DNA of 64,000 nucleotides from Ceratothoa steindachneri (taxonomy: Eukaryota > Arthropoda > Malacostraca > Isopoda > Cymothoidae): the NCBI GenBank assembly GCA_963969495.1, contig OZ018335.1:89500440-89564439 (forward strand), written 5' to 3'. The notes beneath the pieces are model-generated. The model saw only the letters and a program-made list of their open reading frames with translations, had not been told where the DNA came from and ran no database searches. The stretch's first letter is position 1, and each line of letters starts with the position of its first letter. This document shows, piece after piece, positions 1-64,000 of this stretch. Made by a program: the position numbers and the translations under genes.

Positions 1-303
1 AAAATAATTTAATTTGATTTTATATACTATAAATACATTTATACAAACTGTACAATCCTGAGTGACTAATATCTGTAATTGCTGGTGCCAGGAACCAGAC
101 ACAGCTCAATACATATTTACAATGTGCCCACCCTCATTCTATTTATAGATATGATGAATGATGCTTCTATGTAAAAAAAAAAACAACATCCAGTTGGCAC
201 AGTTTATCAAGTTTGCTAGCCTAGAGAATGCCCCAAGCCAGGAGTAATTTAAATCTAAACAAAAAATTACATGCCTAAAAATATAGAGTAAAGCAAATCT
301 TAC

Positions 304-324
304 CTTTTTTCCGTATCATAGATT
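304..324 (-). other. Candidate 21-nt microexon
   Basis: On the minus strand a 21-nt segment is bounded by a pyrimidine-rich acceptor ending CTCCTTTTCTAG and a strong donor AAG|GTAAGA. Twenty-one nucleotides is a multiple of three; one frame is open and would read roughly I-Y-D-T-E-K. No flanking exon was found in the window, so this may be chance in AT-rich DNA. Confidence 0.2.
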
Positions 325-803
325 CTAGAAAAGGAGGCGAATGTCAATTCTTTCCACCCACTTCTTTATGATCTTAGCAACTTTCTAACATTTTCTGTCT
401 TCTTAAATTAGTAAGAAAATTTTTTATTTTATTTTGTAAAAGTATGAGGAAAAAATAAATATTTACAAAGTTAACTCTATTTTTAATAAAATGATTATAT
501 TAGTGGTAGAACAACTTAGACCATTGACTGACTTATTTTTTAAATTAATAAGTATATTTGTATATAATCTTTATGCCCATGATATTGACTGTGCATACTA
601 TCAGGTTGCACTATGATTGGTTTCCCTGATTCAATCCAAGGGCATTGAACACTTCATTTCAACCTCATAATATGGATCATCTTGTCAGATGAAATGTAAC
701 TTACCTGGTATTCTTACCAGGTGGGCCTCCCAGATTCCGACCAATAGTACTGGGAAGGGAAGCCCCACACTGTTGATGCGCCAACCCATAATAAAGAGTA
801 TTG

Positions 804-850
804 TATAAAAGAGGGACCTAGATGTTGGAAAGTGCATCATAAGCAGTTAC
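804..850 (+). promoter_or_regulatory. Candidate TATA box and initiator
   Basis: TATAAAA lies at 804-810 and a CAGTTAC initiator-like motif about 40 nt downstream, followed by AATAAAG at about 866. The spacing resembles a pol II core promoter of the kind found in LTRs. No matching second LTR or coding region was found, so the assignment is weak. Confidence 0.22.
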
Positions 851-903
851 TAGGAACGAGATACAATAAAGAGATAATTGGAGAGAGACCAGCAGAGTGG
901 AGG

Positions 904-1505
904 TTAGTGATAATCATACAGTTGATCAGCTAGGTGGAGGGCAAGAGAGGATTTGAATGCATATATATTTTGGGACATTACTATAGGAGCTGGTAGGAAG
1001 TTCCAAGTATGCACACATTGAATGCTGAAAAATCTTTGGGTTTGCTCAAGGCAACATCTAGTTAGAGCAATCTTAAGATGGGTCCTTTAGTGCCATGGTG
1101 TGTAGAATGAGAAAACAGGTCTGTAGGGTGAATAGCAGATTTGTTGTGGATTTGCCAAATTTTTATTAAGTGTGTCTTAGTAATCTTCCCTTAATGGAGA
1201 AAAGGTTAGAAGCCCTCAGTCTTGAGGAATAGTTGAGGCTGTCTAACCCTAGAATTAATATGGTTCAATGTCTCTGCACTGAGTCAAGGAGTTTTAGGTC
1301 ACCAATGTAACCTAAATTCCATAGTGAAGAGTAGTATTCAAGTAGGGGCAAATATGCAAGATAAACAGAGGCAACATAAGAGACCTGTCCCTATTAATGG
1401 TAGCTCTAAGGATGTTATTTGATAGGGCACTGGCCTGAACAAGATTACTAATATGGGAGTGCAATTTAAGGGAGGTATCGACCAAAACACTCAGATCAGT
1501 AGCAG
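904..1505 (-). pseudogene. LINE reverse transcriptase C-terminus, decayed
   Basis: Read on the minus strand, the segment gives the thumb and C-terminal region of a LINE RT: a D-L-S-V-L-V-D-T-S block, a NNILRATINRDRSLMLPLF-like block, and near the end HTWNFLPAP followed by FKSSL, with the stop at 904-906. The frame is broken by several stops and frameshifts. It differs from the CR1-A and CR1-B RT tails elsewhere in the window, so it is another LINE family. It abuts a CR1-A fragment at about 1505-1515. The order of the blocks matches known LINE RTs; the clade is not assigned. Confidence 0.6.
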
Positions 1506-1511
1506 ACTCAC

Positions 1512-2726
1512 ATTGATAGGCCCTATTTTAACTCTGCCAGACTTATTATTAATTTTATAGTAACTAAAGAACTTTCTAGGATCTTTGTTGCTATCCTGAG
1601 CTAATTTAATTTCTGACACCCTTTTGTTCTTCTTTATAATCTTATTTAACTCATTCCTAGCCATTCTATAATCACTTAAATTTTGAATATTATTTTCTAC
1701 CTGTAATTTTTTATATGCCCTTTTCTTCTCTGAAATTTTTCTAGCTATCTCCTGATTCCACCATAATGGTTTCCTACTTTTGTTCCTAATGGCCTTCATT
1801 GGGATACATTGTTCTGGGACTACATTTATTATATGCTTGAAAGTATCCCACATCCCATAAGCATTTTTACCTCTCAATTCTACATCTCAGTCTACAAAAT
1901 TTAGCAAGCTTCGGAGTTTTACATAATCTCCCTTATGAAAATTTGGAACTTTTACAGCATTCTCGGTTATTTTACCCTTCTCAATTCCAAGTTAAAACCA
2001 ACTATCTGATGGTCACTATTTCCCAATGCTTCCCCAACAGTCAATTCTTGAACTAAATGATCACTGTTAGAAAGTACTAAATCTAATATATTGTCCACCC
2101 TTGTTGGCTCATTAAGAAATTGATTCAAAAAATTATCAAAGCATTCTATGAACCTGCCACTTGTTCTATCCCTACCTATCATATTTTCCCAGTCCACAGA
2201 GTTTAAGTTGAAGTCCCCAATAATAACTGCATCTGTTTCACATCCCTTACTTATTTCCCTTATCATTAGTTCATCCATATCATCAGTCTGCCCAGGTGGC
2301 CTGTAAAAAGCTCCCAAATGCACCATTCTATTTTTACTCAACCTAATATCTATCCAAAGTGACTCAACTCCATCCTGCTTTATTGAAGTATTTAAACTTG
2401 AAACAATGTTGTTTTTTATATAGATAATTATTCCTCCACCAATCCTACCTGTCCTGTAAATCAAATTCACTTATAGTGTCACTAAATTCTATTTCATTAA
2501 CCCAGGATTCAGTAACACATAATATATCTATATCCTCATTGCTAATATAACTAAATAGCTCATTCTTCTTGTTTCTAAGACTACGAGCATTTGTATAGAA
2601 ACAATTTAACCCTCCTATCCCTGGAGCACCTCTTGAAACCTGAATGACCTCACCACTATCGCCTTGGAACCTATTTCTGTTATCTGCCAAGTCCATTCTA
2701 CTTTCAGTACTATAATGTCCTCTCAT
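1512..2726 (-). pseudogene. CR1-A ORF2: endonuclease and linker, RT missing
   Basis: APE-type endonuclease domain of a CR1-like LINE, which nicks target DNA to prime reverse transcription. Visible blocks in order: CFYTNARSLRNK near the N-terminus, LCVTESW, LGAFYRPPGQTDD, IIGDFNLNSVDW, ILDLVLSN and GNSDHQIV. A basic linker with KPLWWNQEIA follows. The frame shifts near 2450-2470 and again around 1880-1970. The final residues read into foreign sequence at about 1512. Copies at 13170-14142 and 31117-32649 align throughout, confirming the family. Confidence 0.8.
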
Positions 2727-2749
2727 AATTCCCTGACAACTATTAGTAT

Positions 2750-3825
2750 CTAGCTTCCCACCCGCAAAGACCTAATAACACGATCATACTCCTCCCACAA
2801 CATATCTACCCCCCTCCTACTCAAATGCAGTCCATCCTCACATAATCATTCAGCCCAATCGCACGAGACATCCATTCTACCCCAACATCCATTCTTGGAA
2901 GCACACCTGTCACAACACCTTTCATTCTACTTTCTTTCACCTTTTCAATCAACCTCTTGTACCTCTCACGTAACTCACATGCACCCACTTTTTTCACATC
3001 ATTCACTCCTCAATGTGTAATCACAACCGCATCCCTTGCACAGCCAGACACCAGGTCCTCATACCTATCAGACAGATCTCTCACTCCAGCACCCAGCAAA
3101 CACACCCTCAAACCATTCAATCTACTTGCATTCAACTTCCTATCTAAATATCTAACTCACGAATCACCCATCACAAGCACTTCAGTCAGACTCCTATTCC
3201 TAACCCCCACAGACCTAACTCCATCCCCACTCCTATTCTCATTCAAACTACTAGTCACTCTACCTCCACCCCCATCAGTCATATCACTTCCAGTTACTTC
3301 CTCTCTTAGGTCACTGAATCTATTAGTCAAGCTAATAGGTTCTGTGTTCCTCTGACTCCCACACCTATTCTTCCCCTGGCTAATCACCTCAACAGAGGCA
3401 ACCCTATTCTCACAAAGAACTGGAGAAGCCTCCCTAGCTTCACATTTCCTAACCACTCTCCACTGTCCCCCATCTTCACTAGGCCTATTTTTAACTAATC
3501 TAAGGGGGCAAACTTCACTATCCCTAGAACTATCATATCCTACCTCCTCCACCGGCCCTCTACCTTCACCTGAAACATCTAACTGGCCTACCTCACCACC
3601 TAACCTATTCCCAGCTCTAGGCCTAACACTAAGTTCCCTCCTGAGCTCAGCAACTAACCCCTCCAGCCTACATATTCTGTCTAAATCCTGTATTCTCATC
3701 CCCTCTAAATCTACAATGCATTCACGCAGCCCACATACAACACATGTATACCCCTCACCAAATACACCACAACCAATGCATACATTCCGACACTCATGCT
3801 CACTTTCATCCCCGAACTCCATCAC
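2750..3825 (-). pseudogene. CR1-A ORF1: zinc ribbon, coiled coil, SGNH esterase (broken)
   Basis: ORF1 of CR1-A. The N-terminus has a CIGC...CVVC zinc-binding motif (C-X2-C-X8-C-X2-C), then a short coiled coil, a polar linker, and an SGNH/GDSL esterase-like domain starting at LVMGDS. A stop follows GDS directly (3157-3159), and another precedes the conserved GVND. The DGLHLS block survives near 2830 but in a shifted frame, after loss of about 25 codons relative to CR1-B ORF1 at 60282-61301. The ORF ends at the TAG at 2750-2752. Esterase-bearing ORF1 proteins are an established feature of CR1-like LINEs; the role in retrotransposition is not settled. Confidence 0.75.
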
Positions 3826-4012
3826 TTATTCAAACAAAGAAAGAACTTAAGTAGTAATAAGAAAAAAAAAAGAGCAACTTAGCTTTCGCTGATTCTGGGG
3901 TGAAAAAAGAAACTGTAAAAAAATCTGAAAAATAAATCAACAGACAAAGAGCTCTATGAAACACCTGCTACCTGTTTGAAGGTCAGTCGAAGACTTACAT
4001 CAACAGCAGCAC

Positions 4013-4348
4013 CATAACATAACATAACATAATTACACAGATGACAAAAGCCACAAGGGCCTATCAAAGGTCATCCGCCTCCGTCAAAACCCACCCACAA
4101 AAAGTACCATCACCAGGGGAAGACAAAATCAAAGTCCCCCACAATATAATATAACAGATGACAAAAGCCACAAGGGCTCATCATAGGTCATCCAAGTCAA
4201 ACGGCCTCTTTTTTAAGGCACCCAAACTCCCAGGAAAACTACATCCAGAGGATTGCATCCAGAAACAAGGGTATCAGCAATCAAGGCTTGTCAACAACTA
4301 AATCATGCAGCTATAGATATATACAAACAATATTAATATATACAAAAC
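4013..4348 (-). repeat. CR1-A 3'UTR with two hairpin units and (TTATG)n tail
   Basis: Follows the CR1-A RT stop directly, which ties this module to CR1-A. It contains two similar units, each starting (G)GATGAC and ending GTCATC(C), then three copies of TTATG at 4013-4033. The same module recurs, usually 5'-truncated, at 12929-13169, 24807-24941, 44389-44697, 47862-47945 and 63915-64000. Confidence 0.85.
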
Positions 4349-5122
4349 TTAGGAACCATCACAACCTTCCCTTCCCATAAACTCATCCAACCTACTCTTA
4401 AATACATTTAGAGTTGGACTACCTACTACCCTCTGCGGCAATTTGTTCCAGAAGTCTACCACTCTATTGGCGAAAAAATATTTTCTTAAATCCAACCTAC
4501 ACCCTTGCTTTTTAATTTTCAAGTGGTGACCTCTAGTCCGATTTCCATCATCTAACTCAAAAAACTTGCTAACATCCAATTTATCTATCCCAGAAAAAAT
4601 TTTAAAGAGCTCAATCATATCCCCTCTCACACACCTCCTTTCGAACGAGAATATATTTAATACCCTCAGTCTATCTATATATTCAAGGTGCCTCAGGGAA
4701 GGAATAATCTTTGTTGCCCTCCATTGCACTGACTCGAGAAGTTTAATATCGTGTCTAAAATGTGGGGACCATGCCTGTATACAGTACTCTAGATGTGACC
4801 TAACATAGGAGTTATATAGTTTAAGAATAACCTCCTTACTTTTGTAACTGACATTTCTCTTAATAAAACCCAGCACTCTATTTGCCCTATTTCTTGCTTC
4901 AATACACTGCTTAGAAAACCTTAATGACTTATCTATTACTACTCCTAGATCTTTCTCATCCTCTACTGAGCTCAGCCAATGCCCATCCATTTCATAGGCC
5001 GAGGTGATGCCGTTGATGCTCAGGGGAAAGGGTGTAACATGGATGACACTTTCCTGCAAGACACCCTCTTCCTGCTCCATTGGGCCGGAAAGGGCTCCCC
5101 CCCCCACCTGTATGCGGTGTAA
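4349..5122 (-). pseudogene. Chimeric RT frame: I-like palm joined to CR1-A thumb
   Basis: An open frame runs through this region on the minus strand. Its first part matches the I-like RT around the QGS motif of the palm (GGALSGPMEQEEGV, then INGITS). From YEMDGHWLS it is the CR1-A RT thumb and C-terminus, ending with FKSRLDEFMG. The catalytic aspartates are not included, so the product could not polymerise DNA. The I-like part has diverged from the I-like copy at 38043-43238, so it comes from another copy. Confidence 0.7.
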
Positions 5123-5545
5123 TATACTCTTTTCCAGTATTTTTAATGTATATATTATTATTTCTCTAAATTTAAATTTCCATGTTTCAGACACTAACTT
5201 ATATATTTACTCTTTAATAATTCATTATGTCATATCCCAATACAAAATGTGGCATAACAATTTATAATAAAAATCAAACTCTTGTTTAATAATTAAAGAC
5301 ATTAAAGGAACTCCAGTGAAGGGGTAAGTATTAGGATTAATTTAATAGAATTGTGTAGGATAAACTATCAAGATTGTAGCTTAACTTTATGATTCAAAAT
5401 GTTTTTGTCTTGTATTTTTGTTCTGTTCATTGTTGCATAGTGTCACTATAATTCTTTTTCTGATTAATCCCACATATGAAATATAGAAATTGTTTAAATT
5501 GTTAAATATACCCACCCAACAAAATCCATTATCTTTTTGTTTTAG
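5123..5545. other. AT-rich spacer, possibly intronic
   Basis: No open frame or repeat family recognised. It ends in a polypyrimidine stretch and AG immediately before the candidate exon at 5546. Confidence 0.5.
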
Positions 5546-5643
5546 GTGCGCATGCCGGAGCTATCTGGACTGAAATTCCATATAGTGGAGCATTTTATGC
5601 TGTAACTTCTTGTACTGGAACTTCGTATCCAGGAGCTTATTGA
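5546..5643 (+). other. Candidate terminal exon of a host gene
   Basis: A typical 3' splice site (ATCTTTTTGTTTTAG) precedes an open stretch of 32 codons to a TGA at 5641-5643. The encoded peptide is rich in A, G, Y, T and S and includes AIWTEIPYSGAFY and two cysteines. Its composition is unlike the surrounding A/T-driven frames. The mariner begins about 68 nt downstream, as if inserted into a 3'UTR. I do not recognise the protein, and a 32-codon open run can occur by chance. Confidence 0.25.
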
Positions 5644-5710
5644 TGTCTGTCTCTTTTATTCTGAGTTTCCAATACTCCAGTTGTCAGTCAGATTAAGTAT
5701 AATTGTATAT

Positions 5711-6800
5711 GTATGAGGGGCAGTCAATAAGTTTTGCAATTCGGTTATAAGGAAACGAGATATGAGGAAAAGTGTTTTACTATTTTTCAATATAACTACC
5801 CTCGACTTCAATGCACTTGCACCACTTGTCCCTGAGGCTTTAAATTCCCAACAACCAGAAATCTCCAGACCACTGTTCAATCTACTCCTGGATGGCAAGC
5901 TGGACATCTTCATCGTCCCCAAGCCGGCGTCCACACAGTGCAGCCTTGAGCTGGCGGAATAAAAAGTAGTCACTATGGGCCAGATCTGGACTGTAGGGGA
6001 GATGGTTGAGCTCCTCGAATCCGCACTCACGCAGGGCAGCTTGTGCAACTCTGGCCTTGTGGACAGGGGCATTGTCGTGGAGGAGCAGGACACCGCGTGT
6101 CAACTTGCCACGCCGCTTCTGATGGATGCACTTCTTCAACCCAACCAGTTCCTCGGTGTAATATTGGCCTGTGATGGTCCTTCCACGAGGTGCATAGTCC
6201 ACCAACACTCCCTCAGAATCCCAGAAGATGGTGGTCGGAGAGCCCCTGTGCTTCCAGGCCATACTTTCGAGCTTGGTCTCGGGATCCCAGTGATGGACCC
6301 ACGTTTCATCACCTGTCATTATGCGTGACTCGAATCCCAATGTTAAAGTCGATCATCGGGCATGAGGTTTCTAGGGACCCAACAGGCAGAGACCTTGGTC
6401 ATGGCAAAATTGTCGTGGATGATGTTGATAACACTTCCATGTGATATTCCAAGTTCTCGCTCAATTTCTTCGACCTTCACCCGTTGATTTTCGAGGATCA
6501 TACTCTCCACAGGGGCCACATTGTCCTTGTTGGTCACATCTATCGGTATTCTGGAAGGGGGTCATTTTCAAGGGACTCACGACCATGGCAGAACTCCCTA
6601 TTCCAGCGAGCAATGGTTGCATAGGAAGGGGCGGTGTCGGTGTACACTGCAACCATGCGTTCATGGATCTCTTTTGCATTCTTGCCTCCCTTGGTAAAAA
6701 CTTTATCACTGCGCGGTGTTCAACCTTCTCCAGTGTTGAAAAATTTGTGACTGACGATCTGCGATCAGCTAATGCTTCTTAAATAGACGAGGCAGGAGCG
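5711..6800 (-). mobile_element. Mariner-type DNA transposon, defective
   Basis: A Tc1/mariner element read on the minus strand. The 3' terminal repeat is visible at about 5712-5740 (GAGGGGCAGTCAATAAG on the plus strand) beside a TA. No matching inverted repeat was found near 6780-6830, so the 5' end appears lost or diverged. The transposase inside is frameshifted and internally deleted. Confidence 0.8.
5780..6782 (-). pseudogene. Mariner transposase, frameshifted, catalytic triad retained
   Basis: Cut-and-paste transposase of the mariner family. The N-terminal helix-turn-helix region is readable (AVIKF, KEIHERMVAVY, APSYATIARW), followed by a frameshift near 6545. A second helix-turn-helix segment (ERELGISHGSV) is then followed by loss of about 55 codons near 6345. 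The catalytic domain keeps all three acidic positions: D in MTGDETWVHHWDPETK, D in LLHDNAPVHKA and D in YSPDLAHSDYFLF, with D,D34D spacing. The C-terminus EGSYIEK ends at the TAG at 5780-5782. It also carries in-frame stops near the C-terminus. Inactive as a gene. Confidence 0.85.
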
Positions 6801-7349
6801 TGCAGCTGCAAGTCCTGACTTGTCATAACTCTTGTCCTACCACCCCACAAACAGCCATCCCCCTTCCTCTGTTTTGCCCTACCAATTCGCAAAATTTGTT
6901 GACCTCCCCTCGTACCACTATTCTAATCTGATATCCCAGTATAATTTACTTTTCTCTGAATGTATTCTACTTTTGTCTGAGGAGAAAAACTTCTTTGTGA
7001 CATTTCTCTCATAATACCTGTAAAATATGTAAATATCTGTAGTCATTAATATTTAAATAAATCTATTTTTGTAATCTGTTATTCATTACTAACCCAATTA
7101 CTTACATTATAGCAGTTATCTTTCTCTCTTTCTTTTTAGTCTGCCCTCTTTCCAGATTTCTGAAATTCTGTATTACCTTGGACACTGAACCTGTTCAAGC
7201 CTTTTATCCTTCTACTATCTCCTTTCCTATTTCTCCCCCAAATACACTTCCAAGTTTTCATTTGGACTGGATTTATGCCCCAGTCGAGAGACCACTTGAA
7301 CAACTCACCTATTCTTGAATGTTCCGTGATCATTCTCTGAGCAGCAATG
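6801..7349. other. Pyrimidine-rich DNA, possibly the Gyp-3 5' LTR
   Basis: No coding similarity. It lies directly upstream of the Gyp-3 leader and would be the place of its 5' LTR. No second copy exists in the window, because Gyp-3 lost its 3' end, so LTR boundaries cannot be set. Confidence 0.35.
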
Positions 7350-7621
7350 TTTACATTGGTCCTTCGAACCAGATATTGATTTCAAAAGGAGAACCGGATT
7401 TTGATTTTAAGAGGAGAACCGAATTTAAATCATCCCAGATCTGCCAATTCAACTCAACTTCTTTTACTCTATTCTTAGCTAATAAGTTCTGTATATGTAA
7501 GTGATTTAGAGTAGATTTAGTCTAAGTTCAACTAACCTAAGTACTAATCTGTAAGTCTATATTCCTGTTAGTAGTAAGAATATTTGTAATCATATTATTG
7601 TAAATAATTTGTGTACTTAAG

Positions 7622-8670
7622 ATGGAGAGAATAACTGGCATTTCATTACTCCCCATCACTTCAGTTCCCTCCACTACCACTAAACTCAGTTGGATCAATG
7701 TACATCTTCAACCCTCAACAGTTAATATTCTCTTAGAGGATGATGTCCCAGTCACTTCATTTCAAGCAGCGGTTAACACATTAACCATCCCTGATCGACA
7801 CCTGGAGAATTTTGCTAGCATTTCCACTGCTCCTGGATTTGTTCCGTTTCCTGAATTTAAAAATGTTAACCCTGACCCTATTCCTTCATTTGCTCAAGAT
7901 GATTCCATGACTAGTAGAGGTGCAAGACCAAAAACTTCCTCTACAACACATCATGTTGATTCACAGATCTTCTGCTAGTGAATCACCGTCTGGAGATTCA
8001 TTACAACTACTTTCCCAGACATTAGCAGCTTTGACCCAGTTGATGGATCTACAGGCCAAGCCAAGGATCCCATTGCCAAGGAAATATGACTATTCTGAAG
8101 GATATTCGTTTTCTAAGTTTCTGTCTCAGTTTGAGTCCTACTGTACAAGTGAGTTCCCTGGAAATTATTCCCAGTGGAGTATCTCACTATAACAGTGTCT
8201 GAAGGGAACACTTCTGGACTTGTATAAGGAGATTAGAAAAACTATACTGACTATCACATCTTCTGATGTGAGTTACAGAAGTGGGTAGATGTCGAGGAGA
8301 AACGACTTCGGAGATCTGATTATCATAAATTTTCTAAACCCACTATCAAGCCCGGAGAAAGTGTTCGGCTGGCTGGCTATCAGCTAAGGAAGTGGGCCGA
8401 AAAATGTCACCCAGGTACAGATGTTGAGAAATTACCTACCAGCCAGCCCAGTGCCAGTATTGTAAGAAGGTTGGGCATCAGATTGAACAATGTTCTTGAG
8501 CCAATCACCTGTGTTTTCGATGCCAACGATCTGGACATTGGGTTAAGGATTGCCCTGTATCTCCTAACTCTTCTGGGACAGCTAACTCAAATCAATTTAC
8601 CCAACCTACTTCTGGAAATGACACTGAATCATTAAGAGACAATTCTGGAACAGGTCCTGCTTTAAACTAG
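7622..8670 (+). pseudogene. Gyp-3 gag with two CCHC knuckles
   Basis: Gag starts with MERITGISLLP at 7622, shifts frame near 7930, and continues through a capsid-like region (FSKFLSQFESYC, then YKEIRKT and a KRLRRSDYHKFSKP block). Two zinc knuckles close it at about 8455-8565: CQYCKKVGHQIEQC and CFRCQRSGHWVKDC, both C-X2-C-X4-H-X4-C, with a stop between them. Gag assembles the particle and the knuckles bind RNA. At least two frameshifts and several stops make this copy dead. Confidence 0.75.
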
Positions 8671-8879
8671 GATCCTCCGAGGATGAGGGCCGTTCCTCAG
8701 AGTCAGACAAATTGATAAATCCACAAAATAATCAGGCCTTTGTTTCTGAACCTGACCTTGATCTGAATGAGATTATTGTGGAAGCAGAAATTCACAATCT
8801 AATTTGTGAATCCAGACTTGATGAGAACCATGCTTGTCCAAATCTGCTTTCTGAAATCTCATCAATGGTCAAATTAGTA

Positions 8880-9256
8880 ATAGTCCATGTAATGTGACTT
8901 TTGACATGCTTATTGATTCTGGTACCTGTGGAAGTTTAGTTTCTGACAGAGTTTTACAGGAAGTTGATTGTCATCTTCCCAGAGAACCTTCTTATATGAA
9001 ATGGATTAAAAGAATTGGATCTAATCTGATTGAGACTAGTGAACAAGTGTATCTCTCCATTCAGTTTTCTGAGATGTACACTTCTAAACCTGTCCCATTC
9101 ATCATTGTACCTGATGGTGTAGTAGAGCATGCTCTTCTGCTGGGTGCAGATTTCCTCAGAATTAATAAAATATTGACTGATGTTGATCGGAAATTGCTGT
9201 TATCTTTTGAAAATGGGTCATATATAACTGTTGCCCGGGACCCATATCTTGTTTGA
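8880..9256 (+). pseudogene. Gyp-3 retropepsin-like protease
   Basis: Aspartic protease domain, expected to cleave the Gag-Pol polyprotein. The active site reads FDMLIDSGTCGSLV, and the distal block LLLGADFL matches the retropepsin hhhG-x-D pattern. It lies between gag and RT, the usual place in Ty3/gypsy. The frame is open here but disconnected from gag and RT by frameshifts. The next 500 nt (to 9780) hold a Ser-rich linker with poor conservation. Confidence 0.75.
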
Positions 9257-9779
9257 GTTGGTTGCTTTTAACTGCCTATCTCTGGAATCTGTCTGTATTA
9301 ATCCTCGTTCTTGGATGACCATACCTAGTCAGATGACTTGGATGGCTTTCTTGTTTCTTCCTGTTTTGGTGAATTCAATCAGGAAGAACGTTCCAAACTG
9401 GAGATCTCTCCTGAAATTCTAAGTATGACTGCCAAAAACCAGCAGGTTCCTGTTCTCAACAACACTTCCCATCCCAAGTCATCCAACAATTCCAAAAGTT
9501 GGGTTCTGTTAAGAGTTCTGCCTTCTGCATCTATGGAAACTTTGTCTGGAGTTATTGCTTCCTTGTCTGGTTTATCTGAATCTGATCATTCCTCAGATGA
9601 ATGGACCTTTGAGTCTCTCTATGATGCATTTTGTTTGAGTGAGTCTGATTTAACTAACTCTGAAAGATCCCATTTGACTGATCTATTATTACAATATTCT
9701 GAAGTGATCATGATGTGGGCACAACCACTGCTATCAGACACCAGATTCAAGTCACTGATACTACTCCTGTTGCTCTACC

Positions 9780-11010
9780 CATTCAGCATTTAGCTCCCCC
9801 AGTTGCTGACAAAGTTGAGCAAGCCTGTGAGGAGTTGTAGAGTGCTGGTATTATCCATCCCAGTTTCTCTCCATACTCTGCTCCCATTGTTCATGTCAGA
9901 AAACCAGATGGAAAACTCAGACTCTGTATCGATTATCGTCAACTTAATTATGTGACTAAGAAAGACAAGTTCCCAACTCCAAATCTGACTGACCTGATAT
10001 ACGGGTTGCATGGAGTGAAATATTTCTCGATTATTGATCTGGTATGATGCTATTATCAAGTTCTGATAGATGATGATAGCATAGAAAAAACTGCATTTTA
10101 AACCACAAGGGCCCACTATGAATTTCTGAGGCTACCCTTTGGAGTGACAAATGGTCCAGCAACTTTTCAGAGCTATGACCATTGCTTTGTCTGGTGTTCC
10201 AACTTCCTGTGCAATAGTTTACCTAGATGATATTCTGGTTATGGGAACCAGTTTTCAAGATCATCTGATTAGTTTGGAATTGGTGCTTTCTGCTCTGAAA
10301 CAGTATGGTTTTAAATTAAAACCTGGGAAAACATCTCTGTAAAACCCAACTACCATTCCTGGGACACACCATTTCCGCTTCTGGAATTCTCCCTCTGGAT
10401 CGTAACCTGTCTGGAATTCAAGAATTTCCAGTACCTACTACTGTTCGGCAGGTTAGGCAATTTTGGGGCATGGTAAACTTCTACCGACGGCATCTGCCCA
10501 ATTGTGCCGAAATCTCAAAACCTCTTTCTGCAATTACTGGTCAAAGGAGTCTTGCCTGGACATTGGAGTGTCAACAGGCTTTTGAGAAACTGAAGGAATG
10601 TCAATATCACCAATGTTAGCTTATCCTGATTACTCTGATTCTGTGTCCCCATTAGAATTACGAGTAGATGCTTCTAACATTAGTGCTGGTGCTGTTCTGT
10701 CTCAGGTTCAAGATGGAGTTAATCGACCCATTGCTTTTGTTTCATGCACCTTTTCTGAGGCACAGAAAAAGTACTCAACAACAGAGCATGAATTAGCCAC
10801 TCTGAGGTGGGCTGTTAAGTCCCTTAGAATTTTCCTATATGGTATCTAATTTATTCTGTATACTGATCAATGTCCTTTAATTTACCTGCATAATATGAAA
10901 TTAGAATCAGCTCGTTTGGCACGTACCCTAGAGGATCTGTCTGATTTTAATTATGAATTGCAGTACACCCCGGGTCCTTCTAATGTGATAGCTGACATTT
11001 TGTCCCAGAA
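9780..11010 (+). pseudogene. Gyp-3 reverse transcriptase and RNase H
   Basis: RT blocks in order: HVRKPDGKLRLCIDYRQLN, FSIIDLV (first catalytic Asp), LRLPFGVTNGPATFQ and VYLDDILVM (YxDD). After a frameshifted stretch (10340-10590), RNase H follows with LRVDASNISAGAVLS, KKYSTTEHELATLRW and YTDQCPLIYL. At least four stops or frameshifts interrupt it. The thumb part near 10340-10590 reads only in a shifted frame. Catalytic residues are still visible, so decay is recent enough for assignment but the gene is dead. Confidence 0.8.
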
Positions 11011-11039
11011 CCCAGTTGGCTTAAATGAAGAACAACATT

Positions 11040-11460
11040 CTGATTTGATCTCTGAACAAACCATTCCAGCAGGGTTTACAGTGATTTCCATCCCTGGAGG
11101 GGGAAATTCCTTCTTTATGAGCATCTTACATTACCAAACTGGAGATGTTTCTAATCATCAGACTATACGTGAAGCTATTTATGAGGAAATATTAAAAGAT
11201 CCTACTAAGTATGGTTATGATCAAAACGCTTCCACTTTGAGACAATTACGATTACTGAGACATTCGGGTCAGTTACCTTCCGAATCTGTGTGTTCTGCCA
11301 TCTGTCAATTATATGACTAGGAAATTGCTATTTACGATGGCAGTTCAGATCCTATGATTTACAGACATCCGGGTGCACCACAACAGTGTTATCTCCATTG
11401 TCTAGCAGGTGTTCATTATAATTTATTAATTCCTTTATGATCACATCCTGATCTACATCC
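11040..11460 (+). pseudogene. Gyp-3 OTU-like domain, Ser replacing catalytic Cys
   Basis: Directly after RNase H, a segment begins IPGGGNSFFMSIL, continues with helical text (IREAIYEEILKDP, then LPSESVCSAICQLYD) and ends LAGVHYNLLIP. The order matches the OTU cysteine protease pattern: a Gly/Asn-Cys-Leu/Phe-Phe start, a helical middle and a terminal His-Tyr-Asn. The nucleophile position is Ser and the preceding Asp is Gly, as in Gyp-1 at 19040-19445. One stop lies at about 11318. I infer an OTU fold from pattern alone; activity as a protease is doubtful. Confidence 0.5.
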
Positions 11461-11584
11461 CCCTGAGTTACCACCTTGTCCTGTTCCTGTTCTGCATACT
11501 CTGGTTGATGACCAATTTCAAGTTAAGAATCTCGGAACTATTAGTATCTTTTCTAACCAAATCAGTCACTTTTCTGAGTCAAAT

Positions 11585-12596
11585 TTGCCTTCTGTAGCAG
11601 TCAGTCAATTCAATTGTTTTTCACCAGTTTTTCCCTCATCTCTTATTGATTTGAATTCTTTGATCACTTTTCAAAAACACGATTCTGTAATTTGGAAGTT
11701 AAGATCAGTTATTAAACGAAAAATAATTGTTTCAAATTGGTTTCCTGTCTTGACCCCTTTCCGACCTTCTGTCCAAATTCTTACACTTAATGAAGGTTTA
11801 CTTGTCTACACCTCTGGTTCTGCTCTCTTACCAGTTATTCCAAGAACTCTGGTTATTCACCTGGCCACAGCCTACCATTATGAATATTCTCATGTGGGGT
11901 GTGAAAAATTGATTGATCTAATTAAGTCTCAGTTTTGGAGTCCTTATATCATTGAAGTGGTATCAGATATTTGCAAGTCTTGTCCTGTCTGTCAATGTAC
12001 CAAAGTATATAGTACCGAGGAGAAACCACCAACTTTAAAAATCAATACTTCCTATCCATTTGAAATGGTTTCTGTGGAGCTATTAAATCTCCCAAAAACT
12101 TCACGTCAGTTTTGTAGCTGTCTAGTGGTGATGGACCATTATTCAAAATGGTTATCTGTAGTCTCACTCAGGGATAAATGATCCAGATCCATCATTAGTG
12201 CTCTTAAGAACCATGTCTTTCCTTTTTTACCTTCTCAGCCACACCTCCTTCTGTCAGATAATGGTCCTGAATTTACCAGTCAAATTTTCAGTGACCTCCT
12301 GTCCCAATTTAACATCACTCATGTGTTGGCAACCCCTTACAACCCATCTTCCAATGGTGTAGTTGAAATATGTACCTTATTCTGTCGGGCAAAAGGTTGC
12401 TTTAAAGATCCACTTTTTTGGACACCAAAGTATTCAGAAGCTTCAGCCTATATATTCTGGACCATATGTGATTGTCCGTTCTGACTTGAATAAGGTAACT
12501 TATGTCATTCAGAAAGTCAATTCTGACCCTGTCAATCTGAATCCTCTACTCTGAGTTTACCATCGTCAGTTGCAAAAATGGATTGATGTCCCGAAG
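11585..12596 (+). pseudogene. Gyp-3 integrase, internally deleted
   Basis: The integrase N-terminal zinc site is visible as HLATAYHYEYSHVG followed by CKSCPVCQC. The first catalytic position reads VSVELLNLP, where Gyp-1 has VVIDCVNLP, so Asp has become Glu. The second motif LLLSDNGPEF and the third NPSSNGVVE remain, after a stop at about 12179. About 80 codons after the catalytic Glu are missing, and the frame resumes in the C-terminal GPYVIV region. No activity is possible. Confidence 0.75.
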
Positions 12597-12606
12597 TATC
12601 TGTTGC

Positions 12607-14142
12607 AATAGAGATGAGGTCATTCAGGTTGGAAGAGGTGCTTCAGGGATAGGGGGGTTAAATTGTTTCTATACAAATGCTCGTAGTCTTAGAAACAAGA
12701 AGGATGAGCTATTTAGTTATATTAGCGATGAGGATATAGATATATTATGTGTTACTGAATCATGGATTAATGAAATAGAATTTAGTGACACTATAAGTGA
12801 ATTTGATTTACAGGGCTATAATATGTATATTAGTCAAAGGACAGATAGGATTGTTGGAAGAATAATTATCTATATAAAAAAACAACATTGTTTCAAGTTT
12901 AAATACTTCAATAAAGCAGGATGGAGTTACATAACATATAACATAATTTCACGGATGACAAAAGCCTCAAGGGCCTATCAAAGGTCATCCGCATCCGTCA
13001 AAACTTACCCACAAAAAGCACCAATGCCAGGGGAAGACAAAATCAAAGTCCCCCACAATATAATATAACAGATGCAAAAGCCACAAGGGCCCATCATAGG
13101 TCATCCGAGTCAAACAGCCTCTTTTTTAAGGCACCCAAACTCCCAAGAAAACTACATCCAGAGGATTGCGTTGAGTCACTTTGGATAGATATTAGGTTCA
13201 GTAAAAATAGAATGGTGCATTTGGGAGCTTTTTACAGACCACCTGGGCAGACTGATGATATGGATGAACTAATGATAAGGGAAATAAGTAAGGGATGTGA
13301 AACAGATGCAGTTATTATTGGGGACTTCAACTTGAACTCTGTGGACTGGGAAAATATGATAGGTAGGGATAGAACAAGTGGCAGGTTCATAGGATGCTTT
13401 GAGGATAATTTTTTGAATCAATTTGTTAATAAGCCAATGAGGGGGAACAATATATTAGATTTAGTACTTTCTAACAGTGATCATTTAGCTCAAGAATTGA
13501 CTGTTGGGGAAGCATTGGGAAATAGTGACCATCAGATAGTTAGTTTTAACTTTGGAATTGAGAGGGGTAAAATAACCGAGAATGCTGTAAAAGTTCCAAA
13601 TTTTCATAAGGGAGATTATGTCAAACTTCAAAGCTTGCTAAATTTGGTAGACTGGGATGTAGAATTGAGAGGTAAAAATGCTTATGGGATGTGGGATACT
13701 TTCAAGCATATAATAAATATAGTCCAAGAGCAATGTATCCAAATGAAGGCCATTAGGAACAAAAGTAGGAAACCATTATGGTGGAATCAGGAGATAGCTA
13801 GAAAAATTTCAGAGAAGAAAAGGGCATATAAAAAATTACAGGTAGAAAATAATATTCAAAATTTAAGTGATTATAGAATGGCTAGGAATGAGTTAAATAA
13901 GATTAAAAGAAGAACAAAAGGGTGTCAGAAATTAAATCAGCTCAGGATAGCAACAAAGATCCTAGAAAGTTCTTTAGTTACTATAAAATTAATAACAAGT
14001 CTGGCAGAGTTAAAATAGGACCTATCAAATATGAAGGGGTTGTGAGAGAAACTGATGAGGAAATAGTTGAGGTACTAAATGGTTATTTTGCATCAGTATT
14101 TACAAAGGAGAATCTAAATAGTCTTATGTATAGTACTCATGG
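12607..14142 (+). pseudogene. CR1-A ORF2 endonuclease and linker
   Basis: Same protein as at 1512-2726 and 31117-32649. The N-terminal endonuclease (CFYTNARSLRNKK, LCVTESW) ends at 12928. After an inserted CR1-A tail the frame resumes at 13170 with MVHLGAFYRPPG, IIGDFNLNSVDW, ILDLVLSN and GNSDHQIV. The linker KPLWWNQEIA follows, with a frameshift near 13910. RT is absent because Gyp-1 interrupts at 14143 and the remainder beyond 22862 is not CR1-A. Confidence 0.8.
12929..13169 (-). repeat. CR1-A 3' tail inserted antisense
   Basis: About 241 bp of CR1-A 3'UTR with both hairpin units and a degenerate tail (ACATAACATATAACATAA on the plus strand). It interrupts the endonuclease of CR1-A copy 3. 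GTT flanks both sides (12926-12928, 13170-13172), a possible 3-bp duplication. Confidence 0.8.
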
Positions 14143-14886
14143 TGTGGTGGAGCGAATGTGAGTGTGTGAAGGGGAATGGGTTTTTTATTATATTTTCTTT
14201 TGTACATATGTATTTGATTTCATGTTGTATGAATAAGGTTAGTTAACATCTCATGTTTTTTTTATTAGCTACTAAATGTTAAAGATTTTATGAGACAGCG
14301 TTCAAGTACCAGAATAAAAAAAAAAAGAAGAAAAAAAAAGCCCAAAACAAACAAAAACATTGCCTGCATTTTGCAAGAGCGACTTTAACAAAAATATTTG
14401 GGAGATATTTAAAGAAGATATAAGAAGTCATCTAATAGTAATGACTGGATCTTAAAGAAAACTGAGCTCCGAGGTGGCAGGCACCATAAGCCCCGCACAC
14501 CCAATTTTGTCACAAGAGTGACTGCCGACAAGATTTTACCCCGGGGAGGCTGGCAAATCGTAAACCGTGGTACCACGTAAGAAAACTCCTCTTTTTGTTG
14601 TCTCTTGTTTTGGTTGTCCCCTTTTGTATATGCTGACTCTTAGTATTAATATATATTTTTTTTTTTATTGATTGGGTTCCAAGATAGGATTGTTTTAGTA
14701 TATATAGAAATAGGCTGATTGGGTGCATATTTACCCATATTTTTTTGTAAATATTGTATTTTTTTTGTTAAGTAAAGGACTGTACATACAATCCGTTTTA
14801 TTCTCCTTCGATTTCTCACGTCTGGATTTAGTGTAGGAAGCGGGTTGGATCGATTGGGGTTAGTCTAAATTTTTTGGCCCGCTACA
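14143..14886 (+). repeat. Gyp-1 5' LTR
   Basis: 744 bp, against 805 bp for the 3' LTR. The difference is mainly a 66-bp segment lost after GTGTGTGAAGGGG. An A-run of variable length lies near 14320. It ends CCCGCTACA at 14886. Confidence 0.92.
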
Positions 14887-14888
14887 TT

Positions 14889-14906
14889 TGGCGCCCGAAT
14901 AGGGAC
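14889..14906 (+). other. Gyp-1 primer-binding site, tRNA-Lys type
   Basis: TGGCGCCCGAATAGGGAC lies two bases after the LTR. It matches the lysine-tRNA primer site used by several retroelements at all but one position. An identical site is at 30693-30710 in Gyp-2. Confidence 0.8.
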
Positions 14907-15022
14907 ATGAGACTTCGAAACCGGGAGCGTGACGGGATTGGATTGCAGTCCATACCCAATTAGCGTGGCAAGTAGTTTGGTTGTTTTTCACCTTTGTCTA
15001 TCGCTGTTACTAACCTGGGAGG

Positions 15023-16729
15023 ATGGCTTCTGTGGAACAGGGCCTCCATTATGAGATTGTGAGACTGAGGCTGGAATTGAGGCAGAAAGAGGAGGAATGT
15101 ATGATGTTGAGGAACGTGATTGATGGATTGAAGAGTGATGTGATGAGTATGGATGAGAAGACAGACAGGATGAGGAAAGAAATGGACGAGAGACAGAAGC
15201 AGGTCGACCAACGGATGAAGGACTTGAATGACATGATGAAGGGGTCAGGACCGACCCCAGGACCCTCGACCTTGACCCCTGCTCCGACTGAAGGGGATAA
15301 GACTAATGGGATCAATGGGAGTGTGTGCGAGTCTAGAGAGGATAGGGTGATTATGAGTGATAGGAAGGACGGAGAATGGAAGAGAGTTGAACGCAAGAGA
15401 AGAAGGAAGAGTGGTGCAAAGGGGAAGGATAGGAAGGTAAGAGGCAAGAGTGTGGACTCGTTGTACTCGGATGAAGGCGAGAGCGATGGTATGATTGATA
15501 TGAGTGAGAGTGAAGGCAGCTCAAGTGAGAGTGAAGTGAATGTGGGAAAGGGTATTTTGATAAGGGAAGTGCCAAAGATAGATAGATTTAGGTTACATGG
15601 TGGGAAAAGTGTGGAAGAATTCTTCGGGGAATTTGAGCGATATTGTAAGCTCAAGTACCCGGAGAATAAGGGATACTGGATGAATGTTTTGGGGGAATGT
15701 TTGGAGGGAAAAGTATTGGAGTTTTTCCGCGTGATTACAAGTGTGGGGAAACCAAGGTACGATGTGGTGAAGAAGCGGATGATTGGACAGGTGAAACGAA
15801 TGAAAGAGAGTGTGAAGTATAAAAGGGTAAATGAATTTGAGAAGGCTCGAATGGGGAAAAGTGAAAGTGTGAACATGTATGCACATAGGCTTGAGAGTAT
15901 GGCAAGAAAGAGGTATGGTGATGATGATGTAAATGAATGTAAACCACTGATGAGGAAGTTTTTGGACACGATCCCACGAAAGGTGAGTGAATGGCTGAGT
16001 GGAAAGAGAAAGGAGAGAATGAGACTGACAGGTGAACGGTTGATGTGGGAGGATGTGTTGGAGCTGTTGGAAGATGGACGATTTGATGATGAAAGCGATC
16101 TAGAAGAGGATGGATGGTACAGTGTGAATTTTGGGGATAAGAAGCCCAGGAGCTTTCATCCACCCCAGCAGTATGTCAGCTACAGGGATGCACCAGCTGG
16201 AGTGATGTCGAACTTCCTGGGCCGGCAGAATGGATGGGTAAATGGAGGGTGGTCAAATGGAAGGGGACAGATGAATTTCAAGCGTGGGAACAGATATATG
16301 AGAGAGAAACCGAGGTATGTCCCAGCAAACGAGAGATCGAATGGTGGGAGAAAGATTGTGGAATGTCATCGGTGTGGAAGGAAAGGTCATATGTTGGCAG
16401 AATGTAGGTGGACGTCTGGTGCATGTTTTGGTTGTGGTAAGAAAGGGCATATGATAAAGGATTGCCAGGAAAGTGTGAAAGAGTGCTTTGAGTGTAAAGA
16501 AATAGGCCATTTGAAGAAAGATTGTCCGAGGTTGAATGGTGGAGCAACTGCTGGGGGGAGTGTGAAGTATGCTTGTGGTAATTGTGGAAAGGCTGGTCAT
16601 TATGCGAGGATGTGTCGTGACCAGAGGAATGTATGTAGCTATTGTGCGATGGAAGGACATTCAAGTGAAAAGTGTTGGATTAGACTGAGAGCGCAAGGTG
16701 TGAATGGAAAGTCTGAAGCGAGAAACTGA
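15023..16729 (+). CDS. Gyp-1 gag, five CCHC zinc knuckles
   Basis: Open frame of 568 codons beginning MASVEQGLHYEI. Residues about 8-75 are a charged coiled coil, followed by a Pro/Thr linker and a basic/Ser-rich acidic segment. Residues about 185-355 form the capsid-like region (FRLHGGKSVEEFFGEFERYC, then WMNVLGECLEGKVLEFF). The C-terminus, about 447-550, holds five C-X2-C-X4-H-X4-C knuckles: CHRCGRKGHMLAEC, CFGCGKKGHMIKDC, CFECKEIGHLKKDC, CGNCGKAGHYARMC and CSYCAMEGHSSEKC. One or two is usual in Ty3/gypsy. Gag forms the particle and binds RNA. The frame is intact, and protease 1 starts just downstream. Confidence 0.88.
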   Translation: MASVEQGLHYEIVRLRLELRQKEEECMMLRNVIDGLKSDVMSMDEKTDRMRKEMDERQKQVDQRMKDLNDMMKGSGPTPGPSTLTPAPTEGDKTNGINGSVCESREDRVIMSDRKDGEWKRVERKRRRKSGAKGKDRKVRGKSVDSLYSDEGESDGMIDMSESEGSSSESEVNVGKGILIREVPKIDRFRLHGGKSVEEFFGEFERYCKLKYPENKGYWMNVLGECLEGKVLEFFRVITSVGKPRYDVVKKRMIGQVKRMKESVKYKRVNEFEKARMGKSESVNMYAHRLESMARKRYGDDDVNECKPLMRKFLDTIPRKVSEWLSGKRKERMRLTGERLMWEDVLELLEDGRFDDESDLEEDGWYSVNFGDKKPRSFHPPQQYVSYRDAPAGVMSNFLGRQNGWVNGGWSNGRGQMNFKRGNRYMREKPRYVPANERSNGGRKIVECHRCGRKGHMLAECRWTSGACFGCGKKGHMIKDCQESVKECFECKEIGHLKKDCPRLNGGATAGGSVKYACGNCGKAGHYARMCRDQRNVCSYCAMEGHSSEKCWIRLRAQGVNGKSEARN

Positions 16730-16767
16730 ATTGTAAGAGGGTACCTGGAGAAGTATCCTCTGGGTGC

Positions 16768-17670
16768 ATGAGTGTGAGTAATGTGTTGGTAAGTCTGTCT
16801 AGTGTGAAAGTGCTGTCTGGTAGGAAGTATGAGTGTCTGACTGTGAAGGTGGAATTGAATGGAATTGAGTGTTTGGCTTTAATAGATTCTGGATGCAAGG
16901 CGAGCTTGGTGTATAAAGATGTGTATGACAAGGTTAGCGAGAAAGCCCCCCCTGTCTGAGTGCAAGGGTAGTTTGGTAGGTATTGGTAATAGGAGAGTGC
17001 CTGTGATTGGAATGATAAGGTCACCTGTTCGAATGCATGGTATGATGATGAATGAATGTGAATTCTCGGTGATTGATAAGGTGAGTAGTGAGTATGGTGT
17101 GATTTTGGGCTATGATTTTATGAAAATGAATCGTATGGTTGTGCATCCTGCAAGTGATCAGATTGAGAGAAAGATTGGTAAAAATGGGGTGTATAAGTTA
17201 TATGTAGGGAAAGATGGTAGTGTTTTGAGGAGTGTGTTTACTGGTATTGAGGTGACTGCTATGGAGAATGTAAGACTTGTGAAGGGTGAAAGGGTGGCGG
17301 TTAAAGTGAGTTGGAGTAAGGATGTTAGTTTAAATGTGGGTGAGAACACCGTGATATTGGATGGAAAGTATGCATATTATAAGGTAAGGCGTGTTGCTTG
17401 TGTGTTTGATGGCTTGATGAGAATGAATGATCCTTTTGTATGTGTGCAGGCGGACCCCAGGGTGAAGGGACAGGTGAGGGGTATCCAAGTCGGAGATGGA
17501 CTAGGACACCTCTCCACTGTCACTGAGGTAGGTATGGATGATAGCACGGATATCAGGGTGAATATTGCGAATGAAAAGACATGTGAATGGATGTATAATG
17601 AGGTGAAGGACATGGTGAAATTGGATGGATGTTTGACTGAGTATGAAAGGGAGGATGTGTATCGAATGAT
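16768..17670 (+). pseudogene. Gyp-1 first retropepsin-like protease
   Basis: Aspartic protease domain before RT, as usual in Ty3/gypsy. The active site reads ECLALIDSGCKASLV (Asp at about 16885). The flap region contains VGIGNRRVPVIG and the distal block is GVILGYDFMKMN. A run of seven C at 16946-16952 coincides with a frameshift that separates the active site from the rest. The protein continues through a linker to about 17670, where a second frameshift leads into RT. It would process Gag-Pol if intact. Confidence 0.78.
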
Positions 17671-17679
17671 ATTTGAACG

Positions 17680-18965
17680 AAAGGGAGCCCTCAGTAAGGG
17701 TGATCGGATTTCGGCCGAGGCATTTCCCACGTTCGGTTGCTGCTGAGATTGAGGAGCAGTGTTTGGAATTGGAGCAATTGGGAGTGATTGAAGAGAGTGA
17801 GAGTGCATGGAATAGTCCAATTGTGCCTGTACGTAAGCCGGATGGAAGATTGCGTCTATGTGTGGATTATTGAAAGGTGAATGAAAGGACTTTGAAAGAA
17901 AGGTTTCTGATGTGTGTGGTATCTGAGTGTGTATATAGTATGCATGGGATGGAGTGGTTTACGAAGCTGGATCTGGTACAGGGGTATTACCAGATGCGTA
18001 TTGCTGAGGAGAGCCGGCCGGTAACTACCTTCTCTTCCACAAAGAGGCATTACCAGTTCCGGAACCTCAGCTTCGGGTTGGCTAATGCTCCCGGAGCCTT
18101 CCAGCGGGCAATGAATGTTGTGTTGAGTAAGTTTGCGAGTAAGAATGTGATTGCATTTATAGATGATATTTTGATTATGACTGAGACTTTTGAGGAGCAT
18201 ATGAGATTGGTGAATGATGTGTTGAGAACATTGGACAGTGTTGGTCTGAAGGTGAAAGTGGCGAAGTGTGAATGGTTTGCGAAAGAAGTGGAATTCCTTG
18301 GACATATGGTGAGTGAGAATGGGTTGCGAAAATCACCGAAGTATGTTGAGAAGGTGCGAATGTTTCCTAAACAGGTGACTGTGAAGCAACTGAAGTCGTT
18401 TTGGGGTTTGATTGAGTTCCAGCGAAAGTTTATACGTGATTGTTCTGGTGTGAGTAAGCCTCTGACTGAGTGGATGGGCAAGGAAGGTAGTACGGTTGTC
18501 AAGTGGAATGATAAGATGAATGAGGCATATGAGAGACTGAAAGAGGCAGCGGCTGAAGATGTTGAATTGGCGTACCCAGATTATAGTGTAAATGCTAAAA
18601 TGCTTGAATTGTATACAGATGTGAGTGGGTATTGTATGGGAGGTTTTCTGATGCAAGAGCAGCGTTTGAATGGAGAATGTCAGGCGAATAATTGGGTATG
18701 TATCCAAGGCTATGAATGTTGCAGAACGAAAGTATTCGACTGTGGAACGAGAGTTGGCTGCGATAAGATATTGTTTGAAAGTGTTGCGTCCGTTTTTGTA
18801 TGGTGTGAGGTTTGTGATAAAAACAGATCATCAACCTCTTTTGTATCTGCAGCGTATGAAGTGGGCTGATAGTAGGATTGCAAGGACTTTGGAAGATTTG
18901 AGTGACTTTGACTATGTGATTGAGTATGTGCCTGGTGAACGGAATGGAGTGGCTGATTTGATGTC
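17680..18965 (+). pseudogene. Gyp-1 reverse transcriptase and RNase H
   Basis: RT: SPIVPVRKPDGRLRLCVDY, a TGA at 17874-17876 where Arg is usual, then FTKLDLVQGYYQM (catalytic Asp), LSFGLANAPGAFQRA and AFIDDILIM (FIDD, about 18154). The thumb contains FLGHMVSENGL. RNase H starts with LYTDVSGYCMGGFL near 18602, shifts frame near 18680, then continues YSTVERELAAIRY and IKTDHQPLLYL to about 18965. It copies RNA to DNA and degrades the template strand. One stop and two frameshifts disable it. Confidence 0.85.
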
Positions 18966-19039
18966 AAGGTATCCTGGTACGAATGATGAAAATGTGTGTG
19001 GAGTGAGTGATGCTGAGTATTTGCCGAAAGGGATTATGA

Positions 19040-19445
19040 ATGGAAAAGAGAGTAAGGGTGGTGGTGATTCCTTGTTTGAGAGTGTATGGAATGGTTTGCA
19101 AGATTTGAAGAGTGATGGAGTAGATGTGAGAGTGCCCGATAGTGTAGATGATTTAAGGAAGGAGGTAATGAATGAAGTGTGTAGGAAGCCTGAAAGCATT
19201 GGTATGGCAAAGGCGCGGAACTTCATGAAAGAATTGAGAGCGATGTGTATGCAAGGGGTCCCGCCACTTCAGGAAGTGTTGATTGTAGTGAGTCGTTTGT
19301 ATGGAGTGATTGTATATGTGCACTTTGGTGGTGAGAGGCCGATTGTGTACAAGGATGAGAAGATGAAGGGTTTGAATCCTAATGTGGTACATCTGCAATG
19401 TTTGAGCGGTGTGCACTACAATTGGGTGATTGAAAAGTGTTCATA
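19040..19445 (+). CDS. Gyp-1 OTU-like domain, Ser at the nucleophile position
   Basis: Part of an open frame running from RNase H to integrase (to 20361). The domain starts KGGGDSLFESVWNGL, continues VDDLRKEVMNEVC, MKELRAMCMQGV and VLIVVSRLYGVIVYV, and ends SGVHYNWVIE. This is the OTU order: nucleophile loop, helices, beta strands, then His-Tyr-Asn. The usual D-G-N-C is G-G-D-S, so both the Asp and the Cys are changed while the terminal His stays. Gyp-3 has G-G-N-S at the same place. OTU enzymes are deubiquitinases. Here it may be a serine variant or a binding domain. Pattern-based inference only. Confidence 0.55.
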
Positions 19446-19589
19446 TATAAGAGAGAAGAATGATTGTCTGGATGAAGATGAGTGTGTGGTGAGTGATGAT
19501 ATGGGAGTTAATGACAGTGTGGATATCAGTGCTGATGTTGGTGTGCTTGTTCCTTCGGTTTATTGCGAACATGGTGGACCTGATATGAT

Positions 19590-19925
19590 GGAAGCGAGAG
19601 TGAAAGTTGGTGAAAGGTTGTTCTGTGGTTTGATTGATACTGGAGCGCAGGTGTCTTTAGTGAATGAGAGGATTCTGAGTAAGTATGATGAGTTTAAATG
19701 TTGCGAGCATAAACCTGTGAAGTTACGGATAAGTGGATTAGGGAATGGTATGATAGTGGCATGGGAACAGGTTAGTCTGAAAGTGAGTTTGGGTAATGGT
19801 GTGAATGTGAAGCATGACTTTGTGATTCTGAAAGATGAGCAAATGCCGTGTTGTTTCTTGCTTGGTGTAGACTTTATGAGATTGAATGATTTGTCTTTGG
19901 ATGCTGATAAGGATCGTCTTATGAA
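19590..19925 (+). CDS. Gyp-1 second retropepsin-like domain, after RNase H
   Basis: Same open frame as the OTU-like domain. ERLFCGLIDTGAQVSLVNE carries the Asp-Thr-Gly of retropepsins. LRISGLGNGMIVAW could be the flap, and CCFLLGVDFMRLND matches the hhhG-x-D block. It sits between the OTU-like domain and integrase, an unusual place, and protease 1 exists upstream (16768-17670). The two differ in sequence (DSG versus DTG), so they are not a recent duplication. Gyp-2 keeps this domain but has lost its DTG. Confidence 0.7.
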
Positions 19926-20229
19926 AGGTGAATGTGAGGTGATGAAGTTGAATGAGTGTGCGAAGAATGTTGTCAAATTTTGTGGCATGATTGAGTTGGT
20001 CATGGATGATGAGAATGAGATTTTAAGTGATGATGATATTCTAGAGATGCAAGAGATGTGTCCTTTTCTTAGTGAGTTGAAGAAGTGTGTAATGATGCGT
20101 GTTGATTTGAATGAATGGCCAGAGTGTTTAAGTGATTTTAAAAGGTATGCTAAGGATTTTGTTGTTTGTATGGATGTTGTATATTTTGTGAGGCATGTGA
20201 AGGGTGGTGATGATATGTATGTACCTGTG

Positions 20230-21204
20230 ATGTCCTTAGTTGGTATGATTGGTCTGGTGAAGGTTGTGCATGATAATTATGGGCATATGGGTAAGTTTAA
20301 GCTGTGGGAGTGTATGAAGAAGCATGTGTTTCCTTCCGTTTCTGAGAACTGTTGTGAATGATGTTGCAACTACGTGTGAAAGGTGCAAGGTGTGCAAGTG
20401 AAACCACCGATGTTGAAAGTTGATGCGAAAGAACCGTTTGAATTGGTAGTGATTGATTGTGTGAATTTGCCACGTACGAGTGCTGGGAATGTTGGTATGG
20501 TTGTTATGGTTGATCATAAAAGTAAGTTTGTGTATGCAGCGCCTGTGAGAGATAAAAGGAGTGTGACTGTTGCGCGTGTGGTTGAGCAGTTGTTCTTTCC
20601 TATGTGTGTATGGAAGCCTAGAAGATGTCTGAGTGATAATGGGCCTGAATTTGTAGGGGAAGTGTTTGAGCAAATGTTGAGAGAGAATGGTGTGGAGCAT
20701 GTGAGAACAACTCCGTATGTACCGTCTTCAAATGGATTGGTTGAACGTACTATAAGAACCTTGTGTGAGATGTTGAGAATGATGAGTACGACAGTGAATG
20801 ACTGGGATGTATGTCTGGGGAGAGTGTTGTGGGCGTATAATTCAACTGTGCATAGCGCAACTGGAATGTCCCCATGTCAGTTTGTGATGAATTTTGAAAG
20901 GCGAGTGAAAGATAGGTTTCGTTTAAGTGAAAGTGAGCAGAGTGTATGGCGTGAGGCACATGAAAGGTTCCGTTCATTTGAATTAGGTGCAAAAGTATTG
21001 AAAGTGAAAGAAGTGAAGGGTAGGTTGAATGTGTCAAAGATGAGTGAGAAGTTTCATGGACCTTATAGAGTTGTGAGAGTTTGGGAAAATGGGGTGACAT
21101 ATGTTTTGGAGAGTTTGAATGACGGTATGACTGAGAGAGTGCGGGCTCATCAGAGTCAGTTAAGGAGATGGAGAGAACCTCCTGACTACCTGGTGAGTCA
21201 TCCA
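20230..21204 (+). pseudogene. Gyp-1 integrase
   Basis: Inserts the cDNA into the genome. The zinc domain begins VVHDNYGHMGKFKLWECMK, but a frameshift near 20330 and a small deletion near 20380 remove part of the Cys pair, which is intact in Gyp-2 (CERCQKRK). The catalytic core has Asp in LVVIDCVNLP, Asp in CLSDNGPEF and Glu in VPSSNGLVERTIR. A C-terminal GPY/F module follows (FHGPYRVVRVWENGVTYVLE). The core frame is open from 20383. Confidence 0.85.
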
Positions 21205-21970
21205 GTGTATGAACTGTGTAGAGAGAGAGGTAAAGTGCATGATGATGAGATTGAATGTGATAGTATGGATCTGTCTGGGAAAGAGCTAGTCTTAGTCTCA
21301 AGGAGTAGAATGCGTACAAAGAAGAGTGACAGGAAGAATGCAAGTATGAATGAAAGTAAGTCCGAGCAGAGTCTTTCTGGTATGGGGGATCTTGAAATGA
21401 AGATTGAGTTTTTGCGTAAACAGGTAAGTGATTTGGCTGGTATAAGTAGACGAGTGAGTGAGCTGCCTGTGCCTGATTTTTCTGGTTTTGGGAACAGTAT
21501 GAATGATAGTGTGTTTGGGCAGAATGAACCTAGTGTGGCTGATTTTTCGGGTTTTATGAATGGTAACAGTAGGGACGAATTTGATGTAGTGAACGATGAA
21601 GTGGCTGATTTTTCAGGTTTCTGGTGGGAACCAGTCGAAGGGGTTTCTGGTATGCCTGTTGAGAATATGGGGGATGTGACTGACCTGTCTGTTTCGCAAG
21701 AGTGTACCTTGAGTTGGATGAGAGCTGATGAATGGGGGTATGAAGAGTGAAGGTTCTGAACGGAAGAGTATGAAAGAATTCTGTCGTGAGATGGGAGAAC
21801 TGGTAATGAGGGCTAAGAGTATGGTTGACGAGATGATTAATAGTGATGATGAGACTGACAGGAAGACTGATGAACAACCCCGACTGATTGCTACGCGTAG
21901 CCAGGGACCAGTAGACGAGTGTGAATGGGTGCAGAAGGATGTGATTGAGTATAAAAGGTACTGTGAGTAA
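21205..21970 (+). pseudogene. Gyp-1 C-terminal tail with three DFSGF motifs
   Basis: An extension after the integrase GPY/F region. It has a coiled segment (KIEFLRKQVSDLAGISRRV), then three DFSGF motifs starting near 21475, 21541 and 21607, exactly 22 residues apart. A Glu/Met-rich end runs to a stop at 21970. A deletion near 21725 shifts the frame relative to Gyp-2. No signal peptide or membrane segment is seen, so this is not an envelope gene. Function unknown; repeated short motifs suggest docking to a partner. Confidence 0.6.
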
Positions 21971-22011
21971 GGATTGAGAGTGTATTGTGAGTGACTGTCG
22001 TCGAATGGCTT

Positions 22012-22024
22012 AAGGAAGGAGGGG
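22012..22024 (+). other. Gyp-1 polypurine tract
   Basis: AAGGAAGGAGGGG immediately precedes the 3' LTR; the same 13 bases lie at 26716-26728 (minus) in Gyp-2. It primes plus-strand synthesis. Confidence 0.9.
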
Positions 22025-22829
22025 TGTGGTGGAGCGAATGTGAGTGTGTGAAGGGGCCATTCTCCCACCCTTTTTCCCAATACACTCGCCCTCTTTCTGT
22101 AAGAATGTGTGTGTGAGTGGGAATGGGTTTTTTATTATATTTTCTTTTGTACATATGTATTTGATTTCATGTTGTATGAATAAGGTTAGTTAACATCTCA
22201 TGTTTTTTTTATTAGCTACTAAATGTTAAAGATTTTATGAGACAGCGTTCAAGTACCAGAATAAAAAAAAAAAAAAAAAAAAGCCCAAAACAAACAAAAA
22301 CATTGCCTGCATTTTGCAAGAGCGACTTTAACAAAAATATTTTGGAGATATTTAAAGAAGATATAAGAAGTCATCTAATAGTACTTGACTGGATCTTAAA
22401 GAAAACTGAGCTCCGAGGTGGCAGGCACCATAAGCCCCGCACACCCAATTTTGTCACAAGAGTGACTGCCGACAAGATTTTTCCCCGGGGAGGCCGGCAA
22501 ATCGTAAACCGTGGTACCACGTAAGAAAACTCCTCTTTTTGTTGTCTCTTGTTTTGGTTGTCCCCTTTTGTATATGCTGACTCTTAGTATTAATATATAT
22601 ATTTTTTTTTATTGATTGGGTTCCAAGATAGGATTGTTTTAGTATATATATATAAATAGGCTCATTGGGTGCATATTTACCCATATTTTTTTGTAAATAT
22701 TGTATTTTTTTTGTTAAGTAAAGGACTGTACATACAATCCGTTTCATTCTCCTTCGATTTCTCACGTCCAGATGTGTAGGAAGCGGGTTGGATCGATTGG
22801 GGTTAGTCTAAATTTTTCGGCCCGCTACA
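22025..22829 (+). repeat. Gyp-1 3' LTR
   Basis: 805 bp, TGTGGTGGAGCG to CCCGCTACA, followed by the ATGG target duplication. It keeps the segment of about 66 bp lost from the 5' LTR. Confidence 0.93.
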
Positions 22830-22939
22830 ATGGGTCAGGGAAAGAGGTGTTTCCTACCATTAACTTACCAGCCCCACCAGAGCTGGTTAAGCAGCATCCA
22901 ACGGTCTTCTTGTTAATGGAGCAGGCAGCCTTCTCAAAC

Positions 22940-23840
22940 TTATTTGTAGCTCCGGACATTCTTCAAATAATTTGCCAATTTTGATTTGAATGAATTTATT
23001 GGCCTTGCATAGACCGTTTGGTCATCTAAATTGTTCCATTCATCAATAACTCTTTGACTAAAGGAGAACTTTCTGATATTCAATCTTGATCTATCCTTAA
23101 AGATTTTCAGGCCATGACCTCTAGTTCTTCCTTCATCAATTATTGTAAAAAAATCTTCCTTTCTTAATCCTTCATAACCATGCATTATCTTAAAAATCTC
23201 TATTAAATCACTTCTATGTCATCTCATTTCCAATGTCATAAGATTACAACTTCTTAATCTATTTTCATATGATTCATTTCTTAAATCAATTATCATTTTA
23301 GTAGTTCTTCTTTGCACTTTTTCTATATTATCTATGTCTTGTTGATTAGTGGGCCTCCACGCCTGTGAGCAATATTCCAAAATAGGTCTGACTAAGCTTT
23401 TATAAAGATTTATAATATTAAATTTTGACTTGTCAATTGTTCTTTTTATTGTCCCCAGAACATAATTTGCTATATACAGCATTTACATTATTAAATCCTA
23501 CATTTATAGTTTTACACTTTCTAACATTTAAAATCATCTGCCAATCCTCTGACCATTTATGAAGTTTTTTTAAGTCTTCCTGAAGCACTCTAATTTCTTT
23601 ATCATTTGAGCTAGTCTCTCTTAATCTGCCTTGAAATTTTCCGTTCAAACTTTCTCTTGGCTTTTCTTATTTCTTTTTGTAATTCTTTCATTGCATTTTT
23701 ATATCTTTCATTGTGCTGAAAGTCTGGATTTTCTCTGTATCTTTTCCATCATCTAGTTTGTTTTTTTCTTTTTCTTGCTATATGTATATTCCACCAAGGT
23801 GGCTTAGGTTTCACTTTGCTTCTTATCTTTACTGGAACAC
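22940..23840 (-). pseudogene. CR1-C linker and RT C-terminus with internal deletion
   Basis: From the upstream end: PWWNIHIARKRKKQ linker text, then a jump within about 20 bp to the RT thumb (DLKKLHKWSEDWQM and LNVRKCKTINVG). After shifted frames the C-terminus reads LVRPILEYCSQAWRP, KVQRRTTKMI, RTRGHGLKIFKDRSRLNIRK and IDEWNNL. Catalytic palm motifs are absent. Three frames are needed to read it. Confidence 0.75.
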
Positions 23841-23841
23841 A

Positions 23842-24502
23842 TTAATTTATTTTTCTGTCATGTTCTTTTTTAAATAAATCCCACATTTCATATACATTTT
23901 TATCTTTAAAAACTTTGATCCAGTCAACTTTTCTAAATTCCTCTTCTAACTTTTTGAAGTCAGCATTCCTATAATCAAGATATTTCTCTTTCCAATTCAA
24001 ATCCAAGGTTGGCAAAAATATACAAAATTGCACAATATTGTGATCACTACTACTAAAATGTGATTTTACTTTAGCATTGTCCACTAGATTATCATTTGAG
24101 GTTAATACTAAATCTAAAATACTGTCCTGTCTCGTTGGTTCTCCTACATGCTGCATGAGAAAATTATCCATAGTTAAATCAAGAAAGTCCCGGGCTTCTC
24201 CCTCTGCATGCAAAGAGTCCCAATCTATCATCCTATAATTAAAATCACCTGCGATAACAATATTTTCTTCTCTTTGGAAAACTGTTCCAAGAATTTGAAA
24301 TAAACTATCTTTTTCTACTTGTGATGCAGATGTACTTAAATAACATCCTCCAATAACAATAGTGCTGTTGTTTACATTACTTTTTATCTTATACCATGCT
24401 GACTCCATGTTTTCATTGTTCGTCAAGTCCTCTATTAATGTCGCTTTGAGTTCTGATTTAACATACATTAAAACTCCTCCTCCTCTGTTACCTGTCTGTC
24501 TA
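23842..24502 (-). pseudogene. CR1-C endonuclease
   Basis: APE-type endonuclease text: RGGGVLMYVKSEL, IVIAGDFNYRMIDWDSL, ILDLVLTSND and FSSSDHNIVQF. The N-terminal part, with the first catalytic motifs, is cut off at 24502 by the CR1-B tail. The C-terminal end carries a linker (EMWDLFKKEH) before a stop at 23842. Present as one open stretch, but without a start codon of its own. Confidence 0.75.
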
Positions 24503-24806
24503 CATAAGAACATAAGAAAAGAAGGAGACTGCAAAAGACCATTCATGGCCTACACTTAGCAGCTCCTGTTCCAGTCAACACACAAAAGATTTCTTACCAG
24601 AGAAAAGTCATCAACATTGTCACCCTTTACAGGAGTTTGTCAGATCTAATCTACAATATACATAAAATGCATCCAGAGGATTATGTCCATTCATGCAACC
24701 GCAAAATATAATCTCCCCACTCCTTAGAAAAATATATACATATGTACATAAAAAAGTCAGTCCCATCTAGCAGCTTCATCCATATATTTATCTAATCTAT
24801 TCTTAA

Positions 24807-24941
24807 CATAACATAACATAATTACACGGATGACAAAAGCCACAAGGGCCTATCAAAAATCATCCGCCTCCGTAAAAACCCACCCACAAAAAGCACCATC
24901 ACCAGGGGAAGACCAAAGCAAAGTCCCCCACAATATAATAT
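24807..24941 (-). repeat. CR1-A 3' tail in the CR1-B 3' region
   Basis: About 135 bp with one hairpin unit and the (TTATG)n tail; the uninterrupted CR1-B sequence is seen at 57290-57310. A few target bases appear lost at the site, and no clear duplication is seen. Confidence 0.8.
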
Positions 24942-25374
24942 ACCCAGAGAGGAGGCTTCTATCACATGTCTAGTGAGCCTACTCCATTCATCTACCACAC
25001 GATTTGTAAACCAATTCCTCCCAATCTCCTTCCTAAACCTATACTTATCAAGCTTAAACCCATTGCTATGTGTCCTGTCATGTTCACTAAGTATAAGAAC
25101 CTTACCCAGATCCCCTTTATTATATCCTTTTACCCATTTGAAGACTTCAATCAATTCCCCTCTGACTCTTCTCCTTTCCAATGTATGTAGATTTAGTTTT
25201 CTGAGCCTTTCACCATAAGGTAAGTTCCTTAGCCCACCAATCATCTTTGTCATCCTTCTCTGCACAGACTCAAACAAATCAATATCCTTCCTATAATATG
25301 GTAACCAAAATTGTACTGCATAGTCTAGATGAGGCCTAACTAGCGCCAGATACAGTTTTAGAATGACTTCAGCA
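24942..25374 (-). pseudogene. CR1-B RT C-terminus
   Basis: Matches the last part of the CR1-B ORF2 at 57250 onward: RRMTKMIGGLRNLPYGERL, RRVRGELIEVFKW, LSEHDRTHSNGF and NWFTNRVVDEW. Final residues are lost to the CR1-A tail inserted at 24807-24941. The beginning, SAEVILKLY, lies right at the join with CR1-A. Confidence 0.8.
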
Positions 25375-26311
25375 CTCTAGATGTGGCCTAACATAAGAGT
25401 TATAGAGTTTAAGAATAACCTCATTACTTTTGTAACTGACATTTCTCTTAATGAAACCCAGCACTCTATTTGCCCTATTTCTTGCTTCAATACACTGCAT
25501 AGAAAACCTTAATGACTTATCTATTACTACTCCTAGATCTTTCTCATCCTCTACTGAGCTCAGCCAATGCCCATCCATTTCATAGTTAAATTCTCTATTA
25601 TCTTTTCCCATGTTAATAACTTTGCACTTATCAAGGTTGAAAGTCATTTGCCACTTATGTGCCCAGGATAACAATTTATTTAAATCCCCCTGCACTTTAA
25701 AATTATCATCAATATCTTTAACTAGAGCTGCTAATTTGGTATCATCTATAAAAATTGACACTTTATTATTAACTGCCTCCCCAAGATCGTTTATATAGAT
25801 AACAAATAATAATAGAGCGAGAAGTGATCCCTGAGGAACCCCACTGATAACATCCCTCCACTCTGACTTTACACCATTTAGCACTACCCTTTGCTTCCTG
25901 TCTTTCAGCCACTCAGCTATCCAATTTGAAACACCCCCACATATCCCAATCATTTTTAATTTATGAACTAGTCTCCTATGTGGTACCTTATCAAATGCTT
26001 TACTAAAATCTAAGTAAATTATATCTACATTCTCTCCCTTATCTACTTGATCTGTTACAAACTCCAGAAAGTCTAGTAAATTAGTCAAACATGATCTACG
26101 TGATCTAAACCCATGCTGAGCATCGCTGATTAACCCCTCCCTCTCTAGATGTTGGCAAATCCCTTTTTTAACTATTTTCTCAAGAATTTTACAGACTACA
26201 GGAGTTAGACTAACCGGTCTAAAGTTATTTGGATCCTCTTTACTACCCTTCTTGAAAATGGGGACTACATTCGCTCTCTTCCAATCATCGGGTATTTCTC
26301 CATATTCCAGT
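25375..26311 (-). pseudogene. CR1-A reverse transcriptase core
   Basis: The only CR1-A palm in the window. NLLDFLEFVTDQV, IIYLDFSKAFDKVPH (first catalytic Asp), SGVPQGSLLALLLFVIYIND and SIFIDDTKLAALV (FIDD), then thumb text YEMDGHWLSSVEDEKDLGVV and SYVRPHLE. Upstream of 26088 it reads in shifted frames up to 26311, where the LTR of Gyp-2 begins. It would perform target-primed reverse transcription; here it is separated from its endonuclease by 4.8 kb. Confidence 0.83.
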
Positions 26312-26715
26312 TGTAGCGGGCCGAAAATTTTTAGACTAACCCCAATCGATCCAACCCGCTCCCTACACTAATCCGGACGTGAGAAATCGAAGGAGAATGA
26401 AACGGATTGTATGTACAGTCCTTTACTAACAAAAAAATACAATATTTACAAAAAAATATGGGTAAATATGCACAAAATATCTACAATAGAGAGGGGCGAT
26501 TATATTGGAGATCTTACTTTTCACCAAAAAATACAAAAAGAAAATCCTATATATATGAATACTATTTAATCTATCCTAATAAACATAAAAAATCAAACAA
26601 AAATAAAACAAACCCATTCCCATTCACACACATTCTTACAGAGGGAGGGAGAGGGTACTGAGAAAAGGGGTGGGAGAATGGCCCTTTTTCACACACTCAC
26701 ATTCGCTCCACCACA
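26312..26715 (-). repeat. Gyp-2 3' LTR
   Basis: 404 bp, beginning TGTGGTGGAGCG and ending CCCGCTACA in element orientation. Ends match Gyp-1, but the middle differs and is about half the length. Confidence 0.92.
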
Positions 26716-26728
26716 CCCCTCCTTCCTT
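26716..26728 (-). other. Gyp-2 polypurine tract
   Basis: Reverse complement reads AAGGAAGGAGGGG, identical to Gyp-1. Confidence 0.88.
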
Positions 26729-26764
26729 AAGCCATTCGACCAGCCACTCACTAAACCCTTTCAA

Positions 26765-27442
26765 TCACTCTTCACGGTACCACTTGTGCTCAATCGCACC
26801 CTTCTGCACCCATTCACACTCTTCTACTGGTCCTTGGCTACACGTAGCAATTAGTCGGGGTTGTTCGTCAGTCGTCCTGTCAGTCTCATCGTCACTATTT
26901 ATCATCTCATCAACCATACTCTTAGCCCTCATTACCAGTTCTCCCATCTCACGACAGAATTCTTTCATACTCTTCCGTTCAGAACCCTCACTCTTCATAC
27001 CCCCATTCATCAGCTCCTCACTCACAGCTCTCATCCAACTCAAGGTACATTCTTGCGAAACAGACAGGTCACTCACATCCCCTGTATTCTCAACAGGCAT
27101 ACCAGAAACCCCTTCGACTGGTTCCCACCAGAAACCTGAAAAATCAGCCACTTCATCATTCACTACATCAAACTCACCCCTACTATTACCATTCATAAAA
27201 CCCGACAAATCAGCCACACTAGGTTCATTCTGCCCAAACACACTATCATTCATACTGTTCCCAAATCCAGAAAAATCAGGCACAGGCAGCTCACTCACTC
27301 GTCTACTTATACCAGCCAAATCACTCACCTGTTTACGCAAAAACTCAATCTCCCTTTCAAGATCCCCCATACCAGAAACACTCTGCTCAGACTTACTTTC
27401 ATTCGTACTTGCATTCTTCCTTTCACCCTTCTTTGTACGCAT
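26765..27442 (-). pseudogene. Gyp-2 C-terminal tail with DFSGF motifs
   Basis: Same tail as Gyp-1 21205-21970, read in its own frame after a frameshift near 27445. Coil text EIEFLRKQVSDLAGISRRV, then DFSGF, DLSGF and DFSGF at a 22-residue period, then VSEELMNGGMKSEGSERK and a Glu-rich end. The second motif has Phe to Leu. It is free of stops and ends at 26765. Confidence 0.6.
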
Positions 27443-29115
27443 TTACTCCTCGAGACTAAGACTAGCTCTTTCCCAGACAGATCCATACTCTCACATTCAA
27501 TCTCATCAGCATGCACTTTACCTCTCTCTCTACACAGTCCATACACCGGATGGCTCACCAGGTAGTCAGGAGGTTCTCTCCATCTCCTTAACTGACTCTG
27601 ATGAGCCCGCACTCTCTCAGTCATGCCGTCATTCAAACTCTCCAAAACATACGTCACTCCATTTTCCCAAACCCTCACAACTCTATAAGGTCCATGAAAC
27701 TTCTCACTCATCTTTGACACATTCAACCTACCCTTCACTTCTTTCACCTTCAATACTTTTGTACCTAATTCAAATGAACGGAACCTTTCATGCGCCTCAC
27801 GCCATACACTCTGCTCACTTTCACTCAAACGAAACCTATCTTTCACTCGCCTTTCAAAATTCATCACAAACTGACATGGGGACATTCCAGTTGCACTATG
27901 CACAGTTGAATTATATGCCCACAACACTCTCCCCAGACACACATCCCAGTCATTCACTGTCGTACTCATCATTCTCAACATCTCACACAAGGTTCTTATA
28001 GTCCGTTCAGCCAATCCATTTGAAGACGGTACATACAGAGTTGTTCTCACATGCTCCACACCATTCTCTCTCAACATTTGCTCAAACACTTCCCCTACAA
28101 ATTCAGGCCCATTATCACTCAGACATCTTCTAGGCTTCCATACACACATAGGAAAGAACAACTGCTCAACCACACGCGCAACAGTCACACTCCTTTTATC
28201 TCTCACAGGTGCTGCATACACAAACTTACTTTTATGGTCAACCATCACAACCATACCAACATTCCCAGCACTCGTACGCGGCAAAGACACAAAATCAATC
28301 ACTACCAATTCCAACAGTTCTTTCGCATCAACTTTCAACATCGGTGGTTTCACTTGCACACCTTGCACCTTTCGCTTCTGACACCTTTCACACGTAGTTG
28401 CAACATCATTCACAACAGTTCTCAGAAACGGGTGGAACACATGCTCCTTCATACACTCCCACAGCTTAAATTTACCCATATGCCCATAATTATCATGCAC
28501 AACCTTCACCAGACCAATCATACCAACTAAGGACATCACAGGTACATACATATCATCACCACCCTTCACATGCCTCACAAAATATACAACATCCATACAA
28601 ACAACAAAATCCTTAGCATACCTTTTAAAATCACTTAAACACTCTGGCCATTCATTCAAATCAACACGCATCATTACACACCTCTTCAACTCACTAAGAA
28701 AAGGACACATCTCTTGCATCTCTAGAATATCATCATCACTTAAAATCTCATTCTCATCATCCATGACCAACTCAATCATACCGCAAAACTTGACAACATT
28801 TTTTGCACACTCATTCAACCTCATCACCTCACATTCACCTTTCATAAGACGATCCTTATCAGCATCCAAAGACAAATCATTCAATCTCATAAAGTCTACA
28901 CCAAGCAAGAAACAACAAGGCATTTGCTCACCTTTCAGAATCACAAAGTCATGCTTCACATTCACATCATTACCCAAACTCACTTTCAGACTAACCTGTT
29001 CCCATGCCACTATCATGCCATTCCCTAATCCACTTATCCGTAACTTCACAGGTTTATGCTCGCAACATCTAAACTCTTCATACTTACTCAGAATATTCTC
29101 ATTCACTAAAGACAC
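27325..29115 (-). pseudogene. Gyp-2 protease-2 remnant and integrase
   Basis: An open frame of about 590 codons. The first part is protease 2 without its active site, starting at SLVNENILSKY. Integrase follows with an intact zinc domain (VVHDNYGHMGK and CERCQKRK), Asp in LVVIDFVSLP, Asp in CLSDNGPEF and Glu in VPSSNGLAERTIR, then FHGPYRVVRVWENGV. The last 40 residues are frameshifted relative to Gyp-1. Without a start and with RT gone, it is not functional alone, although the integrase core looks intact. Confidence 0.8.
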
Positions 29116-30576
29116 TTAGTGAATCAAACCACAGAACAACCTTTCACCAACTTTCATTCTCGCTTCCATCATATCAGGTCCACCATGTTCGCAATACACA
29201 GAAGGAACAAGCACACCAACATCAGCACTGATATCCACACTGTCATTAACTCCTATATCATCACTCAACACAAACTCATCTTCATCCAGACAATCATTCT
29301 TCTCTCTTATATATCCGTTCCCACGCTTGAAATTCATCTGCCCCCTTCCATTCGACCACCCTCCATTTGCCCATCCATTCTGCCGGCCCAGGAAGTTTGA
29401 CATCACTCCAGCTGGTGCAGCCTTCAGGGCATCCCTGTAGCTGACAAACTGCTGGGGTGGATGAAAGCTCCTGGGCTTCTTACCTCCAACATTCACACTG
29501 TACCATCCATCCTCTTCTAGATCGCTTTCATCATCAAGTCGTCCATCTTCTAACAGTTCCAACACATCCTCCCACATCAACCGTTCCCCTGTCAGTCTCA
29601 CTCTCTCCTTTCTCTTTCCACTCAGCCATTCACTCACCTTTCGCGGGATCGTGTCCAAAAACTTCCTCATGAGTGGTTTACATTCATTTACATCATCATC
29701 ACCATACCTCGTTCTTGCCATACTCTCAAGCCTATGTGCATACATATTCACACTTTCACTCTTCCCCATTCGAGCCTTCTCAAATTCATTCACCCTTTTA
29801 TACTTCACACTCTCTTTCATTCGTTTCACCTGCCCAATCAATCTCTTCTTCACTACATCGTACTTTGGCTCCCCCACACTTGTGATCACACGGAAAAACT
29901 CCAATACTTTTCCCTCCAAACATTCCCCCAAAACATTCATCCAGTATCCCTTATTCTCCGGGTACTTGAGCTTACAATAAAGCTCAAATTCCCCGAAGAA
30001 TTCTTCCATACTTTTCCCACCATGTAACCTAAATCGATCTATCTTTGGCACTTCCCTTATCAAAATACCTTTCCCCACATTCACTTCACTCTCCGAAGAG
30101 CTACTCTCGGTCTCACTCATTCCAATCATACCATCACTCTCTCCTTGATCCGAGTACAATGAGTCCACACTCTTGCCTCTTACCTTCCCCTTTGCACCAC
30201 TCTTCCTTCTCTTGCGTTCAACTCTCTTCCATTCTCCGTCCTTCCTACCACTCACCATATCTTCTTTAGACTCAATCCTACTGCCATCCATTCCTTTTAG
30301 CGGAGTCCCTTCAGTAAGAGCAGGGGTCAAGGTTGTAGGTCCTGGGGCTGATCCAGCCCCTGTCATCATGTTATACAGGTCCTGCATCCGTCGGTCCGTC
30401 TGATCCTGTCGGTCTCCCACTTCCTTCTTCATCCTATCAGTCTTTTCATTCATCCCTTTTATTTTATTCTCCATTCCCTCCATCATTCCCTGCAACATTT
30501 CACACTCCTCTTCTTTCTTTCTCAACTCCACTCTCAATCGCACTACTTCTTCATTCAATGTTTCCGCTACAGCCAT
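29116..30576 (-). CDS. Gyp-2 gag, knuckles lost
   Basis: Begins MAVAETLNEEVVRLRVELRK, matching the Gyp-1 gag start; an upstream in-frame codon at 30618 is less likely. Coiled coil, Pro/Thr linker and capsid region agree with Gyp-1. After FKRGNGYIREK the frame jumps to the text before protease 2 and stops at 29116 right after ERLFCGLI, where Gyp-1 has DTG. The five knuckles are gone. It may still form capsid with help from intact relatives. Confidence 0.82.
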   Translation of the reverse strand: MAVAETLNEEVVRLRVELRKKEEECEMLQGMMEGMENKIKGMNEKTDRMKKEVGDRQDQTDRRMQDLYNMMTGAGSAPGPTTLTPALTEGTPLKGMDGSRIESKEDMVSGRKDGEWKRVERKRRKSGAKGKVRGKSVDSLYSDQGESDGMIGMSETESSSSESEVNVGKGILIREVPKIDRFRLHGGKSMEEFFGEFELYCKLKYPENKGYWMNVLGECLEGKVLEFFRVITSVGEPKYDVVKKRLIGQVKRMKESVKYKRVNEFEKARMGKSESVNMYAHRLESMARTRYGDDDVNECKPLMRKFLDTIPRKVSEWLSGKRKERVRLTGERLMWEDVLELLEDGRLDDESDLEEDGWYSVNVGGKKPRSFHPPQQFVSYRDALKAAPAGVMSNFLGRQNGWANGGWSNGRGQMNFKRGNGYIREKNDCLDEDEFVLSDDIGVNDSVDISADVGVLVPSVYCEHGGPDMMEARMKVGERLFCGLIH

Positions 30577-30692
30577 TGTTCCCAAGTTAGTAAAAAGATA
30601 GGAGGAGGGAAAAATCAATCAAACTACTTGTCACACTAATTGGGTATGGACTGCAATCCAATCCAGTCACGCTCCCAGTTTCGAAGTCTCAC

Positions 30693-30710
30693 GTCCCTAT
30701 TCGGGCGCCA
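30693..30710 (-). other. Gyp-2 primer-binding site
   Basis: Same 18-base lysine-tRNA-type site as Gyp-1, two bases inside the 5' LTR. Confidence 0.8.
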
Positions 30711-30712
30711 AA

Positions 30713-31116
30713 TGTAGCGGGCCGAAAATTTTTAGACTAACCCCAATCGATCCAACCCGCTCCCTACACTAATCCGGACGTGAGAAATCGAAGGAGAATG
30801 AAACGGATTGTATGTACAGTCCTTTACTAACAAAAAAATACAATATTTACAAAAAAATATGGGTAAATATGCACAAAATATCTACAATAGAGAGGGGCGA
30901 TTATATTGAAGATCTTACTTTTCACCAAAAAATACAAAAAGAAAATCCTATATATATGAATACTATTTAATCTATCCTAATAAACATAAAAAATCAAACA
31001 AAAATAAAACAAACCCATTCCCATTCACACACATTCTTACAGAGGGAGGGAGAGGGTACTGAGAAAAGGGGTGGGAGAATGGCCCTTTTTCACACACTCA
31101 CATTCGCTCCACCACA
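30713..31116 (-). repeat. Gyp-2 5' LTR
   Basis: 404 bp, nearly identical to 26312-26715; one difference noticed (GGAGATC versus GAAGATC). Confidence 0.92.
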
Positions 31117-32649
31117 CAGTGACCTAGTATATAACTTCTCCAGAGCTATTGAGATACTTTCTACCCCTTCTTTAAGTATCCTAGAATGAATATTACCAGG
31201 GCCGGAGGCCTTGGTAGTATCTAACTCACCTATTAGTCCTATTATCGTCCTCCTATCCACACTAATGGTAGTAAACACCTCTTTCCCTGACCCATGAGTA
31301 CTATACATAAGACTATTTAGTTTCTCCTTTGTAAATACTGATGCAAAATGACCATTTAGTACCTCAACTCTTTCCTCATCAGTTTCTCTCACAACCCCTT
31401 CATATTTGATAGTCCCTATTTTAACTCTGCCAGACTTATTATTAATTTTATAGTAACTAAAGAACTTTCTAGGATCTTTGTTGCTATCCTGAGCTAATTT
31501 AATTTCTGACACCCTTTTATTCTTCTTTATAATCTTATTTAACTCATTCCTAGTCATTCTATAATCACATAAATTTTGAATATTATTTTGTATCTGTAAT
31601 TTTTTATATGCCCTTTTCTTCTCTGAAATTTTTCTACCTATCTCCTGATTCCACCATAATGGTTTCCTACTTTTGTTCCTAATAGCCTTCATTGGGATAC
31701 ATTGCTCTTGGACTACATTTATTATATGCTTGAAAGTATCCCACATCCCATAAGCCTTTTTATCTCTGAATTCTACATCCCAGTCTACAAAATTTAGCAA
31801 GCTTCAGAGTTTTACATAATCTTCCTTATGAAAATTTTGAACTTTTACAGCATTCTCGGTTATTTTACCCTTCTCAATTCCCAAGTTAAAACGAACTATC
31901 TGATGGTCACTATTTCCCAATGCTTCCCCAACAGTCAATTCTTGAACTAAATGATCACTGTTAGAAAGTACTAAATCTAATATATTGTCCACCCTTGTTG
32001 GCTCATTAACAAATTGATTCAAAAAATTATCCTCAAAGCATTCTATGAACCTGCCACTTGTTCTATCCCTACCTATCATATTTTCCCAGTCTACAGAGTG
32101 TAAGTTGAAGTCCCCAATAATAACTGCATCTGTTTCACATCCCTAACTTATTTCCCTTATCATTAGTTCATCCATATCATCAGTCTGCCCAGGTGGCCTG
32201 TAAAAAGCTCCCAAATGCACCATTCTATTTTTACTCAACCTAATATCTATCCAAAGTGACTCAACTCCATCCTGCTTTATTGAAGTATTTAAACTTGAAA
32301 CAATGTTGTTTTTTATATAGATAATTATTCCTCCACCAATCCTACCTGTCCTTTGACTAATGTACATATTATAGCCCTGTAAATCAAATTCACTTATAGT
32401 GTCACTAAATTCTATTGCATTAACCCATGATTCAGTAACACATAATATATCTATATCCTCATTGCTAATATAACTAAATAGCTCATCCTTCTTGTTTCTA
32501 AGACTAAGAGCATTTGTATAGAAACAATTTAACCCCCCTATCCCTGAAGCACCTCTTGAAACCTGAATGACCTCACCTCTATCGCCTTGGAACCTATTTC
32601 TGTTATCTTCCAAGTCCATTCTACTTTCAGTACTATAATGTCCTCTCAT
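31117..32649 (-). pseudogene. CR1-A ORF2 endonuclease, linker and RT start
   Basis: Longest CR1-A ORF2 5' half in the window. CFYTNALSLRNKK, LCVTESW, GRIGGGIIIYIKNN, LGAFYRPPGQTDD, ILDLVLSN and GNSDHQIVRF, then linker KPLWWNQEIG. The start of the RT follows (KASGPGNIHSRILKEGVESI). Stops or shifts lie near 32142, 31802 and the Gyp-2 junction. Beginning MRGHYSTESRMDLE agrees with copy 1. Confidence 0.83.
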
Positions 32650-32672
32650 AATTCCCTAACCACTATTAGTAT

Positions 32673-32731
32673 CTAGTTTCCCGCCCGCAAAGACCTAATA
32701 ACACGATCATACTCCTCCCACAACACATCTG
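32673..32731 (-). pseudogene. CR1-A ORF1 last 19 codons
   Basis: Reads LWEEYDRVIRSLRV and ends at the TAG at 32673-32675, as in copy 1 at 2750. Upstream sequence changes to LINE-G at about 32732. Confidence 0.65.
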
Positions 32732-33335
32732 CTATGTCAAAATCGCTATATTGTAATATATCATTTTTGTCTTTAATTGGACCAATGCTATTATTGGTTT
32801 TCTGCTATTTACTAATGCAAAAAACTCTTTCGGATTTTGTTTACATTTTAAAGCTACTCTTATTTCTTCGTTCCATTTTGCTCTTTTGGTTTCACTTTTC
32901 TTCTTAGTTCAATACAATGTTTTTTATTATCAATATCCATATTGGATTTCATTATCTTATACGCTTTATCTCTTTCTCTAATGGCTTTTTTAAGCTGAGA
33001 GGACAACCATTTGGGTTCATTATTTTTTTTGTCAGTACTAACTTTAGATGGTATGAATTGTCCCTGTTTATTTAGTAAATTGTTTTTAAAATCATGCCAC
33101 ACTTTATTATTGTCTTCAGGTTTTATAATATAGTTTGTAAGACTTTCCCTCAGACCTTCGAAATTTGCTTTCATAAAATCAAACAACAGTGCGTGTTGTT
33201 CTTCTTATGGATGGAACGTTTATGTTAAAATATATTATATTGTGATCGCTGTTACCAAACTTTTCTCCGACGTTTAAATTTGAAATCAATTCATCGTCGC
33301 TTGATAATACTATCGCTGAATGCACTCAGGTTTTG
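32732..33335 (-). pseudogene. LINE-G: endonuclease end and linker of another CR1-like LINE
   Basis: From the upstream side: LSSDDELISNLNVGEKFGNS then DHNIIYFNI (end of an APE-type endonuclease), a frameshift near 33190, then a linker with FDFMKANFEGLRESL, EPKWLSSQLKKAIRERDKAY and KQNPKEFFALV. The arrangement matches the CR1-A region between endonuclease and RT, but the sequence is different. Both ends are truncated, so only this segment is present. Confidence 0.65.
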
Positions 33336-33901
33336 ACCTTCAAAGTATATAGTTATGCCTTTTCTGGACCTCCTTAGCTACAAACTTAACCATTTCTGTT
33401 TAACTTTGATTGCAAACACATAAGTAACCTACCTTTTAGGTGGTCATTTGTGGTCACAGATACTAACTTCTTCATCGTTATTAGGAATTGACTTTCTAAA
33501 GTATTTTAATCTTTTAGTGGATTGTGTGCGCAGCATACTTCTAGACAAACAAACCAAACTGGTATAAAATTGAGATTATCTGGAGAGCTGGTAGCCTTGA
33601 TTATCAATGACATTCAGCACCTGCTGCCCAATTGCAGAGCCATATTGGAGAAATATGAGGCTCTGTACAGACCCACACCTGCTCATCCCTCCCCTTCATA
33701 GCCGCATTCAGTGACACATACTGGTAGTGTTCACCTACATTCGCATGGCTGAGGCCCAGGGATGTGCCTAAGTATCTGTATCAGTCATTTTGGCGGTATC
33801 AATAGAAATTGGCCGATACTTTGAAAAAATATGCCTATACCATATGGTATGTGCTATATATAATATATTAATGCAATCAATTTATTTTGACAAATATATG
33901 T
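33336..33901. other. Unassigned DNA
   Basis: No open frame above 60 codons and no recognised repeat. A and T runs near 33820-33900 precede an LTR-like sequence. Confidence 0.5.
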
Positions 33902-34712
33902 TGTAGCGGGCCGAAAATCTAGACTAACCCCAAACGATCCAACCCACTTCCTAAACTAATTCAGATGTGAGAAATTGAAGGAGAATGAAACAGATTGTAT
34001 GTACAGTCCTTTTACTTACAAAAATCCCCCAATAATATTTACAAAAATATGGGGTAAATATGCACACAATGAGCCTATTTATATATAATTAAAACAATCC
34101 TATCTTGCGAATTACTACCAATCAAAAATATATATACAAATACTAAAGAAAAATCCTATCTTAGAATCCTACCAGTCGAAAATAAAAAAGAAGAGACAAC
34201 AAAATGAGTTATCTTACGTGGTACCACAGTTTATGATTTGCTGGACCCCCAGGGAAAAATCTTGCCAGCAGTCACTCTTGTGACAGGGAAAGTATGCTTC
34301 TTCGACTCTTCGGGTTAATCTAGGAATAATTTGCACTGACGAGCGATGAGCACACAAGTGAATCCTTTGACAAAGGAGAGTGCTTGAGGGAGTTCACTTT
34401 GGGGTATTCCTCAATGGCGAGGAGTATCTCTGGGTTTTGTTGTACACCAAGATAGGGGGTTTCTCTGAAGAGTGTTAGTTGAACTTGTTTCTCAATACAA
34501 GTTAACTAAAAGTTTGGTGTGACCACCAGGAACTGGCTCAGGATGAGCTTCTTCTGTGTTCCTTTTGTAGGGTTGACGGGAACTTTGCCGGACTTCATTG
34601 TTTCGATGACTAACACAATCTGCCATGTTCTTCTGTCATTATTCACATATATACATCGCCACCCCATTGGGGGTAGGGGAAGGGGAAGGAACAGGGCCAT
34701 TCTTCATAAGAG
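33902..34712 (-). repeat. Gyp-1-related LTR relic
   Basis: Begins TGTAGCGGGCCGAAAATC on the plus strand, the reverse complement of the Gyp-1 LTR end, and follows the Gyp-1 LTR for about 360 bp (including the GTGGTACCACG and CACTCTTGTGACA blocks). The remainder to about 34712 is less clear. ATGT flanks the left end and occurs at 34713 on the right, but the right LTR end lacks the usual CA, so its boundary is uncertain. Confidence 0.6.
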
Positions 34713-35150
34713 ATGTCCCAAAAGGACAAATCTTCAGTTAAACTAAAAAGACCCAATTCTAACACTGATTTCAATGCAGCTGCTGTAGGCCAAACTCTAC
34801 AAGTGATTAAAGAGACTGACTAAGCTGTCTCACATTTCTCTTTACATCCATCAACTTCTGGTTTAGAGAAATCCAACACCAACCTGAATTATCCGGCCAA
34901 ACATCCTAATTCAACAGACAGTCATAAATGCCTGTAACATCACAAAACAAGAGCAATGATGAAGATAGTATAAATGTAACTTTGGGAAACAAAAATTACA
35001 CAAATAATCTCAAATTGTGTATCGATCCCAAATTTGTTCCTTGGGTATATTTAAGCTCTACAACTGTTAATTTGACCAAATTAAGTCCATTAACAATAAA
35101 AAAAATTGTTGAATCCATCTGTCATGGCCTTGTTCAAGTTAAGGTTGGAT
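34713..35150 (+). pseudogene. LINE-F ORF1, N-terminal part
   Basis: Starts MSQKDKSSVKLKRP at 34713, is interrupted by a stop and a frameshift near 34930, then continues to LSPLTIKKIVESICHGLVQV before ending at about 35148. The last block is typical of Jockey/I-type ORF1 proteins just before their zinc knuckles. A matching continuation (ECSAAQNLNTIQGI, then CCHC text) occurs at 47130 on the same strand, suggesting one ORF1 split by about 12 kb of insertions. Confidence 0.5.
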
Positions 35151-35498
35151 AAATGTGAATATTAACTGTGTTATTTGATGTCATATTTGAATAGCAAAAG
35201 AAGTTTAGATATATTTTTATTAATGTGAAAACTATGCTTGAATTTATAAATAAGAGATTTTATTTTGCTGAATTTATTTTTTGAGTGTATAATTCATCGT
35301 TGGAGACGAGATGGGAGAAATACAAGAAAAGTCTCTTAACCTCCCATGTTATTTAACTAGGTAAGCATTAATACACATAAAATACTCAGACCAGACAACC
35401 ACATGTAGTGCGTGTTATTAATAAACATAAACATAAATAAGCATAATTAATAAACATAAATAATAAAAATCAGCGAGACTTAATCTCATAAAAGAAAA
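35151..35498. other. AT-rich DNA, possibly the LINE-D 5'UTR
   Basis: No coding similarity. It contains repeated AATAAACATAAA text just before the LINE-D PHD frame. Confidence 0.45.
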
Positions 35499-36270
35499 AT
35501 GAATCAATCCAAAGATGATATATGTGGCAACTGTAGACGGCAAGTTAAAGAAAGCGATAATGGCCTACAATGCGAGCTTTGCGAACTATGGTTCCATTGT
35601 GGCTGTGAAAAAATAGGAAAGGAGCTATATGAAATATTAAGAAAATACAAGGATCAACTATGGTTCTGCAAGAAATGCAATCCAGAAGTGAAAAATGCAG
35701 TAAGAAAGATCAGCAAGCTAGAGGTGGAAAACAAAACCTAAAAAATAAAATACAAGAGCTAGAAGGTAAATTTAACGACTTAAAAGTGAATAAATAAAAG
35801 AAACAACAGAAATAATAATGAGTAATTTAGAAGAGATAAAAGACAAAGAAAGGAGGAAAAATAATATAGTAATATACAATGTACCAGAATCTAATAAAGA
35901 AAATGCAGAGGAAAAGCAAAAGGAGGATGATGAAAGATGCCAAGATCTCTTTGTAAACACCCTAAGAGTGAACTGTAACAATGTAAAAACTGTGAGAATG
36001 GGAAAAAAACACGATGGTGACCCAAGAAAAAGGCCATTACTAGTTATATTAAATGATCAAAATGATAAATGGATCATTATAAAGAATGCCAAAATGTTAA
36101 AATATGAAACCGATCTAACAAAAAAAGGAATGGGAATTTCACCAGACTATACAAAGAAGGAAAGAGACAACAACAAAAGGATTAGAGATGAACTAAGACA
36201 AAAAAGAGAAAAAGTAGAACAGGGCTGGTACATCTACAAAGGAGACTTAATCAGAAGGAACAACTATTGA
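35499..36270 (+). pseudogene. LINE-D ORF1: PHD finger, coiled coil, RRM-like
   Basis: The PHD-type finger reads CGNC...CELC...WFHCGC...WFCKKC (C4HC3 order). A coiled segment follows (KIQELEGKFNDLKV) in a shifted frame with stops near 35740-35795. From 35818 an L1-ORF1-like RRM starts with KNNIVIYNVPES, then RMGKK and RPLLVIL. It ends with a C-terminal domain (GISPDYTKKERDNNKR) at the TGA at 36268-36270. PHD and RRM modules are known in LINE ORF1 proteins; they bind RNA or chromatin. Frame breaks in the coil make this copy inactive. Confidence 0.72.
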
Positions 36271-37290
36271 AAAGATAAAAATCATATTGAAGAAATAAAA
36301 ATAAAATTATTAAATGCCCAAGGATTAACAAAAGTAAAGATAGGTGAGATAGAAAGTATAATAAAGGATAATAAGGAAATACTATGCTTAACAGAAACAT
36401 GGCAAAAAATAGACAGTATTGAGATAAGTAAACACTTAAATAAAATAGAAAATATGAGGAGTAAGAATGATAAAAAAGGAGGAGGCCTAATGCTAATCCA
36501 TAATAACACTAGGAAAATAACTGTAGAGAAAGTAAAAACAAAAAACTATGATATCTTATATGGTAATCTGAAGATAGGAAAACTAAAATTCAAAATAATA
36601 CTAATATATTATCCAACAGGAGAAGATAAGAGAGATATAGATAAAAAGAAGAGTCTAATAGAAGAGATTGAGAAAATACTGGAAGAAAACAAAGACAATA
36701 AAGTACTTTTACTAGGAGACTTTAATGGACATCTTGGCTTTCTAGGAAGCCAAAAAGAAAATAAAAATGGGAAAACGATAAATAAACTAATAGATGAATA
36801 CAATCTAATATTAATAAATTCAGACCTAGAGTGCAATGGTACATACACCTGGGGAAGAAATAATCAAAAAAGTGCTATAGACCTTGTACTAATGAACCAG
36901 AATATGTATAAAAACTTCAAAAGAATGACCATAGATGAAAATAAACAGGAAATAGATATATCAGACCACAACTTGATAACTATATATCTTGATTATGAGA
37001 AAGACAAAGAAGTTGCTGAAAATATAAAGGAAATAAAGTATCTAAAAAGAGATGAAACGGCAATGAAAATATTTGAAGAAGAGATGGAAAAAACAATAGA
37101 AAGGGAGGAGATAAGCAACATAGACAGTCTAATAGAGAAGATGAAACAAATAAGTAAAGTAAAGTTAACAAAAACAAATTATACAACTGGAAGAGGTCAA
37201 TATGACAAAAAAGAAAAACCATGGATGAATAGGAAAATAAAAGAGGAAATAAAAAAACGACAATATCTGAACAGAAATAAAAGATACAAG
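36271..37290 (+). pseudogene. LINE-D APE-type endonuclease
   Basis: Begins right after the ORF1 stop and in the same frame: KIKLLNAQGLTKVK, LCLTETW (catalytic Glu), KGGGLMLIHN, VLLLGDFNGHLG, SAIDLVLMNQ and ISDHNLITI. The first ATG after the ORF1 TGA is at 36454, inside the domain, so initiation upstream is unclear. The frame is open for about 1 kb until a CR1-B tail is inserted at 37293. Confidence 0.78.
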
Positions 37291-37292
37291 AG

Positions 37293-37381
37293 GCCATTAC
37301 TGGAACAGGAGCTGCCAAGTGTAGGCCATGAATGGTCTTTTGCAGTCTCCTTCTTTTCTTATGTTCTTATGTTCTTATGTT
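37293..37381 (+). repeat. CR1-B 3' tail, 89 bp insertion
   Basis: Contains only the terminal hairpin (GGAGCTGC to GCAGTCTCC) and tail TTCTTATGTTCTTATGTTCTTATG. AAGAG occurs on both flanks (37288-37292 and 37382-37386), a likely target duplication. Confidence 0.8.
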
Positions 37382-38042
37382 AAGAGAGGGGAGGAATATG
37401 AAGAAGCAAATAAGAAATATCTGAAACAAAAGCAGAAAGTGAAAAACTTGATAAAACATGAAATAACATTATATGAAGAAAAGATACTGTTGGAGATAAA
37501 AAGTGCAGGAAGTAAAAAACTATGGGATCAAATTAACAAGTTAAAAGGAAATAACAGTAAAAGTAATAAAGATATTGAATTGTACAAAAATAACAAAAAA
37601 CTAAGTACTGAAGAAACTAAGGCCAAGGTAACAGAATATTGGAGGAAAATATACCAAAAGTTTGAGAAACAAATAGATATTATATGGAATGAAGACATTA
37701 AGAAATCATATATAGAAGAAATTAGGAACAGTAATGAGAATAAAACAAAGATTGTTTATAAAATAAAAGCCCCTAAACACGTAATAGAACATTTGGATTA
37801 TGACTTCAAAACAGGAAATGGGGAAATAGTAAAAGAAGCAAAGATACCCCAGATAATTAAAGAACACATGGATATGGCATTTGAAATCAAAGAAGAAATA
37901 ACAGCACAGAACAAAATAGAAATAAAAGAAGATGAAGTAAAAGCGCAGATAAAAATGTTAAAGAAAAGGAAGGCTGCAGGACTGAATTAATTAATACCAG
38001 AACTATTTAAAGCAATGGAAAAAAATGATAAATGCATAAGAA
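37382..38042 (+). pseudogene. LINE-D linker between endonuclease and RT
   Basis: Resumes the LINE-D frame after the CR1-B tail: GEEYEEANKKYLKQKQKV, then IKHEITLYEEKILLEIK and, near the end, KKRKAAGLN followed by a TAA and LIPELFKA, the first RT finger block. Lys/Glu-rich, as is usual here. The frame stops at the I-like insertion (38043); the duplicated GCATAAGAA is at 38034-38042. Confidence 0.75.
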
Positions 38043-38218
38043 TTTTTTTTTTTTTTTTTTTTTTTAAGGGGGCTATCTGGCGACTGCCGACTTAGGCATA
38101 AGTCGCCGTAAAAAACAGCCTAGTTCTAGGCTACTTTAAAAAATTAAACAGAAAACAATAAAAAGAAATAACAATAACAAAGCAATAACAAAAACAATTA
38201 CAAAAACAACAACAACAA

Positions 38219-41200
38219 TTAAATCGGGTTAAATAAAAGGGAGAAGGCCGGCCTCCCCCACGCACTCGTCCCGAGCACAAGGGACAGGCGGTAGCGACCC
38301 CGCCCATCCCGGTACCGGGACAGGTGTCGTGCGCGAAGATCACCCAGACTGGGACATTCAACAAGAATGTGCCGAACAGTCTGGGGGACGACGCAGTCGT
38401 TGCAATAGGGCGCAGGCGAGCGCTCCATCAGATAGCGATGCGTCACACGAGTGTGTCCGATTCGGAGACGACAAAAAGCAACCTGAAGCCGCCGCGGCAT
38501 TGGGGGATAGGTCCATGGGAACAGTCGCGGCGCAATGGCACGCAACTTTAAGTTCCCTTCGACCGTCTCCCATCTTCTTTGCCAAGCAGTCCGAAGAGCT
38601 GCCCGTATTCCTGCCATGTAGTCGGTGTGAGGAAGAGCGAAACGCTGGTCCGGTCGCAGAGTCCTCGCGGACTCTTTGGCGCCCTCATCGGCACGCTCAT
38701 TCCCCGCAATTCCTACATGTCCAGGAACCCAGCAGAAGATAATCTCGACATCTGCCCGGCTCGCCAAAACCGTGGCGTCACGGATATCGCGAACCAGGGG
38801 ATGCGGAGATTCCAATGCCCCGAGAGCACTCAGGGCGCTTTGTGAGTCGCTATAGATCACAATCCGGTCTCTGAACCGGGCACGTCGCGTAATCTCCCGT
38901 ACCGAGTGGTGTATTGCCACCAGCTCGGCCGTGAAGACAGACGCAGCGCCTGGTAGAGCCCCGCTGACTTCAAACAGAGGGGATACGGCGTGGAAGCCGA
39001 CCCCCTCTTGAGACTTGGAGCCATCCGTATACACTGGCACGGTACCAGCGTGACACGATGTGTGCTCCAAAAAGGTCGAACGCAATACACCGGCCCGAGA
39101 GCTATATCTACCTCTCGAAGGAGTTTCCTGGCCCTAAACCCAAAGTGTTGCACTGCACGCGGCGCAGAGCGAGTGGCATCTCCCCAGCATCGACCAACAG
39201 GCTCTCAATGGGGGAAGTGCGGAAGGCACCGGTCGCAAGGCGAATGCCGGTGTAGTGGATTGAATCCACCTTCCGCAATAAACGATCGGCTGCGGATGCA
39301 TAAAACTCGCATCCGTAGTCGAGCTTCGAGCGAACAAAGGATCGATAAAAAAGTAAGGCGGTAGCCCTATCAGCGCCCCAAGCGCTGAACGTCACGGAAC
39401 GGAGAATGTCCATGGCGCGGGTACAAGAGACCCTAAGGCTGCGAATATGAGCCTCCCAGGTGAGGCGTCGGTCGAATACAAGACCAAGGAAACGGTGCGA
39501 CTCAACCACATCCAGGCGCACCCCATTAAGAAACAAATCTGGGTCGGGGTGAAGCCGTGGATGGCGGCAGAAGTGCACCACCTTAGTCTTGGCCAAAGAA
39601 AACCGAAACCTGTGCGCTTCGGGATAGCGAGAGACGCGGTTCAATGCCTGTTAGAGTCGACGCTCCAGAGTTGGCATCTGGGCCGCGCCAAAAGAGATCG
39701 AAAGGTCGTCCACGTAGAGCGTAGCGAGAACATCTTCTGGCAGAAACGAGGTGATGCCGTTGATGCTCAGGGCAAAGAGTGTGACACTGAGGACACTTCC
39801 CTGCGGGACACCCTCTTCCTGCTCCTTTGGGGCAGAGAGGGCTCCCCCCACCCGTACGCGGAATCGACGATCTCGCAAAAATTCAGATATAAACATTGGG
39901 AGGCGTCCCTTCGCCCCCATCGTGTGGAGAGTCTCCATGATACCGTATCGCCATGCGGTATCATAGGCCTTCTCCAGATCTAAAAACACCGTGGCGTAGT
40001 GTTGTCTACGAAGGAAAGCCTCGCAGACGGAATTTTCCAGTCGGAGCAGAGCATCCGACGTCGAGTGGAACTTACGGAAGCCGCACTGTGCAGAAGACAG
40101 ATGGCCTCCGCTGTCCAGGAAATAGGCTAATCTAACATTTACCAATTTCTCCATCAACTTGCACACGCAAGAGGTTAGAGAGATTGGGCGGAAACCGGTC
40201 GGAGTAGAGTGATCTCTCCCCGGCTTGCGAAAGGCGAGCACAGTAGCGATTCGCCAGGAGTCTGGGAGAAGACCTTCCACCCAGATCCTGTTGAACATAT
40301 CTAACAGAAAGGCCATGCCTCGCTCACCCAGGTGTCGAAGCATGGCGTACGGGACATCGTCCGGACCATGGGCGGTGTCCGCGCACGAAGCGAGAGCGGA
40401 ACGCAACTCACTCACAGTAAACTTGTCGTTGAAGGGTTCTCCGGCTCTGGAGGTAAAGTCCAGCCGGCGGCCTTCCGCGACATCACGACGTGCATTGAAT
40501 GCTGGCGGAGCAGCATCACGGCTAGAGAATGCGGAGAAAGCGGTCGCTAAGGATTCCGCCACGGACGCGGGGTCCGAGATTGCGGTCCCATTCTCCTGGA
40601 GAACGGGAGGGGGGTCCTGCGAGAACTTGCCCCGAATCCTTTTGACTCGCTTCCACACCTCAGCTAAAGGGGTCTTCCCGTTAAGTGAAGACACGTATGC
40701 CCGCCAAGAAGAGCGGCGGGCGTGCTTCGAAATATACCGGAACCTAGCCCTAGCCCGACGAAATTCAGCGACAGTGAAATCGTTCGGGCGGCGCTTATAG
40801 CGCATGTAGGCATAACGCTTCTGTTTGAGGGCCGTCTCACACTCGGCCGACCACCATGGGAGCGGTCGGCGTGCAAAACGGCCAGACGTCCTAGGAATAG
40901 TAGTCAGGCCCACGGCGATGAGGTTGCCGGAGAAGAACTCAACGGCCTCATCTACCGACCTAAACTCCTCGACTGAGATAGAGAATTCAGTCATTTCCTG
41001 AAATGCAGGCCACCGCGCCCGCGCCAAGCACCACCGAGGTGGTCTCTCAGGCGGCAGTTGCCCTGAAAATGATATTTGAATGGGAAAGTGATCACTACCA
41101 TGGAGGTCATCGACCACCCCCCAATCAAAATCAGGCTGTGCATCCGAAGAGCACAAAGATAGGTCAAGGCAAGAAAATGAAGCGGTTCTCGGACAGTGAT

Positions 41201-41816
41201 GCGTAAACTCATCCACGTTTAGGACACCCATCTCAAGCTCTTCGATCAGATCAGCAAGGACTTGTCCCCTGGGATTTATGGAGTAATCTCCCCAGAGAGG
41301 ATGCCTGCCGTTCAGATCTCCAAGCAAGAGATAGGGCCTCGGCAACGGTGCCACGACGCGGCGGAAGTCCCCCGCGTCGAAGTCAGCTGACGGTGGAATG
41401 TACGCAGAAATGATAGTATACCTCCTATCCAGGTGCAGCTGCACAGCCACTGCCTGAAAGGAGGTATCTAAAGAGAAAGGAAGAACGGAGACATCATGCC
41501 GGGTGTAAACCGCGCATCCCCCAGCCCGGCCATCCCGCGGTGGTGGGGTCGCAAGACCCTTATACCCCGGGAGGGCAGGCAGGGGGCACGCGCCTAGCAT
41601 GGTCTCCTGCAAAAAAATAGCTAACGGGGAACGGGACGAGGCGAGCCTATGCAGCTCCTCCCAGTTGGCCCGGAGTCCACGGCAATTCCATTGAAGGAAT
41701 ATGCCCTCCAGGCCTAGCTCAAAGGAGACGCGGGGGCCCTCCTCGAATTGAAGACCCTCACGGGAATAGCCGTACGCTTCCCGGGGGCAGAACCCCGGGC
41801 GCTGTTGGCCGGACAA
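38219..41816 (-). pseudogene. I-like ORF2: endonuclease, RT, RNase H
   Basis: Endonuclease: LQWNCRGLRANWEEL, FLQET, SAYIPPSADF, LLLGDLNGRHPLWGD and GSDHFPIQI. RT: FRKPGRDHSTPTGFRPISL, VFLDLEKAYDTAW, EGVPQGSVLS and LYVDDLSISF (YVDD). A TAA at 39651-39653 interrupts the frame, which then continues HRFLGLVFDRRLTWEAHI. Two shifts follow near 39120 and 39085. RNase H is complete: VYTDGSKSQEGVGF, FTAELVAIHH, YSDSQSALSAL and WVPGHVGIAGNERADEGA. The end has CNDC and HILVEC, as in other I-group ORF2 proteins. Confidence 0.9.
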
Positions 41817-41894
41817 AGCGCTGTCGCCTTCGAGGACTTATTGGGGGAGGTTGGGCTCGCCATGCGAGTCTTTTCCTCCCTCCGCCTCGAAACC

Positions 41895-43199
41895 TTAGGC
41901 GGGCACTGCGGCTTCGGAGGCGGGGGGGGCCTCTTTTCGAGGAACCACCGTCTCCGAGCCACTCGCTCCACCTCGGGGCGTGGGCGATGGAGCCGAAGCT
42001 CCTTTGTTGCTGTCCTCCTTTCGGGGGACAGCTTTAGGAACCCCTGAAGATGGCCTAGCGACCATCTTCAGGGGTGTTGCCTCCTGTGAGTCTAACGACT
42101 CGGTGGAGGCGCGTGGCCGTTTCGCCTTGCGGGAAACGTTCACTCTGGGGAAAGAGGGGGGAGCCCTGGTTTTAGCCGGGGCTGGGTATGAACCCTTTTT
42201 GCCACCAGCTTTACCAGGGGAGCACCCGGGTTGGGTAGAGCCCGCAGAAGGGCTCCGAATGGGCGCGGAAACAACCGTGCTCGTTGGCCTGGATGGGCCA
42301 GGAGCAGAGGGTGCCTTTCGAACTACTGAGGCATATGACGTCCCAGGCAGAGCTGGGCGCGCCAGGACCAAGTCCTTAGCCTCGCGGAATGAGAGTCTAT
42401 CCTGGGCCTGAACGGCCAGGATTTCTTTCTCCAGGAGATATGCACCACATTGCTTCGAAGAAGCAGGGTGCGGCTCTCCGCAATTGACACACTTGGCCAC
42501 ACACGATTTGGACTTATCGTGTGCGACCTTGGAGCAATTTACACAGACTTCGGGTGACCCCGACTTTGCACGTCTACATGAGCGATTCGTATGGCCGAAG
42601 CGGTGACAGTAATAGCACCGCCGCGGCAGTGGCACGAATGCCTTCACGCGGTAGCGGTACCAACCGGCACGCACCGACTCAGGGAGCTTGTCACAGTCGA
42701 ACGTGACGAAGAGTGTAGGGGTGGGTCTCGAAGCCCCTCCCTGTTTTCTCATCACACGTTCGACCTTGACCGCCCCATGGTCGGCCAGCTCTAGGGTGAT
42801 GTCCTCAATGGAGTAGTCAACGAGTTCCCTCGCATAAACTACTCCTTTCACAAAGTTCATGGTAGAGTGCGGCGTCACACTCACCGGGGTGCCATGAAGT
42901 GTCCGAAGAGCACTTATCTTGGCCGCCTCGGCGGGATTCGCCGCATTCGCCAGAAGGCTCCCGTCCGAGAAACGGGTCACCTTCGGCTCTCTACCAATTG
43001 CACTAGCTAATCCTCTCCTCTGATGGATCATGTTGCCCTTGGACAACATGGTGCCATCAGTGGAGCGAATAACGAGGAAGCGTTTGAAGCCAGCGGGCTC
43101 GAAAACGCCAGGTAACCTCTGAATGAGGGGCCCCGATGTCATCGAGGCTCCGCCCTGTGCACTTTTGGTGTTAGTCTTGGTCAGGGGCTCTGCACACAA
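41895..43199 (-). CDS. I-like ORF1, three zinc knuckles
   Basis: Intact frame of 434 codons. A conserved RNA-binding-like region in the first 190 residues contains FKRFLVIRSTDGTMLSKGN and VKGVVYARELVDYS. The knuckles follow: CYYCHRFGHTNRSC, CVNCSKVAHDKSKSC and CVNCGEPHPASSKQC. The C-terminus is basic, Pro/Ser-rich and probably disordered. ORF1 proteins of I and Jockey elements coat the RNA and bring it to the target. It is followed after about 80 nt by ORF2. Confidence 0.88.
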   Translation of the reverse strand: MCAEPLTKTNTKSAQGGASMTSGPLIQRLPGVFEPAGFKRFLVIRSTDGTMLSKGNMIHQRRGLASAIGREPKVTRFSDGSLLANAANPAEAAKISALRTLHGTPVSVTPHSTMNFVKGVVYARELVDYSIEDITLELADHGAVKVERVMRKQGGASRPTPTLFVTFDCDKLPESVRAGWYRYRVKAFVPLPRRCYYCHRFGHTNRSCRRAKSGSPEVCVNCSKVAHDKSKSCVAKCVNCGEPHPASSKQCGAYLLEKEILAVQAQDRLSFREAKDLVLARPALPGTSYASVVRKAPSAPGPSRPTSTVVSAPIRSPSAGSTQPGCSPGKAGGKKGSYPAPAKTRAPPSFPRVNVSRKAKRPRASTESLDSQEATPLKMVARPSSGVPKAVPRKEDSNKGASAPSPTPRGGASGSETVVPRKEAPPASEAAVPA

Positions 43200-43238
43200 G
43201 GGGGTAGAGGGGCCGGATGTGCCGATCTTGGCTTGGTC

Positions 43239-44388
43239 GCATAAGAAAAATTACTGAATGTTTCAACAAAATAATAGAAAATTTCCAAAACAAAAATGGT
43301 ACCAAAGAACAAGAGACCAGAAGCTAAAGACCTCAGACCAATAGCATTAACAAACATAGACTATAAATTATTTATGTCACTAGTAAAAAACAGATTAGAA
43401 GATCATATAAAAAATATAGATAAAGACTCAGAACTGCAAGCAGGCTTCACAAAGGGAAGAATGATAGAAGACAATTTAACTGTTGTAAAATACTGTATAG
43501 AAGAAAGCTACAAGAACAAAAAAGCATTAGTAATAGCGGCAATAGACTTCTAAAAAGCTTTTGACTCCATAAGAAGAGAAAACATGATTGAACACCTAAT
43601 GAAATATAAAGTACACCCACAGATAATAGACATAATAGCAAAAATATATAATGATGATAAAACAAAAATACAACTAAGTAAAGAAAAAGAGTAAATCATA
43701 GAGGTCACAAGTGGAATAAAGCAGGGGTGCACCATCTCTGCCACCCTATTTAAACTAACTACTTATCAAATAATAGAAGAACTACAGAGAAGTGGAATGG
43801 GGTTCAGGGATGAAAACATTAAGATTAATACTCTATTCTTTGCAGATGATGGACTCCAACTGTCACAATCTTTAGAAGAGGCTGTAAAGAACATAAAGCT
43901 TCTAACCCAATCAGCAAGAAAAAATGGCTTAGAAATTAATAAAGCAAAAAGCAAATTTATTATATTTAACATGAAAGAGCAACCAGCGGAAATAGAAGGG
44001 ATAGAAGTAGAAAATAGTATAAAGTACTTAGGAGTGACCATTAATAACAAAAAAAGTGTTTCAAAAATCACATCAGAGGAATACATAAGAAGATGCAAAC
44101 AATGGCAAATATGACATACCCAATAATTGCAAAAAGCTGCAATAAAATAGAAATTGGGAAAACATATTGGAAAAACCTTGTGATACCGAGTCTACTCTAC
44201 GCCACAAATGTAATAGATCTAAACCAGGGAGAGATAGATAAAATACAAAAAATGGAGAACAAAGTTAATAGAACAATATTATCAGCCAACAAAAGAGCTC
44301 CCATAAGCAGCCTAAGGATAATGAAAAATAAATTATCATTCTTGCAAGACGTATTAAAAGAAAAGAAAAGTCAATTCATAACATAATT
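43239..44388 (+). pseudogene. LINE-D reverse transcriptase
   Basis: Continues LINE-D after the I-like insertion: KITECFNKIIENFQ, DLRPIALTNIDYKLF, then IAAIDF with a TAA (43551) before KAFDSI. QGCTISATLF follows a second TAA near 43692. NTLFFADDGLQLSQSL gives the FADD catalytic box. The thumb includes INKAKSKFIIF and IKYLGVTINN. A frameshift near 44105 leads to SLLYATNVIDLNQGE. The CR1-A tail begins at about 44389. Two stops and a shift disable it. Confidence 0.82.
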
Positions 44389-44697
44389 GATATCTATAGC
44401 TGCATAATTTAGTTCTTGACAAGCCTTGATTGGTGATACCCTTGTTTCTGGATGCAATCCTCTGGATGTAGTTTTCCTGGGAGTGTGGGTGCCTTAAAAA
44501 AGAGGCCGTTTGACTCGGATGACCTATGATGAGCCCTTGTGGCTTTTGTCATCTGTTATATTATATTGTGGGGGACTTTGATTTTGTCTTCCCCTGGTGA
44601 TGGTGCTTTTTGTGGGTGGGTTTTGACAGAGGTGGATGACCTTTGATAGGCCCTTGTGGCTTTTGTCATCCGTGTAATTATGTTATGTTATGTTATG
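44389..44697 (+). repeat. CR1-A 3'UTR and tail in LINE-D
   Basis: Longest plus-strand copy of the module. Hairpin units lie at 44517-44553 and 44634-44671, with the tail ATTATG(TTATG)3 just after. The LINE-D frame resumes at 44698. Target duplication not resolved. Confidence 0.85.
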
Positions 44698-45236
44698 AAT
44701 ATACATTAGAAAACAAGAAAACAGACTATATGAAAAAGATCAATAAATATATGGGTAACCTAAATATAAATATTAGACAACTAGGGCAGATATCAAAGGA
44801 TGACCTACAAAAAAAGATAAGACAATGGGATACCAATATCTGGAGACAAGATATCCAAGCAAAAACCACGTTAAACATATATAGAATATGGAGAAAGGAG
44901 ATGGGAGGACAGGAGTACATATATGATAACACTTTTGCAGCAGGTCTGCTATACAAATGCAGAACAAATACATTAGAGCTAACAGGATTGGCACAGGAAC
45001 AAAATCAAGACTGTCCAATCTGTGGTAAAGAAAGAGAGGATGTAGAACACTTTTTACTAATATGTGAAGGATATTCAAATACCAGAGAGAAGTATGCTGA
45101 ACTGCAGCAACCATACATAGAGAACAAAGAACATCTAATAGGCATGCTTTTATTCGACAATAAATTCAAAAGTAAAATAAAGGAAATTTTAGTCAAATTA
45201 TGGAATCAAAGGAACAAGAAGATTAGAGAGACATAA
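44698..45236 (+). pseudogene. LINE-D ORF2 C-terminus
   Basis: Starts EYTLENKKTDYMKKINKYMG, with IRQWDTNIWRQDIQ and IYRIWRKEMGG, and near the end a C-X2-C...H motif (CPICGKEREDVEHFLLICEGY) as in many LINE ORF2 ends. It closes at the stop at 45234-45236. Open throughout, but separated from RT by the CR1-A tail. Confidence 0.75.
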
Positions 45237-45304
45237 CTCTCTAAATATATATAATAAACAAATAAAAACTAATACTAATCTAATTATATTTCACAGGAGT
45301 GCCG

Positions 45305-46836
45305 TGAAATTAAAGGATATCTTGATCACAAAGGAGATAGTGACAAAGGAAATTGATAAAATCAAAAGTAGTAAAGCACCCGGTCCTGATGAGGTCTTTC
45401 CTAGAATATTGAAAGAATGTAAGGATGTGTTAAGTGAGCCCCTAGCATGCATCTTTAGAAAATCATTGGAGAGTGGCATTGTGCCAGTGGCATGGAAGAA
45501 AGCCAATGTGATACCTATATTTAAGAAAGGGGATAAAACAAATATGTCTAATTACAGACCAGTAAGTTTGACATCAGTGGTAGGGAAAATGATGGAATCT
45601 ATTATAGCAAGGAATATTAGGGATCACTTGGATAAGCATAAGTTGATAAAAGAATCACAGCATGGCTTTAGTAAGGGTAAATCCTGCCTGACTAATTTGC
45701 TGTCTTTTTATAGTAAGGTGTATGAGGCAGCAGATAAGGATGAAAACTATGATATTTTATACTTGGACTTTAGTAAGGCTTTTGATCGAGTGCCACACTT
45801 ACGGCTTCTGAGCAAAGTTAAAGCACACGGGATCGATGGCAGTATATTTAGGTGGATTCAGTCATGGCTTGGTGACAGACAGCAAAGAGTTAGTATAGAT
45901 GGAGTTAAATCTGAGTGGGGGTGTGTTAGCAGTGGAGTTCCGCAAGGATCTGTTTTGGGTCCCTTGCTATTCTTAATTTATATTAATGATCTTGACATAG
46001 GTATAAGTAGTGACCTGAGTAAATTTGCTGATGATACTAAGCTAGGTAGGGCAATTAGGGCTGATTCTGATGCTGTTGTAATGCAGGAGGAATTGACCAT
46101 TCTGTCCAATTGGGCTGAGAAATGGCAAATGAAGTTTAACATAGACAAATGTAGTGTACTTAGTATAGGTAGAAATAATCCACTGAATAGTTATAAATTA
46201 AATGGGAGAAATTTAGGGAGGACCGATTGTGAGAGGGACTTGGGTATTTTGGTAAGTTCAGACCTTCGTCCTAGAAAGCAATGCCTAAATGCTAAGAATA
46301 AAGCTAATAGGATATTGGGATTCATTAGGAGGAGTGTAAGCAATAAGAGTGCTGAAGTCATTCTAAAACTGTATCTGGCGCTAGTTAGGCCTCATCTAGA
46401 CTATGCAGTACAATTTTGGTCACCATATTATAGGAAGGATATTGATTTGCTTGAGTCTGTGCAGAGAAGGATGACAAAGATGATTGGTGGGCTAAGGAAC
46501 TTACCTTATGGTGAAAGGCTCAGAAAACTAAATCTACATACATTGGAAAGGAGAAGAGTCAGAGGGGAATTGATTGAAGTCTTCAAATGGGTAAAAGGAT
46601 ATAATAAAGGGGATCTGGGTAAGGTTCTTATACTTAGTGAACATGACAGGACACGTAGCAATGGGTTTAAGCTTGATAAGTATAGGTTTAGGAAGGAGAT
46701 TGGGAGGAATTGGTTTACAAATCGTGTGGTAGATGAATGGAATAGGCTCACTAGACATGTGATAGAAGCCTCCTCTCTGGGTAGTTTTAAGAATAGATTA
46801 GATAAATATATGAATGAAGCTGCTAGATGGGACTGA
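45305..46836 (+). pseudogene. CR1-B ORF2: RT, open but 5'-truncated
   Basis: Open frame of 510 codons without an endonuclease. IKSSKAPGPDEVFPRILKEC, WKKANVIPIFKKGDKTNMSN, ILYLDFSKAFDRVPH (first catalytic Asp), SSGVPQGSVLGPLLFLIYIN and LSKFADDTKLGRA (FADD). The thumb continues to the end of ORF2 (NRVVDEWNRL, FKNRLDKYM). All palm motifs intact; it is counted as a pseudogene only because the 5' half is missing. Almost the same as 57250-59634. Confidence 0.85.
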
Positions 46837-47024
46837 CTTTTTTATGTACATATGTATATATTTTTCTAAGGAGTGGGGAGATTATTTTGCGGTTGCATGA
46901 ATGGACATAATCCTCTGGATGCATTTTATGTATATTGTAGATTAGATCTGACGAACTCCTGTAAAGGGTGACAATGTTGATGACTTTTCTCTGGTAAGAA
47001 ATCTTTTGTGTGTTGAATGGAACA

Positions 47025-47067
47025 GGAGCTGCCAAGTGTAGGCCATGAATGGTCTTTTGCAGTCTCC
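47025..47067 (+). other. CR1-B terminal bipartite hairpin
   Basis: Outer stem GGAGCTGC with GCAG(T)CTCC, internal loop CAAGTGTA/TTTT, inner stem GGCC/GGTC with loop ATGAAT, just upstream of the tail. Also at 37300-37345, and on the minus strand near 24520 and 57015. Likely signal for the element's RT, by analogy with LINEs that use a 3' stem-loop. Confidence 0.55.
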
Positions 47068-47090
47068 TTCTTTTCTTATGTTCTTATGTA

Positions 47091-47860
47091 ACAAAGGCAA
47101 TACTCCCACAACATCATCTGATCTGATCTGGACAATATGATGTAGAGTGCTCAGCTGCACAAAATTTAAACACTATTCAAGGTATTATATATGCACCTGA
47201 TCTAATATATATTATATATGCACCTGATCTAATATATTTTGAAGAAGAATTATTACTTAGTGAACTAAAAATACAAAATGAGCCATGTATGAAAATTAGA
47301 TGCCTCAACAAAGGCCCTTCCCATACCCACACCCTCTTGTTAGTATTTTTGCCGGAAGTGTCTTGCCTTCTAAATTATATTATAGATACCTTACATTCAG
47401 TATAGACAACCATTATCCTAATCCCTTGATGTGCTTTAATTGCTGGCATTTTGGACATGTACAAATAAATCTAGATGTCTTTATTGTAATGAACAACACA
47501 ATTCTCAAGAGTTTATTTCACCAAGGGCATCTAAATGTATTCATTGCTCTTCTCTCAACCATTTAGGAAATTCTAAGGAATGCCCTGTATGGAACAGGGA
47601 GAAAGAAATTATTCATTTAAAAATTGATAAAAAATTATCCTTATTGGAAGCTCAACAGGTATATTTCATAAATCATCCAATAAATGCAACTGACATATAT
47701 ACAAATAACAGAAAAAAAATATAACTAAAAAAGCAACAAAAGAAACACAATGCGATCTACCCATTACTAGACCACAAACTCTACCTGCAACAAGTGCTAA
47801 TAACAAAGATAAACACAACTCAGATAATGCTGATCTCCCAAATAAATATTTATGGTCTAT
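47091..47860 (+). pseudogene. LINE-F ORF1, zinc-knuckle part
   Basis: Reads ECSAAQNLNTIQGIIYAPDL, then MCFNCWHFGHV, and after a frameshift near 47465 continues CLYCNEQHNSQEF and CIHCSSLNHLGNSKECP, then EIIHLKIDKKLSLLEAQQV. The order matches Jockey/I-type ORF1 zinc knuckles. A 27-bp tandem duplication at 47184-47237 adds nine codons. It probably continues 34713-35150. Beyond 47724 the end is less certain. Confidence 0.6.
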
Positions 47861-47861
47861 A

Positions 47862-48384
47862 ACATAATATAATTTTGCGGATGACAAAAGCCACAAGGGC
47901 CTATCAAAGGTCATCAGCATCTGTCTAAACTCACCCACAAAATGCATCCATAGGATTGTGTCAAATCATGCATCTACAATATATATACAATGCATATACA
48001 ATTAGAACCATCCACAGGAATGTGTGAAAAATAAAAAGCATAATCATCATGACTCGTTAAAATCTAAATCAATCATAATGTACAGAAATAAAAAAACTGC
48101 ATCCACAGGAATGAGTCCAGAATCCCCCCCTCCCTAAAGTTAACCCTCCCCCCCCATATAATCATCTAATCTGCATTTGAAAACATTCAAGTTTGAACTG
48201 TTTACTGTCTCTTCTAGTAATCAACCACTCTATTGGTGAAAAAATCTTTTCAAACATCTAACCTACACCTCTGTTTTTTTAATTTTTAAGTCCTATTACT
48301 ACCTTCCAACTTAAATAACTTGCTAAAATCCAACTTATCCATCCCAGAACAGATTTTAAAAAGCCCCATCATATCTCCCTTCAC
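47862..48384 (-). pseudogene. CR1-A-like 3' end: RT C-terminus and tail
   Basis: Minus strand: RT C-terminus text (GLFKICSGMDKLDFSKLFKL and LNVFKCRLDDYM) with stops, 3'UTR with C runs at 48127-48158, and a partial hairpin unit near 47878-47945. More diverged than the other CR1-A tails. Its upstream end at 48384 meets LINE-E. Confidence 0.65.
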
Positions 48385-49176
48385 ACAGGATCATTCATGG
48401 TTTTGAGAATGTTGATATGAATCACTATTTTGAATTCAATACTGGTAACACAATACAAATATTTATAAATTAAGGAAGACTGTGTAGTGGAGCGAGTGTG
48501 TATGAAGGGCTATTCTCCCACCCCTTTTCCCTACCTCTGTAAGAATGTGTGTGTGAGTGAGAATAGGTTTTTATTATATTTTCTTTTGTACATATGTAAA
48601 TTGATGTCATGTTGAAATAATTATTTCCTTTCCTAAGGCGCCATATTTGTATAAGAAGCAAACTATTTATTCTTGTTAATGTAGAAAGGTCACTAGTATT
48701 TTACAAAGTTCCAAGGCCGTGTTTTTCTTGTAAAGTGTGTCTGACTTTGTTAACTTTGAAATAGTTTGGCATTTAAAGAATGAGGGCTTATAACAGCCAC
48801 GCAAGTGTGACAAGGTTGCTTATCTTACACCAAGCTCAGAGGCACCATTTTCTTTGTAAGTCCTAGGCACTTTGCCCACTCAAGTAGCGGCTGGCAGGAT
48901 GTCTCCCCCTTTGTACCACGTGGAGCCTTATTTTTTTTGTTGTTCATCGATCATTTGTTGTGATTGCCCCGGCAGATATTTCTGGTTGTTGACTTCGCCT
49001 ATTTTCCTTTTGTATAGTCTAATTGAGCATTTTTCACTAGTATTCATAAGTCGGATTTATTTATTTTTTATTGTGTATATAGGAAAATTGGATATCTATT
49101 TTTGTGTGCATAAGTAACAAGATCTCTTGTAAATATTATTTATTTTTTTTGTAAGTAAAGGACTGTATATACAATC

Positions 49177-50744
49177 TGTCGTAGAATGACCCTCGGTTTT
49201 GATCACTCTACGCTTTGACACCCTTTTAGTAGCGGTATGCTTTTAAGGGGGGTGAGTTACTTCTATGATGAAGTAGGCTTTGTTCTAAGAGTGCTATTTT
49301 AGTGGTTTAGTCCTTAAGGAAGAGCTATTTTTAAACACATAAGGATAAGAGGAAACACCTGAATCTACCAAAATAAACTTGTATTTTAAATTAAATATTA
49401 CAAACCAACAGTAAACACATTTCTATATTTGGCCTCCAAGATTTTTCAATGACAAAACATAAACAAGTAGGCTTTCAGTAAACATGCCAATTGCCAATTA
49501 GTATTTTTATCACGACCCTATTTGTTTAGCATAAAACATTAAATTAATGTACTGTCATCTACAAACACATATGACCTAGGTTCAAGAATAATGGTTTCTA
49601 CTCTCCTTTAAAACGTGGGAAGTACTAAACTTCTACTATCGCAATAGAGATATAAATGTTATTGTTAACTTACAGGTCGGTATTAGAGATTGCCGGATGT
49701 CGCTGGAGGACTTATCTCTCGCTTTGAAGTGTGGTGGTCGCTGGTTGAAATTTTCGTCGCCTGTGACGGGGGCTGCTTCTTAAACGTAATTAAAGAATGG
49801 GAGCTCGTTGGGGCAGGGTTCTTCTCCTCTCACTCTTACGGTGCTTGAGATGTGAGAATCACTCGAGTGTGAGCGGCTTTGCTTTTCTTCAGTCGGGCTT
49901 CTTTGCAGACGGAAAAGGCTTCTTCGGTATGGCACCGATATAAAACTTGACTATTTAGGTTAATACGGCCCTGAAAGGGGAGATCGATTTTCTCAATCTG
50001 ATCCTATCGTTTCTCACGGAAATAGTCTTGTATGGTTGAAGGATCGATCTTTACGAACTAATCTTTCTTCTGGCGAATCGACTTCTAATAATCTTCTTGT
50101 CTAGCCGATGGATCGATCTTCACGAACTAATCGACTTCTGATAATCTTCTTGTCTAGCCGATGGATCGATCTTCACGAACTAATCCACCTCTAGCGTATC
50201 GACTTCTGATAATCTTCTTGTCTAGCCGATGGATCGATCTTCACAAACTAATCCACCTCTAGCGTATCAACTTCTGATAATCCTCTTCTCTTTCTTTGCG
50301 GGGCTTATATATAGGCGGATTGCCGCCCCATCTAAAGGGGGAAGTGACCAGGCCACAGATGCAAAAGGGGGGGGGAGCGAATGGAGAGTTAGCATATGGG
50401 GAGAGCGAGAATTCCTGAGGTGGCACTGGGGTGCCCAAGTCAGCTCGCAAATTATAGGCTCGCAACCGCACCGCTAATTGGCGTGCTTTCTGACTCGCAC
50501 CGTTTTTTTTTCCTAACCACGGGTTTATGGGTCTCGTAGGTAATACGATCGTTAGAGCGTCGTTTAAGGACCTTAGGTGGTCGCCTTCAAACATATGTTA
50601 GCTCCAACTGCCCACAGCGGCGAGAAGATCACACATGGTAAGCATTTTCGCCGGCTACCTTTCCCACGCTTCTCCTCATGAAGGGAGGGGGGCTTGAATG
50701 TACCTATACTCCTCCAGGAGGCTTAATGTAGCCATTTCTCCACA
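49177..50744 (-). repeat. Gmr-4 3' LTR
   Basis: 1,568 bp. It contains a minisatellite at 50036-50290 and, in element orientation, the TATA-like text CCTATATATAAGCCCCGC near 50300-50318. A purine-rich tract lies at 50745-50759. Confidence 0.9.
50036..50290. repeat. Minisatellite in the Gmr-4 LTR
   Basis: Four imperfect units of about 53-68 bp, each containing GATGGATCGATCTTCACGAA and CTTCTGATAATCTTCTTGTC text. The same array is in the other LTR at 56474-56730. Confidence 0.85.
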
Positions 50745-50759
50745 TCTACCTCCATTCTT
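50745..50759 (-). other. Gmr-4 polypurine tract
   Basis: AAGAATGGAGGTAGA in element orientation, directly before the 3' LTR. Purine-rich with two T. Confidence 0.55.
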
Positions 50760-51021
50760 AAGAAAATAACGGGAGGGGGGGGTTCCAATCCGACGCTTAC
50801 AATAATATACATGGGTAACTTACGGAACATTATATTATACAATAAATTCTAGTTCACTCGGGAATGCCTCGATAACATTTCACCTGACCTTACATTAATT
50901 CCTATATTACTGTGCCAACTTAGGATTTTTAGACCTACCACTCGGGTTACTCGCCCCTACTTACTTACAATTCTACTGATTTACACTTAACTTTGCTATA
51001 ATACAATAGTTGGGCTGCTCC

Positions 51022-52581
51022 TTAATCGTCGACAGGGTTCCGACTTAACGAGTCGGCCATACAATTGTTGGACCCTTTTTTATAGTGAATGGAGTACTGG
51101 TACTCCATCAAGAGTAAACTCCATCTCAGGAGTCTTCCATTCTTACACTTATTTTTACCTAAGTATGACAACGGTTTATGGTCGCATTCCAACTTAAACT
51201 CGCGCCCTATTAGATAATATTTGAATTTACCTATGGACCATATTATGGCCAAAGCTTCGATTTCGATAGTAGCGTAGGCTTTTTCTCTACTCAACAGTTT
51301 CCTACTGACATAAGCTATGGGATAGGCTGTTTCGTCATCTTCGTATTGAAGCAATACTCCGCCTAACCCGTCCCGACTAGCGTCCGTGCGAAGGCCGAAG
51401 ATCTTGTTGGGGTTTGGTAAGCGAAGAATGGGCGCAGTTACGAGTTTTCCTTTTAGAACCTCCAACTGAGTTATTGCATGGGGGTTCCACGTGACAGGGT
51501 CTGACGCTGTCTTTTTTAACAAATCATTCAGTGGGGCCGCAATGGAAGCGAAGTGTGGTACAAAACGCCTATAGAACGAGGCCGCTCCCATAAACGATCG
51601 GAGTTGTTTCTTTGTTTTCGGCCGGGGCATCTTGACTATGGCGTCCACTTTTTCTTGTTGGGTAGTCAAGTGTTTTTGTCCTATTTTGAATCCCAGGTAG
51701 TCAATGGATTCGTAGGCAAAATAACACTTGGTCGGCCCGGCGGTTAGACCTTGCTCCTTCAATTTCTCCAGCAATGAGCGTAGGGCGTGTAAGTGTGACT
51801 CCCATGTACGGGTAGCTACGTACACGTTGTCGATGTAAAACGACACGTCACTTAGTCCAGCGATAATTCGCCTCATCATCCTATTATATTTGCTACCGGC
51901 TGTAAGTAGTCCGAAGGGTAGCCTGGTAAACTGTAACAGACCTCTCTCGGTCGCAAAAGCCGTCAGTTTTTTGGACTCCTTAGCGAGAGGTATTTGATAG
52001 TACGCTTTACACAAATCCAATTCGGTGATGAATTTAGCGTCTTCAAATAAATGGAGATTTTGATCTATTAGTGGGATGGGCTCGGCGTGGAAAACGGTAA
52101 CTGAATTCAATTTTCGGAAGTCCACGCACATCCGAAATGATTGATCAGGTTTCTTAACCCTTACTATGGGGGAGCAATAATCAGACTCCGATGGCTCTAA
52201 AATTCCCAATTTTAGTAAATTCCGGACTTCCTTATTGAAGGCTTCTTGTAGGTGGATTGGTAAAGGATATGGTTTGCTCCGAACCACTGAATTAGTTTTT
52301 AGTTTTATTTCTTCGATAAAATCCTTGGCACATCCGGGGTTTTCAGAAATGACTTCTGGGAATTCCATGAGCAAGTTCAACATTTCCGCTTTTGTTGAAT
52401 TTCTAAGTGGGGATTTATCTTTAAATCCACCCGAGGGTCTTCCGGGGTAGGTGAGAGCGAGGGAAGTTCGTATTCCTCGTCTTATTCCACACACACGGTG
52501 TGTATGACTTGCAGGGGCGTACCCGGGCAAACGGCATCCATCGGTTCTTCTTCGTCTAGAAGGGTAATATTCTTTATGCAC
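51022..52581 (-). CDS. Gmr-4 reverse transcriptase and RNase H (YIDN)
   Basis: Frame of 519 codons; similarity starts near residue 60. RT: SDYCSPIVRVKKPDQSFRMC, FITELDLCKAYYQIPL (Asp189), RLPFGLLTAGSKYNRMM and SFYIDNVYVA. The catalytic box is Y-I-D-N at 249-252, with Asn (AAC, 51826-51828) in place of the second Asp. Thumb LGFKIGQKHLTTQQEKV. RNase H: LRTDASRDGLGGVLLQ, YATIEIEALAIIW and LECDHKPLSYL. It ends NCMADSLSRNPVDD. The first 50 residues look non-coding in this frame; the link to integrase is unclear. Confidence 0.83.
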   Translation of the reverse strand: MHKEYYPSRRRRTDGCRLPGYAPASHTHRVCGIRRGIRTSLALTYPGRPSGGFKDKSPLRNSTKAEMLNLLMEFPEVISENPGCAKDFIEEIKLKTNSVVRSKPYPLPIHLQEAFNKEVRNLLKLGILEPSESDYCSPIVRVKKPDQSFRMCVDFRKLNSVTVFHAEPIPLIDQNLHLFEDAKFITELDLCKAYYQIPLAKESKKLTAFATERGLLQFTRLPFGLLTAGSKYNRMMRRIIAGLSDVSFYIDNVYVATRTWESHLHALRSLLEKLKEQGLTAGPTKCYFAYESIDYLGFKIGQKHLTTQQEKVDAIVKMPRPKTKKQLRSFMGAASFYRRFVPHFASIAAPLNDLLKKTASDPVTWNPHAITQLEVLKGKLVTAPILRLPNPNKIFGLRTDASRDGLGGVLLQYEDDETAYPIAYVSRKLLSREKAYATIEIEALAIIWSIGKFKYYLIGREFKLECDHKPLSYLGKNKCKNGRLLRWSLLLMEYQYSIHYKKGSNNCMADSLSRNPVDD

Positions 52582-54440
52582 GCGCGGCGGTGATATTTTT
52601 TTAGCATGTTTATGTGATAGGTTCTTCGCCCTGTTGGGGTATCTATCAAGTAATCGACTAGACCCCGTGCCTCGATTACTTCAAACGGTCCCTTCCACTG
52701 GGCCCATAACTTATTATTTTCGGTCGGGAGTAATAATAAGACTTCATCTCCTGCCTTTAATTTTCGAGCCTTTGCTTTCATATCGAAATAGTCCCGGTAT
52801 TTGGCTAAATTTTTCTCGGCGTTCTCTCGAGCTAAGCCAGAGCAGTATTCTAGGCGCTCGCGCATATACATCACGTAGGCGTAAGACGATTTGATTTCTT
52901 GATCGAGCTTCGCATTGGAAAATAATTCCTTAAGAATACTCATAGGACCTCGCACATTTCTCCCGTATAATAGCTCAAAGGGCGAGAATCCCAACGTCCG
53001 ATGAGGTATTTCTCGGCAGGCGAAAAGGGCTGCAGGCAGGTATCTGTGCCACTGTGTAGGGTTGTTTTGACACAACTTCTTCAATATATTTTTGAGAGTC
53101 CCGTTTAATTTCTCGCAGATTCCGTTAGCGGCTGGATGAAATGGACTCGTAAAAATTGGCTTGACTAACAGAAGTTTGTTAAAATACTCCATCAATTCTG
53201 AAGTGAATTGGCGCCCTCTATCAGATAAAATTTCTTTAGGCAGGCCTACTCGTGCAAAAATTGAAATTAATGCTTCCGCGCAGGAAATAGTGTCAATCTT
53301 CCGTAGGGCCACGGCATCTGGGAACCGGGTGGCACAATCCACTAGGGTGAGGATGTAGGAGTGTCCTCCACTTGAAGGGGGGTGAATTGGTCCCACCAAA
53401 TCAATTGCCACTCGAAAGAAAGGTTCGGTAATAACGGGCACCTTTTGTAAGGGAGCGGGAGGTACCCGTCCTCTGGAGGGATCCTTCTGACACACGTCGC
53501 ATGATCGGTAATAGGCCACAATTTCCCTGGCGTCCTGGGCCCAATAAAAGTGTCGGAATATCTGCTGCGCCGTTTTGTTGTGCCCAAAGTGTCCGGCTAA
53601 TATTCCATCATGCGCGGTATTCAAAATTCTTTGCGTGTATTCTTGAGGTACACACAGTGCTTTCTTGTTCTCCTTATCCTCCTCGCTGATAGTACGGTAG
53701 AGAAGTGAGTCTTCTACGATATACTGGATAGGCTTCTTTCCTTTCACTTGGAGAATTTCACCTTTAATAGCTTTCTCCCATAGAGGTTTAAGAGTGGGGC
53801 ATTCCTTCTGAGCACTGGCGAAGGAAGTCAATTTGAACCCATTGTCTTCGAGGGTAATCCTCGGGGTCAACTTAGCAGGTTGCTCTTTCCTCTGGGCTTC
53901 TTGTGCCCGGGTGACTACTTGTTGGGCCACTTCTTGCTGGGGAATTAGGGGGTTTTGTCCGATTAGTACTGCGCAGAACTTAATCGGGGCTACTACAACG
54001 TCCGTCCAACCGGTGAAATATCTGCATTGTATATGACATCTCACGACGGGGAATCGATTGTCGCGTCCTAAAAAGTCGTGGACGATTGCGAATTTCTTAT
54101 GGGCAGGGTTTACTGGGGGCAGCAACTTGTCGGATACCACTATGCACGTGCATCCGGTGTCTCTGACTAAAGTGGATACTCGGCACCCATTAACAGTGCC
54201 CTCTTCAAATTGTAGGCAGCCTGGCGAACTTTTGTTGAATAGAAAGTTTACCTGTTGCTGGGGCCCTTCGGATGTTGGTACGGGGACGTAGGACGAATCA
54301 GCTTGTCCTGCTGGGATCGCGGCAGTCAGGTTTTGCACCTGTTGTCTCGAGGTCTCCCTCAGTCGGGAGTTCTGTGGGCACTGGAAACTCAGGTTACCTA
54401 TTATCCCGCAGGTATAACAAGTGACGGGTTTCCTGGGATA
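52482..54440 (-). CDS. Gmr-4 knuckle, protease and integrase
   Basis: An open frame from about 54338, with a zinc-knuckle remnant upstream in the same frame: CYTCGIIGNLSFQC (about 54375-54415), where Asn replaces His. Protease: STLVRDTGCTCIVVSD (Asp60) and AVLIGQNPLI. Integrase: H243, H250, C280 and C283 (HHCC); Asp313 in VAIDLVGP, Asp373 in LSDRGRQF and Glu409 in GICEKLNG, so D,D35E. The C-terminus has WKGPFEVIEARGLVDYLID and INMLKKYHRR. It ends at the TAA at 52482-52484. Being upstream of RT, the order is protease-integrase-RT. Confidence 0.87.
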   Translation of the reverse strand, partial: YPRKPVTCYTCGIIGNLSFQCPQNSRLRETSRQQVQNLTAAIPAGQADSSYVPVPTSEGPQQQVNFLFNKSSPGCLQFEEGTVNGCRVSTLVRDTGCTCIVVSDKLLPPVNPAHKKFAIVHDFLGRDNRFPVVRCHIQCRYFTGWTDVVVAPIKFCAVLIGQNPLIPQQEVAQQVVTRAQEAQRKEQPAKLTPRITLEDNGFKLTSFASAQKECPTLKPLWEKAIKGEILQVKGKKPIQYIVEDSLLYRTISEEDKENKKALCVPQEYTQRILNTAHDGILAGHFGHNKTAQQIFRHFYWAQDAREIVAYYRSCDVCQKDPSRGRVPPAPLQKVPVITEPFFRVAIDLVGPIHPPSSGGHSYILTLVDCATRFPDAVALRKIDTISCAEALISIFARVGLPKEILSDRGRQFTSELMEYFNKLLLVKPIFTSPFHPAANGICEKLNGTLKNILKKLCQNNPTQWHRYLPAALFACREIPHRTLGFSPFELLYGRNVRGPMSILKELFSNAKLDQEIKSSYAYVMYMRERLEYCSGLARENAEKNLAKYRDYFDMKAKARKLKAGDEVLLLLPTENNKLWAQWKGPFEVIEARGLVDYLIDTPTGRRTYHINMLKKYHRRACIKNITLLDEEEPMDAVCPGTPLQVIHTVCVE

Positions 54441-54529
54441 CGTGCCGGTATTAGGGTATGATCCTTGTGGAATCCTAACTTCTTTTTGATTTTTTTCTCC
54501 TCCAAAATTTGGCTTATAAGTTCCTTTTG

Positions 54530-55396
54530 CTACTGAGAACTTAAAGGGCTTCTTCTGTAATGCCTGGGTGGCGGCCCATTTTTCTTTGGGGAGGGAGCCT
54601 TCTCTTTCTTGTACTCCCTAGGATATAACTGATGATTTACCGCGTGGAGGTCAGCCTCGTCCAGGCACTCGTTGAAGGTAGAAGCTTTTCGGTCCTTAAC
54701 GAATGCACGGATTTCCTGGGGTAGTGTACTTAGTAACTGATCTCTAAGCATGAAGTCGACGACCGCAGCGACTTCGTTCTCTACCCCTTCTGACTCCATC
54801 CAAAACTGTAGGCTTCGACGAAGCTCAAAGCCAAAATGTTTGTACGTTTGTCCAGGTCTTATACGAGACTGCCTGAACTTCATCCTATCTTCTTCCAGGG
54901 TAAGGTTTGTAGCTGAGAGAAGTTCGGCTTTGAGAGTGGAATAGTCCACAGTCGCTTCTGAGGGTAAAGATACGAATATCTCTCTCATCCTACGATTGAG
55001 TAGCGGTAACAGTCTGGCGACCCCATCTTCTTCTAGGTCCCAATTATTGACTTCAAATATTTTCTCAAAATGGGAGAGATAGGAGCATAAATCTTCTTCG
55101 TCCTTGTACTCCGGGAGTTTCATGCTGGCCGCTGGTGACACTCCTGTTTTGGATGACACTGACTGCACCTCTAACTGGTCTTTACTAAGGGCTCTTTCGT
55201 GGGCCCTTATCTTCTCTCTTTCATCAGCTTCCATTTTCGTCTTTTCTGCTTCCATTTTCATCTTTTCTCTTCTTTCTTCTCTTTCGTTTCTCTCTTTCTC
55301 CTGAATAAACGAACTCAGCTCGGTTCCTTGCAGTCCGAGGCTTTGACCTTGCTTCCGATAAAGGTCAAACAATGCCATCGCGCTTATGTCAGTCAT
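54530..55396 (-). CDS. Gmr-4 gag with SCAN-like region
   Basis: 288 codons from MTDISAMALFDLYRKQ, about 220 nt inside the 5' LTR. Residues about 30-75 are a Glu/Lys coiled coil (KMKMEAEKTKMEADEREK). The capsid region begins LPEYKDEEDLCSYLSHFEKI. About residues 165-250 resemble the SCAN/gag C-terminal fold: KHFGFELRRSLQFWMES, VVDFMLRDQLLSTLPQEI and FVKDRKASTFNECLDEADL. A frameshift of the -1 type separates it from the knuckle-protease frame. SCAN domains of vertebrate zinc-finger genes are thought to derive from gag of Gmr1-like elements. Confidence 0.8.
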   Translation of the reverse strand: MTDISAMALFDLYRKQGQSLGLQGTELSSFIQEKERNEREERREKMKMEAEKTKMEADEREKIRAHERALSKDQLEVQSVSSKTGVSPAASMKLPEYKDEEDLCSYLSHFEKIFEVNNWDLEEDGVARLLPLLNRRMREIFVSLPSEATVDYSTLKAELLSATNLTLEEDRMKFRQSRIRPGQTYKHFGFELRRSLQFWMESEGVENEVAAVVDFMLRDQLLSTLPQEIRAFVKDRKASTFNECLDEADLHAVNHQLYPREYKKEKAPSPKKNGPPPRHYRRSPLSSQ

Positions 55397-55619
55397 CTAC
55401 CTTGTTTTTAATCAAGCCTTACCTATTCCACCACCGAAACTTACCACTTGGCCTAACAATTACCTTTAGATGGTATCCACCTCTAACTTTACCAATTTCC
55501 CACTCGTCAAATATTCTATTATTCCTGGTGTTCTTTTTATGTGTTAGCTCTTCCTTAAATAGACACTGCTGGGTTCTTTCTAATATAAAACCTCTAGACC
55601 TGACACCACTTTTATAATA
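55397..55619 (-). other. Gmr-4 leader with probable primer site
   Basis: Between 5' LTR and gag. In element orientation it starts TATTATAAAAGTGGTGTCAG; GTGGTGTCAGG is the likely primer-site core, several bases from the LTR. The tRNA was not assigned. Confidence 0.5.
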
Positions 55620-57249
55620 TGTCGTAGAATGACCCTCGGTTTTGATCACTCTACGCTTTGACACCCTTTTAGTAGCGGTATGCTTTTAAGGGGCGTGAGT
55701 TACTTCTATGATGAAGTAGGCTTTGTTCTAAGAGTGCTATTTTAGTGGTTTAGTCCTTAAGGAAGAGCTATTTTTAAACACATAAGGATAAGAGGAAACA
55801 CCTGAATCTACCAAAATAAACTTGTATTTTAAATTAAATATTACAAACCAACAGTAAACACATTTCTATATTTGGCCTCCAAGATTTTTCAATGACAAAA
55901 CATAAACAAGTAGGCTTTCAGTAAACATGCCAATTGCCAATTAGTATTTTTATCACGACCCTATTTGTTTAGCATAAAACATTAAATTAATGTACTGTCA
56001 TCTACAAACACATATGACCTAGGTTCAAGAATAATGGTTTCTACTCTCCTTTAAAACGTGGGAAGTACTAAACTTCTACTATCGCAATAGAGATATAAAT
56101 GTTATTGTTAACTTACAGGTCGGTATTAGAGATTGCCGGATGTCGCTGGAGGACTTATCTCTCGCTTTGAAGTGTGGTGGTCGCTGGTTGAAATTTTCGT
56201 CGCCTGTGACGGGGGCTGCTTCTTAAACGTAATTAAAGAATGGGAGCTCGTTGGGGCAGGGTTCTTCTCCTCTCACTCTTACGGTGCTTGAGATGTGAGA
56301 ATCACTCGAGTGTGAGCGGCTTTGCTTTTCTTCAGTCGGGCTTCTTTGCAGACGGAAAAGGCTTCTTCGGTATGGCACCGATATAAAACTTGACTATTTA
56401 GGTTAATACGGCCCTGAAAGGGGAGATCGATTTTCTTAATCTGATCTTATCGTTTCTCACGGAAATAGTCTTGTATGGCTGAAGGATCGATCTTTACGAA
56501 CTAATCTTTCTTCTGGCGAATCGACTTCTAATAATCTTCTTGTCTAGCCGATGGATCGATCTTCACGAACTAATCGACTTCTGATAATCTTCTTGTCTAG
56601 CCGATGGATCGATCTTCACGAACTAATCCACCTCTAGCGTATCGACTTCTGATAATCTTCTTGTCTAGCCGATGGATCGATCTTCACAAACTAATCCACC
56701 TCTAGTGTATCGACTTCTGATAATCCTCTTCTCTTTCTTTGCCGGGCTTATATATAGGCGGATTGCCGCCCCATCTAAAGGGGGAAGTGACCAGGCCACA
56801 GATGCAAAAAGGGGGGGGCGGAGCGAATGGAGAGTTAGCATCTGGGGAGAGCGAGAATTCCTGAGGTGGCACTGGGGTGCCCAAGTCAGCTCGCAAATTA
56901 TAGGCTCACAACCGCACCGCTAATTGGCGTGCTTTCTGACTCGCACCGGGTTTTTTTTCCTAACCACGGGTTTATGGGTCTCGTAGGTAATACATAAGAA
57001 CATAAGAAAAGAAGGAGACTGCAAAAGACCATTCATGGCCTACACTTGGCAGCTCCTGTTCCATTCAACACACAAAAGATTTCTTACCAGAGAAAAGTCA
57101 TCAACATTGTCACCCTTTACAGGAGTTCGTCAGATCTAATCTACAATATACATAAAATGCATCCAGAGGATTATGTCCATTCATGCAACCGCAAAATATA
57201 ATCTTCCCACTCCTTAGAAAAATATATACATATGTACATAAAAAAAAAG

Positions 57250-60183
57250 TCAGTCCCATCTAGCAGCTTCATCCATATATTTATCTAATCTATTCTTAAA
57301 ACTACCCAGAGAGGAGGCTTCTATCACATGCCTAGTGAGCCTATTCCATTCATCTACCACACGATTTGTAAACCAATTCCTCCCAATCTCCTTCCTAAAC
57401 CTATACTTATCAAGCTTAAACCCATTGCTACGTGTTCTGTCATGTTCACTAAGTATAAGAACCTTACCCAGATCCCCTTTATTATATCCTTTTATCCATT
57501 TGAAGACTTCAATCAATTCCCCTCTGACTCTTCTCCTTTCCAATGTATGTAGATTTAGTTTTCTGAGCCTTTCACCATAAGGTAAGTTCCTTAGCCCACC
57601 AATCATCTTTGTCATCCTTTTCTGCATAGACTCAAGCAAATCAATATCCTTCCTATAATATGGTGACCAAAATTGTACTGCATAGTCTAGATGAGGCCTA
57701 ACTAGCGCCAGATACAGTTTTAGAATGACTTCAGCACTCTTATTGCTTACACTCCTCCTAATGAATCCCAATATCCTATTAGCTTTATTCTTAGCATTTA
57801 GACATTGCTTTCTAGGACGAAGGTCTGAACTTACCAAAATACCCAAGTCTCTCTCACAATCAGTCCTCCCTAAAATTCTGCCATTTAATTTATAACTATT
57901 CAATGGATTATTTCTACCTATACTAAGTACACTACATTTGTCTATGTTAAACTTCATTTGCCATTTCTTGGCCCAAATGGACAGAATGGTCAATTCCTCC
58001 TGCATTACAACAGCATCAGAATCAGCCCTAATGGCCCTACCTAGCTTAGTATCATCAGCAAATTTACTCAGGTCACTACTTATACCTATGTCAAGATCAT
58101 TAATATAAATTAAGAATAGCAAGGGACCCAAAACAGATCCTTGAGGAACTCCACTGCTAACACACCCCCACTCAGATTTAACTCCATCTATACTAACTCT
58201 TTGCTGTCTGTCACCAAGCCATGACTGAATCCACCTAAATATACTGCCATCGATCCCGTGTGCTTTAACTTTGCTCAGAAGTCGTAAGTGTGGCACTCGA
58301 TCAAAAGCCTTACTAAAGTCCAAGTATAAAATATCATAGTTTTCATCATTATCTGCTGCTTCATACACCTTACTATAAAAAGAGAGCAAATTAGTCAGAC
58401 AGGATTTACCCTTACTAAAGCCATGCTGTGATTCTTTTATCAACTTACGCTTATCCAAGTGATCTCTAATATTCCTTGCTATAATAGATTCCATCATTTT
58501 CCCTACCACTGATGTCAAACTTACTGGTCTGTAATTAGACATATTTGTTTTATCCCCTTTCTTAAATATAGGTATCACATTGGCTTTCTTCCATGCCACT
58601 GGCACAATGCCACTCTCCAATGATTTTCTAAAGATGCATGCTAGGGGCTCACTTAACACATCCTTACATTCTTTCAAAATTCTAGGAAAGAGCTCATCAG
58701 GCCTGGGTGCCTTACTACTTTTGATTTTATCAATTTCCTTTGTCACTATCTCCTTTGTGATCAAGATATCCTTTAATTTCTCTTCATCATTACCCCGAAA
58801 GATCATTGACACCTCAGATATATTTAGAGTATCCTCCTGTGTAAATACTGAGAGAAAAAAGTCATTTAGCATTCCAGCCATTGAGTCCCTATCACTCACT
58901 AATTGTCCATTGGAATCTATAAGTGGGCCTATTTTATCTCTAACCTTAGTTTTGTATAATTGATAAAAACTTTTAGGATCTTCCTTTGCCCTATTTGCCA
59001 CTTTAATTTCATAATTTCTCCTTGCTACTCTAACTAACTTTTTAACATCTCTTGCTAGTTCATTATATCTCTGCCTTAAGTGATCCTCTCCATTTTTTAT
59101 TTTCCTATAAATGCCCTTTTTAATGCCAATATAATGCTTAATTTTATCTGTCATCCATTTTGGGTCATTATTTTTAGTCCTAATCTCCTTATATGGAATG
59201 TTAATCATCTGACCTGTAATTAATTGCTCAATTATTCTTTCATACTCCTCTTCAATTGTAATCTCTTCCTCCTGGTGATTATTGTCTCCACTAACTGATA
59301 TCATTGAATCTATTCCTGAATTGATTTCATTGCCTGGTTTCTGTACAACTGCCTCCAGGTAAGTCCTGAGCCCATTATAATTTGCTCTTCTAAAGTCAGG
59401 AATTTTAACATTGTTCATGCTACTATCAATACCATTCCATTTCATCTTGAATCTAATTTCACAATGGTCACTATTACCCAAATTTCCTCCAATCTCAGTA
59501 TCCTTAATAACTTCTTCCCTATTTGTCAGAACTAAATCCAGTATATTATTACCTCTAGTGGGTTCGTTAATTATCTGCCTCAGAAAATTATCTTGGACAA
59601 CATTCAAAAATTCCTCAGCCTCCTGATCACCCACAAGAGCTTCTCAGTCTATATTTCTGTAATTAAAATCGCCCATTATACACACATGCTTACTTCTACA
59701 TGCCCGTTCAATCTCCTGCCACAGAAGATTTGAAGCTTCCTTACTAAGATTTGGTGGTCTGTATAATAATCCTAAGACAAGCTTGTTTTTACCTTCCTTT
59801 ACATTTAGCCATAATGACTCTGTGTTATCATCTAATTTAATTGTACTGTTTACACAACACTGGAGATTATCTTTAATATAAATAATAACCCCTCCTCCTC
59901 TCTTCCTATTCCTATCTGTATGGAACATGTTAAAGCCCTCAATCTCAACCTCAGGTTTAAAGTGATTACCTGCCAAATCAAGCCATGACTCTGTTATCGC
60001 AATTATATCAAAATTCTCTTCACTTGCTAACGCTCTTAAGAGATCTATCTTATTCCTTATACTCCGACCATTTGTGTAGTATATTTTTAAGTTTTTTTTA
60101 TTATTCCCATCTTCATTGCATTGTGCTTTTTTATTCCTAGTTATCTGCTCATTCACTTGTGCATTAGTCCCCCTATAACGCAT
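57250..60183 (-). pseudogene. CR1-B ORF2: endonuclease and RT, one nonsense codon
   Basis: Begins MRYRGTNAQVNEQITRN. Endonuclease: IYYTNGRSIRNKID, IAITESWLDL, LGLLYRPPNLS and CIMGDFNYRNID, then TGA at 59644-59646 where Trp is expected. The frame goes on with ILDLVLTNRE and GNSDHCEIRF. RT: KKANVIPIFKKGDKTNMSN, YLDFSKAFDRVPH, SGVPQGSVLGPLLFLIYIN and LSKFADDTKL. It ends FKNRLDKYMDEAARWD. Apart from the TGA the frame is open for 2.93 kb. The protein nicks the target and copies its own RNA there. Probably lost activity very recently. Confidence 0.92.
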
Positions 60184-60281
60184 CAGTATGCCCTCTCCCC
60201 TAGCTATTCCTCTATCACTGCATCCCTTCCATTTCCTACACCTACCCTCTATTCCTGTTATTCCCTTACCTCTAACAGCTT

Positions 60282-61301
60282 CTAGTTTCCCACCCGTAAG
60301 GACCTAATCACACTATCCAGCTCCCCCCATAGAACCTCAACACCTGCCCGACTAAGATGGAGCCCATCCATCGCATACAACCTCCTATTCCCGTAAAACC
60401 CTCCCCAGACATCTACAAACACCAATCCTAGCTCCTCACACAGTCCTTTCACAAATTCATTCAAACCAATTGCACGCGACAACCATTCTACCCCCACATC
60501 CAATCTCGGAAGCACACCAGAAACAACACCTTTTACCCTGCTTTTACTATTCCTTTCAACTAACCTTTTATACTGCTCACGTAACTCACATGTACCCACC
60601 TTCTTTACATCATTCACTCCCACATGCATAATCACAACTGCATCCCTCTCACACCCAGAAACCAGCCTATCATACCTCTTACAAACATCACTTACACCAG
60701 CACCCGGCAGACAAACTCTCATTCCCTTCCACTTGCTATCACTCAACTTCCTATCTAAATACCTAATCTGAGAGTCCCCCATCACTAGCACCTCAGTCAT
60801 TCTCCTATTCTGCCTTGGCCTAACATTACCCTCCCTCCTGCTCTCAGTCACGCTACCACCCATCCTGCTTTCATCCACAATCACACCAGGCAAATCACTT
60901 TCACACTCTTCCTCTCTCAGGACATTGAATCTGTTAGTCAACCTAACAGGTTCTATGTCCCTCTCATTCACACACCTAACCTGTCCTAACTTATCTATCC
61001 TATCCATTTTCACCCACCATTCATCATCACTCACAACTTCCACACTGTTCCCAGTCCTAGCCCTATCTTCCACCCTCTTAGCACTAATCTCACCCTTCAA
61101 TCGCACACTTGCATCTCTTCTCACCTCAAACACCAAATCATTCAACCTCTTACATTCCCCACTCAACCTCCTAACCTCCCCTTCCAGAAAACACACACGG
61201 CATTCAGTTACATTCACTCTCCTTTCAACTCCACATGCATCACACACCACATACACACTACTTTCAAACGGCATGCTCTCACCATCTATACAAAAAGCCA
61301 T
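60282..61301 (-). CDS. CR1-B ORF1: zinc ribbon, coiled coil, SGNH esterase
   Basis: 339 intact codons. N-terminal CDAC...CRVC (C-X2-C-X10-C-X2-C), a coiled coil around residues 35-70, a polar linker with TNRFNVLREEE, then an SGNH/GDSL domain: VLVMGDSQIRYLDRKL (Ser block), MHVGVNDVKKVG (Asn block) and AMDGLHLSRAGVEVLW (Asp/His block). All four hydrolase blocks needed for catalysis are readable. This class of ORF1 is known in CR1-like LINEs; a lipid or ester substrate has not been fixed. It ends just before ORF2. Confidence 0.88.
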   Translation of the reverse strand: MAFCIDGESMPFESSVYVVCDACGVERRVNVTECRVCFLEGEVRRLSGECKRLNDLVFEVRRDASVRLKGEISAKRVEDRARTGNSVEVVSDDEWWVKMDRIDKLGQVRCVNERDIEPVRLTNRFNVLREEECESDLPGVIVDESRMGGSVTESRREGNVRPRQNRRMTEVLVMGDSQIRYLDRKLSDSKWKGMRVCLPGAGVSDVCKRYDRLVSGCERDAVVIMHVGVNDVKKVGTCELREQYKRLVERNSKSRVKGVVSGVLPRLDVGVEWLSRAIGLNEFVKGLCEELGLVFVDVWGGFYGNRRLYAMDGLHLSRAGVEVLWGELDSVIRSLRVGN

Positions 61302-61879
61302 ACTCTCAGAAATTTACTAATGAAAAAGTTAACACTCACCAAAAAAAAAAATTCTTGCTCAGGATTGCTGCCAGTTATCTTCCCCAAAAGTATTAATCAC
61401 TAATGTATTTATTATACAGTGATTGATGTATTAAATAAATACAAGAAAAATTACACACCCAAATCAGTATTATATCCCAATCTTACAATCGTTAGAGCGT
61501 CGTTTAAGGACCTTAGGTGGTCGCCTTCAAACATATGTTAGCTCCAACTGCCCACAGCGGCGAGGAGATCAAACATGGTAAGCATTTTTGCCGGCTACCT
61601 TTCCCACGCTTCTCCTCATGAAGGGAGGGGGGCTTGAATATACCTATACTCCTCCAGGAGGCTTAATGTAGCCATTTCTCCACACAATCCGTTTCATTCT
61701 CCTTCGATTTCGCACGTTCGAATTAGTGTAGGAAGCGGGTTGGAACGATTGGGATTAGAGCATAGATTTTCAGCCCGCTACAACTGAACATATCAGAACT
61801 GTTACAAGAGCAAATGCATTTAGTATTCGTGTTGTCAATCCATGGAATGATCTCCCAGAGTATATTGTCAGTGCTCCAT

Positions 61880-62477
61880 TGTAGCGGGCCGAAAATCTAG
61901 ACTAACCCGCGTTCCAACCTTATCCTAGGATTTATGGACCTTGAGAACCCTGAGGAAGAATTGATACAATTTGATATACAGTCCTTTACTTTACAAAAAA
62001 ATACAGTTATATTTACAGCTTATATTTACAAAAAAATAGATAAACACCAGTGCACATTCAAATAAATATTTTATACAATTGTAATTTTCCCAACCGAAAA
62101 CAAAGTATGACGGCGCAGAGAACAAATGTCAACAACCCAACCAAGGTAGACACAACAAATCAATCACAACAAAAGGAGCACCCGAACGAGAAGGGGCACA
62201 GGGCTATTTCTTGGCGCTGGGGGGGTGAGGGGGGTGGTAGTAGCAGTCTTGTCAAATAAGAAGGGGCACAGGCTCATCAGCCAATGCAGGTAGGCAGTGC
62301 AGGTACCGCCCTCTGTTCCAGGGCTGGGCTGGGCGGAGCACTCGCCTCGAGGATTCTTCTTACAGTGCGTAAAAGCTTCCACTCTTTAAGTGAACATCCA
62401 CGTGCACACAACAATTTCCCGTTTATAACTTTTATAATTCTAGATATTTACTGTTATGCTTTATAACTGATTTAACA
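61880..62477 (-). repeat. Solo LTR, Gyp-1-related, in LINE-E
   Basis: 598 bp, starting TGTAGCGGGCCGAAAATC on the plus strand and ending TTTAACA. CCAT flanks it (61876-61879, 62478-62481). Only the 3' end of the LTR is clearly like Gyp-1. Confidence 0.85.
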
Positions 62478-62536
62478 CCATCAATAAGTGCCTTCAAGAA
62501 GAGACTTGACAATCACTGGAACCACAGTAACTAGTC

Positions 62537-62840
62537 ATATGAATGGTACTGGGAATGTCTTGATTTAGTGATATGTGAGCAGAGTGAGAAATATTTTTCT
62601 ATTTTTGTTTCTATACAGAAACAAATCATTATATAATGATAATAACTAGGATCAATATGACTGATGAAAAGGAAATTTGACATTTAATTAAAGTATCTGA
62701 AAGAAGCGGACCTGTAACAGTTAAAACTGCGATAGTTTAAACTACTAATGTCCAATACTTTGTAAAATAAGTTGAGGTGGGACCCAAACAAGACAAAGTC
62801 TTATTCTCCCACAAATATCAAATAGGTAAGAATTTTCTTT
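62537..62840. other. AT-rich DNA after the LINE-E stop
   Basis: Probably LINE-E 3'UTR and unassigned DNA; no gene seen. Confidence 0.5.
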
Positions 62841-63215
62841 CAAATGAAAACATATTTAGTACCCTCAGTCTATCTTCATATTCAAGGTGCTTCAGGGAAA
62901 GTATTATTTCTGTTGCCCTCCTTTGTACTGACTCTAGCAGGTTGATGTCATGTCTAAAATGTGGTGACCATGCTTGTATAGAGTACTCTAAAATGTAGCC
63001 TTACAAACGAGTTGTAGAGTTTAAGGATAACCTCTTTACTCTTGTAGCTAACATTCCTCTTAATGTATCCTAGCACCCTATTTGCTCTATTTTTTGTCTA
63101 AATAAACTTCAGTGACCTATCTGCTACTACACCTAAGTCCTTTTCACCCTCAACTGAATTCATCCAATGCCCATCCATTTCATAGCTAAATTTCCTATTA
63201 TCGTATATTATTGAG
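62841..63215 (-). pseudogene. CR1-A-like RT thumb fragment
   Basis: Minus-strand text follows the CR1-A thumb (YEMDGHW, EKDLGVV-like, then HSRHDI and EYEDRLRVLN-like blocks), with several stops and shifts. It is as diverged as the fragment at 47862-48384, and could be a sister family. Lacks catalytic motifs. Confidence 0.6.
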
Positions 63216-63914
63216 TTTGGTCAAGTTCTTTCTAGTGCTCCGACTCCAATAATTTGAAAATGTATCTAAAGTCGCAAAGTATCTGGGCTCCCACTGATGA
63301 AGAAAAGCCGCGCTTCTCAAAGTTCATCCGTGAGTTTAAGTTTTCCTGTTTTTGAACCTGACATAGTTCATAGATCCGAATCTCATATTGTACTTTTGTT
63401 ATCAGGTTTAAAAATTACCGCCTTGATGAAAGAGTACTCCATACGTCCTAATACTTTTTAAGCATTTCTGGCATATTACCAACCTCAGAGAAGAGTGAAA
63501 AAAGAGCGACCAAAATTTCCCCTTCCATGAGTCCTCTAGATGAAATAGATGGGGCTGAGGCCACTGAACTTATTTTCTTTTGAAAGACCGTTGAGAGGGA
63601 GTGGTATTGATAAATTCGAAATTGCGAACTTTTTGATTCATAAGAGAGAAACAAGAGGGTTTAAATATTTTGAAAATTAAAAGAATTTCATTTTCGATCT
63701 GCATCAATATTTCTTTCTACATTGAGTTGCAGCGTCTCGGAATAATGTTCTTAGAGAGTTATAGTGCCACTTTGATCGTCTTTAATATAAATATCCATAA
63801 ACAATATATAACTAGTCATGTTTAATAATTGTTTGGATAAAACATAGAAAGCATTAGTAGACTATCATCGTATGCTGTTTTATAGCAGTTGAACTTCATG
63901 GGTAAAAGGACTAT
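63216..63914. other. Unassigned DNA
   Basis: No recognised element or gene. Short frames only. Confidence 0.5.
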
Positions 63915-64000
63915 ATGTGGCTTTTGTCATCTGTTATATTATATTGTGGGGGACTTTGATTTTATCTTTCCCTGGTGATGGTGCTTTTTGTGGGTGGGTT
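63915..64000 (+). repeat. CR1-A 3'UTR module, cut by the window edge
   Basis: Starts at GTGGCTTTTGTCATCTG within the first hairpin unit and runs on past TGGTGCTTTTTGTGGGTGGG to the window end. Confidence 0.8.

Follow-up and report, generated by a model that had tools for sequence, protein, structure and literature searches.

A predicted OTU-fold domain with serine at the nucleophile position in the pol of a Ty3/gypsy lineage

Between RNase H and integrase, the pol of Gyp-1, a Ty3/gypsy element on the forward strand of the window (the whole stretch of 64,000 nucleotides analysed here), encodes a domain with a predicted OTU fold, and a built-in domain of this kind appears to be a real and conserved part of pol in a lineage of such elements. 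Serine occupies the position of the catalytic cysteine of OTU proteases in nearly all sampled relatives. We tentatively favor a role as a slow or specialised serine hydrolase acting on ubiquitin or a ubiquitin-like protein, a reading that we place a little short of an even chance.

The assignment of Gyp-1 to Ty3/gypsy follows from the order of reverse transcriptase (RT), RNase H and integrase together with the long terminal repeats (Table 1), whose aligned regions show 718 matches, 23 mismatches and 16 gap columns. The pol is interrupted by frame changes; the two motifs of the first retropepsin (PR1), ECLALIDSGCKASLV and GYDFMKMN, lie in different frames, and a Pfam scan of frame 16886-17743 gave no match. 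An open frame of 563 codons (18670-20361) begins in RNase H, runs through the OTU domain and continues past a second retropepsin (PR2).

Table 1. Features of Gyp-1 and the homologous domain of Gyp-3, in window coordinates
Feature	Position	Strand	Evidence
5' LTR of Gyp-1	14159..14891	+	
gag frame with CCHC zinc knuckles	15014..16729	+	PF00098, E 5.1e-13
First retropepsin PR1, before RT (ECLALIDSGCKASLV at 16867-16911 ... GYDFMKMN)	16867..17131	+	motif only
Reverse transcriptase and start of RNase H (AFIDDILI at 18153-18176)	17874..18869	+	PF00078, E 2e-28
RNase H, C-terminal part, directly 5' of the OTU domain, same frame	18670..18978	+	PF17917, E 1.7e-19
Predicted OTU-fold domain in the pol of Gyp-1 (core of the model: residues 40-178 in the translated segment 18901-19485)	19018..19434	+	
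Nucleophile loop GGGDSLF (Ser codon TCC, 19069-19071)	19057..19077	+	
His loop HYNWV (His codon 19414, Asn codon 19420)	19414..19428	+	
Second retropepsin PR2, between OTU domain and integrase (LIDTGAQVSLV at 19630-19662)	19564..19929	+	PF13975, E 5.7e-4 (20.9 bits, below the Pfam cut-off of 28.2)
Integrase: zinc-region motif (20269-20325, motif only), then core in another frame	20269..21750	+	core PF00665, E 3.2e-13
3' LTR of Gyp-1	22106..22834	+	
OTU domain homologue of Gyp-3 (GGGNSFF ... HYNLL), stop codon inside	11096..11431	+	

A sequence-only reading of the window had proposed GGGDSLF and HYNWV as the two catalytic loops of an OTU-like domain in Gyp-1, and both were found in one open frame; the domain is present where it was placed (19040-19445), with bounds corrected by model and alignment to approximately 19018-19434. 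The diverged counterpart that it had described in Gyp-3 was also recovered: across 125 aa it is 26.4% identical to the Gyp-1 domain (E 5e-11 for a search of the 64-kb window), and it has one in-frame stop; the serine codon is TCC in both copies. A loop-pair pattern composed after both copies had been seen (GG[GDN][DN][SC][LF]F, 75-135 residues, H[YF]N) occurred once in the window without an intervening stop and twice with stops allowed, and was absent from 60 first-order Markov sequences of the window's length.

Evidence for the OTU assignment, also claimed by the sequence-only reading, came from a profile and from a predicted structure. The profile of 23 aligned sequences (hereafter rows) matched OTUD3 (E 1.7e-5), and the model adopted an OTU fold; the fold matches shown were either of OTU type or bore the title ubiquitin protease or deubiquitinase. 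These results support membership of the predicted domain in the OTU superfamily by fold and descent. A search of the single Gyp-1 segment against solved structures with phmmer returned three designed proteins only, at E 0.25 or worse, and a pattern scan of viral contigs gave 27 matches, none of them a relative. Among nine whole proteins, the sole OTU match in Pfam was that of P0038, the one row with cysteine at the nucleophile site (E 0.0032, below the cut-off). Pfam found no OTU match for the single Gyp-1 sequence and weak ones in four of the 23 rows (best E 0.038), and both Gyp-1 and Gyp-3 are broken by frame changes or stops, as might be expected of a passive or decaying passenger domain or of a chance resemblance. 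However, the predicted fold speaks against chance resemblance, as do the profile matches, and the motif recurs across diverged relatives with conservation exceeding that of the neighboring linker, leaving this explanation very improbable.

The letters GDSL within GGGDSL, and nothing else about the domain, recall GDSL/SGNH esterases, and a genuine GDSL-type domain does exist elsewhere in the window in another frame. Against such an identity, no GDSL family matched the segment or any of the 23 rows, and the fold matches are those named above, so that we assign it a negligible probability. The genuine GDSL-type esterase domain lies in frame 60285-61313 on the minus strand (PF13472, E 3.1e-9); downstream of it is an RT frame (57253-59643; PF00078, E 4.2e-34), and the two probably form one non-LTR element.

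To follow the nucleophile site, we used a set of 45 proteins, of which all except P0035 reach the domain, giving 46 rows with Gyp-1 and Gyp-3. One extension of the protein search brought 10 new proteins, and a search from P0018 returned P0018 and P0017 only. Serine was present in 43 of the 46 rows, the others having Cys (P0038), Ala (P0039) and Phe (P0008); among 34 representatives under 60% identity the distribution was 31 Ser and one each of Cys, Ala and Phe. The replacement of D-G-N-C by G-G-[DN]-S proposed for the two window copies extends across the sampled relatives, with variants such as EGGDS in P0040 and a serine retained in P0002 despite the loop CDCSS. With serine in 31 and cysteine in one of 34 representatives, we did not file the domain as an OTU cysteine protease; at position -3 from the nucleophile, the loop Asp is likewise replaced by Gly in 33 of 34, one keeping Asp. 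The second loop follows the family pattern. OTU cysteine peptidases have Asn or Asp two residues past the C-terminal-loop His, and of the 24 representatives reaching this loop, all have Asn at His+2 and 23 have the His itself, the exception being P0007 with Tyr. The rows with Ala and Phe at the nucleophile site retain the His.

The columns of Ser, His and Asn rank among the best conserved in the alignment. For columns picked after conservation ranking, none of 100,000 random draws was as conserved as the seven loop columns, and 15 of 100,000 were as conserved as the Ser-His-Asn triad. Since the database search requires shared five-residue words, taken partly from the loop, the collection of rows is biased towards serine; a search with words also from RNase H gave serine in 33 of the 34 rows reaching the site. 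In a tree built from the 32 rows covering both loops, with no outgroup and with many inner forks weakly supported (6 of 28 starred), the Cys, Ala and Phe rows were single tips among serine rows. P0038 reads DGG in PR2 and gave no match to the integrase core, and P0039 stops 71 residues past the OTU domain; we gave no weight to a reading of the non-serine rows as damaged copies, because many serine rows are likewise cut. By these protein comparisons, serine is a lineage character of the sampled Ty3/gypsy elements, and we infer that it replaced the OTU cysteine in or before their common ancestor. The selection for serine suggested by the sequence-only reading thus holds at the protein level, as near-fixation over highly diverged elements, and at that level only.

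Across 91 pairs from 14 elements, median identity was 58.9 for RNase H, 39.0 for the OTU domain and 30.0 for PR2, some RNase H and PR2 pieces being shortened, and 17.5 for the linker between OTU domain and PR2 (10.3 when shuffled). As judged from these medians, the OTU domain is under constraint, weaker than that on RNase H and stronger than that on the linker.

Gyp-1 has two retropepsins, PR1 before RT and PR2 directly past the OTU domain, the latter absent from the sequence-only reading of the domain. A comparison of the PR2 and PR1 profiles gave a match (E 6.7e-23, probability 99.5), which together with the D[TS]G motif identifies PR2 as a retropepsin. Nine of the 32 tree rows end too soon to tell; PR2 was present in 18 of the remaining 23, Gyp-1 and Gyp-3 included among these, a count comprising 16 rows, P0032 (LDTGA past an SH3-like insert) and P0038 (LDGGA). 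It was not found by motif in Gyp-3, P0017, P0018 and the Rotaria rows P0028 and P0045, and in Gyp-3 no PR2 was seen between the OTU domain and the integrase reading. Four rows (P0036, P0040, P0042 and P0043) have D[TS]G in both PR1 and PR2. The SH3-like domain of P0032, at approximately residues 235-300 by eye (PF14604, PF00018, PF07653), lies between OTU domain and PR2 as if captured into pol.

Two cysteines, C21 and C97, are common to 13 of 13 PR2 rows and are not invariant columns of PR1. A tree of 9 PR1 and 14 PR2 rows, rooted at its midpoint, has long branches and comprises PR1 and PR2 sequences only; it gave two groups at 82/97, below the threshold for firm support. This topology fits an origin of PR2 from one old duplication and would also be compatible with a second capture. 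The OTU domain, being more widely spread than PR2 in the sample, was probably acquired first. The profile of 13 PR2 rows also matched a homolog of DDI1, a ubiquitin-shuttle retropepsin (E 7.5e-9); we discounted this as evidence of a link to DDI1 because the best matches of PR1 are likewise DDI1 homologs.

Two other elements in the window touch on this architecture. A related minus-strand copy (approximately 30618-27325), which we take to be the Gyp-2 of the sequence-only reading, is without the OTU domain: its gag frame runs straight into the post-OTU segment, so that zinc knuckles, PR1, RT, RNase H and OTU domain are absent. The junction lies at 29275-29319 on the minus strand (NGYIREKNDCLDEDE), and Y[IM]REK, common to both parent places, suggests a join at short homology. 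In another gypsy-like element, at 51025-55396 on the minus strand, RT and RNase H follow integrase (PF17921, PF00665), as in Gmr1-like elements; the OTU query gave no match there.

Under the favored serine hydrolase reading, the OTU domain would be translated within Pol and perhaps freed from it by a retropepsin. Judging from the fold alone, its partner may be ubiquitin or a ubiquitin-like protein attached either to host chromatin factors or to products of the element itself; the serine would hydrolyse that bond, perhaps slowly, and Pol or integrase might in this way evade degradation or be set free at the integration site. That Ser, His and Asn are kept together and that the loop differs as a set favor catalysis, whereas Ala and Phe at the site in two of 34 representatives, with His kept, count against a serine hydrolase. 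Against it stand also the sole Pfam OTU match among the nine whole proteins, that of the Cys row P0038, and the bias of the collected rows towards serine. An active serine-type hydrolase of ubiquitin or a ubiquitin-like protein, kept to guard the element's proteins or integration complex, seems to us rather unlikely; if it did exist, it would be a catalytic class without a description among deubiquitinases as of 2015, according to PMC4654579.

The same Ala and Phe rows, and the Gly in place of the loop Asp, would also fit a pseudoenzyme whose role is to bind, but not cleave, ubiquitin, a ubiquitin-like protein or another partner, for example placing Pol or integrase on modified chromatin, with the loops kept for shape. 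Such a role is a serious possibility, appreciably below even, and conservation of Ser, His and Asn seems to exceed what binding alone would need. Among its closest experimental precedents, the serine OTUs of Drosophila, Otu has reportedly been found by others to be an active deubiquitinase with Bam. In PMC4654579, however, ubiquitin chains were left uncut by CG3251 and by Otu, although both retain Asp and His; the S40C change gave neither protein activity, and no significant binding of chains to CG3251 was seen. This inactivity agrees with a pseudoenzyme and counts against a serine hydrolase, and the lack of binding argues against a pseudoenzyme. For papain-like peptidases, a 2023 classification describes conserved Ser-for-Cys changes as uncommon though documented; one of its figure legends reports that two cysteine enzymes retain partial activity after a Cys-to-Ser change (PMC10318531).

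The placement of the domain within a polyprotein, adjoining the second retropepsin, raises a further alternative, a third processing protease that would cut Pol alongside or in place of the retropepsins. OTU-like proteases of some plant RNA viruses cut their own polyprotein. By this analogy the role is conceivable, but a pair of retropepsins that both retain D[TS]G, seen in P0036, P0040, P0042 and P0043, already provides processing, and we consider it improbable.

Returning to the serine hydrolase that we tentatively favor, isolated Cys-to-Ser changes in OTU proteins have hitherto been read as loss of activity. Because a mobile-element lineage has kept Ser, His and Asn over deep divergence, these elements offer a natural test of whether a serine OTU can work, and they point to a link between LTR retrotransposons and the ubiquitin system inside pol, next to a second retropepsin. 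In the portions of open-licence PubMed Central full text searched, we found no description of an OTU domain in Ty3/gypsy or other LTR elements, nor of two proteases in gypsy.

The Gyp-1 domain resembles OTUD3, OTUD5/DUBA, yeast Otu2 and OTU1 in predicted fold and in the order of nucleophile loop and His loop, but differs in having Ser for Cys and Gly for the loop Asp, and in lying inside a retrotransposon polyprotein. Drosophila Otu and CG3251, relatives of OTUD4, share Ser for Cys with His kept; there, according to PMC4654579, insects show the change repeatedly, interspersed with relatives that have Cys, and D37 is kept, whereas in the gypsy elements serine runs throughout the sampled lineage and the loop Asp is Gly. 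Ginger1 transposases and Helitrons are likewise mobile elements with an OTU domain; the published descriptions (PMC2836005; PMC6431247) are of cysteine protease domains placed C-terminal to the transposase or in the Helitron protein, whereas the gypsy domain is flanked by RNase H and integrase in an LTR element. Ordinary Ty3/gypsy pol shares the order of protease, RT, RNase H and integrase and the LTRs; the present lineage differs from it by the extra OTU domain and by the second retropepsin ahead of integrase, which 18 of the 23 rows that extend far enough possess.
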